Shown one piece after another: positions 1 to 64,000 of a stretch of 64,000 nt of DNA. A program made the position numbers and the translations under genes. This stretch comes from Theocolax elegans (taxonomy: Eukaryota; Arthropoda; Insecta; Hymenoptera; Cerocephalidae). The DNA is taken from the NCBI GenBank assembly GCA_026168455.1, contig CM047431.1:44643466-44707465 (forward strand), in the 5' to 3' direction. Below the pieces are notes generated by a model. The model was not told the origin of the DNA. It worked only from the letters and a program-made list of their open reading frames with translations, and did no database searches. The first letter of the stretch is position 1. Each line of letters begins with the position of its first letter.

Positions 1-2510
1 ACGAACGGATACATTGAAAATAAGAAAACGTAAAACGGAATTGGAAATCTAATGAAAATAAATTGTTCACCAAGAAGAAACTCAAAATGTTCTTAAAAAA
101 GTTTTTAAGGATAATTTTCTTAAAATACATTAGAAATATCTTAAAATTGTAAAAATAATTATCAATAATTACTTCGCATACATCCGAATTTCATTTCCTT
201 TTAAAGAAATTTCTTTAAAATATGTCATCTATTTTCACGCAAGACGTCAGTAATTTATACTCGATCAAATCAACGTGTTAACTACTTTTATAACAACACA
301 TGCGACAATTCGTGCATGTCCAAATTTCGCCGCCAACAAAAAAAGAAAATCTATACCATCTCGATGAAACAGAAGAATAAAAGGTAATCCCAAAAACATA
401 CATGTAATATCTATACCAATACTCTAACAATAATAGTTAAACGTGTAATTATAACGTATGCCACTAAGTGTATATACGAAGCTAAAGCAGTATACTCGGG
501 GTAAATGTTTAATACGTAAATGATAAACCGTGTATATATTATATATACATCTTTTCTTTCCCGTAAAAAACATAAGGAATTAAAGTGTGCAATTTGTTAA
601 ACGTATATATATATATATAGTTATTCCGTCGCAGTCATAATCAAAGTCCACTTTAGTAATTCGAACGGAATAAAAAAAAATAAATAATAACAAAGAGAAC
701 TAAAGAAAATAATAGTCTACTTATTATTAAGATATAGCTCTATAAAGTATATATATATACGAAACGAATAGAACGAAATAATAAATATTAATTTGGTCAT
801 CTGATTAAACGAACATATCTAATTGCGTATCCTTGGTAAAAAAAAAAAGAAAAATTAGATCCATACAGATTTATTATTTTTACGAGAAGTACCGCTATTG
901 CATTCGACGTGTATATGCGTATGCTTATTCGTGTATGCGTTTGTGTGTATGTGTGTACACGAGAAAACAATGCGCCGGCGGGTTTTCGCGTGCGAGTAAA
1001 AGCAGTCATTTGAAACAAGTTAGTGGCCGGTGCCCAACTATCAATTGAATGCTCGGTGACGTTCCTCTCTCTCTCTCTCTCTTCACGAAAAGCGCTCTTT
1101 AAAAAATATATTATCGAGCTTATACTTTATGTTTACATTTTTTACGTTTCGAGACGTCACATGTATGTATACATGTATTTATATACATTTGATTTTTTTG
1201 TAACGTACGACGTAGTTGTGTATGTGTATATAGAAATATAATATGAATCCGAGTAACTGTCATTACTTTTATGTGGATCGTGTAGAATACATTTGAATTA
1301 AATTACAATCGTTCAAACGTATACATTTAATACAATTAATTAATTTATTATAATATTATTCATTGTATATTCATAATTGCGTCGATGACAGTGTATATTA
1401 ATTTTACCTTTCTTTACGTAACTACTAAAAATAATTTTACCCTATGTATATATATATTTCCTATACTTATCAAATGAAATGTGAAATTTTATTAAGAGAG
1501 AGAAATAGATAGAGAGAGATAAAGAGAGAGCATTTAGATACTTATACATAATATAATCTAAACACGTGAAAACTTAACGAGCATTATAATATTTTGTTTA
1601 GGAGAACGATAACGGTTTTTGGTGTGCGCGATGTTAATTAATCTACGGAGTTTAATTTTCGAGAATGATTTAAATGCATTTTCTAATTACAATTTTAGCT
1701 AGGTTAATGGGGTTTATAATTGTAATTTATTAGATGAGAGATCTAAGATTAAATTCCATTGAATAAAGTGACACGTATAGTATGAAAGCGAAACCGTTTC
1801 GTTCTCCGTTCATTTTCGTATGTAGCATATACTATGTATAGGATCAAAATGTAAGATAAAGTTTAAAAATTATACATGATTCAAATAATTTTATAATTAT
1901 CATGACAATAATCACTGTTTTATGTACTAATAGAAAAATTGAAGATTTCGAGGTGAGGTGAAACCATTTTTTGGTTAAAAAAAACGTTGTGAACATTTGA
2001 CTTTTACTAGAGTGTTTATATTTTTTTAACAATTTCAAGCTTCTAAAAAGACATGGTAAATATGTCGTTAGTAAGTACTTTTATAAACGTAATAGTTAGA
2101 TTTTAAAATTAATGAACAACAAATTAAATTCTTCTTTTTGACAAGGTAAACTAACGATACGTTATAACTTGCCAAATAAATAAAATATGATTTAAATAAG
2201 ATTTATAGAACAATAATTTATTTTTTATCATCATTATATAAGAACGAAACGTGATCTGCAAATTAATTAAATTAAAGAAACTATAATTGATATTCTAAGC
2301 GAGTCGAGTTTTTCTATCGAGTTTGAGTAGACTCGCATAGTTCGAACTACTAAGCTGCTGATGTACAATTCTAATTTCTGACATATTGCATTTGATACAG
2401 CAATTTGATTATCAATTCGGTTATCGACCTGGACTATTTGAGTTATTCGAGTAACTCTGATACTCTGAGTAACTTGGTCTTTACATGCAGTTCGAACTAT
2501 TCGAGTCACT

Positions 2511-3813
2511 CGATTATTTACGAGTAGCTCGCGTTATCTTCATTGCTCGAGTCAACTCGTTACTCGATTCGACATCGTCAAGTCGTCATTTCGACCGAAT
2601 AACTTGAATTTTCCAGAATTCGCATGTCTCTATTAGTAATAAGTACCTGTGGCAAAAAAAGATCAATTTTTTTTTAATTTACACTTAATTGGTATACACT
2701 TTTATAAAAAATATGTCACTTTTCGATCACTTCAGACACACTTCTAAATTTAAAAGAAATAAACGTTCACCCTCTTTTTCAAAAATAGAGGAAATATTTA
2801 AATAAGCTTTTATAATTTTATCTAAATTTAGTTATAACGCAAACGTTACAGTGTTGAGTAACTGCAGGTAACAAGATTATTGCAGTATTGCGCTATATTA
2901 TCACCTCTGTTCTTTTCAACCTAATTATCATCTTGTGTATACTCGACATATGTTAATAATAACCTACAAGTCACATATATGCAACGTTTTCTTTTTATAT
3001 GTCTCAATTTCAACTATTCATCATCGTCGTCGTCGTCGTCGTTGTCGTCGTCGTTGTCAACCGCATGTGAATAACAAGAAATTCCATTTTTTCCATTTAG
3101 TTAATCTTCCATAAATTTAAACGAGAAACAACTGCACACTTCTGCTGAATTTTTCCCTAGTCCGATTATTTACGAGTAGCTCGCGTTATCTTCATTGCTC
3201 GAGTCAACTCGTTACTCGATTCGACATCGTCAAGTCGTCATTTCGACCGAATAACTTGAATTTTCCAGAATTCGCATGTCTATCAATAATAAGTACCTGT
3301 GGCAAAAAAAGATCAATTTTTTTTTTAAATTGGTATACACTTTTATAAAAAACATGTCACTTTTCGATCACTTCAGACACACTTCTAAATTTAAAAGAAA
3401 TAAACTTTCACCCTCTTTTTCAAAAATAGAGGAAATATTTAAATAAGCTTTTATAATTTTATCTAAATTTAGTTATAACGCAAACGTTACAGTGTTGAGT
3501 AACTGCAGGTAACAAGATTATTGCAGTATTGCGCTATATTATCACCTCTGTTCTTTTCAACCTAATTATCATCTTGTGTATACTCGACATATGTTAATAA
3601 TAACCTACAAGTCACATATATGCAACGTTTTCTTTTTATATGTCTCAATTTCAACTATTCATCATCGTCGTCGTCGTCGTCGTTGTCGTCGTCGTTGTCA
3701 ACCGCATGTGAATAACAAGAAATTCCATTTTTTCCATTTAGTTAATCTTTCCTACTATAAATTTAAACGAGAAACAACTGCACACTTCTGCTGAATTTTT
3801 CCCTAGTCCGATA
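2511..3813. repeat. tandem duplication, 652-bp unit, two copies
   Basis: The unit beginning CGATTATTTACGAGTAGC at 2511 starts again at 3163. The two copies agree nearly base for base, differing by small indels near 2650/3305 and 3110/3750. Each copy holds a TCG trinucleotide run (about 3024-3056 and 3665-3695). No coding capacity is seen. It is either a recent local duplication or unmerged haplotypes in the assembly. Confidence 0.9.
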
Positions 3814-6507
3814 ATTAACGAATTCGGGCGTAATTACATTTAATTAATGATACTAGGTTAAAAATCATGAAAAAACAAATAAAATTATATTTCTTACATA
3901 ACGACTCGTTAATACCCAAACTTCGTACTCTATGAGGGTTTTACATCGGTTCGATCACATTAACAAAAAATAAATACACATGCTTATAGAACATCCTCTC
4001 TTGCACGCGTGGAGATCAAATTAATTTATATACGGATATCGATTTAAACTCCGCAAATGAAGTTCCTATATGGTAGAATATACAGCTATGAAAAGAAAAA
4101 CCAGTTTTTACCGCGAATGACGGTGAAGAGGATCAACTGTTGTAGAGTAAAGGTACTTAGTATTAAACTACTCGAAACGAGTAACACCTGAAGATCGGAT
4201 GGTCGAGGTGCAGCGACACCAGAACCTGGTGGTATTATAACCGATCTATACACCGCGCGCAACTTATACCGCACAATTTTTCATTCACGCAAATATATAT
4301 ATATATATATATACACATATATACATATATACGCAGGTCTCTACGTTGGGAGCAAATAAACTGTAAGATATCGAGATATCGCGTATACGAGAAAAGAGAA
4401 AGCCAAGCGTAATGGGTTTTGATAGAGGTGATAATTGGATGAGGCGTGGCGAGAGTCGCGATACGCGGCTTCATAAGACACCGCCGAATCGGACCTGCCT
4501 CCCTCTCTCTTACTGCGTTGTAGCAAACTCTCGTATATATATATATACATACATACATATGTCCGTGTATCTTCGTTTTTTTCAATTACTCCGTTGGTGG
4601 CTTTAATTCGGTACGACTTTTTCCCTTTTTTTCCCCATTGATATATAGATTCATTCGATTGTTCCGAGTATTGCCGAGAAGTCAGGAAGTGTTATTTATT
4701 TAAATTTTATTGTTTTACCGAACGGGAGATACAGATTTGTTGGTGCGTACTTTTAAATTTACCATTATAGTTTATGATAAATTATCGATGAATTATAATT
4801 CTCTGATACGTTGCACGTACGAAATTCACTTGTGTATATATATATATATACATGTAGGTGTGTGTGTGTGTGTGTGTTTTGAGAGAATTTTGTAATAATA
4901 ATTATTGTATCTACCACGGAAAATAACCAAAAAAGTTATAATATTTTTAGTATATTACCCCAATATTTATCCTGCTGTCACAATAATTTTTAGGTCTCTG
5001 AACTAAAGTCCTAGATTTATCGATTTGTCACGGTAATTTTTATTGAAAAATTTTCTTCGTATAGCTCTTTAGGTAATAATGTAGTCATATTTTTTATAGT
5101 ATTTACTTGATAGAAATCTCAGAACTAGATAGTATACAAGTTGCTATCGATCATAATGTACTCGACACGATTATATTATATACATTAACTATAGATTTCG
5201 TACAGTAATATTATATAATATGTGTAATTTGAATAGTAAATAAAGTATTATAAAAATTAAAATATATACGAATTATTTTAAATTAATTTCAACCTATTAG
5301 ATTTCGTAATTATAATAAGTATAAGCGAGTTTTGTAAAGTGATTACTCAATAAATTCAAAACATTTGATTTTATGCGAGGGTGGTTAATAATTTAAGAGT
5401 GTGTGAATATATGATCATTGATGTATAGAAAGGCTTTTCGTCCAACATAATCCGTAATATTTATAGAAAGAGAGTAACCTCCAAAATATCAAACTATTTA
5501 TCCTACTTCCTATGAGCAGTAAGCTTAAAAAATTAATTTTAATGTTTAATATTTCATTAGCAATAAATTTTTAGACTATTCTTGTAGAATTAGCCGAGAA
5601 ACTTTTATAAATTAGAACTATAATTGAGGTTTATCTATGTTTACAAGTTATAATTTATCATAACAAAATATAAAAAAAATGATAACATTTCTATAATAGA
5701 GCTGAAAAAAAGTGAGTAAGAAAAAGCGCTTTCCCGAAAGGTCAAAAATTGATGCATCTTTCATCCATTAAATAGAATACAATTTTTACTACACTGCAAG
5801 ATAGAGCATATACGAGATTTTCATTTTTTATACAAGAAAATTTAATATTTTTAAAGATTGTTATACCAACGTATGCAAAGTTATGTATATTTCTGCGACC
5901 AAAATTTGTTGTAAATGATGAGAATCAAATTGACAATAATTAAGACCAGGGTGAATAATATTTAGATACATCATATAGAAAATTTTTTCCTTGCTGTAGA
6001 GTTACACGGCTACAATAAATATGACAAAATATAAACACTTGTTATATATTACCTAAACACGACAATACCACAAATCAAAACAATTAACTCGTTATCGAAT
6101 AATACGTATTCAATAAAATGGTCAACCTAACAAAATATTTCCACCGAGACGCATCGATCTACTCAAAAATAAAAAAAATAAAATACACGGGCGAATAAAA
6201 AGATGTAAAAAGAAAAAAGAAGATTCTGGCAGGAATCAAAGTCTAAAGCATGGAGAGTTAAAAGTGAACCTCGCGAACGATCGGAGGAAAGAAGAAGAAT
6301 CCGAAAACCAGGCCCGGAGTATAATCAGACCAAGACTCTACGCGGCGGCGTAATAACAGTAATCCCTCCACCCTGTTTCTCTCTTTATCTTTCTCTTGAG
6401 CTCCGCAATTTCGGAGTCGAAAAGTCGAAATTATAGAAGCTGCCGTCATTACCGTGGCAAAACCTGAGTCTCGAGTTGTCGCCGCGTTAATGGTTGAGAA
6501 AGACTAC

Positions 6508-6531
6508 GTGTATATATATATATATATATAT

Positions 6532-6577
<46 letters not shown>
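6508..6577. repeat. compound (TA)n-(CA)n microsatellite
   Basis: A run of alternating TA is followed by about 20 CA units. It is one of many microsatellites here; others include (CA)n near 8063, (CAC)n near 8715 and (CT)n near 1070. Confidence 0.95.
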
Positions 6578-6580
<3 letters not shown>

Positions 6581-9500
6581 GAACCACCAACCCCTCGGGC
6601 GATCGTCGGAGGTTAGGAAAACCTTAGGGGTATATATACAGTGACTTATTTTACTTGTTTCTTTTTCTCTTTCTTTTTCTATCTCGAACCGTTTCCTTCT
6701 GTCGTACGCGAGTAGCTATATCGATTTAACAATCTCAAGGTTTCTTTCGTCCTGTACACGCGTTGTACACAACGCTGTGTTTCTTTTTTTCCTTACCTTC
6801 GGTTTTGCCTAGGTTAAGAATTTCAGGGAATTCAACAGAAATGTTGACGGTGTGTTTTCAGGTTAGATCGAACGATCATCTTTTTTTTTCATTCCATACG
6901 TACGTATAGGTTTCTATAAAATATTAAAAAAGAAAACAATATAATGTAACGTATATTACGAGCGTTTTATATGGCACTAATTTAAAATAACGAAAACTTT
7001 AGAAAAATTACCTTCCATTTATGAATTAATAAACTATATATCAGTTGATCAATGAAAACTTATGACCGATATTTTACTTGGTCGTAAAATTAATTTTTTT
7101 TTTTTTCGTACACTCGACTATATATACGTATACATATACATGTTCATACACAAGAATGATTAGCAATCTTTCATATTTAATAAATTATTCTCGAGGTCAT
7201 TAAAATTAATATATCTTAGTATAATTTCGATTAGAATTGATTAATCATATACACTTTTGTACAAAATTGACCCGTAAATTCATATAGTCACGTAACTAAA
7301 TTAATTACGTTAGGGTTAAAACAATGATTGATCGAATTATTAAAGTAAAAAAAAAGTAACGTGTATATATACGTGTAATGAAATCAGATCGCTCGCGCAT
7401 TTGAAAAATAATCCACCGTGTAACACACACACACACATACGTACGCGTATAAATTCAGTTCGGTATAATCATCGACGATCGTAATTAAAATTTACTTATC
7501 AAAGTAAAATTAAACTTTGATTATTTTTCATTTGCGTAATTGAGGGTGAAGAAAACACTTAACTGTGCCATCCGTAATTAGATAAATTTTGGCGATACAT
7601 ACTTATATATCGGTTACGTACAAAAACCCGATGGTTCGTGAGCTTGAAAAATATCGATTTTAAACAAAGATTACGGTAAAAGTTATATATTGAAATTTGA
7701 ATCATTTCGAAAAATACGATTCACGACGAAAAACTCTCGCGCGTAGACCTTATTTAATACATAAATTATCTTATTTTTCTAACAAAGTTAATCATCCATA
7801 AAGTTTGGTCAATAAAATTTTTCCACGCTCTACGCTATATATATAAATTCGATAAATCGTTTTGTTTTCTTTTTGCCTTTTTTTCTGTAGCGAAACACTT
7901 TTACTGTTCAATGAACTTACGGACTGCTTATGTACTCGTTGTGCATTCGGTTTAACTGATGAAAACTCTCCAAGTGTAAATACTGATAAATAATGCAAAA
8001 TGTGTAATTTTGTACCTTATATATACCAAGTGCTGTATAAACTGTTTTTAAACCGCGCGCGCGCGCACACACACACACAATGTATTTGCCAAGGAAATCT
8101 TATTGATATTTAAAATAAATAATTTTCTTTTTGACAATATTGTTCCTTATGTATATAATTCCGAAGACGAGAGTGTAAAAGATATATATATATATATATA
8201 TAGTAAATAAAAGTTAAATATAAGAACCAAAATTTAAAGTGCAATATGTTGTCAGATGCCTAATTTATTTAAAATATATAAAATATATTTTAGGTAATTT
8301 ACGTATATATTTATTTAAAAAATTATAAGAAACTCATCTATAAACTGAATTTTGCGACATTCGTCACATTTACCATACATTCGTTACATTATATAGCGTC
8401 AAAGTAAAATAGACACGATTCTCTATATACTGGACAGATAAAATTTACCGAAGGTTTTTTCACCGATGTTCCTATTCACACATGTACATATATGTACAAA
8501 TAAAATATTATAACGATCGAAATGCCAAGCATTTGAGCGAGAAGTCGATGGGTATATAAGAAAAAAAATGTGGATTCAATATAAGGAGGATCCATTAATT
8601 AATTAATTCAGCATTGTATAAACATTTTATCAGTCGAGGAACTATCCACTCACAAAGTGTAATGCACGGGTTCCGAGCTGAAGAGATCAATATCAAACCC
8701 TCGCGCAAAATTCACCACCAGCACCACCACCACCACCACCACACGCTTTGTCGCGACTCCTCCCGAGTTCTTGGCGTTCGGATCGCTACGCGCACGAAAA
8801 ACAACGCTCGCAACACTTCAAAGAAAACTGTTCTCTATTTCTCGATATTTCAAGGATCATTATATCATTCGATCGGATGTATATACAACGGATCCTCAGG
8901 TTTTTATATCGAAAGAAAATTTTTTTTTTTAATCACTGGTTATTGGCTTGAATTGAAACTTTATTTCAGTTAGTATCTTATATCCCTTTGTAAATACGTA
9001 CAAAATGTCATGGTTCATCGTGGTCTCTATCCTCATTTTTCCATATTTTCTGTATTTGAAAATAAATTATTTTACGGAAAACGGTTATCTGCGATTTATG
9101 CCTACCCGGACATTCCTATCTGTATACGAGTATTTTTTATATTGGTGTAATTTTTTTATTTAATTGAAATTATTAATAGTTATTTTGTATCAGATGTAAG
9201 AATGTGTGATAATTTTCGCGAATTAAAATGTAAAATATAAGTCAACACAGATTGTGTTTGTAAAGTTTCGGTAGCCAACCCCACCTTGTCCAAACGCCGT
9301 AATAATTTTCGTTTGTTTTTTCTACCTCTATAATTCTCAGATCACTCCCAAACAGTGAAAAATCACTCTAAAGGAATAAAAACCCAGCCACTCCCTTAGA
9401 TTTAGAGAGTACGTATTTTTTTACGATATCATAAACGTTTGATTTAGAAAGATGAGAAATGGAAAGTAAATATATTCATAAAATCAATTTTATACACGAT

Positions 9501-10434
9501 AATTAGCCGACTGATATTAATGTTTTACACATTTTACGTATCATCTAACACTTACGAGACAAACGAGATTTATTAATTATTGATTACCATTTCTATATAC
9601 GTTCAGTTAGAAATATTTATCGCAGTTGCTCGTCAAAACATTATTCCATAACTGAGTAAAACCGTTGTGTAAATAATACATCAATTTGTAATAATTACAC
9701 TAAGGAGTGACAGAGTATCCAAAACCAAAAAGTCACTCTATAGGTAATGAAAACCGAGTCACTCTTGCGTAGAATGGCTCGGTTTTGTACTCTTACAAGT
9801 ACTCTTTACTCCCTCGTATTTAAAGAGAGAGGGCAAATCGATGAATCGATGAATACATCTCAGTATACAAAATCCTATTAGAATTGTTTTGGTGAATTGT
9901 CTGGTGAAAAACGATTCGTATATCGTCAAATTTTTACCCAAAATAATTGTAATTCTTTTGACCAAGGAATTATCGCCGATTTCTATAACCATTCTTTAAC
10001 CAACAATTGTTCACTGCGCGGTTATTCTACACGTTATACCACGTGCTAAACCGTCGTGCGGAAAAACTCAAAACTGTAAGCCAATAACCAGTCACATTCA
10101 ATTGGATTAAAATCATCATCACAAGCGCGCATAAACAGGAGAGAACGGTAGAGGACGCGCAAAATAATGGTAGCACTCCCGTGGGATAAACCAAGGCTAT
10201 TTCGAAGGAAAGGGGGTGAGGGGGTGAAGGTACGGTGGAAGCCTCCCCACAATATCACTAGAACGGTGTACGAGTATCGCAGGTGGCACTAGCGGGCACT
10301 AGCGGTCACAAGATCACTGGTTCAAGAAATGCACAATTAGCTGTGAAGGGCGAGCAGGGGTGGGAGGGGGTTGCATCGAGATAGAACTGCAGGGGTGGGT
10401 GGGTTAGGTGAGCCGAAGGTATGAAGGTAAAAAG

Positions 10435-10482
10435 AAGAGAAGAGAAGAGAAGAGAAGAGAAGAGAAGAGAAGAAAAGCAAAG
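10435..10482. repeat. (AGAAG)n pentanucleotide array inside the ss intron next to its donor
   Basis: About nine AGAAG/GAGAA units on the plus strand appear as a CTTCT pyrimidine tract on the ss sense strand, starting about 15 bases past the exon donor. It marks the switch from GC-rich exon to low-complexity intron. Confidence 0.9.
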
Positions 10483-10497
10483 AAAAGGTGGTTGCAC

Positions 10498-10553
10498 CTC
10501 TTGCCGTTGCGCCTCCTCCTCTTGGTAGCGTAGACGGTGCCGAGCTGGCTCAT
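10498..10553 (-). CDS. ss: spineless (aryl hydrocarbon receptor homologue), first coding exon
   Basis: Spineless is a bHLH-PAS transcription factor that dimerises with Tango/ARNT in the nucleus. It specifies antenna versus leg, distal leg and bristle identity, and stochastic photoreceptor fate in Drosophila. The minus strand reads MSQLGTVYATKRRRRNGK, then two bases (AG) before a donor GTGCAA at 10497-10492. I recognise this as the N-terminal leader of insect Spineless, just before the bHLH basic region. The split codon AG|N fits the serine that follows NGK in that family. The ATG at 10553 is chosen because it matches the family start. The frame stays open upstream: another ATG at 10604 would add 17 residues (MTPTSAPAAVAPSNPVA), and no in-frame stop occurs up to about 10811. 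That may only reflect GC-rich 5' UTR. The rest of the protein (bHLH, PAS-A/B) lies outside the window to the left. Identification is from memory of the family, not a search. Confidence 0.85.
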
Positions 10554-11220
10554 CGCGACCGGGTTGCTCGGGGCGACGGCCGCCGGCGCCGAGGTCGGCG
10601 TCATCGTCTCCTCGCTAGGCTGGAGCGCGAGGGCCTGGGGATTGGCCGGCGGTTGGTAGCATTGCCGGTGCTCCGCGTAGTGGTGGGCGCCGCCAGGCCC
10701 GAGGACCCCCAGCCCCCCGGCTCCTCTCTCCAGCGCGTACACGGCTAGGCGCGCGGCATCGCCCGGTCGACACCTTCGAAACTCCCGGTTCCCGGTCCCG
10801 CTTGGTCGCACTTCCCCGTTTCCCGCTCACCAAGACCCCGAGGACGCCCGAGGACACCGACTGCCAGAGGACCGAGCGTCGCGTACTTGGTTGGGCTTGT
10901 CCCTCCGCTTCTCACCGGGTGGAACGATCCGAGCGCGCGGCCGGTTCGAGCTGCACTAACCGCGAGATCGACTCGCGCTCCCCCGCTCGAGGTCACGCCC
11001 ACTCGGCCCCCACCCGGGCGTCACGCCTATCCCCTCGCCGGCCAATCCGTAAGGCAGCATGGCTACCCGGGAGGGGACGGGGGATACTCCGACCACGTGT
11101 CTCCTGACTCCTCGCCGGCGCGGCGTCCGGGATGGTTCTCAGGATCGCGGGGGAAAAGGGAGATTCCTTCGGTTTTTTCGGTAGGACGAGATGCGCTCTT
11201 GCGGTTTGTCGGTAGGTAAC
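10554..11220. promoter_or_regulatory. GC/CpG-rich island: ss 5' UTR and possible promoter region
   Basis: This roughly 670-bp stretch is strikingly GC-rich against an AT-rich background and carries many CpGs. It lies immediately 5' of the ss start on the minus strand, so 5' UTR and/or promoter is the simplest reading. Long overlapping open frames on both strands are a product of base composition. On the plus strand it ends with a donor-like GTAGGT at 11212 followed by a pyrimidine-rich tract, which could mark a divergent transcript. No TATA box is evident. Confidence 0.5.
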
Positions 11221-11760
11221 GTTTTCTTTTCTCTTTTCTCTTTTCTCTTTCTCTTTTCCCTCACCCTCTCTCCTCTCTCCTCTTTCTTTTATCGGAGGTT
11301 CTTTCTTTTTCTTCCGAGGTTAGCCTTGCGACGCTCTTTTTTCTTTTGCAAGGAGATTGGGATTCGGTGCGTAATTGTACCTCTTTCCATCTACGTGCGC
11401 GCGCGCATGTACATATATATGTGCCTGTGGGAATGTGTGTGTGCATCCTTACCAAATGAAATATTTAATCGATTTTCTAGAGCGCACACCTATTCCGATA
11501 GAATAATTTTTTTCTAGATCTGTCGTAAAAATCGAAAATATAATTATATTTGAACATATTTTTCAATTAATTACAATAATACGTATTACATTGCATTTCT
11601 CTTGGCAATTATTGAAATAATTAAAGATTCCCTCAAAATTCTAGCTCATATAAAATTTAATATCTCTGAAATTGTAACTATTTCGTTATAGATACACGAT
11701 GAAGAGATAAGCTGGATGAAAATAACCCAAATGTGAGTAAAATGGTGAGGTTCTCGCTTC

Positions 11761-12228
11761 CCTATTAAAAATTCAAATCTAAGAACTAAGAATTAATAAT
11801 TGGTAGTAAGTACTTCGTGATGAAACGGTGTAATGGTTTTTGACCCATTTTCTTAGCATGTAATAGAATAACCAAGACCTCTAATCTTTCAAATAGTGCG
11901 TCCGCGCACCTTTCCGCGAGTGGTAAACTTCAAAATTGTATAGATTCGGATGAATTTTTAACTATATTTCATTTGATTTACAACCAATTTCAGTTATATT
12001 TCCAGTACTTACGAAGATAAACGCAATTTATAAGATTTTTCACTTGTTTATTTTTAATACACATTTAGTAACTCATCAATAAATATAATCTTAGTTTATG
12101 TGTAAAAGCTCATAAACGGGAGAAAAAACGTTGTCATCGATAGGACAAAAGTGGGCACATCTTTCCCCTATTTTTTCCCGATTCTATTAAAATAATCTAT
12201 ATTGAATATGGAATACGATTTCTATCAG
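11761..12228. repeat. diverged copy of a ~480-bp inverted-repeat (MITE-like) family
   Basis: It aligns along its length with 45645-46130 and 48120-48600, sharing AAGAACTA(A/G)GAATTAA, GGTAGTAAGTAC, the GATGAAACG block and ATCGATAGGA(G/C)AAAA. In the better-preserved copies the unit is internally palindromic: GATGAAACGCTTTTTCTCCC near the left is matched by its complement near the right. No coding capacity is seen. Confidence 0.75.
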
Positions 12229-14080
12229 GGTGTAACCCAATATACTACATATCGATATTATATATATAAACCACAAAACGGGAAGTAACGCGAAATTCCT
12301 ATAGCACGATGGACAAGCCACTGAGATAATTCAAACGTATACGCATATTGTCGAATGTAAAAAACACGTGTGTATATATGGTATATGCAGATGTTACAAT
12401 GAAATTGAAAGTCTCAAAATATCGCAAGTATACGTATATAGATGACGTCAAAGAGAAGCGAGCGTACACGTATACATGGGTAATCCAGATGGTTTTATAC
12501 CTATATATATATATATAGAAATACCGGAACGTGACGTTTGATACTGTACGGAAGTCGAGCGAAGCACGCGGGAACTATCGGGCAAAACGCGCGAGGGACA
12601 CGCGACGAGGTTCCGCTTCGATTTATCCTTTTGGCTTAGTGTGCGTGTGTGTATGTACATGTGCGCGATGTCGACCGAGAAGCTCGGTACGAGATTCCTC
12701 GCGGTATATCGGTAAGTAACGTCTACGTCACGTCATTATCTCAGATATATGTATAGACATATACCTATATATACGTATATATACATACGAGTGTATCAGT
12801 ATACCAAAATAGGAGATTATATAGTTTACGTTTGCTGCACGTGAGAAAAGGTATAAGTATATACTCGTTTATTTATACATTTACAATTATATTTGACTAT
12901 TTTTATCTGAATTCCTAAGAGATAAGCATCAGTAAAATTTCTATTTACACGGATTAAAAACGTATACTAAAAGTATTTAGGTAATCACAAATTATTGGTA
13001 GATGTTTTATCAAGTACCTACTTGCAGTAAGTCCCAAGTAAAAAATTTTAGTAAATTTAGTAAAAAATTAAGTCTGCCGTTATGGAGACTATCCCAGACT
13101 TTCGCTTTATTGAAATAACTTCTTAAACTTAATGACATACTTTTTTCCAGACTTACAACATTTTAACTATTGAAAAAATTTAAAAAAGAATTTAAAATTT
13201 AAAAAAATTAAAAACATTGGATCCAAAAAAGGTTACTTATAGCAGGCCTAAGTTTGATGTGTAACGGTGCGCTAACAAAAATAGATTTACGAATGCAAGT
13301 GCTACAGCCAACCCTTGTATGACAAAATAAAAGTGTGATATATAAGGCCCTATTATGAAAACCTCTCTAATATAAAGTTTTTTATATTAGTTCAAACTTT
13401 CATTTATTTAATAAACGTAAGCTAATGATAAATAATATATTCATACAAATAATTAAAAATAATTACAAAATAAATTCAAGCGCCGCATATAGTTTTGCTT
13501 TTTTATTACCTATTAAATACGGAAAATTTATTTCTATTTTTAAATTAAATATTTTATATATTTTTCACAATTTACGTATCATTTATAGGTAGAGGTTAAA
13601 AGTTATATATTATTATTGTATAATTTTCGGGATTTAAAAATGCAAAAGTAAAAATGGGTTTTACCTTTTTCAATCTGCGCAAATCTGAGCCTAATGCAAT
13701 TTATCGCAGCAAAAATAATGTAAATATTTATTTAACTAATTGAGTTTAATTCAATCATTATTAATATTATCTCAAACAAAATATGTCTAATTTAGAATTA
13801 ATGTAATAAAAAATTTGATTTAGTTTTATCAATTTTCTTTTTAACATATACTTATTATACAATAATTTAATTACTATACTACTATATGATACTAATTTAA
13901 TTATTTTATTTTGTAAACGTAATTGATTAGTCATTTAATTCACAATTTCTGAATAGTTACTATACTTACTACTACTTAATGGTTTAGTGACACAATCCGC
14001 GTTTTACTCTTTAACACACTTTTTCGTTTAAATTGATGAAATCTGTATAATAGTTATCTACAATAGTTATTTATTCACTT
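12229..14080. other. non-coding stretch, AT-rich, with a GC-richer patch at 12530-12720
   Basis: The patch 12530-12720 has normal complexity with several CpGs and ends at a plus-strand donor-like GTAAGT (12712). The remainder is AT-rich with no convincing gene or repeat. Confidence 0.5.
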
Positions 14081-14180
14081 AGGGAGTAAACAGTCATTTA
14101 TTCCCGGGATGAAAGTTGCTGCCCGAACTTCATAGCTTTTGGCAGTAATTCATCCTAGGGAATAATCGCCTTTTACTCTC
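14081..14180. repeat. 100-bp hairpin (small MITE-like inverted repeat)
   Basis: GGGAGTAAACAGTCATTTAT at the left is the inverse of the right end, which reads ATAATCGCCTTTTACTCTC, with TTCCCGGGATGAA matching TTCATCCTAGGGAA inside. The arms are about 32 bp and the centre about 35 bp. Confidence 0.7.
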
Positions 14181-14742
14181 AAAGTACATATAAAATGTTC
14201 ACCCTATAATCATTTGAAAAGTCACTTTTTAAATATAAAATTTTTTTTTTAATTTCTAAATTTTTTCAATTGTAATATTTTTACTTTGATATATTTAATT
14301 GAATATAATAAATTTAATTTTGTATTTGTAGAAAAAAAGCTAAACAAAATGTTCAAAACAGTCCACGATGAATAAAATAAGTCTTATACCATGAATAAAA
14401 TGAGTGTACGGGGAATAACACGAGTCTACGGGGAATAAAGTGATCGAAGTAATAAATGCAATTTTACTTCACTTGTATAAAGTAGACTTTTTAGATGATT
14501 AGGGTGAAATAGTATTTTTTTCCGTAAACGAATAATTACTATTCTTGTTATTATATCACACTACAATTCTCATATGAAATCATAGTGATTCCAAGAATTG
14601 GTATAGGGCACAATATATATGCACACAGGAGTTAAATATATTGTATAAGACCATCGAAAAACGATAGTTTATATACAACATCATAAATTAAAATATTTTT
14701 TCAATACTTTTAAGGGACACAAAATATTATTTCACTATATAT

Positions 14743-15674
14743 GGGCTATTTCACGTCAAGTGGTACGATGAAAATTTTAAATCGCTCCAAAATTTGAGAA
14801 CAGGCTGGAAATATCTTCCAGAAGATAGAAAAAAAATTTTAGGTGTTACAAATAATTTGCCTAAGAGTTATTCCACCATGAAAAATGGAATTTTAAAATT
14901 TTTTAAAAAAATTGCTATTTTTAAAGCCATTTATCTCAAAATCTATTGATTTTTTTGAAAAAACCTTACAAACAACTTTTGTTCAAAATAATCTTTAGAA
15001 CTTATCTACCTGGGTTACAATTCTTAATTTTAAAATCTCGAAGAAATAGAACACCCGGAAATATTGAATATCAAAAAAAGGCGACCACGCCACAATCGAT
15101 TTTGATCTAACACCGCTCAAAAGATCACATTTTTCGAGAGCTTTCGAATGGCGGTGGTTAGATTATTGGCCAAGACCGCTGGTGTATGTTATGCCCTAAA
15201 ATACATGAAAATTAGTGATTTTAAGAGGTTTATGAGGCATAACTTACACCAGCGGTCTTGGCCAATGATCTAACCACCGCCATTCGAAAGCTCTCCAAAA
15301 ATGTGATCTTTTGAGCGGTGTTAGATCAAAATCGATCGTGGCGTGGTCGCCTTTTTTTGATATTCAATATTTTCGGTCGTTCTATCTCTTCGAGAATTGT
15401 AACCCAGGTAGATAAGTTCTAAAGATTATTTTGAACAAAAGTTGTTTGTAATGTTTTTTCAAAAAAATCAATTGATTTTGAGATAAATGGCTTTAAAAAT
15501 AGCAATTTTTTTAAAAAATTTAAAAATTCCATTTTTCATGGTGGAATAACTCTTAGGCAAATTATTTGTAACACCTAAAATTTTTTTTCTATCTTCTGGA
15601 AGATATTTCCAGCTTGTTCTCAAACTTTGGAGCGATTTAAAATTTTCATCGTACCACTTGACGTGAAATAGCCC
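14743..15674. mobile_element. foldback element family A, copy 1 (932 bp, full-length hairpin)
   Basis: The left end is GGGCTATTTCACGTCAAG and the right end is its exact complement. The arms are complementary to near the centre (about 15205) apart from small changes, so the single strand folds into one long hairpin of about 450 bp. The element is non-coding and sits in a TATATA context. Further copies occur at 19998-20945 and 59672-60217. It is non-autonomous, and the mobilising transposase is not identifiable here. Confidence 0.9.
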
Positions 15675-16424
15675 ATATATTAAACGTATAACCAATGCAA
15701 TCTAGAATAGTTTACTTTTTGAGTAACACATCTCGATAAATTTTACGAGTTTACGATAACTCGAGTTTTCGACTCGCACTCGGTGAAGAAATTCGACTCA
15801 TCTCGAGCGTCAAAATACTCAGAGTTAAGCAGTTTTAGCGATTTGATATAGAATACGCTTGATTTAATCATTCTCTGTCAAAGTTATTAATTTTATTTCC
15901 TCGCTTACAGAAAATCGGTCTGAAGCTATGCTCTAACATATACACTCCAAAAGAAGATAAGTGATGTGTATAATTCACCGTGGTCGTTGAGTAACAAGAA
16001 TTTAAATCTAGTAAGTATAGTAACAATACTATTTTTGAGCATCATTTGCGCAAAAACGAGACAGTAAACGATCGACGCCAAACTAACAAAATTGGAAATG
16101 TCTGCATTGTAAATCGAAATAAAAGATAAGTATATTTAAATGAGGAAATGTATTATTTTATTTCATGTATACATATATATGTATATATTGATTATGTACC
16201 TTTTTACCAGATGCATTTTGCTACGCTTATTTGAACTCAACATTTGAATACCTGTTCATTTATTAATCTTAAACAATCCTGTTATCCCCATATATGCACA
16301 TTACCTTTTTAATTATTTTAGAATTAATTTTTTTTATTGGGAACCAAAAATTTATCAAATAAGTTTATATACTCATAGAACCCACTTTTTATTTTACCAT
16401 TCGCTCTATCGCATCTTTGAAATA
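15675..16424. other. AT-rich spacer with clustered ACTCG/CGAGT words near 15755-15830
   Basis: Non-coding. The pentamer cluster resembles that at 2280-2600 and may reflect a decayed simple repeat. Nothing else recognised. Confidence 0.4.
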
Positions 16425-19400
16425 TTTACATTGAGAGAAATGAATATTTGCGGCAAATTAATATTTATTGAATATTAAATACACACCATGCGTAATTAAC
16501 CCATAAGAGACTTTCTTATATATACGAACATATATATATATATACATGGTACGCGGAAAGAAAAGTTATGAATAAAAATAACTCAAATGTTGTGTATACT
16601 TATCAAAATTTTCTGTAAAATTTGACAATCACATTAAAATGTAGATGAAATTGGCATTACAACACTTACCCAAAACATTTAGATATTTTTTATAACAAAT
16701 TAATTTTTCCCTGTATTTTTATGGAAACATCCATTTTTCTGAGAGTACGAGTATAAGATCAATCTCGGAAATTTCTGTAAATGTATGTTACTTTGTTTAA
16801 TTATTCATACTATAAAAACAGTACTAATTATATTAAAATGTCAAAAGTTTCATTATTATCAATAGTAATATTATAGCCCTAGAAAGTTGCACGTAAATAT
16901 AGATTATTTTACTATTTTTCTATCTCAATAATATATTGAATAACAATGAAAATATAGAGGGGGTTGAAATTTTAAATGATTTGTTTGAAGTATAGGTAAG
17001 TCGATGTTCAGCACATAACGAGTCGTTCGGTTTATCTATGTATATACACTGACGAATTATTGAAATAATATCCTGCAATCCTGTCTTGTATATATATAGT
17101 TACGGTGCGCGATCTCAACCGGGCGTAAGTGAAGTTTAAAAAATTCGAAAGGAGAGATACACGCGTTCTAAATTACTATTTACCGCGTACGAATATATAT
17201 ATAGATATGCGAATGTATGTTAACGAAAGAACAAGCTCGATATAGTTATATATACATAAGTGACAGATATATAAAGAGGCGGGTTACGTTGGATTTGCAA
17301 CAATTAACAATAGTAACGAAACGTACGAGGAGTTGAGCAAGTACCCAACGATTAGGACAAACCTGAGAATTATAGTAAGTATAGTACTGGCTATTTTGGA
17401 TTAGCTAACATCTCTCAACACGTGCATATATCACGAAATTCAAGTATCATTATGTGTGTGATATATGTATATTATATACACTATGACTATGCACACCGCG
17501 TGTACTTGATTTAGTTGAAGTAATACCTGGGAGATTGCGAGTTGTTATATTCCGATACTAATGTTGTTTAAACCTTGGAATTTCATCTGGTCTATGTATC
17601 TCTCTCTTATCTCTCTCTCTCTTGGTAAAATTATTCATACACCCATGTATACGAAAGAGTTATGTGGAAAATAAGGATGAATGTTTTTAGTATACAGTCA
17701 TTATGGGGAAACGGAGGATGGAATTTTTTTCTTGATCAACATTAGATTTATAAAAACTTTGACGCATATATTTACATTGAGAGAAATGAATATTTGCGGC
17801 AAATTAATATTTATTGAATACTAAATACACACCATGCGTAATTAACCCATAAGAGACTTTCTTATATATATACGAACATATATATACATGGTACGCGGAA
17901 AGAAAAGTTATGAATAAAAATAACTCAAATGTTGTGTATATACTTATCAAAATTTTCTGTAAAATTTGACAATCACATTAAAATGTAGATGAAATTGGCA
18001 TTACAACATTTACCCAAAACATTTAGATATTTTTTATAACAAATTAATTTTTCCCTGTATTTTTATGCGGAAACATCCATTTTTCTGAGAGTACGAGTAT
18101 AAGATCAATCTCGGAAATTTCTGTAAATGTATGTTATACTTTGTGTAATTATTCATACTATAAAAACAATACGAATTGTATTAAAATGTCAAAAGTTTCA
18201 TTATTATCAATAGTAATATTATAGCCCTAGAAAGTTGCACGTAAATATAGATTATTTTACTATTTTTCTATCTCAATAATATATTGAATAACAATGAAAA
18301 TATAGAGGGGGGTTGAAATTTTAAATGATTTGTTTGAAGTATAGGTAAGTCGATGTTCAGCACATAACGAGTCGTTCGGTTTATCTATATGTATATACAC
18401 TGACGAATTATTGAAATAATATCCTGCAATCCTGTCTTGTATATATCGTCGGCTGAGTGGAAGAACAGTCTATCTCGGAACTTGCTTGGAAATCGCCCTA
18501 TCTCGCGATCTGCTTGGAAAACGCCCTATCTCGGAACTTGCTTGGAAAACGCCCTATTTCGAAACTTGCTTGAAAAACGCCCTATCTCGGAACTCGCTTG
18601 GAAAACGCCCTATCTCGCGCCTCGGTTGAAAAACGCCCTATCTCAAATGAAATTTTTCGCTTTCAAATTTTGTAGTGGCACCTGCACTGCGCAACTTAAA
18701 AATACGGTCTTTCTAATTAAAATAAATTAATTAGTGAAGTGTTTAAAATTCGGAAAAATATTGTTTACGCGTCATCGGGACTCCTCAGAGAAAGAGAGAC
18801 TTCTCTGACTTTATCTATCTATCAGCGGGGATATATCAAGTACTTATTATATCACCCGACCTGTGTGCAATTTAAATAATGTTTTAAGTTAATAAAGGTT
18901 AAAAAAAAGTTGAGAGAACGGAGATTTTTAAGCTTAGAATTTTAAGTTGCGCAGCGGTGCCACTACAAAATTTGAAAGCGAAAAATTTCATTTGAGATAG
19001 GGCGTTCTTCAACCGAGGCGCGAAATAGGGCGTTTTCCAAGCGAGTTCCGAGATAGGGCGTTTTCCAAGCAAGTTCCGAGATAGGGCGTTTTCCAAGCAA
19101 ATCGCGAGATAGGGCGTTTTCCAAGCAAGTTCCGAGATAGACTGTTCTTCCACTCAGCCGACGATATATAGTTACGGTGCGCGATCTCAACCGGGCGTAA
19201 GTGAAGTTTAAAAAATTCGAAAGGAGAGATACACGCGTTCTAAATTATTATTTACCGCGTACGAATATATATATAGATATGCGAATGTATGTTAACGAAA
19301 TAACAAGCTCGATATAGTTATATATATATAAGTGACAGATATATAAAGAGGCGGGTTACGTTGGATTTGCAACAATTAACAATAGTAACGAAACGTACGA

Positions 19401-19848
19401 GGAGTTGAGCAAGTACCCAACGATTAGGACAAACCTGAGAATTATAGTAAGTATAGTACTGGGCTATTTTGGATTAGCTAACATCTCTCTAACACGTGCA
19501 TATATCACGAAATTCAAGTATCATTATGTGTGTGTATGTATATATATACACTATGCACTGTGCACACCGCGTGTACTTGATTTAGTTGAAGTAATACCTG
19601 GGAGATTGCGAGTTGTTATATTCCGATACTAAATGTTGTTTAAACCTTTGGAATTTCATCTGGTCTATGTATATCTCTCTCTCTTGGTAAATATTATTCA
19701 TACACCCATGTATACGAAAGAGTTATGTGGAAAATAAGGATGAATGTTTTTAGTATATAGTCATTATGGGGGAAACGGAGGATGGAATTTTTTTCGTCTA
19801 ATGATCAACAGTTAGATTTAATAAAAACTTTAGACGCATATATTTACA
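16425..19848. repeat. tandem segmental duplication, ~1346-bp unit, second copy carrying an insertion
   Basis: TTGAGAGAAATGAATATTTG at 16431 recurs at 17777. Copy 1 spans about 16425-17770. Copy 2 spans about 17771-19848 but contains the 719-bp foldback insert at 18446-19164. The breakpoints share the microhomology ATATTTACAT (about 16423, 17769 and 19841). Identity is very high, with scattered 1-3-bp indels, mostly in TA runs. No gene is seen in the unit. Confidence 0.9.
18446..19164. mobile_element. FB-like foldback element with 28-bp tandem repeats in its arms (719 bp)
   Basis: The termini are TCGTCGGCTGAGTGG and its complement. The arms consist mostly of a 28-bp tandem unit (CTATCTCGGAACTTG plus CTTGGAAAACGCC): six units on the left and five on the right, in inverted order. 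A middle segment (about 18725-18900) is AT-rich. Tandemly repetitive inverted arms recall Drosophila FB/Galileo elements, a structural analogy only. Copy 1 of the surrounding duplication keeps the empty site (TA run at 17089-17098), so insertion followed the duplication. Confidence 0.85.
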
Positions 19849-19937
19849 TCGACTTTTCATCTGGATGTTATTAAAATTTTTAATTTTTATTATTAGGTAT
19901 ATATATAACAACTATACGTCGATTGATTGATCAATGT

Positions 19938-19939
<2 letters not shown>

Positions 19940-19997
<58 letters not shown>
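19940..19997. repeat. long (TA)n microsatellite
   Basis: About 29 uninterrupted TA units lie directly against the left end of foldback element A copy 2. TA runs flank most hairpin elements in this window. Confidence 0.95.
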
Positions 19998-19999
<2 letters not shown>

Positions 20000-20945
20000 G
20001 CAATTTCACGTCAAGTGGTACGATGAAAATTTTAAATCGCTCCAAAATTTGAAAACAGGCTGGAAATATCTTTCAGAAGATAGAAAAAAATTTTTAGGTG
20101 TTAAAAATAATTTGCCTAAGAATTATTCCACCATAAAAAATGGAAATTTTTCAATTTTTTAGAAAAATTTCTATTTTCAAAGCCATTTATCTCAAAATCT
20201 ATTGATTTTTTTGAAAAAACATTAAAAACAACTTTTGTTCAAAATAATCCTTAGAACTTATCTACCTGGGTTACAATTCTTAATTTTAAAATCTCGAAGA
20301 GATAGAACACCCGGAAATATTGAATATCAAAAAAAGGCGACCACGCCACAATCGATTTTGATCTAACATCGCTCAAAAGATCACATTTTTTGAGAGCTTT
20401 CGAATGGCGGTGGTTAGATTATTGGCCAAGACAGCTGGTGTAAGTTATGCCCTAAAATACATGAAAATTAGTGATTTTATGAGGTTTATGGGGTATAACT
20501 TACACCAACGGTCTTGGCCAATAATCTAACCACCGTCATTCGAAAGCTCGCGAAAAATGTGATCTTTTGAGCGGTGTTAGATCAAAATCGATTGTGGCGT
20601 GGTCGCCTTTTTTTGATATTCAATATTTCCAAGTGCCCTATCTCTTCGAGATTTTAAAATTAAGAATTGTAACCCAGGTAGATAAGTTCTAAAGATTATT
20701 TTGAACAAAAGTTTTTTTTAATGTTTTTTCAAAAAAATCAATAGATTTTGAGATAAATGGCTTTGAAAATAGAAATTTTTCTAAAAAATTGAAAAATTTC
20801 CATTTTTTATGGTGGAATAACTCTTAGGCAAATTATTTTTAACACCTAAAAATTTTTTTCTATCTTCTGAAAGATATTTCCAGCCTGTTTTCAAATTTTG
20901 GAGCGATTTAAAATTTTCATCGTACCACTTGACGTGAAATAGCCC
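19998..20945. mobile_element. foldback element family A, copy 2 (948 bp)
   Basis: It has the same ends as copy 1 (GGGCAATTTCACGTCAAG left with one change, complement of GGGCTATTTCACGTC right) and is collinear with 14743-15674. The arms are nearly complementary throughout and TA runs flank both sides. No ORF is present. Confidence 0.9.
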
Positions 20946-23900
20946 ATATATATATATATATATATCACCTGATCAAACCAAGTGCATTTACGAAAACAAG
21001 GTTTTAAGAAATTGTTGAACACTCGTAATAAAATTATACAGTTCAGATTTAAAAAAATGGTCACTTTTAATTTCTTATAGACGAAAGAATGAATTTAAAA
21101 AAAATCTATTTAAAAAATAATTTTATATTACAAATATAATTTATGGGTTGAAAGGTGCAATAGATTCCTGTAATTCGGGTATACTAAAGTTCACCCTGAA
21201 AGAATTTAAATTCTTTTAAAGCCGAGACGAACAATTTTGTTTAACATCGAATTAAATTATTATTCTTAGATTTTTAGATTATGATTTTTAGCTAGGGGGT
21301 TACTTAAACACATTTGAATGGAATGTCAGAATAGATTACGAAATGTTTATAAATGTGAATTATTTATTAACTGTATTAACCAGTTTACATACTTTTTATA
21401 ATCGACTGAGTGAACTTGTATATATACGTAATATTAACATTTTGGTTAACTATAAGGATACAAAGTATAAGGCAGACTACTTTATTCTTTTCTATTCTTT
21501 AAACAATTTCGGAACTTCTGAGATAAAATTTGTTACAAGTCGAGCTCGAAAACGGCACTGAAATACAAAACGTTCATATCAAACTTTAAAAACTCGTTCC
21601 AATTGCAGTTTATTGTTTCTACAAATACATCCATTGTATTTCACAATTATGCGTTATTTATTATACCACAAAAACGGCCGATGTTACGTAATATGTATAT
21701 ATATTTACGTGTAGATAACGATTATATAGATAACATTTATGTCTCTTATATTTTTACACTTACGGATTTATTACTATATCGTTAGAATGAAAATGTTATA
21801 CTGAACTTCTCCTGCAATACACCTATATTGTGTATTTTTATTTTAGCTGTATAGGCTTCAAGTTCATTGAATTCTGTAACATTTCATTCCGTGTACACAA
21901 GAGTCTTATACGTCAGCTGATGTAGTTATATGTGTTATATATATATATAGAAAAAAGGAGCGAGAAAGTGAGAGAACGGTCAGCTTACGTGCGGCACGCA
22001 TCCACGCGCATCGCGACAAATCTTCCGGGGTAAAAGGGGAAAACGACGGCCTTCTAAATCCTGTCATTGACCTTGCCATCCGTCAGACAAACTTTTGTCA
22101 TTTCCTAGCTGACCTCCTTCCTTCTCTCATCCCTCTTTCTCTCTCTTTCGACTTTTCTTATTTATACAATTATTTATCTTATATTATATACTCTATTATT
22201 ATTTATCTAAAACTACATATGCGATCACAAATCAAGAATATGTACTTGGAAATTTCCACCGGTAAACGAATTTTAGGAAGAAACGTAACCAAAATCACGT
22301 ATTATATATACTTATAAGTGCACTGCAAGTGCAAGGGTCGGTCTTCGTCAAATACCTATATAAGCACAAAAGGTGAGGTTAAACCGCCATCTACCGGATC
22401 GTCTGGTAATCCGCGTGTAAACCCTTCGAATTCGTTTCCACCGGTAGCAACCACCAACCTCCCCCGATCAATTGCCCCATGTATATACGTATATACTTTT
22501 GAGATTAGCCCATTAAGCGACATGCGATACGCGTACCATCTACACCCTCGAGTAAGAGAGAGAAAGAGAGAGAAGGGTAAAGCGTAACGGGGAGCAGACG
22601 GTCAACGATTCGAATTATTCGGAGAGGGATAACGACCGCAATCTTTAAATACGGATGAGTAGGCATCGTATGTCTTTTCCTCCAGTCATTTTCGAGTTAA
22701 TCATTGGAAAACTATTTGGTCTTTTATATATATAACTATATATCTTGATATACGGATACACATGTACTTTTAAATTGTAAGTAACAAAATTATCTCCGAT
22801 GATGAATTAATTTAAACGAAGCTGAATTTTATCGTTTGTATTCGTCGATAAATTTACAATTCTACATATTTTCATTTTAATAAGCAATAAACAGATATTG
22901 TTTTAATAAAATGTCCGAGAAATGAATTTTTGATCACTTGATGAAACGGTTTGTCTCATCAAATTTCATAACTATAATTATATCCAAGTAAAATATACTT
23001 AAGCATTTCTTAGTTTGTATAAATGTTATAATATCGATTTAGGCGCTATTAAAAATATGGTCATGATGGAAATAATATATCATAAAATCGAGTTTACATC
23101 TTCGTAAATATTGGAAATATGACAGAAACGAAGGCTGTATTAATATAAAGCCAATCGACTTTCTAAGAATTCGTTAAGTCACTTGGTGGTGTGACTCGTC
23201 GGAAGCTGGAAAAACAATGTAAATCTTTGAAGGCTATGGTCATCCCGGGTTATTCTGTCAAATATAAGGAACTGGATTAAAAAAACGTTTCATCTCGTTC
23301 AGTCCATCGCGACACTGAGATATAAATATATTATTTTGGAAATTATTATATTTATCGGTATAATGGACGTAAAGACCGTTATATACAATAACAAATATTA
23401 ATAAATATAATTTGTAATAAAATTCACTAAAAGTTTTAACAACAATATTGTATAGTACTCTTTTGTATTTATACACAGCTTTGTGCAACTAAACAAAATG
23501 TATTAATTTGCTTAACAACAACGTATATCCCTGTGCACACGTCTACGATGTAGAACAAGTAAATTGATCTATAAAAATGACTTAAAGGTTAGGATGATTA
23601 AAAAAGTAAAAACGAAAAACCCGGTCTCTTAATTAGATAAATCGTCGTTCTGAAATTTACGACAATCGCTCGATCTATAAATATATATGCATATAATACC
23701 GATCTATATGTATATATACATAGATATATAATCGTTTTCTTAATTGCGTGCTATGAATAATTACCCACTTTTCCTCTGCCTCTCTCTCCCTCTCTCTTGG
23801 TCTCTCTGTCTCTATATGCCTACCTGTTTAAATTCCGCGCACGTATTATTCCACCCCCATTATCGCGTTACACAGGCTTATCCAACTCTCAACTTGGACG

Positions 23901-24962
23901 ATTAATGCGCGCGCGACCTTCTCCCGCACACATACATATATACGTATAGTATAGGATGCATACACACCACATAGACCGATCGAATGTAACTTTCGGTGTA
24001 TATACACTTATATGTATATAAATCTTATGTACATGCACGAGGGATTGAAATTTCCAATTTTCGTAGGATTCGGGTGACAGGTGATTTTAATTAATTTTCA
24101 ATGCGGATATATATACGATTCGAGTGAGAGTTTCAGTTACATATACTAGGGTTTTTTTACAGCTATGATGCACATTCCGCGCTCATTATGTTGCCCCCTT
24201 GCTTTTCTTTTTGTTCAACAAAGAGAGAGAGAGAGAGAGAGAGGGAGAGATGCGCGAGTTGTATAGTTAGGATAAACATCGGTGTGGAACTGCACATTCA
24301 TATATGCATTATTGTGCGCGTTCGTTGTTATTAGGGAGCCTCATTGTTTCATTGTTGCGGCACCATCGCTCGACTTTTATGCGTTACGTAACTCTATCCC
24401 GCCTATCCCTCCCCCCACCCGCCCTCATCACCATCTCTCTCTCACTAGCTTACATATATTCATACATTTTATTCCGTCAACTTTGTCATTTTCTATCTTC
24501 CATTGCATATATGTTACGCGGAAAATCTAAATTCACAATTTCGTATGGTGTTTCCACCTTGCAATCGACACATCAGTTCTTAATCTTTTATATTTCTGTA
24601 GGTGTAACATTCGAATTTTCCGTGCATAATACACGGAAATAAAAAAAAAAATCAAAATAATAAAAACACAGTCGTGACTGCCTTATCACAACAATGGTTG
24701 TGACTACAAAAAAAAATGTTTTAACATGCAGGAGCTAAACTTATGGTTGTGGCAACAAGATAGTTTAGGTGATGTTGCAACTCTACATTTTATCCGTACA
24801 TTTCGAAGCAAATTACGGAAGGAAATAATTTACATGGACAACTTGAAATAAAATTTATCGCATATTTTGTATCACTGTAATAATATACAAATATAATTGT
24901 TACAAAAGTGCTAGTGAATGTTTCACACCTCAATAAGATCAACCACAATAAAAGTGATTGAT
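20946..24962. other. non-coding stretch with unique-complexity islands at 22010-22130 and 22330-22540
   Basis: It is mostly AT-rich. The segment 22010-22130 is balanced in composition and holds TGACCTTG at about 22067 (an FTZ-F1/ERR-type half site on the minus strand) and TGTCA motifs. The segment 22330-22540 is also non-repetitive, with CCGCCATCTACC near 22390. Microsatellites include (GA)n at 24222-24250. These islands are candidate conserved non-coding elements upstream of ss. No gene is supported. Confidence 0.4.
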
Positions 24963-25248
24963 GCTTATTCGTTATATCCCCCCCCCCCAAAATAATTATT
25001 TTTTTTCATAAATCGTTAAAAAATGATCAAATATAAAAATTAAAATATAAATTTCGATGGTATAACTCATTTTTTAATAACCCAATAACCCAATGTAATT
25101 ATTGAGTTATTGGGTTTTGTGGATTATTAAAACAATGAGTTTCTTAATCGGAATTTTTATTTTTTATTTATATATTTTGTTACTTTTTAACGATTTAAGA
25201 AAAAATGAATTATTTGGGGTGGGGGGGAGGTATAACGAATAAGACCTC
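24963..25248. repeat. ~286-bp hairpin element
   Basis: CTTATTCGTTATATCCCCCC at the left is matched by GGGGAGGTATAACGAATAAG at the right. The arms continue inward with imperfect pairing (AATAACCCAATAACCCA against TTGAGTTATTGGGTT) to a short loop near 25097. It is non-coding and MITE-like. Confidence 0.8.
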
Positions 25249-27321
25249 GAATAAGGCTCAAGTGATTTTTTTTATTACAACTACACTCTCTCGAAAGAAT
25301 CATGTTCATTAGTTAATTAAATTAAATTGTAAAGAATTATAACTCCAAAATTTTGATGACCTAATAAATTATTAACGTTGTTAAAAATATAATATGGATA
25401 GTCTGGGTTTTCCGGATAAATAATTTTAAACTACGAAAAATATAACTTAGAATATAACAAAATTGCAAAAGATGAAATTTTCGAAAAATCGTTTTTCAGA
25501 TTTGTCTTAAAAAAACTATTATCACTCTTGAAAATTAAAAATTGTGAATAATTTTTTAACCTTCGAATTACACGTATACAAGTAAACAAATATTAGTAAG
25601 AAATACTTAAATCGATTGTCAAAAATTTGTAGATTTTAAACCTGGAATAAAGTTGGAAGCGGCTAAATAGGAAAGGCTGATCGAAACGCATAAAAGATAA
25701 TGAAAATAAAGTATATAGATCTCTCTGGAGAACGGGAATATCCTATATATGTAAGGAAACAATACTCTTAAAAGCCCAAAACAGAGCGCAAGGTGACGAG
25801 AGGAGCAACCTTTTCTTCCCCTTCCCTCGCCGGCCAAAGTGTACACATCTCTTTCGCTCAGTGTCTCCGCGGTCAATAAAGCAAACTTTAGTTATACCCG
25901 AAGGGTAAATGGAATGAAACTGACCGGTCCACATAAATCGAGAGGACCATTGTACGAAAGGCCACAGGTCTCATTGTCCCAATAGTCACGGGATGTTTAA
26001 CTCGCCAGGGTATTAAGGGCTACTCCCTCGCGGATTACTCGGTGATGCTTTCCGGCAATATGTTGACCAATGTCACTTTTATTTTTCTCCGATTCATTCG
26101 TCATTGAGCTTTACGAGGACGACTTTTCCTTTCCTCGTATCTACAATACGGGAAATGGAATTGGTGATTAATGAGACTTCCGTATCTCCTCCTCGTATAT
26201 ACCTATATACCTTATACATTTTATATTATAACTTTCAATCTCGATTTGAATTAACCCTTTGGGGTTAATCTACGGGTGTTCGAGGATAACATCGTGATTT
26301 ATTGTTTGTTGCTTTCAGATATACGATCGATCAAAAATTAATATTGTTTACCATTTTGCTTGTTCGTTACTTCCAATAGTGATTTCTCTTTATCTACATA
26401 TAGCCGAATCGTAATGCGTATACGCATACGTATAATTAAATGCACCAGCGTAACAACAGGATTAATTTGAAACTTATGTAATTGCAACAGTCGTTTCAAA
26501 TGGGTGTAATATTTACTTAATTTTTTGGTTTAGCGATTAAATGTTCCAGGCTTACCGAGCTGGTTCCATAATACATACGTTCCTGCGTAGGAAAATTTAT
26601 GAAACGCTTTTCCTGCAACAACATGAGAAAAATTTTCCACGTAAATTAGTACCACAAAAGTAACGTCGATTTTCTTACCAAATATTCAACATATACAAAA
26701 ATTACGGTCTATCTATATAGTACCCCTGATCCAACGGTATATAACAGCTATTTTTAGTTTCTAAAAAATAATAAAAAAGAAAAATAAAATCAAAATTAAT
26801 TACACCCGGAGAGTGAAATAATAGCCGAAATCGTCTAAAATGTAACACGCAAACTTTGCTACACGGTACCCCCAAAATCAAAGAAGGAAGTATTCATTTC
26901 GTCATATATAAGGTAATTAATTTGGTTAAACACTTCCAAGTAAGAAGTTTCGCGATGATCGTTTCCGAATATTCAAAAGCGACAAAACCGCCTACGTATA
27001 TAGTCGATCGGTATATATATATTTTTTTTCTCAATATACACGCGTATATATACGTGTAACGGACCGAAAGAGAGAAATAAAAAAAGGAAATCAGTTGGGA
27101 TCAAATGTGCGTAAGTATCATGTGTCAAGATATAGACGAAGAAGGAGAGGAAGAAGAAGAAGCCCTTGTAATTGCGATATCGATGAAATTATAAATGCCC
27201 TCGAAAATAAATGTATAAAAATAACCTCTCGAACGCGCGCGCGCACACACACAAGTTTACATATACATACAGATGTATTCGAAAGAAGGTATATAGCTAA
27301 ATCTCTTTCTCTCTCTCCTTT

Positions 27322-27352
<31 letters not shown>

Positions 27353-27469
27353 GCATCCATAACAACCGACAGTTTAACCGATAATTACCATAGGCCGCGC
27401 GGGGTGTATTACATTGTTATTATAATGAAGCCGGATAAATAGAAGCCGCGGATACGTGATCGTCGCAAT
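25249..27469. other. non-coding stretch with a balanced-composition island at 25790-26130
   Basis: The island (about 340 bp) lacks microsatellites and repeats and stands out from its AT-rich surroundings. I see no coherent ORF or splice structure, so a regulatory element is more likely than an exon. The rest is AT-rich with TA runs. Confidence 0.35.
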
Positions 27470-27830
27470 TACCGCGTTATAATAACGTTTCCGAGGGAGG
27501 AAAAACGCATCGGCGATCGCCTTCGAAGAAATTATCGAAAATTATGAGCGACCAGAATGAGAATGAGAATGAGAATGAGGAGGAGGTAGAAGCAGAGAGT
27601 GAGAGAGAGAGAGAGAGATACGAGAAATTGGTAGTCTAGCTACGGCGGATGATTGACAGGTGAAGGCCCCTCCCCATTTCCCAATCGGTTGGCTCCTGCG
27701 AGCTATAGGATAATCCGATGATTGGGGCCCGGTATTATCGTCGGCACGAAAGTGAAATGACCGGGGCGACAAGCTGGCGCTGACGCGCACCACTCGCCTT
27801 TTTTTCCTTTTTAATCTTCTTGCGACCAAC
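27470..27830. promoter_or_regulatory. candidate enhancer island with a perfect Exd/Hth composite site
   Basis: This GC-richer island is interrupted by (GAATGA)n and (GA)n runs at 27555-27618. TGATTGACAG at 27650-27659 equals the PBX/MEIS (Exd/Hth) composite consensus. GGATAATCC near 27708 is a K50-homeodomain (Otd/Bcd-type) core. In Drosophila an antennal ss enhancer is known to be bound by Hth/Exd and Dll, so such a site some 17 kb upstream of the ss start is suggestive. Enhancer function is inference. Confidence 0.35.
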
Positions 27831-28601
27831 CTGTCTTATTTCTCCGCTCGCCTATATTCTACGTATATATACATACCTGATATACAACACATTTTCCTTT
27901 TACATCCGAATCGAGTGACACACTTTTTATTATCCTCGTAATCCGAAATCATTTTTCTTTATACCTACATATATACATATATTTCAATGCAAAAGAAAAT
28001 GTATAACTTTTTTATCGCACGGTGCGTATATATAAATATGAGCTTTTAGTTATTGAAAGAAAATTTGAGGCGTTTTTGATCGTAATAATATCTTTTCGAG
28101 TATGGTCGCGGTAAAATATCTTATCATCTTATAGAAATTTTAGGACTTATGACTTTGCGTTCTCTTCACGATTTATATATATATAAACGAAAGTGTAGCG
28201 TGAATTAAAACTATTAAATAAATATTACAGGATGCGCCCAGAAAAGCTTTTACAAAATTATCGAACTGCATTGAAATCTTATTACAAATCTCTCCTAGAG
28301 TAACATTTCAGTTAATTTGACGGAAGTACTCGAATAAAATTAATAAAAATAGAACTTGAGTAATATTTAATGTAGCAGTTTTCACAATGTTTACTAGATT
28401 TAATATAGAGTATTCAACTAAAATCTTTATAACTCTGTTTCTTAAGAGCTTTAGTATAACTTTTACGTAAAATCTAAGTAATATTTTTTTCTCGTTCATA
28501 CGATTGATCATGATGCCTATTTATATTTAGCGAAGTTTCGAGGCTCATCCGCCATCATCAAGAAAGTATATAGCATTTCATTTACGAAACATTTATATAA
28601 A

Positions 28602-28980
28602 CAATATTTACCGACCGAGTCATCAATAGAGATGAAAAAATTATTCTGTTTAAATAAATAAGGAAAGTTGTGGAAAATAAAGATATCATTGCCCTTCCTT
28701 TAACTATTATCTATCATTGTGTCAAATTTCAAACAAAAATATTGTTGCGTTATAAAATGACATTGGAAGGAAATTTGACTTTTTGTCTGCTTCGCATGTT
28801 GCAAATCTGATAAATTTATCCTTCCAATGCCATTTTTGAACATTATTTTTTATTGAAATTTCACACGGTGATAGATAATAGTCAAAGTAAGGGCATTGAT
28901 GTATTTATCTTACACAATATGCCATATTTATTTAAACAGAATCATTTTTTCATCTCCATTACCTCGGTCTGTAAATATTG
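28602..28980. mobile_element. MITE related to the TTAA-flanked family (379 bp)
   Basis: The left arm CAATATTTACCGACCGAG and right arm CTCGGTCTGTAAATATTG are complementary and continue inward (ATAGAGATGAAAAAAT against ATTTTTTCATCTCCAT). The inner motifs GGGCAATGA-type, GGAAGGAAATTT and its complement are shared with 41135-41536. The outermost TTAA/GGGGATGT ends of that relative are not clear here, so this copy is probably terminally eroded. Confidence 0.75.
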
Positions 28981-31900
28981 AGTATCCCATCCCTTTCGAG
29001 AAGTCGCAATATTATTAGATATACTTACAATTTTCGTCAATAATTACATATACATTTGAGATTGTTGCCCTGACGCGCCGTTCTATATAACACAAAAAAA
29101 AACGATATTCTTATAGGGTACGAAACGCATAGCAGAAAAAGAAAACTCGTTTCATCACTTTATAAATAATGAAATACATTATTTTCTTGTTATATTATTC
29201 ATAGTGCGCTATATATTTGTTGAAATGTTTATAGATCATTCGAATAAATGATGAATCGTAACTTAATGCAATTCCTAGTAAACGAGCATTTATAAAATAC
29301 AATATTTATGCACACCCACTCTCTCTATCTCTCTCTCTCTCACACACACACACACACGCACGCACACATATACAAGAAGCAGGTCATTTTTTAAAATAGA
29401 CGCGATTAATGTATAAAATAATCAAAATTAGATTTCTAGGAAAATAATATGTATGAATTAATTCTTAATAGTAAACGAATTCATCAACGTTTTTACTGAA
29501 AAAGAAGAAGATACTAAGTTACATATACTCGAACGTTTACATAAAACCGAATCGGCTGAAATTGACAATTGACGATGTGACGATTGTCAGTCCAGGGTCA
29601 ATTCCATCAGAGCGTGTAGCTCACGCATCCTTCGTGTATATACGTGTATATGTGTGTGTATATATATATATACATACGTATAGTGATCGTTCCCCCTTTT
29701 TGTATATGTATATATATTCGAGGTAATCGTGGTGGTATATAAAAGTTACACGCGGCAACCCCCTTCCCCAAGTGCAATAAAACCAAAGCCAGCTCTCTGC
29801 TACTTTTATTGCAGAAGACCAATTCAATCGTGTTTGCGCATGTGGAAACAAAATTCAAATATGCCGTTTTATTTACACAATTTTTAACTCTTTTTACTTT
29901 CCTGCACACATTCATTTTTAATAACTTTTAAGGTTGGGTTCGTCTATCTGCGCGTTTTGAAGTTTACATTATATATGGTAATTGCGAATGGAACGTATTC
30001 GAAATTTGTTTATAAAGCGATTAAAAATGAAAATTTTTTTCATTCTTAACATCACACCGCGAATAATTAACGTATAATTTAGGTTGGTTCAACTATAATA
30101 CATATAGTATTAATCGACCGTGGTTTATAAAACTTTTTGGAACATTCGCGATCAAATAATTGAATACTATATACACAGAAAAGACGAAAAGACGTCTACG
30201 GTTAAAAATAAAAGTAAGATCGGAAGAAAAAAATAAAAGTCGTAGCAGTGGAGAAAAAAGTGCAATATAGCGTAGACTGCGTAGAAATGAAAGAAAGAGC
30301 GAAGCGAAGAAGAATATAAAAAGTGAAAGAAATAGAGACGGTAAAAAAGAGAGAAATACTATAAAAAGGATAGAACAGTAAAAGTAAAAGAGAGAAAGAG
30401 AGAGAGAGAGGGTAGGGAGTGAAATGAAGAAACGGAAAAGGAGAAGAAACGAAATACACGATGAGGGACGAGAGCGAATGCGCCAGACGTTAAACTGCGT
30501 TGTTTGGTTTCTCTTCAAATTTATGCGGACTTGTCTACCTCGCTTTCTGTGCATACCCGAGACTTCATGCAATTAATGTGCGCAGTTCGTTATGTTACCT
30601 GTTTTTGCTAGAAAATAAACCAAATTTTGGTATAATCTTTAATTGCATCCGATCCCTTAATAGATGTGTCATGTACTTTGCTACGAAATGTCTATGAAAA
30701 GTATATAGTATGTTAATAACATAAATGAAACATATTTTCGGTATTCTGTATTAAATATAAAATGACCGGGGATGTGATACCTAAATTACACCGATCTACC
30801 TAGAGAATCCCGAAAATTTTAAAACCTAATCATATAAGAAAAATCTGAAAAAAATTACAGATACTGTTCAAACCAAATAAAATAGCGTAACAGAGAGATT
30901 TTCACGAAATAGTTATTAATTAATTAATCATACGTAAATAACTATTTTTGGTCGGTAATATATAGCTGTAAAACAATGATTCATAGTTGCCTAAAAATAT
31001 CGATCATTAAAGAAATTTCAAAAAAATTCACGGGTTATCTCCAAAAGAAACACAACACCATTATAGAACTTTTTTTTCGATAAATTGAATTTCTCGTTTA
31101 ATAAAAAATTAATAATTTTCTGTTTTCTGGGGTTCACATCTAGTTCTGATAGGTACATCAATTAATTAGTCGAATCAGTCACTCGACTACACATATATTG
31201 TTTCCGCTTTATACACAATGTTTCTAAACACTTATACATGATTTTCTGATTTCGGAATCGAATTCGCCGAATAAATAGGTTTGATCCCTGTTTCAATAGC
31301 TTCTCGATAAAAATATACATTCATAAGATTGAAAGTATAGTTTGCAAATTCACAAGTTTTATCTAACAGGCAATCTAATAAACGAGTGAGCACATCGCAA
31401 AAAGTAAAATGACTTTTTTTTTATATAGTTATAACCATTTGAATTTATTTTCCCCAGATCCGTCAAAAATATATATATACAAATTTTACGTCATCCTGAT
31501 CGCAAGAGTATATTTTAATAAAAATTAACGTTCAGTATAAAATGTCTGATTAAAAATGACTGTATTACTATATGGAAAATTTAAAACATAAGTATTAATG
31601 TTTCTTATTTTGTTAGTTGGTCCAACTGTTGCCTAGGGTACTATAATATTTTTTTATTTTTAAAAATAGTCAATTACGATATATGCGCATAAGTTGCCGA
31701 TGTACAATGTATGTGTATCCTCTAAGTATTAACAAAGACAAATTAATTAATTATCGTTAATTTTGTTTCCTACCAATAATCCAAGGAAATAATCCAAATC
31801 ACCTAATGACGCGTTCACTCAACAATACCAAAAATCACTCTACTATTTGAGCACTGCACGGATACAGCAGTCTGCTCTCCCCTCAACGAAATAATGTATC

Positions 31901-32980
31901 GCCTAAAATTTCATCCCCAAAACGAAAACATCGCAACGTAAGTCGCAGAAAAAATATATATATATATTCACAAACACATGCGCGCGCACACACACACACA
32001 CCCACACATATATGTATATATGTATATATGAAGAAAAAATAAGCTTGGACCAATTATCGTCTCGGTTTTATTTGGTCCTGGCGAATCTCGCGCTAACAAA
32101 AGCGAAGCTGGACACAAAGCCCAAAGAATTGCGTTCGCGGTTACTTTGGCCGGATGTTTCCCAGAGAGAAACCTTCTCTTCTTCATTATTTACTCGTTTT
32201 CTCAAATGTACGTTTTTTTTTTCACTTTTTTTAAAGAACGGCGATTTTTTTCCCGTTGGATCTCGAGCGAGCGAGCGTTGGGGAAATCGGGAGCGCTCGC
32301 TTCCTCTTGATCGTTGTTAACGTCGAGCATTTATATGGATGACTTTACAAAGATTTTCGAACTACGATCGGATAGTAAGAATTCTAATCGACCACCACGT
32401 AAAGGTATTGTACAACATCCAATACTTAAGTTTAAAAACAATAACAACAACAACAAATGTGCATTATAAAATGAATTATTTACCCAGGTAGGAAACAAAA
32501 GCGTGGATGATATACCCCATAAAAACCCGCGGGGTTCTTCGAATCGTACGTGAGAGAGAGAGAGAGAGAGAGGTGAGGCAAGTCAGGACGATTTACTCAC
32601 AAATTGCCTCGACTATTGCTCTTTCTTTGCCGGTCTCGAGCTTTATCCCGGGGCCAAATTACGTCTACACGCAAGAAAAGACAACCGAGACGTCCGTCGA
32701 ACTTGTTCCACTAAGAAAACCAAAATGTGGAGAATATATATATATGTTCGCTTGACCGACTCTATTCGCGATCTTGCTTATTTCTTTTTCGTTATTATCT
32801 CCCCCTCCCCCCTCTCCCTTCTCACCCTCAAATATTTACTGTATTTTACCTTATTTTCTCAAATTTCGATCGAATAATATTTTTTTTTTTTTGACTCGAC
32901 GGGATGGATTATGTATTCGAAAATATTGAGCGTTATCCGTCCTGCATGGAGAAAAAGTTATAGGAAATATATATGTATAT
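28981..32980. other. non-coding stretch, no gene supported
   Basis: It is AT-rich, with CA/CT runs at 29320-29360 and purine-rich tracts at 30200-30480 that read as serine/leucine-rich spurious frames. A patch of ordinary complexity at 32040-32320 shows no convincing coding signal. (GA)n lies at 32552-32571. Confidence 0.5.
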
Positions 32981-33976
32981 GGGGTATTCCACGTGAAGTG
33001 GTCCGATCAAAATTTTAAAATGCACCAAATTTTCGGTACACTTTGCAAATGTTTTTCAGAATACAGAAAAAAATTTTTAGGTACTGGAATCTATTTGCTC
33101 AAAAGTTATTCTAACCTCAAAAAGTGAATTTTTCCATATTTTTTTCAACACCAGCTGGGTTTACCGCTATATAACTCAAAATCTATCAACTTTTACTATA
33201 GAACATTATATGTAACATTCGTTGCTAATTATATCTAGAATTTATTCTTCTGGGTTAGAATTTCTAATCTCAAGGTCAATGTTACATAAACTACATGTCA
33301 ATATTCAACTTGAAAAAAGTGCAAGTGCGCCACCTTTGATTTTTTCATCCAAAAGTCTAAAAGAAAGCTTGGAGCAATACCTTTCAAATGGTCTGTAGCA
33401 TTTTTATGGCCTCCAATTCTGTAAAAAGTTATGACAATTTAAAGAAACACAAAATTTTTTTAAAAATTTATATGGGAATTACCATGTTAATTTTTGTGAA
33501 TTTTTTGTCTTTCTTTAAATTGTCATAACTTTTTACAGAATTGGAGGCCATAAAAATGCTACAGACCATTTGAAAGGTATTGCTCCAAGCTTTCTTTTAG
33601 ACTTTTGGATGAAAAAATCAAAGGTGGCGCACTTGCACTTTTTTCAAGTTGAATATTGACATGTAGTTTATGTAACATTGACCTTGAGATTAGAAATTCT
33701 AACCCAGAAGAATAAATTCTAGATATAATTAGCAACGAATGTTACATATAATGTTCTATAGTAAAAGTTGATAGATTTTGAGTTATATAGCGGTAAACCC
33801 AGCTGGTGTTGAAAAAAATATGGAAAAATTCACTTTTTGAGGTTAGAATAACTTTTGAGCAAATAGATTCCAGTACCTAAAAATTTTTTTCTGTATTCTG
33901 AAAAACATTTGCAAAGTGTACCGAAAATTTGGTGCATTTTAAAATTTTGATCGGACCACTTCACGTGGAATACCCC
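32981..33976. mobile_element. foldback element family B, copy 1 (996 bp, almost perfect hairpin)
   Basis: The left end GGGGTATTCCACGTGAAG is exactly inverted at the right. The arms of about 490 bp are nearly identical inverted repeats meeting near 33478. The ends resemble family A (GGG-TATT-CACGT-AAGTGGT-CGAT-AAAATTTTAAA), so A and B are likely subfamilies. The element is non-coding and TATATA lies on both flanks. A half copy occurs at 60241-60760. Confidence 0.9.
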
Positions 33977-34420
33977 ATATATATTGTGTAATCAAGAAAT
34001 ATACTCGACAATTATTGTACCTAAAAATCGCTATGTTTTGTAGGAAAATATAGTACGTATTTATTAATATTTACTGCCATACTATGTTAATTTTCTCAAA
34101 AATTGTAGTTTTATAATTTGCCAAGTATACCTATATATAATATGTGTCTCGATTACTCATTGATTAACATTCTCATTTTTCTGTTAAAACACCTTTTTAA
34201 TTCAAGACGTTAGAGATTAATTTTTTTATACATATTCTTTTAATAAATAAAATATATACATATATATAGGTATATACGTCAAATGTAATAAAGTAATAAT
34301 TAATATTACTTCTAATTATTTTTTGGTAATGCGAAATTTCTTTCCTCGTAAAGTTATCATCATTGTTGAATGACGAAGCGAATATATATGATCCAATGCC
34401 ATCGCATACGAGTGTGATGT
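33977..34420. other. AT-rich spacer between foldback B and the triplication
   Basis: AT-rich with TA microsatellites. Nothing recognised. Confidence 0.5.
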
Positions 34421-36992
34421 ATATATATATGTATATATTATATGTGGAATTATCTACTTTGTTCGACATTATAACCAATCGTAGAATATTTTTCTAAAAA
34501 GCTATAAATTTGCAGCTTTTGTCGTTTATTTAAGTATACAGCTGCTTCGAACGTTTTAACGTATATAACCTCACACTTCTCGTCAACGCTTTAAACAAAT
34601 CATTTTTGACGAATTGTATCGACCCTGATGGATAATTGTTTAACTTTTAGGATTAATTTTAGCTTATAATCTAACTGGAATTACACCGATAATAATTTCT
34701 ACTAATTGGCTAATTTGATATATTAGTTTATATATATAGATAATTTTTTCTAAAAATAAATATTCACCATATCGTGTAAAATGAATGAAATGCATAAGTA
34801 ATTCATACTAATTACATACGTTATTTTTATAATGTTAATTAAATATTGCAAAATTGTATACCATACAAATTTACGGAGTCTCTTTGTTAAAAAAGTTATA
34901 AATATGTGTATTGGTGTGTTGAAAATATATTTATAATCCATATATATTTAATTATAAGCTATTGTATAAATTATTTTTTATTCAATATAACATCGGTTAT
35001 TTAAACTCCGCAAAATTCTATTGAGGAAATGAAATCGATTTGTACGTGTTTATCAAAATATTAGATGATATCGTCAAAAATTAGCTAATCATCATCTAAA
35101 AATGCATCACGGTATGTTCATCATCGAAATGCCATATTTATAAAAAAAAAGGTAAATATTTACATTTTGTATATTTTAAAGGTAAAGAAGCGTCATCGAT
35201 TATTGACTCTCGTTATTGAATTTCACAGCGTGGACACAACAGTCTTTATATATACTACAGTAGTATACATATATATATGTATATATTATATGTGGAATTA
35301 TCTACTTTGTTCGACATTATAACCAATCGTAGAATATTTTTCTAAAAAGCTATAAATTTGCAGCTTTTGTCGTTTATTTAAGTATACAGCTGCTTCGAAC
35401 GTTTTAACGTATATAACCTCACACTTCTCGTCAACGCTTTAACAAATCATTTTTGACGAATTGTATCGACCCTGATGGATAATTGTTTAACTTTTTAGGA
35501 TTAATTTAGCTTATAATCATAACTGAATTACACCGATAATAATTTCTACTAATTGGCTAATTTGATATATTAGTTTATATATATAGATAATTTTTTCTAA
35601 AAATAAATATTCACCATATCGTGTAAAATGAATGAAAATGCATAAAGTAATTCATACTAATTACATACGTTAATTTTTATAATGTTAATTAAATATTGCA
35701 AAATTGTATACCATACAAATTTACGAGTCTCTTTGTTAAAAAAAAGTTATAAATATGTGTAATTGGTGTGTTGAAAAATATATTTATATCCATATATATG
35801 TAATTATAAGCTATTGTATAAATTATTTTTATTCAATATAACATTCGGTTATTTAAACTCGCAAATTCTATTGAGGAAATGAAATCGATTTGTACGTGTT
35901 TATCAAAATATTAGATGATATCGTCAAAAATTAGCTAATCATCATCTAAAAATGCATCACGGTATGTTCATCATCGAAATGCCATATTTATAAAAAAAAA
36001 GGTAAATATTTACATTTTGTATATTTTAAAGGTAAAGAAGCGTCATCGATTATTGACTCTCGTTATTGAATTTCACAGCGTGGACACAACAGTCTTTATA
36101 TATACTACAGTAGTATACATATATATATGTATATATTATATGTGGAATTATCTACTTTGTTCGACATTATAACCAATCGTAGAATATTTTTCTAAAAAGC
36201 TATAAATTTGCAGCTTTTGTCGTTTATTTAAGTATACAGCTGCTTCGAACGTTTTAACGTATATACTTGTCAAACGTATATATAACCTCACACTTCTCGT
36301 CAACGCTTTAACAAATCATTTTTGACGAATTGTATCGACCCTGATGGATAATTGTTTAACTTTTTAGGATTAATTTAGCTTATAATCATAACTGAATTAC
36401 ACCGATAATAATTTCTACTAATTGTCTAATTTGATATATTAGTTTATATATATATAATTTTTTCTAAAAATAAATATTCACCATATCGTGTAAAATGAAT
36501 GAAAATGCATAAAGTAATTCATACTAATTACATACGTTAATTTTTATAATGTTAATTAAATATTGCAAAATTGTATACCATACAAATTACGAGTCTCTTT
36601 GTTAAAAAAAAGTTATAAATATGTGTAATTGGTGTGTTGAAAAATATATTTATATCCATATATATGTAATTATAAGCTATTGTATAAATTATTTTTATTC
36701 AATATAACATTCGGTTATTTAAACTCGCAAATTCTATTGAGGAAATGAAATCGATTTGTACGTGTTTATCAAAATATTAGATGATATCGTCAAAAATTAG
36801 CTAATCATCATCTAAAAATGCATCACGGTATGTTCATCATCGAAATGCCATATTTATAAAAAAAAAGGTAAATATTTACATTTTGTATATTTTAAAGGTA
36901 AAGAAGCGTCATCGATTATTGACTCTCGTTATTGAATTTCACAGCGTGGACACAACAGTCTTTATATATACTACAGTAGTATACATATATTA
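34421..36992. repeat. tandem triplication, ~850-bp unit
   Basis: TGTGGAATTATCTACTTTG occurs at 34443, 35291 and 36141, and the following 800 bp repeat with only small indels. Copy 3 has a short extra ACTTGTCAAACGTATAT near 36264. Copies 2 and 3 are more alike than copy 1. No ORF is conserved across units. It is a young satellite-like array or an assembly-level repeat. Confidence 0.9.
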
Positions 36993-37009
36993 TATGTATA
37001 GGAACAGCA

Positions 37010-37234
37010 TCGAAAGATAAAAAGTAAAAATGTCGGGGATCTAAAATGAATAAGGGTGAGGAGATGTAGTAGATATATAAACATAGGGATTAAAAAGTAT
37101 AAGGGCGTTATCGAAATCCCTTATCGTTCGCGTGGGGTCAACCCGAGGGAAGATGGCGGCCGATAGAAAGGTGTCGTCGAGTTTTTCTCGTCCGAGACAG
37201 CCCGAGTGACGAGTCGCTCGATGGCGGGGGAAAC

Positions 37235-37272
<38 letters not shown>

Positions 37273-37330
37273 CGGGGGTAATTGCTTTGACAACGCGGAC
37301 CTAAGCTCCTCCCTTTTTCTCCTTCGAGCC
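37010..37330. promoter_or_regulatory. GC-richer island with two YY1/Pho-type motifs and a 38-bp GAGA tract
   Basis: AAGATGGCGGCC at 37150 matches the YY1/Pho consensus, GATGGCGGGG near 37219 carries a second ATGGC core, and an uninterrupted GA run lies at 37232-37269. Pho plus GAGA-factor sites are hallmarks of Polycomb response elements. That function is inferred from motifs alone. Confidence 0.3.
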
Positions 37331-37740
37331 TCTTGCCCAAACGTTTATTTCGTTCGTGTTTGTATATATGTGCATGCCTCGAACGGTGCATATACGCACG
37401 TACACACCTCCATACGCGTTACACACCTATATATATATACAATTTTGTACATACGTCTATATACATGTGGATTTTTTTTCACCACGAAAACCATTGCGTT
37501 TAGAAAATTGTTTGAGATAAAGGTTACGGCTGCATATGTGTACGCCTTTATCGTTCTTTCTTTTATTTCGATCGTTTCGGTTTAGCGTTTTCGCGATTAT
37601 TTCTCGTTGATCTATTAAGTTATTATATGTATATATATATAAAGTATAGTATAATATGTGCATTATTCTGTATTTTCTTTTTTTTTCTGCGTTTATTATT
37701 GATTGATTATTTTCTCGAAGTTATGAAAACATGGTTTTAG

Positions 37741-38085
37741 CTAGAATATATGTATGTATGATAACTGTATGCATTTATTATGCCTGGTTCTTGAATTTTT
37801 AAGCAAAAATATATTTAGGATTATACTGTTAATATTTATATCAAGGGGCGCGCTCGCGCTTCCGACGCAAGTATGGGATGCACGATTTATAACCTTATAT
37901 TCAGCTAACCCGCTTTGCGTATTTTTTAGTGTAGATACTTTTTCATTGTTTAACCAATGTTTAGTCGAAAATTGGTAAGATACTCCAGACACCTGTAGTT
38001 GTGTATCTTTAATAAATTTTATTGAATCTTGAAATGTTTTGCATTGTATTTCTAAAACACCATAGGCAGATCTGATAAGTGCCAT
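37741..38085 (-). pseudogene. possible decayed coding fragment of unknown family
   Basis: A 114-residue open frame has fairly balanced composition (for example YGVLEIQCKTF, YQFSTKHWLNNE), unlike the microsatellite-driven frames nearby, and the DNA here contains a CpG-bearing patch (GGGGCGCGCTCGCGCTTCC near 37845). The GVLEIQCK segment faintly recalls the catalytic strand of YqaJ-type nucleases, but the match is too weak to assign. No splice sites or neighbouring coding pieces were found. It may be a transposon relic or chance. Confidence 0.2.
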
Positions 38086-38879
38086 AAGTTTATTTCCGAT
38101 CGGAAAATTTGGGAGTAGAAAATTAAAGGTTCAAATCTTCGGAGAGATATAATTTTTTTTATATTTTAAGTAAATTAAATGACATAAATTTGTAATGAAA
38201 AATCGATAACTTTTTAATAAAATTTAAATAATTTTTGTAGTTGAAATCTATAGCAAAACCATGGATTCTGCTCATTAGCCATGATTTTTACTCGTTTTTC
38301 CCATGACTATGCAAGTAAATTTTTTGCCATGATTTTCCCATGAAATTTTTTAGATTTTATAGATTATCCCACTATATTAAGACTGTAAAAGTCGAAAGGT
38401 ACATAAAAAGATTTTAAAAATTCTTATGTTTTATAAGGAAATGTACCTATAAAGATTTATTAATATTTACTATATGTACATCTGTTCTTTTTCCCAAAAA
38501 TTGTAGTAAATTTTCCCTAAAATATAGGAATTTTGGAAATTCAGAATAAGTTATATATTTAACGTCTATTAATCGACACCTTTTTTTTGTATTTACGAAT
38601 AATATAGACTGCATCATCATGAATAATTTGAATGAAATTTTATTGTATATTTACGTTGTCTATCGCCGGTGCTTCTAACTTTCAGTTATATATATACGTA
38701 TTCTGTGCGTATACATTCTACAATTAAGATAGGATATTGCACGCATAAAAAAAGAAAGAACGTCATCCTTGTAAAAATATGTATAGCATCGTGCAGTCGC
38801 GAGCCATTGAAAAATTGTATATCCAATCCAGAAACGATCTCAGATGTGTACACTTGAATTGTATCTACGTATATATAAG

Positions 38880-38934
38880 GATCAGCGATGTAACGCCCGC
38901 GTCGATGTCTCTGTGTATTTGTCTCATTTTCTCC

Positions 38935-38980
<46 letters not shown>

Positions 38981-39150
38981 GGGCAGCGCGACACCCCGCA
39001 ATTACGACTCGGTCGATTTGCCCGCGCCATCTTTGCGATAGACCGCAATTTCGCTGTTTGCTCGCTCGTTAAAATTGTACCGTTTCCATTGGCTCGGACG
39101 ATCGTGCTCGATGCTTTTCTCGTCGTTACGGCGCCGCCCGACGTGGAATT
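38880..39150. promoter_or_regulatory. GC-richer island with a (CT)n tract and a YY1/Pho-type motif
   Basis: A CT run at 38935-38973 is followed by balanced, CpG-bearing sequence. GCGCCATCTTTG near 39026 is an inverted AAGATGGCG-type YY1/Pho site. The combination repeats that at 37010-37330. A regulatory role is inference. Confidence 0.3.
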
Positions 39151-40227
39151 TACAACAATTTAACTACAAGTACACGAACATATACGCGTATGTATACATC
39201 TGCATATTGAAAGTACGTATATATGTTATCGTATATATGTTATTGCACACGATCGTTTTCCAAAAAGGTACAATTATGCGTATACCCGTCTTTTTGTTGG
39301 GTATACTAATTGAAATGTGATTTGTTGGCTTGGTTTACCATAGAATTTATTATATGTATTGCATCGAGCTATTGTAAACTCCTGTATGTGCGTGCACGGT
39401 GATAGAGACATCGAATGTATAAATATAATAAGTATATCGTTTTGACATTTACCTGCGCACATTTTACTTTTCGTGTATTGTGAATGGGTTTGAAAATACA
39501 CTATATCGTATATATACCTTGACGGCACAAATTTCCATATACGCATACGGAGAAAAAGATTGTAGTAAGAGTTACTATTTTTTATGGAAAATTTTTGTCA
39601 TTAAGTAAATTTGTTTTAATTCTTCTGTTTGTAAACAAAACGTCCTCGTGGGTTGATATAATTAAATCCTGTATTTTTAGTTTTTCACTACTAAATAGCT
39701 AATAATTTTAGTCATTTTTCGTTAATACCACGAACATGCATATATATATATATATATACGTTTCTTATCGCCCTCAAAACTCGCAAATCGCGCGACATTT
39801 TTTGCTCATCTTTTTAGATTTTTCCTAACCGATGGAAGCTATATTATAAGTGTGAATAATTGAATGTTTTAGTTTCTAAGCATTCAAAATATAAAATGTT
39901 TTCATTATAACATTTTATGTCATGTTAATATAATATACACGCTATCCGACTAAGAAGTGGGAGGTTTGTCGATTGGTATTATTTATTGGCTTATATTTCT
40001 TTACGAATGCTGACCAATAATATATCACCTATATTTTATGATTTCTTTCAGACATTTTGTACAATAAAATCGACGTAACATCGGTTTAACCCTTTGTTTA
40101 AGAGTTACCGTTTTTCATTTTTATCAATAACTAAAAAAGTTTATGAGGTATTTTACAAATTAATTTAGTATGTATGAAGAATAGTGCAGAACTGCAATTC
40201 TAATGCAACATAACCGGAATAAGCCTG

Positions 40228-40533
40228 AATAAGTGCTGTTTTTAATTTTTATTGATAACTAAACCACTTTTTGGGGAATTTTTGGACCAGAGCCCTATTC
40301 TATGTACTAATATAAGTATAATCTTTCAAATTTTGGTGTAAATTCATTGCAATATTTTTTATGCAACATAACCTGATTATTGTAAATTACAGTCTCGCAC
40401 TATTTTTCGTAAATACTCCATGAATTGTCACCAAAATTTAAAAGATTAGTTATATTAGTACATAAAATGGGGTTCTGATTCAAAGATTCCCCAAAAACTG
40501 GTTCAGTTATAGATAGATATAAATTAAAAACTG
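40228..40533. repeat. ~306-bp imperfect hairpin (MITE-like)
   Basis: GCTGTTTTTAATTTTTAT on the left matches AAATTAAAAACTG on the right. Inner blocks TTTTTGGGGAATTTTTGGA and TCCCCAAAAACTGG also pair, as do CAAATTTTGGTG and CACCAAAATTT. No ORF is present. Confidence 0.75.
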
Positions 40534-41134
40534 TCTCTCCGTACACGTCGCTAAAAAACGCTAGCTTCGACGTCCTCAGCTAATATTATGCGGTACTAAA
40601 ACTAGGATTTTAAGGTCGAATAACGAATTCATCTACAATTCATCAAAGTGAAAGACAATATACCCAAAATATGTCAATTCAAGAAAATGTGTGAAAAACA
40701 TGCATTCTTATTGTTGTACATATATAAGTATAACTTAAAATAAAAGTGGTACTTAAATTACTTGTCCGTAAGATAAATAAATATTTACCTTACGGACCGT
40801 AAGAATCTAGTCGACAAACAACGTATAACCATAAACCTCTGGGGTTATCATTAACTTTTCTTCTATATACGTTAAGTACTTTCTCTACTATTCATTAGGG
40901 GGTCTGGTGACACACAGTCAATTGTTATTGACTGAGCGAATTAAGAGATCGATCTGAACAATCCGAGACTAGACCTGTTGTACGTCCTTTATTTGATGAA
41001 AAATAAACAGTAATTTCATTTCCTTCCAATATATTTTGTGTAGATGAATCCATAGTTTTTATTGTAATTTATTATGGCGATATTTCATCCCAACTGAAAT
41101 ATATTAATAACTAAATTTGAGTAGATCCCGTTAA
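40534..41134. other. non-coding spacer
   Basis: A few CpG-bearing words occur near 40545-40585. Otherwise AT-rich with no recognised feature. Confidence 0.5.
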
Positions 41135-41536
41135 CGGGATGTAATAGTCAATTTTTACCGACCGAGTAATGGCACACATATTTAGTTAATTAATTATTAA
41201 ATACTTCAATAAATGGAAAAGCATAACATCATTGCCCTCCATATTGATACCTTCTATAATTTAGCCAAGAGCAAAGCATGTACGTCCAGCAATTAACGAG
41301 AATGATTGGAAGGAAATTTTATAACCTGTATCCAGTATGTCAAAATTTCCTTTCAATGCCATTTTAATACGAATTGAGGTATATGTTTGAAATTTTGTAG
41401 ATAAATAGATTGTACAAGTATACGAAGGGCAATGATGTCACGATTTCCTTTTATTTAAAATATGTATTAATTAATTAAGTATAATTGTTATAAACTCATA
41501 TGGCTAGGTAGGTAACAAATTGAGCATTACATCCCC
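41135..41536. mobile_element. MITE with TTAA target duplication and GGGATGTAAT ends (402 bp)
   Basis: TTAA at 41131-41134 is followed by CGGGATGTAAT. The right end reads ATTACATCCCC followed by TTAA at 41537-41540. Sub-terminal ACCGACCGAGT and internal GGAAGGAAATTT with its inverse match 28602-28980. A TTAA target is typical of piggyBac, but the GGGG start is not the usual piggyBac terminus, so the superfamily is open. Confidence 0.75.
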
Positions 41537-44500
41537 TTAATCATTTATTGGGACTTGTATCAAACATTTCCGCAATAAATGCGTATTTTCCAGAACATAA
41601 AAACAGACGCGTATTTTACTAACAAATGATAAATTAATGTAATATCCAGCTTTCCAGGGAAAAGAAATAAGAAGATAAGAAAACTTTATCGTCCATCCCG
41701 ATGATTCCTCCTCCCACTATAATTATTATTTCGCCCAGCGTATACACTAACATATGATACATAACATTATTATAACCGCAAAATGTTAGAATCTGTATTA
41801 TAGGTATACAACATGGAGTTCTGCGCTATCGATCGTAATGTGGAGGTATATACACATGATGAAAACTAACGCTGGGTTTCCATGTCAGGAACTATGACGT
41901 CTGGTAATACCCTGGTTCCACCTCTCCGTTTAACCTCTCTCTCTCTCTCTCTCTTCTGGCTCTGCACGTATAGGTATATATACACTTAACCGGCTTTAAT
42001 GCAGATTAATCCGCGCTGACTTTGCGCACGAACTTTTCCAATAATTGATTATACCCGACGCACGTCAAATTATCCTCGCCCGCGCACACCAGGCCAATTC
42101 CACACACGTACACAGGCGCCCGTGTGTGTGCTCGTATAAACGGTCTATTCTCGTGTATTGTCGCGCAAAGTTAAACGAGGTTAGAGTGGGACCGGCGTCG
42201 CTCTCATGCGGTATCCTTTCATTTTGCCGTACCACGTACGTAAACGTTTCCGCGAACATCGCCTTTGTAACTCTCCGCGCCCGCGCGCGAAACTCCAAAG
42301 ATTATACTTTTGTCTTTTTACTTTCCCTCTTTCTTTTTTTTTTTTTTTGTAGTCGTTGTTGTCGTCGTCGAGTGGTTTTCTCTCCCTTTTGTTGCAATCT
42401 TATATCGATTCGTCGATACGCAACTTCGATATCAAACGCATTGTAAATGTGTAATTTTTATTATTTTTTCCTTATATATGCCGTTAAATTGGAGGTTAAT
42501 ACGGCGGCCGCGCGCAGATAATTGCGTGACTAACCTAGTTTCATTTATAATGTCTACATACGCGTGCAATTAATAATCTTGGGTTGTACAAAGCTACAAA
42601 GGACACAAAAGACATCGGGTTTTAATACGGGAGATCGGGTAAATAAATTGTCGGATATTTCGTTAATTATTTTTTCAGGCCTTGGAATAGATCGCTCTGT
42701 GTGTCTATATATATATATACCTATTGAACGGCGCGTTGATAAAACGTCATTTTTAAATGTATACGTATATATGTATAGTCGGTTAAAAAACCGTACAACG
42801 CTTATCATTGTCATTTATTTAAAAAGCAATACTTACATTTTCATTGATAACGAGTATATATATATATATCTCGTTTAGGTCGACCGGGTCTCGATTGGCA
42901 ATTCGAGGAAAAATGTATATACGATACACGTCGTAATTTAATCCTTAAAGAATAATCTAATTTAATTCCCTCCTGGTCTATATAACTATCTATTAGTTGT
43001 GTAACTAAAGCTTTACATAACGGAACGAGCTTCACCAATTGTAATACGCACGGACAGAGACAAAGACAAAGGAATTTTGTAAATTTTGCATAGTATTTTA
43101 AAGCAATCACCGGAATATATACGGAATCGTCCGTAACGAGGCTACTCAGCGAATGATGCATTTGTCGAGGGTGAAACGGTAAAATTTAGCAGAATATTAC
43201 GGAGACGGCATCTTTTGAGATAGGAATTAACAACTAGGCGGAATTGATCAAAGTAAGCTCGTTCATCATATATAGACAGCCCCAACTACGCGTTACGATG
43301 CTTCTGACCTTTTCCGCTCTTATTTTATATCGCCGCATCTCGTTTGCTCCGACGAACGATCTTCAAGATTAACGTCTACGTACTTTTTACGTACATTTTA
43401 CCTTGGATAAATATTATATATTTATTTATTGTCGTCGTTTTGGTCGTTCATTTTTTTCTTTTATCAACAATCGATATTGCATAGAGAAACGCAAATCCTT
43501 AAAATACCTAACCAAATACATTAACGACGAAAACGAGAGGTACGCAAAGAAAGTGTAAGATCCACTTAAAGTACATATTTATTTTACAAGAGATAAATTT
43601 TGTTAGAAACAAAATGTTGTTTAGACTCACTTATTATCTGACAGTGTGAAAAAATGCACAAACAAATTATAATGCTGCTATCCTGCGAATATTGATACTG
43701 TCCTTCAAACCAATTAATCGCACTTGAATTGCATCAATTTCTTTTAATTTCGATACGATTTAAATAAGTCTCGTTTTCTTATCAATCAATTATCTATAGA
43801 CTTGGCTAATTAAATTTTATTGAATTATTATTTTCAAAATTGTAAAATTTAATTTTTATATATAAGTATAAAGTATAATGTGTTATTTTAAAAATTTTAA
43901 TTTGCAAATCGCTTAGATAATTTGGAAAAGAACACAATGTTTAACTAATTTAAATACAATAAAAATTAGAAATTATATATTTTAGGTGTTTAAATTTGAG
44001 TGATTTTGACATCAACCAATATAATACTGTTTTTTAAACTCATGTAGTCGCTTGTACTGACAGATAGTAACTATAGAAAATAAAAAAAAACACATTTTTA
44101 AAACAATGGCAATATCTCGGAAAAGAAGTGCCTTTTAGTTTTACTTTCAGTTTTTCACTAAAATATAAGTTATTACTCATTGGTACCATCAAATTTATGA
44201 TTAAATTGGTTAAAATTATAATCTCACAAGTATAGATTGTTAAAATTGATAAAAACTACTCTGCAATGTTATATTTTTATGATGATGTATATTTCCATAC
44301 TTTTCATGAATAAGAGACGAGCTCGTACAGTTGTAATTGGTTTTTTAAAATATATGTTTCATTTGTTAATATTTCTCCTTCTTATATTAATTGGTGTTAA
44401 ATCTGTAAGTAAAACTATATATAATGTGAAAGAATAAGAGATGAATCGCCTTCGATAATATATCGATAATATAACTGTGTACTGCATTTGAAACTGAAAT

Positions 44501-44826
44501 ATTACTGCATTTTTGAGAAAAGTACTGCCAAAAATTAGAATCTAACTTTAAGAGGGTGCACAGACTTGACAAAGATGGTTCTCAAAAACACAATAATATT
44601 TTAGTTTGAAATTCAGCATACAGATAGACTATTGATAATAAACTAGCTGACCTCATTTACATTAGATAATAGAGGACAGATAAACCCTAAATGGTAACCC
44701 TGAGAAATACCCGTAAAAGTCCTAGTATTATTAGATAAGTATAAAATCTAGAAAATGTGTACTTTTGTAGATACGTTATTGACATAAACTTTGTAATTTT
44801 GGGGAATGTTTATTATATATATATAT
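41537..44826. other. non-coding stretch with a mixed-composition region at 41870-42310 and 43240-43350
   Basis: The part at 41870-42310 is non-repetitive except for a CT run at 41938-41953. It includes GATTAATCCGC at about 42003, a K50-homeodomain-type core. Open frames there lack splice or family support. From 43.6 kb onward the sequence is AT-rich with nothing recognisable. Confidence 0.4.
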
Positions 44827-46622
44827 GGGCAAATCTCTCTAACTTTTTTTTTGTGTCACTCACTGATTTAGCAGCTTTAAAATGTGTTTAACCTCTTTGT
44901 ACCAGTTTCAATTTATAGTTCTATACTCCATCTATACGGTTAAAGCTCAATAGATACTTTGTCAAACTCCTTTGTCTCAAATTGATGCTTCAATAATTAA
45001 AAAATGTAAGAAAAATGATGAAATATCGTGTCACTTGGAAAAAATAATTTATTATGTTTACTGTATAATTTGGAGCATTGCTTGGAAATGGTTGAAACTT
45101 TAAACAAGTATTCTATTTTAATAGTGCATCATGAAAGTCTTCCATATTTTGATGTGCTCCCTTCCAATAAAAAGTTTCAATGGTTTGAAATTGTGTCACT
45201 GGAATTTCACTAAATTTTAAAATTATCATATTTTTCTTTCTATTGACTGGAGCATTTTCGAAATCAGCAAATAACCAAATTCTACATTTAGTAGATGTAA
45301 AAAGAAATAGATTGAGGTAAAGTGCAAGTATGTGCTTGCAAAAATGAAGTAGAAAATAAAATTTAAGTAAAAGAATTCATGCGAAAATCGTCGAAAAATT
45401 TATAGCAATATGACTTTGGAAGACTGTCATATTTTTTCTGTATACAGCACATCAAGTAAAAATCTCTTAAAGAACATATTAAATCCAACAATCTGTCAAA
45501 TTTACGGAGTTTTTTTATTAATGCTCCAAAAGTTACAGCAATGTAAACCATTTTTTTTAAGAATTGCTGATTTAAAAAAATTAACTAAAATTAATTAAAA
45601 CATGAATAAATTACAAATTGGATTTTCTGTAACAAGTAGAATACATATCCCTAGTAGAAATTTAAAACTAAGAACTAGGAATTAAAAATTGGTAGTAAGT
45701 ACCTTGTGATGAAACGCTTTTTCTCCCATTTTATTAGCATTTAATAGAATGACCACAACCTCAAAACATTCGAATAATGCTTCCAGCTTTCCGGAAAGAG
45801 TAAACTTCAAAATTCCTATAGTTTCCAATTTACAACTAATTTCTGTTGTATTTCCAGTATTTACGAGGATAAACGCTGTTTTATTAGATTTTTCACTTGT
45901 CCATTTTTAATAGATATTTAATAGGACATAACTAGACTCAACTGTAATCTATATTTACAAGCTCAAAAATGGGAGAAAAATAGGATTTTACATTAATAAA
46001 TGGTCATAAAATGTGAGAAAAAGCGTTTCATCGATAGGAGAAAAATGGGCACATTTTTCGCCTATTTTTTGCCCATTCTATTCAAACAGTCTATTTAATA
46101 CTTATTTAATGGAATATGATTTCTACCACTTCATTGAAATTTCAATAAAATTTAGTATTATTTCCACAAACTATTAGCTGAAATCGTACGCGTTTACGGA
46201 ACCGACCGATGTTTACTAACAAATAGACTTAACTTGATAGCACGGTTTGCATGAAAAATTGCGTATGAAAAAAGGGAGGGGAGGGAAATTTAGAGTTGTA
46301 TTGTGTGGAATTTTCAATTATATCGACTATAAGTTGTTATTCTGTGACAGTTTCTGGTGTTTATTATATTTCGTTTTATTTTATTATTCTATGCTTTATA
46401 AATAAAATCTTAATAAACATATCATAATTTTTTTTGATCTTATTATAAAAAAATGAAATATCGCGCACAACTTTTGGAGCATTTCTCGCTCATGAAAGCA
46501 CATTATACCAATCAATTCCAATAATATTCCTAACCTTTCATACCAAATTTCAAAGGTATGCTCCTAAAATTGCCTGATCCCACATTTTTTCGCCAAAAAT
46601 TAAAAGTTAGGAAGATTTGCTC
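44827..46622. mobile_element. DNA transposon relic with terminal inverted repeats (1796 bp)
   Basis: The left end is GGGCAAATCTCTCTAAC and the right end is GTTAGGAAGATTTGCTC, so the repeat is GRGCAAATCTYYCTAAC. TATATA lies on both sides. Short open frames inside (for example 45028-45213 plus) are not assignable. A palindromic unit at about 45645-46130 also exists alone at 11761-12228, so one element may be nested in the other. The right half is repeated in the tandem copy (ending 49091). Confidence 0.65.
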
Positions 46623-46766
46623 ATATATATATATATACACACACATGCATATATAACCTATTTGAATCAATAAATTTGCATGTAAGGTTTGATAGTTTTT
46701 TTATTATGAAATATAGATAATAATAATTAAAAAGTTGTAATAATAATAAAAAACAGAAAAAAGTAT

Positions 46767-47137
46767 TTAATTTATTAGTTGTTCCAAATAATTTTCATCA
46801 AATTCTTCGTCATCACTTTCCTTTCTTGAATTTTCAGATAGGTATTCTTCGTAACCCATAGCATCACCATCTTCCAAACGTTGTATTTTGTTTAAAGGCT
46901 CCATAGCCAACACAGTGATATATTGCATATTTTCATTATTACTTTGAATTTCCTTTGGGTTTATAATAACAGTTTCGAACCCTTCTAATGTCTGCGAAGA
47001 ATCTTCTGATACACCTTTAAATTTCTGTTTTGATGTGTAGCAGGTACTGGAATTGCTGATAACAGCACTCAGAGCCGATAGTATATCTTTATCACTTGTA
47101 TCAAGCTTGGAAACGGCTCTTCGTTCCTTTATAAGCA
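46767..47137 (-). CDS. terminal exon of an unidentified protein, copy 1
   Basis: The open frame is entered through a good acceptor (AAATTTCAG ending at 47138) and encodes about 122 residues. It starts in split phase as LIKERRAVSK and ends DENYLEQLIN before a stop at 46767-46769. The segment is hydrophilic and acidic, with a Ser/Asn-rich middle and an Asp/Glu-rich tail (KESDDEEFDEN). No ATG suits an independent start, so it is the last exon of a spliced gene whose upstream exons I could not find between the duplicates. I do not recognise the family; it could be host or transposon. The frame is intact in both copies. Confidence 0.5.
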
Positions 47138-49239
47138 CTGAAATTTATTAAATTTAAGTCAGCTTTAATATAAGGATATAATATATCGTAGTTGTTTATG
47201 TATATAATGCTTATCGTGTGAATTTTTAAAACTATTCATCAAAAACAAATAAATTAAATAAATGTGTGTATTCAAAGTGCTTCGTGTTCGCGCTAGTGTG
47301 AATTTATTGGTTGATTATATTTTTCAGTTGTTTTCGTCCAGGCCAACTTTAATATCGAAATTTTACTGACAAAATAATGGTATCTAACCTCCAATAGGCC
47401 ATAAAGTAAGAGAGCAGATAATCATCATAATTTTTGTGTTACAATTTAATCATATTAAAAGATTCCAGATGTTAGTAGGTGATACTAGTGTGTGTGTGTA
47501 ATAAATGTGTGTATTAAGTGTTCATATTAACTAGTGATCAAAAATATATTTTCTTGATGCCCTGGTCGAAAGTACGTAGTTTCGCCACTGTTTTTGATGG
47601 CGAAAGAACAACACTTAGCCACTGGTATTTCTTTCGCTACGCGTGCTATTAGCTGGTCACTAAGCAACTGCACACACTTTTAATGCACATGACATCTCAT
47701 TCGAATGTAATAACCCTCAATTTTCGAAATAAATAAAATATTATTGAATAAATTTAACCTACCTATCCTAATCTCATGAATCTGAAGATAAGTATTAAAT
47801 ATATAAATGCAAGTTTACGCACTCAAAAAACACTAATGACAATTTATAAAAATCGTCTATTCTGTACGTCAAAGTGAAAATTTACCATGCGAGCAAATTA
47901 CCGATTGAGATTTATTTTTTCTGTATACAGCACATCAAGTAAAAATCTTTAAAGAACATATTAAATCCAACAATCTGTCAAATTTACAGAGTTTTTTATT
48001 AATGCTCCAAAAGTTACAGCAATGTAAACCATTTTTTTAAGAATTGCTGATTTAAAAAAATTAACTAAAATTAATTAAAACATGAATAAATTACAAATTG
48101 GATTTTCTGTAACAAGTAGAATACATATCCCTAGTAGAAATTTAAAACTAAGAACTAGGAATTAAAAATTGGTAGTAAGTACCTTGTGATGAAACGCTTT
48201 TTCTCCCATTTTATTAGCATTTAATAGAATGACCACAACCTCAAAACATTCGAATAATGCTTCCAGCTTTCCGGAAAGAGTAAACTTCAAAATTCCTATA
48301 GTTTCCAATTTACAACTAATTTCTGTTGTATTTCCAGTATTTACGAGGATAAACGCTGTTTTATTAGATTTTTCACTTGTCCATTTTAATAGATATTTAA
48401 TAGGACATAACTAGACTCAACTGTAATCTATATTTACAAGCTCAAAAATGGGAGAAAAATAGGATTTTACATTAATAAATGGTCATAAAATGTGAGAAAA
48501 AGCGTTTCATCGATAGGAGAAAAATGGGCACATTTTTTGCCCATTCTATTCAAACAGTCTATTTAATACTTATTTAATGGAATATGATTTCTACCACTTC
48601 ATTGAAATTTCAATAAAATTTAGTATTATTTCCACAAACTATTAGCTGAAATCGTACGCGTTTACGGAACCGACCGATGTTTACTAACAAATAGACTTAA
48701 CTTGATAGCACGGTTTGCATGAAAAATTGCGTATGAAAAAAGGGAGGGGAGGGAAATTAGAGTTGTATTGTGTGGAATTTTCAATTATATCGACTATAAG
48801 TTGTTATTCTGTGACAGTTTCTGGTGTTTATTATATTTCGTTTTATTTTTATTATTCTATGCTTTATAAATAAAATCTTAATAAACATATCATAATTTTT
48901 TTTGATCTTATTATAAAAAAAATGAAATATCGCGCACAACTTTTGGAGCATTTCTCGCTCATGAAAGCACATTATACCAATCAATTCCAATAATATTCCT
49001 AACCTTTCATACCAAATTTCAAAGGTATGCTCCTAAAATTGCCTGATCCCACATTTTTTCGCCAAAAATTAAAAGTTAGGAAGATTTGCTCATATATATA
49101 TATATATATACACACACATGCATATATAACCTATTTGAATCAATAAATTTGCATGTAAGGTTTGATAGTTTTTTTATTATGAAATATAGATAATAATAAT
49201 TAAAAAGTTGTAATAATAATAAAAAACAGAAAAAAGTAT

Positions 49240-49610
49240 TTAATTTATTAGTTGTTCCAAATAATTTTCATCAAATTCTTCGTCATCACTTTCCTTTCTT
49301 GAATTTTCAGATAGGTATTCTTCGTAACCCATAGCATCACCATTTTCCAAACGTTGTATTTTGTTTAAAGGCTCCATAGCCAACACAGTGATATATTGCA
49401 TATTTTCATTATTACTTTGAATTTCCTTTGGGTTTATAATAACAGTTTCGAACCCTTCTAATGTCTGCGAAGAATCTTCTGATACACCTTTAAATTTCTG
49501 TTTTGATGTGTAGCAGGTACTGGAATTGCTGATAACAGCACTCAGAGCCGATAGTATATCTTTATCACTTGTATCAAGCTTGGAAACGGCTCTTCGTTCC
49601 TTTATAAGCA
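49240..49610 (-). CDS. terminal exon of an unidentified protein, copy 2
   Basis: This is the second copy of the exon at 46767-47137 within the tandem duplication, with the same acceptor and stop. I see a single coding difference: the residue in LE(D)GDAM is Asn here and Asp in copy 1 (one base). The open frame therefore persists after duplication, though the duplication may be too young for this to mean constraint. Whether either copy is still spliced to upstream exons cannot be seen. Confidence 0.45.
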
Positions 49611-50397
49611 CTGAAATTTATTAAATTTAAGTCAGCTTTTAATATAAGGATATAATATATCGTAGTTGTTTATGTATATAATGCTTATCGTGTGAATTTT
49701 TAAAACTATTCATCAAAAACAAATAAATTAAATAAATGTGTGTATTCAAAGTGCTTCGTGTTCGCGCTAGTGTGAATTTATTGGTTGATTATATTTTTCA
49801 GTTGTTTTCGTCCAGGCCAACTTTAATATCGAAATTTTACTGACAAAATAATGGTATCTAACCTCCAATAGGCCATAAAGTAAGAGAGCAGATAATCATC
49901 ATAATTTTTGTGTTACAATTTAATCATATTAAAAGATTCCAGATGTTAGTAGGTGATACTAGTGTGTGTGTGTAATAAATGTGTGTATTAAGTGTTCATA
50001 TTAACTAGTGATCAAAAAATATATTTTCTTGATGCCCTGGTCGAAAGTACGTAGTTTCGCCACTGTTTTTGATGGCGAAAGAACAACACTTAGCCACTGG
50101 TATTTCTTTCGCTACGCGTGCTATTAGCTGGTCACTAAGCAACTGCACACACTTTTAATGCACATGACATCTCATTCGAATGTAATAACCCTCAATTTTC
50201 GAAATAAATAAAATATTATTGAATAAATTTAACCTACCTATCCTAATCTCATGAATCTGAAGATAAGTATTAAATATATATAAATGCAAGTTTACGCACT
50301 CAAAAAACACTAATGACAATTTATAAAAATCGTCTATTCTGTACGTCAAAGTGAAAATTTACCATGCGAGCAAATTACCGATTGAGATTTATTAGTT

Positions 50398-50857
50398 CTT
50401 ATCATTTATATCTAAATATTCGTTTAATTTGTAATTAAAAATGCAAGAGCGATATGTACCAATGATAGAATCTTCATTTCTATAAACTTACAATGTGATT
50501 TATATTATCATTTAAAAATTCAAAAAAAAACTTTTCTCGATATAATAAATGAATTTTACTGAAATAACGCCACTGAAAAAATCATGATCATGATTTTTAT
50601 TAAAACTACACACAGCATAACAAGTCACTTTGACAGTCTTATACTTATTCTTTTTTATATTTTACTTTGACATTTAAAATAATGCTCGTGATATTTTCGA
50701 TGCCCGCCACCACGACCAGCAACACTCGCTTCGCTCGTGCGAAACCAACCACTCGAAATCATCGTTCAAATCGAGATTAGGATATTTTAAAGGTCGGGAT
50801 AATGTACGAGAAGCTTAGCACAATTTTTATGTACTTATCATTATTGGTCCAAACTGA
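50398..50857. other. non-coding spacer
   Basis: AT-rich sequence grades into a short CG-bearing patch near 50700-50770. No gene, repeat or RNA is recognised. Confidence 0.5.
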
Positions 50858-51104
50858 AATAGTATATTACATACCATGGCCAGTAAAATAAGAAATGTCT
50901 CAGATCACATGTAATTGTCGGCCGAGGCGAAGCCGAGGTGGACGATCATGTGATCTGAGGCTTTATTTTTTACTGGCCAAGGTGTGTATACTATTTTTCT
51001 GCTCGACGTTGCCGGAAAACGGCAAATTCAATTCGCGTAGCGGCCGGAAAGTTGCCGCTTTCCGGCCGGAGGGCAGAAAACGTTTTTTCGACCGGGCATC
51101 AAGA
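50858..51104. mobile_element. hairpin-bearing element related to the next one (247 bp)
   Basis: It opens with AATAGTATATTACA, as does the neighbour at 51105. It contains a hairpin whose arms are GGCCAGTAAAATAAG/TCTCAGATCACATG and their complements, around the loop motif GGCCGAGGCGAAGCCGAGG. A second palindromic block (GCCGGAAAACGGC, GGCCGGAAAGTTGCCG) follows. The architecture parallels 51105-51557 although most bases differ, suggesting a diverged subfamily. Confidence 0.6.
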
Positions 51105-51557
51105 AATAGTATATTACACACCTAGGGAGGTAAAGTATTGGTCAGTCCATAGCACATGTAAATTGGCACCTGAGCCGAAGGCGAGGGTGGCAAACATGTG
51201 CTATGGGGTGACCATTTTACCTCCCGTGGGATGTATACTATTTTTCACCACCAGTAGGCCGAAAATAACACATTCCTTTTTCGGTGCCGGAAGGGAATGT
51301 GGTACTTTCGGTCTACGTGTGGTGAAAATAGATTTTTCACCACACGTAGACCGAAAGTACCACATTCCCTTCCGGCACCGAAAAAGGAATGTGTTATTTT
51401 CGGCCTACTGGTGGTGAAAAATAGTATACATCCCACGGGAGGTAAAATGGTCACCCCATAGCACATGTTTGCCACCCTCGCCTTCGGCTCAGGTGCCAAT
51501 TTATATGTGCTATGGACTGACCAATACTTTACCTCCCTAGGTGTGTAATATACTATT
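51105..51557. mobile_element. near-perfect 453-bp palindrome (foldback element)
   Basis: The ends AATAGTATATTACACACC and their complement enclose arms of about 220 bp that are almost identical inverted repeats meeting at 51331. Each arm itself contains a smaller hairpin (CATAGCACATGT against ACATGTGCTATG) with the loop motif GAGCCGAAGGCGAGGGTGGC. No credible protein is encoded; open frames on both strands arise from the symmetry. Confidence 0.9.
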
Positions 51558-51803
51558 GTTGCAACCCGCGTAAAAATATAAACTATTGCCACTATATTGC
51601 CGAGCAATGGGCAATAGCTATTGCAAACATATTGCCAATATGTTGCCGCGACAATTGGCAATGTATTGCCAACATACCGCCAAACTGCATCCTCCCATAT
51701 CTTTGCCAAATATTGGCAATAGTTACTATCTTACCTTTTGTAAACTATTGCCAATATGTTGGCCATACCTCATAAATTTAAAAAAAAAATAAAAAAAAAA
51801 TAT

Positions 51804-51876
51804 TAGCCAGCCGCGGGATTTGAACCTTCGATCTTTAGATCCGAATGCTGGCTCTTTACCACTGAGCCATTTTGCT
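51804..51876 (-). other. tRNA-like segment (SINE-like promoter module), left arm
   Basis: On the minus strand it shows an A-box TGGCTCAGTGG and a B-box GGTTCAAATCC spaced as in a tRNA gene over 73 nt, with a good D-arm (GCTC/GAGC). The putative acceptor ends do not pair and the anticodon arm is poor. Instead AGCCAGC after the D-arm pairs with the 3' GCTGGCT. It is therefore a tRNA-derived RNA polymerase III module rather than a functional tRNA. Confidence 0.55.
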
Positions 51877-52004
51877 ATTTTTTAATAAGAGTTAATTTCA
51901 GGCTATAAAGAACAGTTGAAAGTGTGGTTACAAAATTTTTAAGTGCAAAATTTTATGAATTCAACTGTTCTTTATAGCCTGAAATTAACTCTTTATAACA
52001 AAAT

Positions 52005-52076
52005 AGCAAAATGGCTCAGTGGTAAAGAGCCAGCATTCGGATCTAAAGATCAAAGGTTCAAATCCCGCGGCTGGCT
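52005..52076 (+). other. tRNA-like segment, right arm (inverted partner)
   Basis: It is the inverted counterpart of 51804-51876, with A-box TGGCTCAGTGG and B-box GGTTCAAATCC on the plus strand, and differs at one position (GATCAAAGG against GATCGAAGG). The two modules point inward-to-outward from the central loop, so polymerase III transcription from either would read out through an arm. Confidence 0.55.
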
Positions 52077-52125
52077 AATATTTTTTTTATTTTTTACAAA
52101 TGATAAAATAGTAACTATTGCCAAT

Positions 52126-52673
52126 TACTGAGGAGTCCAAACTGGAGATCGAGGACGAAACGCCTTTAATTATTTTAAAAGGCCGTGCTCTGGGAAATTC
52201 CACCAACCATAGTGGACAAAGAGTACGATAGGCCTGCTTTATTCTAAAAGTAAAGCATTTGGCTCGGAGAGACCGATATTATTATACATATACATATTAC
52301 CGAACGTTAAAATTTTGTAACAAATAACTCGCGATACGGTCTAAAAATTCGCGCTCTGGCTGGTGGCTTTTCCCACCACCAGAGGGAGACGACTATCTCT
52401 CTACACTCGTTGGAGAGACGCGTCTGTTTTCTATATATATAGCCGCAGAACATCTTGCTGGCGTCGCATATCATCTTGCGACAGGCGTCTAAGGTAAGAT
52501 CTCCAGTTCCTTACTGAGGAGTCCAAGCTGGAGATCGAGGACGAAACGCCTTTAATTATTTTAAAAGGCCGTGCTCTGGGAAATTCCACCAACCATAGTG
52601 GACAAAGAGTACGATAGGCCTGCTTTATTCTAAAAGTAAAGCATTTGGTTCGGAGAGACCGATATTATTATAC
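52126..52673 (+). mobile_element. retrozyme-like retroelement: 1.4-mer of a 386-bp hammerhead-bearing unit
   Basis: CTGAGGAGTCC at 52128 recurs at 52514, so the insert holds one full 386-nt unit plus 160 nt of the next. It is flanked by the 16-bp direct repeat AGTAACTATTGCCAAT (52110-52125 and 52674-52689). The left arm of the host foldback preserves the unduplicated empty site (complement near 51706-51727). The unit is non-coding and carries a complete hammerhead ribozyme at the unit junction. The greater-than-unit length with a self-cleaving junction is what reverse transcription of a circular or multimeric RNA would give, as proposed for retrozymes and seen in Penelope-like pseudo-LTRs. 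No priming site or polypurine tract was identified. Confidence 0.8.
52484..52550 (+). ncRNA. hammerhead ribozyme (open at stem III), intact core
   Basis: This is a self-cleaving RNA of 67 nt. Stem III pairs GGCGU (52484-52488) with ACGCC (52546-52550). The predicted cleavage follows C at 52489. Stem I pairs UAAGG (52490-52494) with CCUUA (52509-52513). Core CUGAGGA (52514-52520) fits CUGANGA. Stem II pairs GUCC (52521-52524) with GGAC (52539-52542), and GAAA (52543-52546) completes the core. The loops of stems I and II are each 14 nt and contain an 11-nt complementary pair (GAUCUCCAGUU with AGCUGGAGAUC, one G-U). All invariant core positions are present, so activity is likely but untested. 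Confidence 0.88.
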
Positions 52674-52847
52674 AGTAACTATTGCCAATATTTGGCAAAG
52701 ATATGGGAGGATGCAGTTTGGCGGTATGTTGGCAATACATTGCTAATTGTCGCGGCAACATATTCGCAATATGTTTGCAATAGCTATTGCCCATTGCTCG
52801 GCAATATAGTGGCAATAGTTTATATTTTTACGCGGGAACTATGAGAG

Positions 52848-53422
52848 CTGTTTTCTGGTACCCAAATTTGAAAGAATTCATATGAAATTCAATCTCATAG
52901 GCTGTTTCACAAAAGTTATACGGAGTTATCGAAAAATCGTGAAAAAAATATGTTTAAGCTTAATCGCCAATAACTTGGAAAGAAATGGACGTAGTTGCTC
53001 AAACTCAAATACATTAAATAGTTGAGATGAAGTAGACATGGTTTTAAAAAAAGAAGCTCAAATATTTTAATATGGTCAAAAGTTATGGAAAAAATAAGAA
53101 TTAGATAAAATTTTAACGAAAATTTAGTATTAAAATTTGAGAGACTTTTTAGGCCAATATTTCGTCTAATTCTTATTGTTTCCTTAACTTTTGTCCAAAA
53201 TGAGATATTTGAGCTTCTTTTTTTTAATGTATGTCTACTTCATCTCAACTGTTTAATGGATTTGAGATTAAGTATGTGCGTCTATTTCTTTCCGAGGTAT
53301 TGACGATTAAGCTTAAACATATTTTTTTCACGATTTTTCGATAACTCCGTATAACTTTTGTGAAACAGCCTATGAGATTGAATATCATATGAATTCTTTC
53401 AAATTTGGGTACCAGAAAACAG
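52848..53422. mobile_element. 575-bp imperfect hairpin element
   Basis: The ends CTGTTTTCTGGTACCC and their complement, with arms including TCTCATAGGCTGTTTCAC and TTATCGAAAAATCGTG, are matched in inverse orientation on the right, meeting near 53135. No ORF is present. It starts 12 bp after the previous foldback element, completing a chain of four. Confidence 0.85.
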
Positions 53423-53644
53423 GTCTTAAAGTTGCAACAAAATCTGTTTTCCGGAAGGTGGAACGCCTCCTTGTTAGTAGAGTTTGCTGAAAGCTGATTT
53501 TTACATTTTTTGAAACTAAATGATTGGATCGTAATGAAAGTGCATCATCAATGTTAGGATTATCTAATAAATATCAAACATTTATACGTAAATAATTATT
53601 GTAAATATTATATTTTTGTACTAGTGTTAATTATTTTAACTTAC

Positions 53645-54568
53645 TCAATGTTAATTTTCCTGGAAAATCAGTGTTAGTTAATACACTTGTTGATGGTAGA
53701 CAGTCTTCTTGACTTAAAAATAAATTATTTTCCAATTCTGGAACATTGTGATTCTCGCTTAATTGAGTAAAACTTGTTTGTTTTGACGATGCATTGTTAT
53801 TTGGCAATTAAAAATCTGTAAAATATAAAGTTTATTAGATCTAAATTTTAGTTTTATAATTCATTTATTAAACTTACTATTAGTTGATTTATTTTAAACA
53901 GAACTACTTCTCTTCATGTTTTTATTTGAGTAATTGGTAACATCAGATAGTAGTGCACTCATATTTACATGTTTTTTTCGCAGTGACATGCTACGTTGTA
54001 ATGGGTTAACATTTTTTGTACTATTCACTTCGTAATTCTTAATTAACTTTTTAAAAGTATTAGCAGAACTTTTTAATTCATGTTGACGTATCTGCTCAGC
54101 AGCAGTTCGTTCAACATCAGATAAATTGCCATCTGAACTTACTGTTAATGCAGTTTCTTTTTCTTTTAACATTTCCAACTTATTAAACGCTTCCTCAAGA
54201 GTTTCTATTAATAAAAATAAAATAACAATCACTTATTTATTATCATTACACTTACTGTATGAATAGATTACTGTATGAATAGATTAGAATGTATACTTTA
54301 CTTGCTTTTCCTCTAATTGTTATAGTGTACGATTTCCACACATCTGGAGCAGTAATTAAATTATTCAGTGCCCAGTTTAATTCTTCATAAATTTCAGCAG
54401 TGTAGGGTGGTGGTGGGTATTGAACACAACATTTTTTATTGCTTTTATTGAAGGACATCCACTTTGTTGCCACAATATCTACTTTGTGTACTTGAGGTTT
54501 ACGTTCAGGTGAAATGAACTCAACAATATGGTAAGGATAGTTTTCTAACAAAGAATTATTAGCCAATT
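53645..54568 (-). pseudogene. accessory ORF of the CMC-like DNA transposon, three exons, decayed
   Basis: Read right to left. Exon A (54568-54302) follows an acceptor TTTTTAG and encodes NNSLLENYPYHIVEF then a Trp-rich stretch. A 97-bp intron (54301-54205, GTAAAG...AATAG) follows. Exon B (54204-53878) encodes KTLEEAFNKLE and a Lys/Ser-rich tail. A 62-bp intron (53877-53816, GTAAGT...TACAG) leads to exon C (53815-53645), with a GTAAGT donor at its end. Splicing keeps one frame throughout. Stops occur at 53894-53896 (TAA, perhaps natural) and 53808-53810. The pattern YHIVEF...W...Y.IRGKA.TLEEA recalls the second protein often found beside such transposases in insects. Function is unknown. Confidence 0.5.
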
Positions 54569-55274
54569 CTAAAAATACAGATACTTATTAGATATGCATA
54601 GCAATTACTGGATAACAATTAGTACTGCATGTTATAAAAAGTAAAAGTTCTATGGAAGATTTAGTTTTTTACCTAAAAATTTTTTACTAACTAAATAATT
54701 GAAATATATGCACATAAAACATAGAACATAACTAAAAAATGTAAGTACTGAATTAATACTATATTGATACTATTTTACTTTATACATATTAAAAAGAGAT
54801 AATTATTAAATGAAAGTTTAAATCTAATAAATTATTTTTGTTCTTACTTACTTGAAGCTTCTTTTGTTATAAAAGTCTCAGAATATATAAATTGTAATTC
54901 TATTTTTACAACTTATTCCTATCTCTTTTCTAACCATTTATTATATTTTGAATTTTAAAAATTGTGTATAGATTAAAATTTTATAAAATTAATATTATTG
55001 TTTATAATGAAATATTCATATTTGTAAATTAATATTTATATTTATAAGTTATTAATAGTTATTTATAAAAGATTTATTAAAAATTACAGTGCTTAATTTT
55101 TATCAAATATTAAGGTTCTCAAAATACAATATAATATTATAGAACTTATAATTATGAAGATTTTGAATAAATAAAGTTAGTAGAAACAGAAAGTAGCAAA
55201 ATTATATTTTACCTTTTAATTGAAACAGTTTCCAAAGTACTGTAATAATGAAGTAGAAAAATGGAGTAGTAAAA
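54569..55274. other. AT-rich spacer inside the DNA transposon
   Basis: It lies between the transposase 3' end and the accessory gene. Very AT-rich; probably an intron or untranslated sequence of the transposon. No coding signal. Confidence 0.5.
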
Positions 55275-55931
55275 TCAATGGAGTAGTGGTATAACAAAGC
55301 TTCGCTTTTCATCATGTACAGAAAAATTTGTAGATATTTTTACTAACTTTGAAGCTATGCTGTCAAGTGAAATAATTTTTAAATTTGATGACAATGCAGT
55401 GTCAATTTCATAAATCTGAAGCATTGAAGAATCGCAAGGAGATGTGTATAATGATTTTTTTATGTTATACTTTAAAACTTTTAAAAAAATTTTATTTTCA
55501 CTTGAAAATATACTTTTTATTTGAATATTTTTATTTTTTGAATATTTTTTTTTGAATATTTCCATTGTTTAATAGAATTGAATTGTCTGGATGCTTTGTT
55601 GACAAATACTGTTGGTTAAAATTTAACAGGAAAATTTCTGTGTTTTTACTTTTTAATATTTGTATGTTTGGTGGAAGCAATACCATCTGGTTGATTTTTT
55701 TTTTTCTTCGTGTAAACGTCTACACAACTGAGCTGTTGTTCTGTAGGGAGATAGTAGTATCCTTTTAATTTGCCCTAACTGGCTTTCATAAGGGAAAGCT
55801 GAAATATTATTCAAATTACACTGCATATTTTCTACATCATCTGATAGATGCTTCAAATTATGTATATTTAAGCTAACAAATTTTTCTCCATACAATGCTG
55901 ATGAAGTTTCAACAAATTGTTCATAATAACA
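55275..55931 (-). pseudogene. C-terminal part of the CMC-like transposase, downstream of the R2-like insert
   Basis: The minus frame resumes at 55931 with YYEQFVETSSALYGEKFVSL, then HNLKHLSDDVEN, SAFPYESQLGQIKR and AQLCRRLHEEK. This is the conserved C-terminal block of the transposase family whose N-terminal half lies at 57906-59280. A frame change between about 55653 and 55565 precedes the last segment, which ends SFVIPLLH at 55275, the usual family C-terminus. It cannot be translated with the upstream half because an R2-like element intervenes and the frame is broken. Confidence 0.6.
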
Positions 55932-57905
55932 TTAAAGGCATGAAAGTTCAAGTATGATCCTAAAAGTACTCTGGTCGTCAGTCCTTTCAATTCACGGTTC
56001 GTAAAGCCATGCATACGAAGTCGATCCTCCGAGTCCTTCGCCCATATTCCTCGCCAACTTACTGTTATTGCATGTACTGAAATCCTTGCGATATCCACCT
56101 GGCATAATTGCGCAACCTTACCTACCAGATCTTGGTTCGATCTGTAATATTCAATCTTCGTTCTGTTCGTCTGAGCGAGCGGCCTTGCACCTGATACAAT
56201 CTGTATATCCAGTATATCCACGTCTCCATTCCTTTGAACTATCTAGTCCGGATTCCTCATTCCAGCTGACGTATGGAAGGACTTCTCCTTGTAAGTTACG
56301 TAACCTCTGGAGACAAACCGATCACCTATCGTCTTTACTATGGCGTCATGCCTCTTCACCCTTCCTCCATGTGTTCTGGAACACTCTTGAATCACATGTG
56401 CCGTAGTCTCAGATCTCATACATCCAGTTCTGCATAGTGGATCGCCTTGAGCTAATCGTCGTCCTCTTGTTGTTCTTATTGCTGATGGTAGAGCGTTTAT
56501 TCTTACATGGATGTACTTAATCCAGTCTCTTGAAGGAATTGACACAAAGTCGTCGTTAAACCATCCATAGGAGGATCTCGATTTGTGCGTCTCACGTAAC
56601 TCCAGCCCATCTACAGCCGTGTGTAGCTTCAGCTTCCAATCGCCACGTCTCACGCGTGCATGACGACACCATGCTATCTTATCCATAGCCCATTGACTAC
56701 CGGACGTCCACACCGCACCGGGCGCCTTAGATGTTCTTAATCTACTTATACGTTCTCTCGTGAGTTCAGGAATCAGGCTTTCGAATGGCAGTATTCCCAT
56801 CCCTCCGTAGCAGACTTCCGCATGGAAAAAGGATGTTGGTGTATCGTGTGGAAGTCTCAGCCATTTCTTTACCGCTCTCCTCATTTATTTATCTGCTTTC
56901 CTCAATTCACCATAAAGGGTACGTCCCAGTACCAAAGCGTGCGTAAATCGGGGCAATAGAAACATTTTCAATATTTTTATGCGCTGTTGTGGTTTCAAGG
57001 GTGCTGCTGATATCTGTCGCAGATAATTCTCCAAATCCAACTTCTGTTTGACGAGTCCGTAGGAGTTAAATTCGACTCCCAAGTAACACCAAGTATCCTC
57101 AATACCCAGTTGAGGAATATCTCTGTCATCTATCGTAAAAGGGTCGTTCCTTGTAACCTTCACTTTCTTCTCTCTGCCAGAAGGTTCCAAGGCGAGAGTA
57201 GCGCACTTTGCTGGCATTACGCATAAACCTTTCTCTCTTAACGTACTGCATATGGCCCTTAGTTGAAGTTGCAGACCTGTCCTCGTACTTGCTAGCAATA
57301 TCAGATCGTCTGCAAAGGCCAGTGCGTTAATACGAGAGGGACCCACAACGTATCCTATATCATTCGAGAGAGCTTCCAGTCCCTCATCCATTACCATGTT
57401 GAATATGATAGGCGAAAGAGGATCCCCTTGGCGTACCCCCTGTCCGGGAGATATCCACTCCGAAGCCTGTCCTTTCACCTCTAACCTAGTTTTTGCCTTG
57501 GGGTATAGTGCGAGAATATATTTCCGGATCACGTAAGACACTTTCTTTCCACGCAAAGCGTTCTTGATAGCAGCATGGAAAACTGTGTCGAAAGCCTTAC
57601 GCATATCAAGGATAGCCGTAAACAAAGGTTTCCTACAGAGTCGAGCATCTTTTAAAATTGCAGATAGCATCGTGGTATTTTCTGCCGCGCCATCCGCCTC
57701 TATGAATGCCCGCTGTCTCTCGTCCACATTACACGCTGCCGAAATCCTCTTCGCCAATATCTTATGAAGATGTCTCTGTACTACAGATGCGATGGATAAT
57801 GGCCGAAAGTCCGCAGGGTCGTTTGTATCCTTCTTAGGAATCAATATCGTCCGGGAATCGTTGATAAGGTCCGGGCTAATGGAATGTGCGATACTGCTTG
57901 TTTGC
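55932..57905 (-). pseudogene. R2-like non-LTR retrotransposon fragment (reverse transcriptase, zinc knuckle, endonuclease)
   Basis: One frame runs almost 2 kb and starts at RT motif 1 (SRTILIPKKD). Next come motif A (LDMRKAFDTVFH), motif B (GQGVRQGDPLSPIIFN), the catalytic FADD near 57316, a knuckle CRTGCMRSETTAHVIQEC near 56437, and a restriction-like endonuclease with RNPD, LDIQIVSG and RTKIEYY. This order is typical of R2, which normally inserts in 28S rDNA by target-primed reverse transcription. Only two nonsense codons break it: TAA 56885-56887 between RT and thumb, and TAG 56243-56245 just after PD. The N-terminal zinc-finger/Myb region and the 3' UTR are missing. It sits inside a transposase gene, not rDNA. 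Junctions are placed to within about 20 bp. Confidence 0.85.
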
Positions 57906-59280
57906 TTGACAGTAATCGACAAGCCACATGAAACAAGATGAAATGATCATATAAGTCTTTATGAAGAATCTTCTTCAGAACTATTGGCCCACAATATAAT
58001 GCAAAAAATCTATATTCGACAGCTTTGTAGTCACTGTAGTCTTCTTTAAGTAGTCTTGTTCTACGATTCAACTCTATTTTTTGGCTGTTGCTTATCCGCA
58101 CATTAAATCACCACACATCCAATTTTCAAGCAATCTTAACATACAACCTAAATATAACAGGTGCATGGAATCAAGAACAAACTTTTGTATTATATCTATT
58201 TCTGGTTCAATAGCCATCAACCGTGAAGGTGCTATATGGTGATTTATATCGGTGAACAATCTAAAATTTTGATTCGTCCTTTTCTCACCATTAGATGTAT
58301 AAACAGTAACACTATCCACTTTATAAGCAACTACCTGGCATCGCTCACATCCATTAAAACTAGTGTGACCTTTTATGCCTTTTATTTGTGCTCTTGCAGG
58401 TGTATCGCATATAAAGCTTCTAATCTCAACTGTGAACTTTTGTGATTTAATAATAATTCCATTTGCTAGAATATCATTTATTTCTAACACAAAAGGCTTC
58501 AGATATTCATTGTTGTCTTTAGGTTTTCCATTACCATAAAACACTAAGACAGTGAATGGCTTGTAAACTTGTGGCATTATCTTATAAAACACTTTACACA
58601 AAATAGGCCACATGGTCTTCGGACTTGATTTTTTAATTTTAACTCCATCTACAATAAATTCAAGTATAATGGTATTATCCTTGTGTAACAGAGGATTGAC
58701 ACACTCTTCAAGGCCTTTTTTAATTCCAAGATTGCAATATTCTGCTGGCAAATTACTTGAATCTTCTATGATTTTAATTTTATATTCAGCTGTCGAAGTG
58801 TACAGAAAAGCTTTATAACAAGATGGGATATTTGGTAACAGATTTCTTTTTAAAATTTTTAAAAGAGAATCCAAATGCTTTTTTTGACAACTTGACATTA
58901 TAGCCCAAACTCTCAACTCATCTATCTCATCTATAACTTCATCCGATTCCAAAAAGTTTTCTTTATTGTAAAAATTATTTTGTTCGTCAAACAAATCATC
59001 TTATCTTTCACTTATGCATTCATATTCAATGTTTAAGTTTTCATTATGCCATTCTTCATTGTTCCTTTCATTACCACTGTCACTTTCTATCTCTAAATCT
59101 GTACTAAAATCCGTATCAAAATCAAAACTTCTACAATTAAAATTATGTAATGACTCCTGAATTTTAGTTTTAGTTAACACTTTCACTTACTTCTGACATA
59201 TTATTAAAATTAAATTGTTCGTTAAACGATTTTACAAAACGGTGCTTGCGAACGCGTGCTGTGGTTCTTAACTTAGGCAT
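57906..59280 (-). pseudogene. N-terminal and catalytic part of a CMC/EnSpm-like DDE transposase, interrupted
   Basis: It starts MPKLRTTARVRKHRF at 59280. A GTAAGT...TTCAG segment of 34 bp (59190-59157) would join it in frame to EESLHNFNCRSF. An in-frame TAA lies at 59001-59003. The following 300 residues include FICDTPARA, GHTSFNGCERC (a C-x2-C motif) and LDSMHLLYLGCMLRLL, matching the D, CxxC and DxMH motifs described for CMC-type transposases. A frameshift near 58095 leads to RISNSQKIELN and FILFHVACRLLSS, where the R2-like insert begins. The element is dead: stop, frameshift and insertion. Superfamily assignment is from motif memory; the fold and DDE class are more secure. Confidence 0.6.
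59157..59190 (-). other. 34-nt micro-intron candidate in the transposase 5' end
   Basis: It begins GTAAGT, holds a branch-point-like TTAACTAAAAC and ends TTCAG. Removing it fuses MSE to ESLHNF in one frame, while leaving it gives a stop within a few codons. It is shorter than typical insect introns, so a compound indel is an alternative. Confidence 0.35.
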
Positions 59281-59671
59281 TGTTTAAAACTTATTATTAT
59301 AAATTAAAATCTAATGTCGTATATTCGATCTGAACGCTTTTTATTACAAAATAAACAATTAAACCCGATATATAATTGTCAAGAAATAAACTAGTTTAAC
59401 GAGATAAAATTATTTAATAATCTTGCTTTAGTAACCTATAATTAAATATAAAATTAACTGTAAGAATAGAAACCTTCTCTGGTAATGAATACGTTAAATT
59501 GGCAAGTTTATAGGTATTTTAAATAGATGCGCATTGTATAATTTTTTGTCTAATAAACCTTCTCAAGTTTATGATAGTTTCAAGATATAAAAGTTGTAAA
59601 CAATTTGATCTATTTCTCTTGCTTAGTAACTAGATCTCATTCTATAAATAATTTTTCTAATTCTACCAGGG
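59281..59671. other. 5' flank of the DNA transposon, non-coding
   Basis: AT-rich sequence upstream of the transposase start on the minus strand. No clear terminal inverted repeat was found to mark the transposon end, and nothing else is recognised. Confidence 0.45.
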
Positions 59672-60217
59672 AACTTCTGTTCAAAATAATCTTTAGAATT
59701 TATCTACCTGGGTTACAATTCTTAATTTTAAAATCTCGAAGAGATAGGACACCCGGAAATATTGAATATTAAAAATAGACGACTACGCCACAATCGATTT
59801 TGATCTATCACCGCTCAAAAGATCACATTTTTCGAGAGCTGTCGAATGGCTTGAGTTAGATTATTGGCCAAGACCGCTGGTGTAAGTTATGTCCTAAAAT
59901 ACATGAAAATTAGTGATTTTATGATTTTAAAATTAAGAATTGTAACCTATGTAGATAAGTTCTAAAGATTATTTTAAACAAAAGTTGTTTCTAATGTTTT
60001 GTCAAAAAAATCAATAGATTTTGAGATAAATGGCTTTGAAAATAGCAATTTTTCTAAAAAATTGAAAAATTTCCATTTTTTATAGTCTAATAACTCTTAG
60101 GCAAATTATTTTTAACACCAAAAAATTTTTTCTATCTTCTGGAAGATATTTCCAGCCTGTTCTCAAATTTTAGAGCGATTTAAAATTTTCATCGTACCAC
60201 TTGACGTGAAATAGCCC
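59672..60217. mobile_element. foldback element family A, copy 3 (truncated, 546 bp)
   Basis: The right end is intact (complement of GGGCTATTTCACGTCAAG at 60217). The outer 235 bp or so of the left arm is missing, and the inner part of the right arm is deleted near 59925 (joined at TTATGATTTTAAAATT). The sequence is more diverged than copies 1 and 2. Confidence 0.85.
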
Positions 60218-60240
60218 ATATATATATATATATATATATT

Positions 60241-60760
60241 CAGTATTCCACGTAAAGTGGTCCGATCAAAATTTAAATATGCACCAAATTTTGGGTACAC
60301 ATTGCAAACGTTTTTCAGAATACAGAAAAAATTTTTAGGTACTGGAATTTATTAGCTCAAAACTTATTCTAACCTCAAAAAGTGAATTTTTCCAAGTTTT
60401 TTTCATCACCAGCTGGGTTTACCGCTATTTAACTCAAAATCTATCAACCTTTACTATAGAACATTATATGTAACATTTGTTGCTAATTATGTCTAGAATT
60501 TATTCTTCGGGGTTAGAATTTCGAATCTCAAGGTCAATGTTACATAAACTGCATGTCAATATTCAACTTGAAAAAAGTGTAAGTGCGCCACAAATGATTT
60601 TTTTATCCAAAAGTCTAAAAGAAAGCTTGGCGTAATACCTTTCAAATGGTTTATAGTATTTTTATGCCTCCAATTCTGTAAAAAGTTCTGATAATTTAAA
60701 GAAACACGAAATTTAAAAAAAAATTTAAATAGGAATTATCATGTTAATTTTTGTAAATAA
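60241..60760. mobile_element. foldback element family B, left half only
   Basis: It opens AGTATTCCACGTAAAGTGG, a diverged version of the family B end, and is collinear with 32981-33500 up to the centre (CATGTTAATTTTTGT). The right arm is absent. Only 23 bp of TA repeat separates it from the family A relic. Confidence 0.85.
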
Positions 60761-61039
60761 AAGTTATTCAATATTAACAATAACTAAATTTTTTTATAAC
60801 AATTGAAAACATTTCTTAATTGCATAGAAATGGGCAACTATTATCAATAATTATTATAAGTTACTATATGCAGCGCATGAGATATTGCAAAAATACAAGT
60901 TTGCGCATGAGTTTGACATGTACTTGATTGACTGGTAGTTGGCAGCCTCTTGATTGGCCGACCGGAGTTTAGCCTCCCGATTCATCACTCAGATGATCCT
61001 GATTGGTCAGTGCATTCGACCGGCAAGCCCGTCCACAAG

Positions 61040-61104
61040 TATATAAAGGTTTGCTCTGTACAAAGGTGTCAGTTGACCTCATTGCTCTGCAAATGGAAAT
61101 TCAA
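61040..61104 (+). promoter_or_regulatory. TATA/initiator core promoter with a short candidate first exon
   Basis: TATATAAAG at 61040 and TCAGTT at 61069-61074 (arthropod initiator) put the TATA box 31 bp before the predicted +1 A at 61071. Upstream are inverted CCAAT boxes (GATTGG near 60953 and 60998) in a GC-balanced stretch. Downstream ATGGAAATTCAA at 61093 runs into GTAAGC, so a four-codon first exon followed by an intron is possible. No downstream exon was found. It could belong to a host gene to the right or to a transposon. Confidence 0.4.
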
Positions 61105-61379
61105 GTAAGCTGATATTTCTAAATCGCTTGTTGTGACTAACATTTACGATGGCTTCCTTTGCTTTTTTTCAATTACCAAACTAACCGCTTCTTCATACAC
61201 TTGTTTCTACGATTCTCGTATCCCATTGTTCATATATTTATGTTCATAGTAATGTTGTGCATTTTACTCTTCATACAGCAATCGGACAATCGATTCGTAC
61301 CTATAAACAATCTATAGTACTATATTACTATTCAATACTAGGGAGATCGTAGTCTTACAGGGTCATACAGGAAGATAGT

Positions 61380-61560
61380 CCCATAACATCTTGCTGGCGT
61401 CTAAGGTATGATCTCCAGTTCCTTACTGAATCCAAACTGGAGATCGAGGACGAAACGCCTTTAATTTTTGTAATTTTTTTAAAACGGCCGTACTCTGGAA
61501 AATTCTACCAACCATAGGTGGACACGACTATCTCTCTCTCTCCCTCTCTCGATAGAAGAC
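61380..61560 (+). mobile_element. second retrozyme-like copy, rearranged, with a damaged hammerhead
   Basis: ACATCTTGCTGGCGTCTAAG through GGTGGACA matches the unit at 52126-52673. The hammerhead arms at 61396-61459 keep stem III (GGCGT/ACGCC), stem I (TAAGG/CCTTA), GGAC and GAAA. The core reads CTGAATCC instead of CTGAGGAGTCC, a net loss of three bases including G8/A9, so cleavage should be abolished. After GGTGGACA the sequence jumps to CGACTATCTCTC, deleting part of the unit. It abuts the reverse-transcriptase relic. Confidence 0.75.
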
Positions 61561-61564
61561 TGTT

Positions 61565-62375
61565 ATTATCCAGCTATATGGAAGAAATCACTCATCCTAC
61601 CTATTTGTAAACGTGCCGTCCCGTCTTTTCCATCTGATACACGTCCTATCGCTAATTTATCACTTTTGCCAAGGTGTTCGTTTCTTTGATAACGAATCAA
61701 CTGAGTGACTTTCTTGAGTCCACTTTACGCTCATCACCTTATCAATCGGCCTATCGAGGTGGCTTTAGTACCCAATCAGACCTGTTAAAGGTGACGGATG
61801 ATATAGGGCGTGGATTTGAGGTTGTAGAAGTCACGGTGATGGTCTTGTTTGATATGTCTCGAGCGTTTGAGACTATTGATCATGGTATCTTGATGTCAAA
61901 ATTAAAGGACCTAAATTTTGCGAACGAGACTATTTCTTGGCTCCATTCTAATGTTACCGGTAGGTCGCAAGTGGTTGTCGGTGTTGATGGTTCTTGGCGT
62001 TCCTCAGGGCTCTAGCCCTGGACCAATTTTCTTTTTAATGTATATTAACGCAATATGCTTTTTGCCGATGACCTTAAGATATACATACGTTTCAAGCCTT
62101 CTGAGTGCGTTGAGGCTATTGCCGTTATATACGTCCAGTGATTCATTGGGTTGATCAAAATGGCTTTAAATTAAACAATGCGAAATTCGAGGCAATTTTG
62201 TCAATGTCTTTGAGGCTTAACCTTGCGAGCTTCCCGTCAATTATAGTTGGTGGAGTCATAGTCCCTCTATCCAACAGTGTCAGGAATCTGGGCGTTATAC
62301 TCTCTGCTGATTTGTCGTGGAGTAAACACATTGCTTCCATTTCGTCTATGGTTCATGGGGTCCTATATAAGTTAA
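61565..62375 (+). pseudogene. Jockey/CR1-type non-LTR reverse transcriptase, 5' part
   Basis: WKKSLILPICK, then RPIANLSLLP (about 61640), SPYQSAYRGGFSTQSDLLK, motif A DMSRAFETIDHGIL, motif B GVPQGSSPGPI (61996 onward) and FADDLKIYI (61 codons later region, FADD at 62061-62072), then WVDQNGFKLNNAKFEAI and the thumb block VRNLGVILSADLSWSKHI. These are RT motifs in the correct order, but at least three frame changes separate them (near 61670, 62000-62060 and 62135), so it is dead. It begins abruptly next to the retrozyme-like fragment and is interrupted at 62376 by the TTAA element. Confidence 0.8.
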
Positions 62376-63364
62376 GGGGATGTCGGAGCTATAGCCTCCA
62401 TCAAAAGCCGCTCGATCTCTCGGTTTCGAATGGCGCTGTAGTCAGGTGTCGATTTCTACGATAAACGTACTTAAAACATAAATTATAAATTTTACAGCTA
62501 CATAGAGCTGTTGAAAGATACTTTCCCCCCTAGCTATAACTAAAATTAAGGTAATTGTAATATTACTCTTGGCAGTAAATGTTTATTTTTTTAAAGAAAT
62601 GTGAAATACGTTGCATGTAGCATTACGGCAGATATAGACTCAATGAATTCCAGACGTATTTCACATTTCTTTAAAAAAATAAACATTTGCTGCCAAGAGT
62701 AATATTATAATTACCTTAAGTTTAGTCATAGCTAGGGGGGAAAGTATCTTTCAACAGCTCTATGAAGCTGTAAAATTTATAATTTATGTTTGAAGTACGT
62801 TTATCGTAGAAATCGACACCTGACTACAGCGCCATTCGAAGCCTCGAGATCGAGCGGCTATCAACGGAGGCTATGGCTCCGACATCCCCTGTATTTAACT
62901 TATAAAAAATCAATCATGCACCAATTGATTTTTCTGTTAAAAGCTTAAAAAATACCTTGTACCATAATCTTTTTAGCGTTTTCATGTTTATAATTGGCAA
63001 GAATGTCAATAAAATGTCAATAAATAATTTAAATATAATTATAAGAATATCAAAATAATGTAAATTAATGACAGCTACTTGCTTGTGAATTTAATATTTT
63101 AATCACAATATGCAATGCTCAATAAAACTTATGCGATAAGGGACTTGTTTGCTTCAACAATAATTTATTCACTGCAAACAAGGAGATTCATTCGTAATTG
63201 AATGTAGAAACCTGAAACGAAGTAAAAATAAACACAAAGTATCAAGATCTAACAAAAGGTAAAATTTCTTTTAATACACAATCATTTGGATCATCATAAG
63301 TAGAAACCTTTTTACACTATTATATCGAGCGGCTTTTGATGGAGGCTATAGCTCCGACATCCCC
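62376..63364. mobile_element. TTAA-targeting element with GGGGATGTCGG ends (989 bp)
   Basis: TTAA at 62372-62375 and 63365-63368 flank ends GGGGATGTCGGAGCTATAG and its complement. Skipping the element and one TTAA makes the RT frame run through (YKLR then YKGSCLPEN). Inside, 62376-62892 is itself a hairpin whose right arm also ends CTCCGACATCCCC. A unique, non-coding 430-bp segment then precedes the true right end. It shares TTAA target and GGGGATGT start with the MITE at 41135-41536. Confidence 0.85.
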
Positions 63365-64000
63365 TTAAGATATAAGGGTTCTTGTTTACCAGAAAATGTA
63401 AGGAATCTTTTGGTGATTTCCTTGGTCATTCTTCACTTTGACTATGCATGTCTACTGTTTTTGGATCTCCCATCATTCCTGGAAACAAAATTACTTACAA
63501 CAAAATTCAATATTAATTTAAAAACTTTTGCCTGGGCGAGAAAAAATTATATTTTGAAAAAAAAAAAATTACTTAGACTTATGAACACGGTAGTGCGACG
63601 AGATTGCAATTTAAAACCGTATTATGAGCGTCTCGCCTGGCTACCTCCTGCTTTGCGGCGTAAGTACTTTTTGGGTATTTTTATTAGTAAGTTCATAAAT
63701 TCGAGACGTCCTCAATACCTATATGACAAACTTACTTTCGTTCCTGAATCGGTTAGGAGGTCTCTAAGGAATAGGGCAATCTTTGATATACCTGTTACCA
63801 GATGCGATTCGTATGCTTTGTCATTTTCTAATGTTGCCATGACATTCTCTTCTTCTTGTATTGTATTGGCACCAGTGAACTGTACGACCATCAACTATCT
63901 GGGCCATGACATTCTGGAATTCATTTCCCGAGAACATCAAAAATAGCACATCCTATGAAGTATTTAAGATTAGATTTAAGAGATTTATGGGAGATGGTAT
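63365..64000 (+). pseudogene. Jockey/CR1-type reverse transcriptase, 3' part (continues past the window)
   Basis: It resumes the frame left at 62375 with RYKGSCLPENVRNLLV, then SLVILHFDYACLLFLDL, a block typical of the region after the RT thumb, and later a segment ending NSTSYEVFKIRF-like in another frame (after about 63940). One frame is open from 63410 to 63946, with a frame change near the end. The element probably continues to the right of the window. Confidence 0.75.

Follow-up and report, generated by a model that had tools for sequence, protein, structure and literature searches.

A dispersed type III hammerhead repeat in the wasp Theocolax elegans shares insertion scars with Penelope-like elements

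The type III hammerhead in the 64-kb window (the whole stretch of T. elegans DNA analyzed here) lies in one copy of a mobile repeat of 386-nt units that is scattered through the genome. The motif, the insertions, their ends and haplotypes, and a matching signature in Penelope-like elements (PLEs) are directly visible in the genome. The element is most probably a non-autonomous non-LTR retrozyme that carries a type III hammerhead and is copied from circular RNA by PLE machinery priming on both target strands.

The hammerhead motif occupies positions 52483..52551 of the forward strand. It includes the 5-bp stem III AGGCG/CGCCU (52483-52487/52547-52551), the cleavage-site nucleotides U52488 and C52489 of a GUC triplet, a 5-bp stem I (52490-52494/52509-52513), the CUGAGGA core segment (52514-52520), a 4-bp stem II (52521-52524/52539-52542), and the GAAA core segment (52543-52546). 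Helices I and II are each closed by a 14-nt loop while helix III is open, which makes the topology type III, and the motif combines the CUGANGA and GAAA core, a UH cleavage site, and three helices with helix III open, as type III hammerheads do. The loop I stretch GAUCUCCAG (52498..52506) is complementary to the loop II stretch CUGGAGAUC (52528..52536) over 9 bp, extendable by one G-U and one A-U pair, and the two are predicted to form a pseudoknot. The preliminary description had listed CUGANGA and GAAA cores, a UC cleavage dinucleotide, and ordered stems of 5, 5, and 4 bp, all of which were found as described; it located the motif correctly, with bounds (52484..52550) one base short on each side, and the position of its predicted cut, between 52489 and 52490, agrees with the layout of stems and core. 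A descriptor search (stems of at least 4 bp) gave a single match in the 64-kb window, and the same descriptor returned one type III and three type I matches from both strands of 400 Markov-1 random 64-kb windows, a scarcity on which a chance motif is rejected.

The covariance-model check suggested in the preliminary description returned Hammerhead_3 (RF00008) over positions 52482-52552, scoring 36.5 bits (E 1.5e-5 for the 3 kb searched), so the refuting outcome named there did not occur; the match falls under the curated gathering score of 48.5, and the Rfam search gave no match for the hammerhead at gathering score. The long loops I and II are a likely reason for this shortfall. Rfam matches to microRNA and sRNA families lay on palindromes, were all under the gathering score, and were taken as artefacts, and exact-pattern scans found nothing in viral contigs or in prokaryote genome contigs. 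Folded without pseudoknots, a 77-nt stretch reaches its energy minimum as a long hairpin masking the core (-28.9 kcal/mol vs. -12.2 kcal/mol for the bare hammerhead stems) and therefore, the active form would need to be favored by co-transcriptional folding or by the loop-loop helix. Self-cleavage by the hammerhead at 52489/52490 is predicted from this sequence.

The window copy is a one-armed insertion of 1.42 units (52126..52674, forward strand), in which the hammerhead is linked by the 386-nt period to a first copy that begins at 52126, truncated inside stem I, with two differences over the shared 163 nt. It lies between target-site duplications of 15-16 bp (52110..52125 and 52674..52689), one base of the right duplication being ambiguous with the element end. 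Its outer 3' end at 52674 (forward strand) corresponds to unit position 185, which is start site 1 as defined below and recurs internally at 52288 in the first copy, and the region of start site 2 (GTAACA, unit positions ~217-222) is likewise internal at 52317..52325 of the same strand. The insertion is hosted by a palindromic element (51565-52836) with 163-nt outer arms that are 99% complementary, and the other arm of this palindrome retains the empty target site (51694..51735, reverse strand), indicating that the retrozyme was inserted later than the palindrome arose. At ~61384..61537 on the forward strand lies a decayed relative of the unit whose CUGANGA core is broken; it has an internal deletion and no Rfam match. 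The loop complementarity, the 386-nt period with its truncated copy, the duplication with its empty site, this decayed copy, and the setting of the hammerhead in a mobile repeat all go beyond the preliminary description.

Several other repeats and mobile-element remains were identified in the window. At 51105-51557, two 224-nt arms separated by 5 nt form a perfect inverted repeat that contains short imperfect repeats, and a further inverted repeat with 278-nt arms, 89% complementary, lies at 52837-53433. An inverted pair at 51786-51888 and 51993-52095 includes a tRNA-like stretch with motifs resembling the box A and box B consensus, and ARAGORN reported zero tRNAs in the window and the palindrome. 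Two near-identical frames of 125 aa lie 2.47 kb apart (46767-47144 and 49240-49617, reverse strand) as a recent duplication, and a Pfam search with the first of the pair gave no match. LINE-like remains with RVT_1 frames were found at 56243-57946 (reverse strand) and 61656-62015 (forward strand), and a frame at 58092-59000 (reverse strand) has a weak DUF1258 match, has relatives in Hymenoptera, and is probably a transposon protein. Two window proteins, mobile-element-like or unnamed, matched Trichogramma, Nasonia, ants, braconids, a bee, and others, along with a few non-hymenopteran species, which makes a hymenopteran host likely.

A search of the assembly (658 Mb, 1277 contigs) identified at least 180 element matches. 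Loci were read from 36 fetched regions covering the listed clusters, leaving out a duplicate at C7:34655602; four loci that repeat others (L050, L051, L064, and L066) were dropped from insertion counts, and merging gave 38 non-duplicate insertion clusters. Array loci repeated as larger duplicated segments on the same chromosome were L049/L050/L051, L063/L064, and L034/L066. Folded as a circle, the unit (43.8% G+C) reaches -126.9 kcal/mol (z -7.4 vs. 100 dinucleotide shuffles), and its frames read round the circle contained no long ORF and encoded nothing recognizable. Among units of the T. elegans genome with more than 92% identity, the hammerhead core is intact in 167 of 171, bearing out the preliminary claim of an intact hammerhead in an insect genome, and all stem pairs together with the 9-bp loop complementarity are kept in 141 of 171; seven less similar units kept the core in three cases and lost it in four. 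Retention of the core and stems fits a spread that would depend on the ribozyme. The mean minor-allele frequency was 0.0051 in core and stems vs. 0.0150 elsewhere, with equally low values in 24 of 386 rotations; some other parts of the unit are at least as conserved as the hammerhead, and purifying selection on the latter is unsupported. Variation was too low for pseudoknot covariation, with position 38 mostly G or A opposite U, both of which pair, and changes at position 40 breaking one pseudoknot pair in 13 of 171 units. Older retrozyme copies of 78-80% identity were found at L039 (244-991) and L053 (473-711), the former being a divergent pair, which suggests that the insertion mode may be old.

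The 38 clusters comprise 26 with two divergent arms whose 5' ends face each other, 11 with one defined end, and one (L038) with none; four of the 11 one-ended clusters belong to L059 and are pieces of two divergent pairs split by gaps. Arms extend up to ~18 units. The outer 3' ends fall at fixed places in the unit, 61 of 63 lying in two groups ~33 nt apart within unit positions 179-227: site 1 (..GATATTATTATACA) with 33 ends at positions 179-195 and site 2 (..AAAATTTTGTAACA) with 28 ends at positions 208-227, the two remaining ends being at positions 60 and 167. Clustering was strong for outer ends (Rayleigh p 1e-24, n = 63) vs. scattered inner ends (p 0.70, n = 52). At one of 26 junctions (L054) the unit positions of the two joined arms are within 5 nt of each other, and the inner ends are joined with overlaps no longer than 7 nt or with fillers no longer than 40 nt.

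Target-site duplications of at least 11 bp flank 25 of the 38 clusters (range 11-24 bp, exactly 13 bp in 12 cases) and 13 clusters are without one; the longer duplications often owe part of their length to simple repeats or to bases in common with the element end. One site 1 end is paired with one site 2 end in 21 of the 23 two-armed clusters that have such a duplication, the exceptions being L042 (two site 1 ends) and L046 (site 2 and position 167). By our own arithmetic, at least 21 mixed pairs among 23 would have a probability of ~3e-5 if ends were chosen freely and evenly, the limits of the site classes having been drawn after the ends were known. Three two-armed clusters were without a duplication of at least 11 bp, including two with paired site 1 ends in L049, a rearranged and duplicated locus, and L058 with ends at positions 60 and 218.

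The same arrangement was identified in PLEs of the T. elegans genome. Searching the assembly for GIY-YIG yielded 98 matches in open frames of up to 884 aa, and neighboring matches within 10 kb, counted by hand from the list, formed 13 minus-then-plus pairs and no plus-then-minus pair. Four pairs were chosen for their long frames and read. The first (L067) has two copies arranged head-to-head, whose frames of 833 aa and 824 aa both contain RVT_1 and GIY-YIG; its inverted arms are 99.8% alike, it has a 13-bp duplication and, on one arm only, a tail of 30 nt (by our count), and close to each outer end lies a hammerhead-like core (CTGATGA...GAAA). The other three have duplications of 13, 15, and 15 bp and each has one tailed and one untailed end. 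All four pairs thus match 21 of the 23 retrozyme insertions in head-to-head orientation, duplication length, and a tail or offset at one end only, with an end offset of 30 nt in the measured PLE (L067) vs. ~33 nt in the retrozyme. Hallmarks described for PLEs include inverted pLTRs, a duplication of 8-10 bp, and an optional 31-bp tail on one inverted pLTR (PMC3846280). No shared sequence was detected between the retrozyme unit and the PLE read (L067), and recognition would therefore rest on structure or short motifs; in a comparison of start-site motifs between unit and PLE, the best ranks were 4 and 6 of 386 positions, with ties, a resemblance that is at most suggestive.

LINEs or PLEs are thought to move animal retrozymes, with PLEs described as a strong candidate because of co-occurrence, shared hammerheads, and tandem copies (PMC7229834). 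In T. elegans, the scars of retrozyme and PLE insertions agree within one genome in duplication length, arm orientation, and one-sided tail, making the question of the mover directly testable and PLEs the likely engine that copies the ribozyme repeats. The RNA circles, their rolling-circle copying, and trans-mobilization by PLEs are put forward on genomic grounds. Tandem units would be transcribed and each type III hammerhead would cut the RNA into 386-nt monomers that are then circularized. A resident PLE-like protein with reverse transcriptase and GIY-YIG endonuclease would cut the target with a stagger of ~13 nt. Both target 3' ends may then serve as primers for reverse transcription of the circular RNA, starting within it at two fixed places ~33 nt apart, one per target end, a mechanism proposed for the DNA pattern observed, and each cDNA would circle the template for less than one to many turns. 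Joining of the two cDNAs at an arbitrary point would leave the observed pattern of divergent arrays between duplications, with the window copy as a one-armed product of 1.42 turns.

The template may be traced in the haplotypes of the arms. Leaving out L049, L058, and L059, the median difference between units was 0.78% within an arm, 0.52% between the arms of one insertion, and 2.08% between insertions. Over 19 insertions the mean arm-to-arm distance was 0.97%, and none of 20000 arm permutations was as low. The partner arm was the nearest in five of the 19 and within the nearest four in 14, falling outside these in L055, L035, L046, L032, and L056, of which L056 and L032 were the worst; heterogeneity within arms was 3.0% in L056 and 3.5% in L046. 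The likeness of arms indicates that those of one insertion tend to derive from one template haplotype, i.e., a single circle or a set of similar RNAs from the same source, and post-insertion homogenization in long arrays could contribute to it. At the DNA level, the sharing of haplotypes by the arms of an insertion is evidence that the template was a single unit, such as a circle.

An unlikely alternative keeps the retrozyme and the PLE-like machinery and takes as template a transcript of a source array that stayed linear, multimeric, and uncut. Many-unit source arrays exist (L056, L031, and L043) and could yield long linear transcripts, and haplotypes would likewise be shared if the source array were homogeneous. 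However, long transcripts should be cut, given that 167 of 171 units have an intact core, arms of up to ~18 units speak against a linear template, and all compared units of the L061 plus arm are identical while insertions differ. Mobilization of the same retrozyme by a LINE is very unlikely. Twin priming produces insertions with divergent arms in L1 and could be invoked for the arms seen here, LINE-type reverse transcriptase remains are present in the window, and the duplications are variable (11-24 bp), but the fixed internal outer ends, one of each kind, match the four PLE pairs in a comparison made with PLEs alone. More improbable still is that unequal exchange or DNA circles spread the repeat as a satellite in which the hammerhead is a passenger: long tandem arrays are present and some loci are duplicated segments (L049-L051, L063-L064, and L034/L066), but this reading is contradicted by dispersed insertions with duplications, the empty site, fixed outer ends, and divergent arms. 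Array growth after insertion is possible. There is hardly any likelihood of a TRIM-like LTR retrozyme of the plant kind or of a foldback DNA transposon, since although the window copy alone resembles a repeat-interior-repeat structure and two-armed copies end in inverted repeats, arrays and one-armed copies contradict both, the duplications are mostly at least 13 bp rather than 4, inspection of the window copy by eye gave no tRNA primer site after the first repeat or purine tract before the second, and a terminal-inverted-repeat transposon misfits the one-armed copies with their variable 5' end and the variable inner junctions.

Returning to copying of circular RNA by PLE machinery, the paired ends bear on how PLE proteins may work. 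In vitro, a PLE protein extended both strands from two adjacent internal start sites with the tail between them, no difference in start site was seen from one strand to the other, and hammerhead mutants inserted normally (PMC11167929), two results that weigh against the present reading; the pairing of one end of each kind in T. elegans is an addition to that study. Self-priming has been proposed as the origin of PLE inverted repeats (PMC3846280), against which the scattered and mostly non-matching inner junctions argue. With slightly less than even confidence, it is suggested that one ribozyme circle may serve as a rolling template for both strands at once, a PLE dimer giving each strand one start site and the insertion being an asymmetric, bidirectional, rolling-circle target-primed product. 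If true, autonomous PLEs with the same asymmetry would owe their one-sided tail and inverted repeats to it, with no need for self-priming.

A literature search covering few subscription papers found no type III retrozymes in Hymenoptera and no divergent retrozyme arrays with paired start sites. Among known systems, the pDo500 satellite of Dolichopoda cave crickets also has a hammerhead in an insect tandem repeat, whereas it is a ~500-bp satellite with a 49-nt motif and no insertion signature was seen in its description (PMC2837043). The hammerheads of termites, dipterans, and delta-like RNAs are likewise type III, occur in insects, and have pairing between the loops of helices I and II, but are isolated motifs with an extra helix I hairpin compared to the plain 14-nt loop, 9-bp complementarity, and multicopy retrozyme of T. 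elegans; the account of this pseudoknotted architecture in termites and dipterans gives none in hymenopterans (PMC7936874). Plant LTR retrozymes share a type III hammerhead in a non-coding repeat element, whereas their LTRs, primer site, purine tract, 4-bp duplication, and spacing of ~700 bp between ribozymes have no counterpart here (PMC7761336). PLEs are alike in head-to-head arms, duplication, a ~30-nt tail at one end, internal start sites, and a hammerhead near the end, but encode reverse transcriptase and GIY-YIG, as opposed to a retrozyme unit that encodes nothing recognizable (PMC3846280; PMC11167929). The metazoan non-LTR retrozymes, described with type I hammerheads in animals including insects (PMC7229834), resemble the T. 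elegans element in several respects: their tandem units are non-coding, measure a few hundred bp (~150-450 bp), and hold a single hammerhead, G+C is low, self-pairing is strong, duplications exceed 4 bp, and LTR, primer site, and purine tract are lacking; no mention of divergent arms with two paired start sites was seen in their descriptions (PMC7229834; PMC7761336). As its hammerhead is type III in place of type I, the element is classed as a variant of the metazoan non-LTR retrozyme; it puts a type III hammerhead whose loops are complementary over a long stretch into an animal retrozyme, and into a hymenopteran genome.
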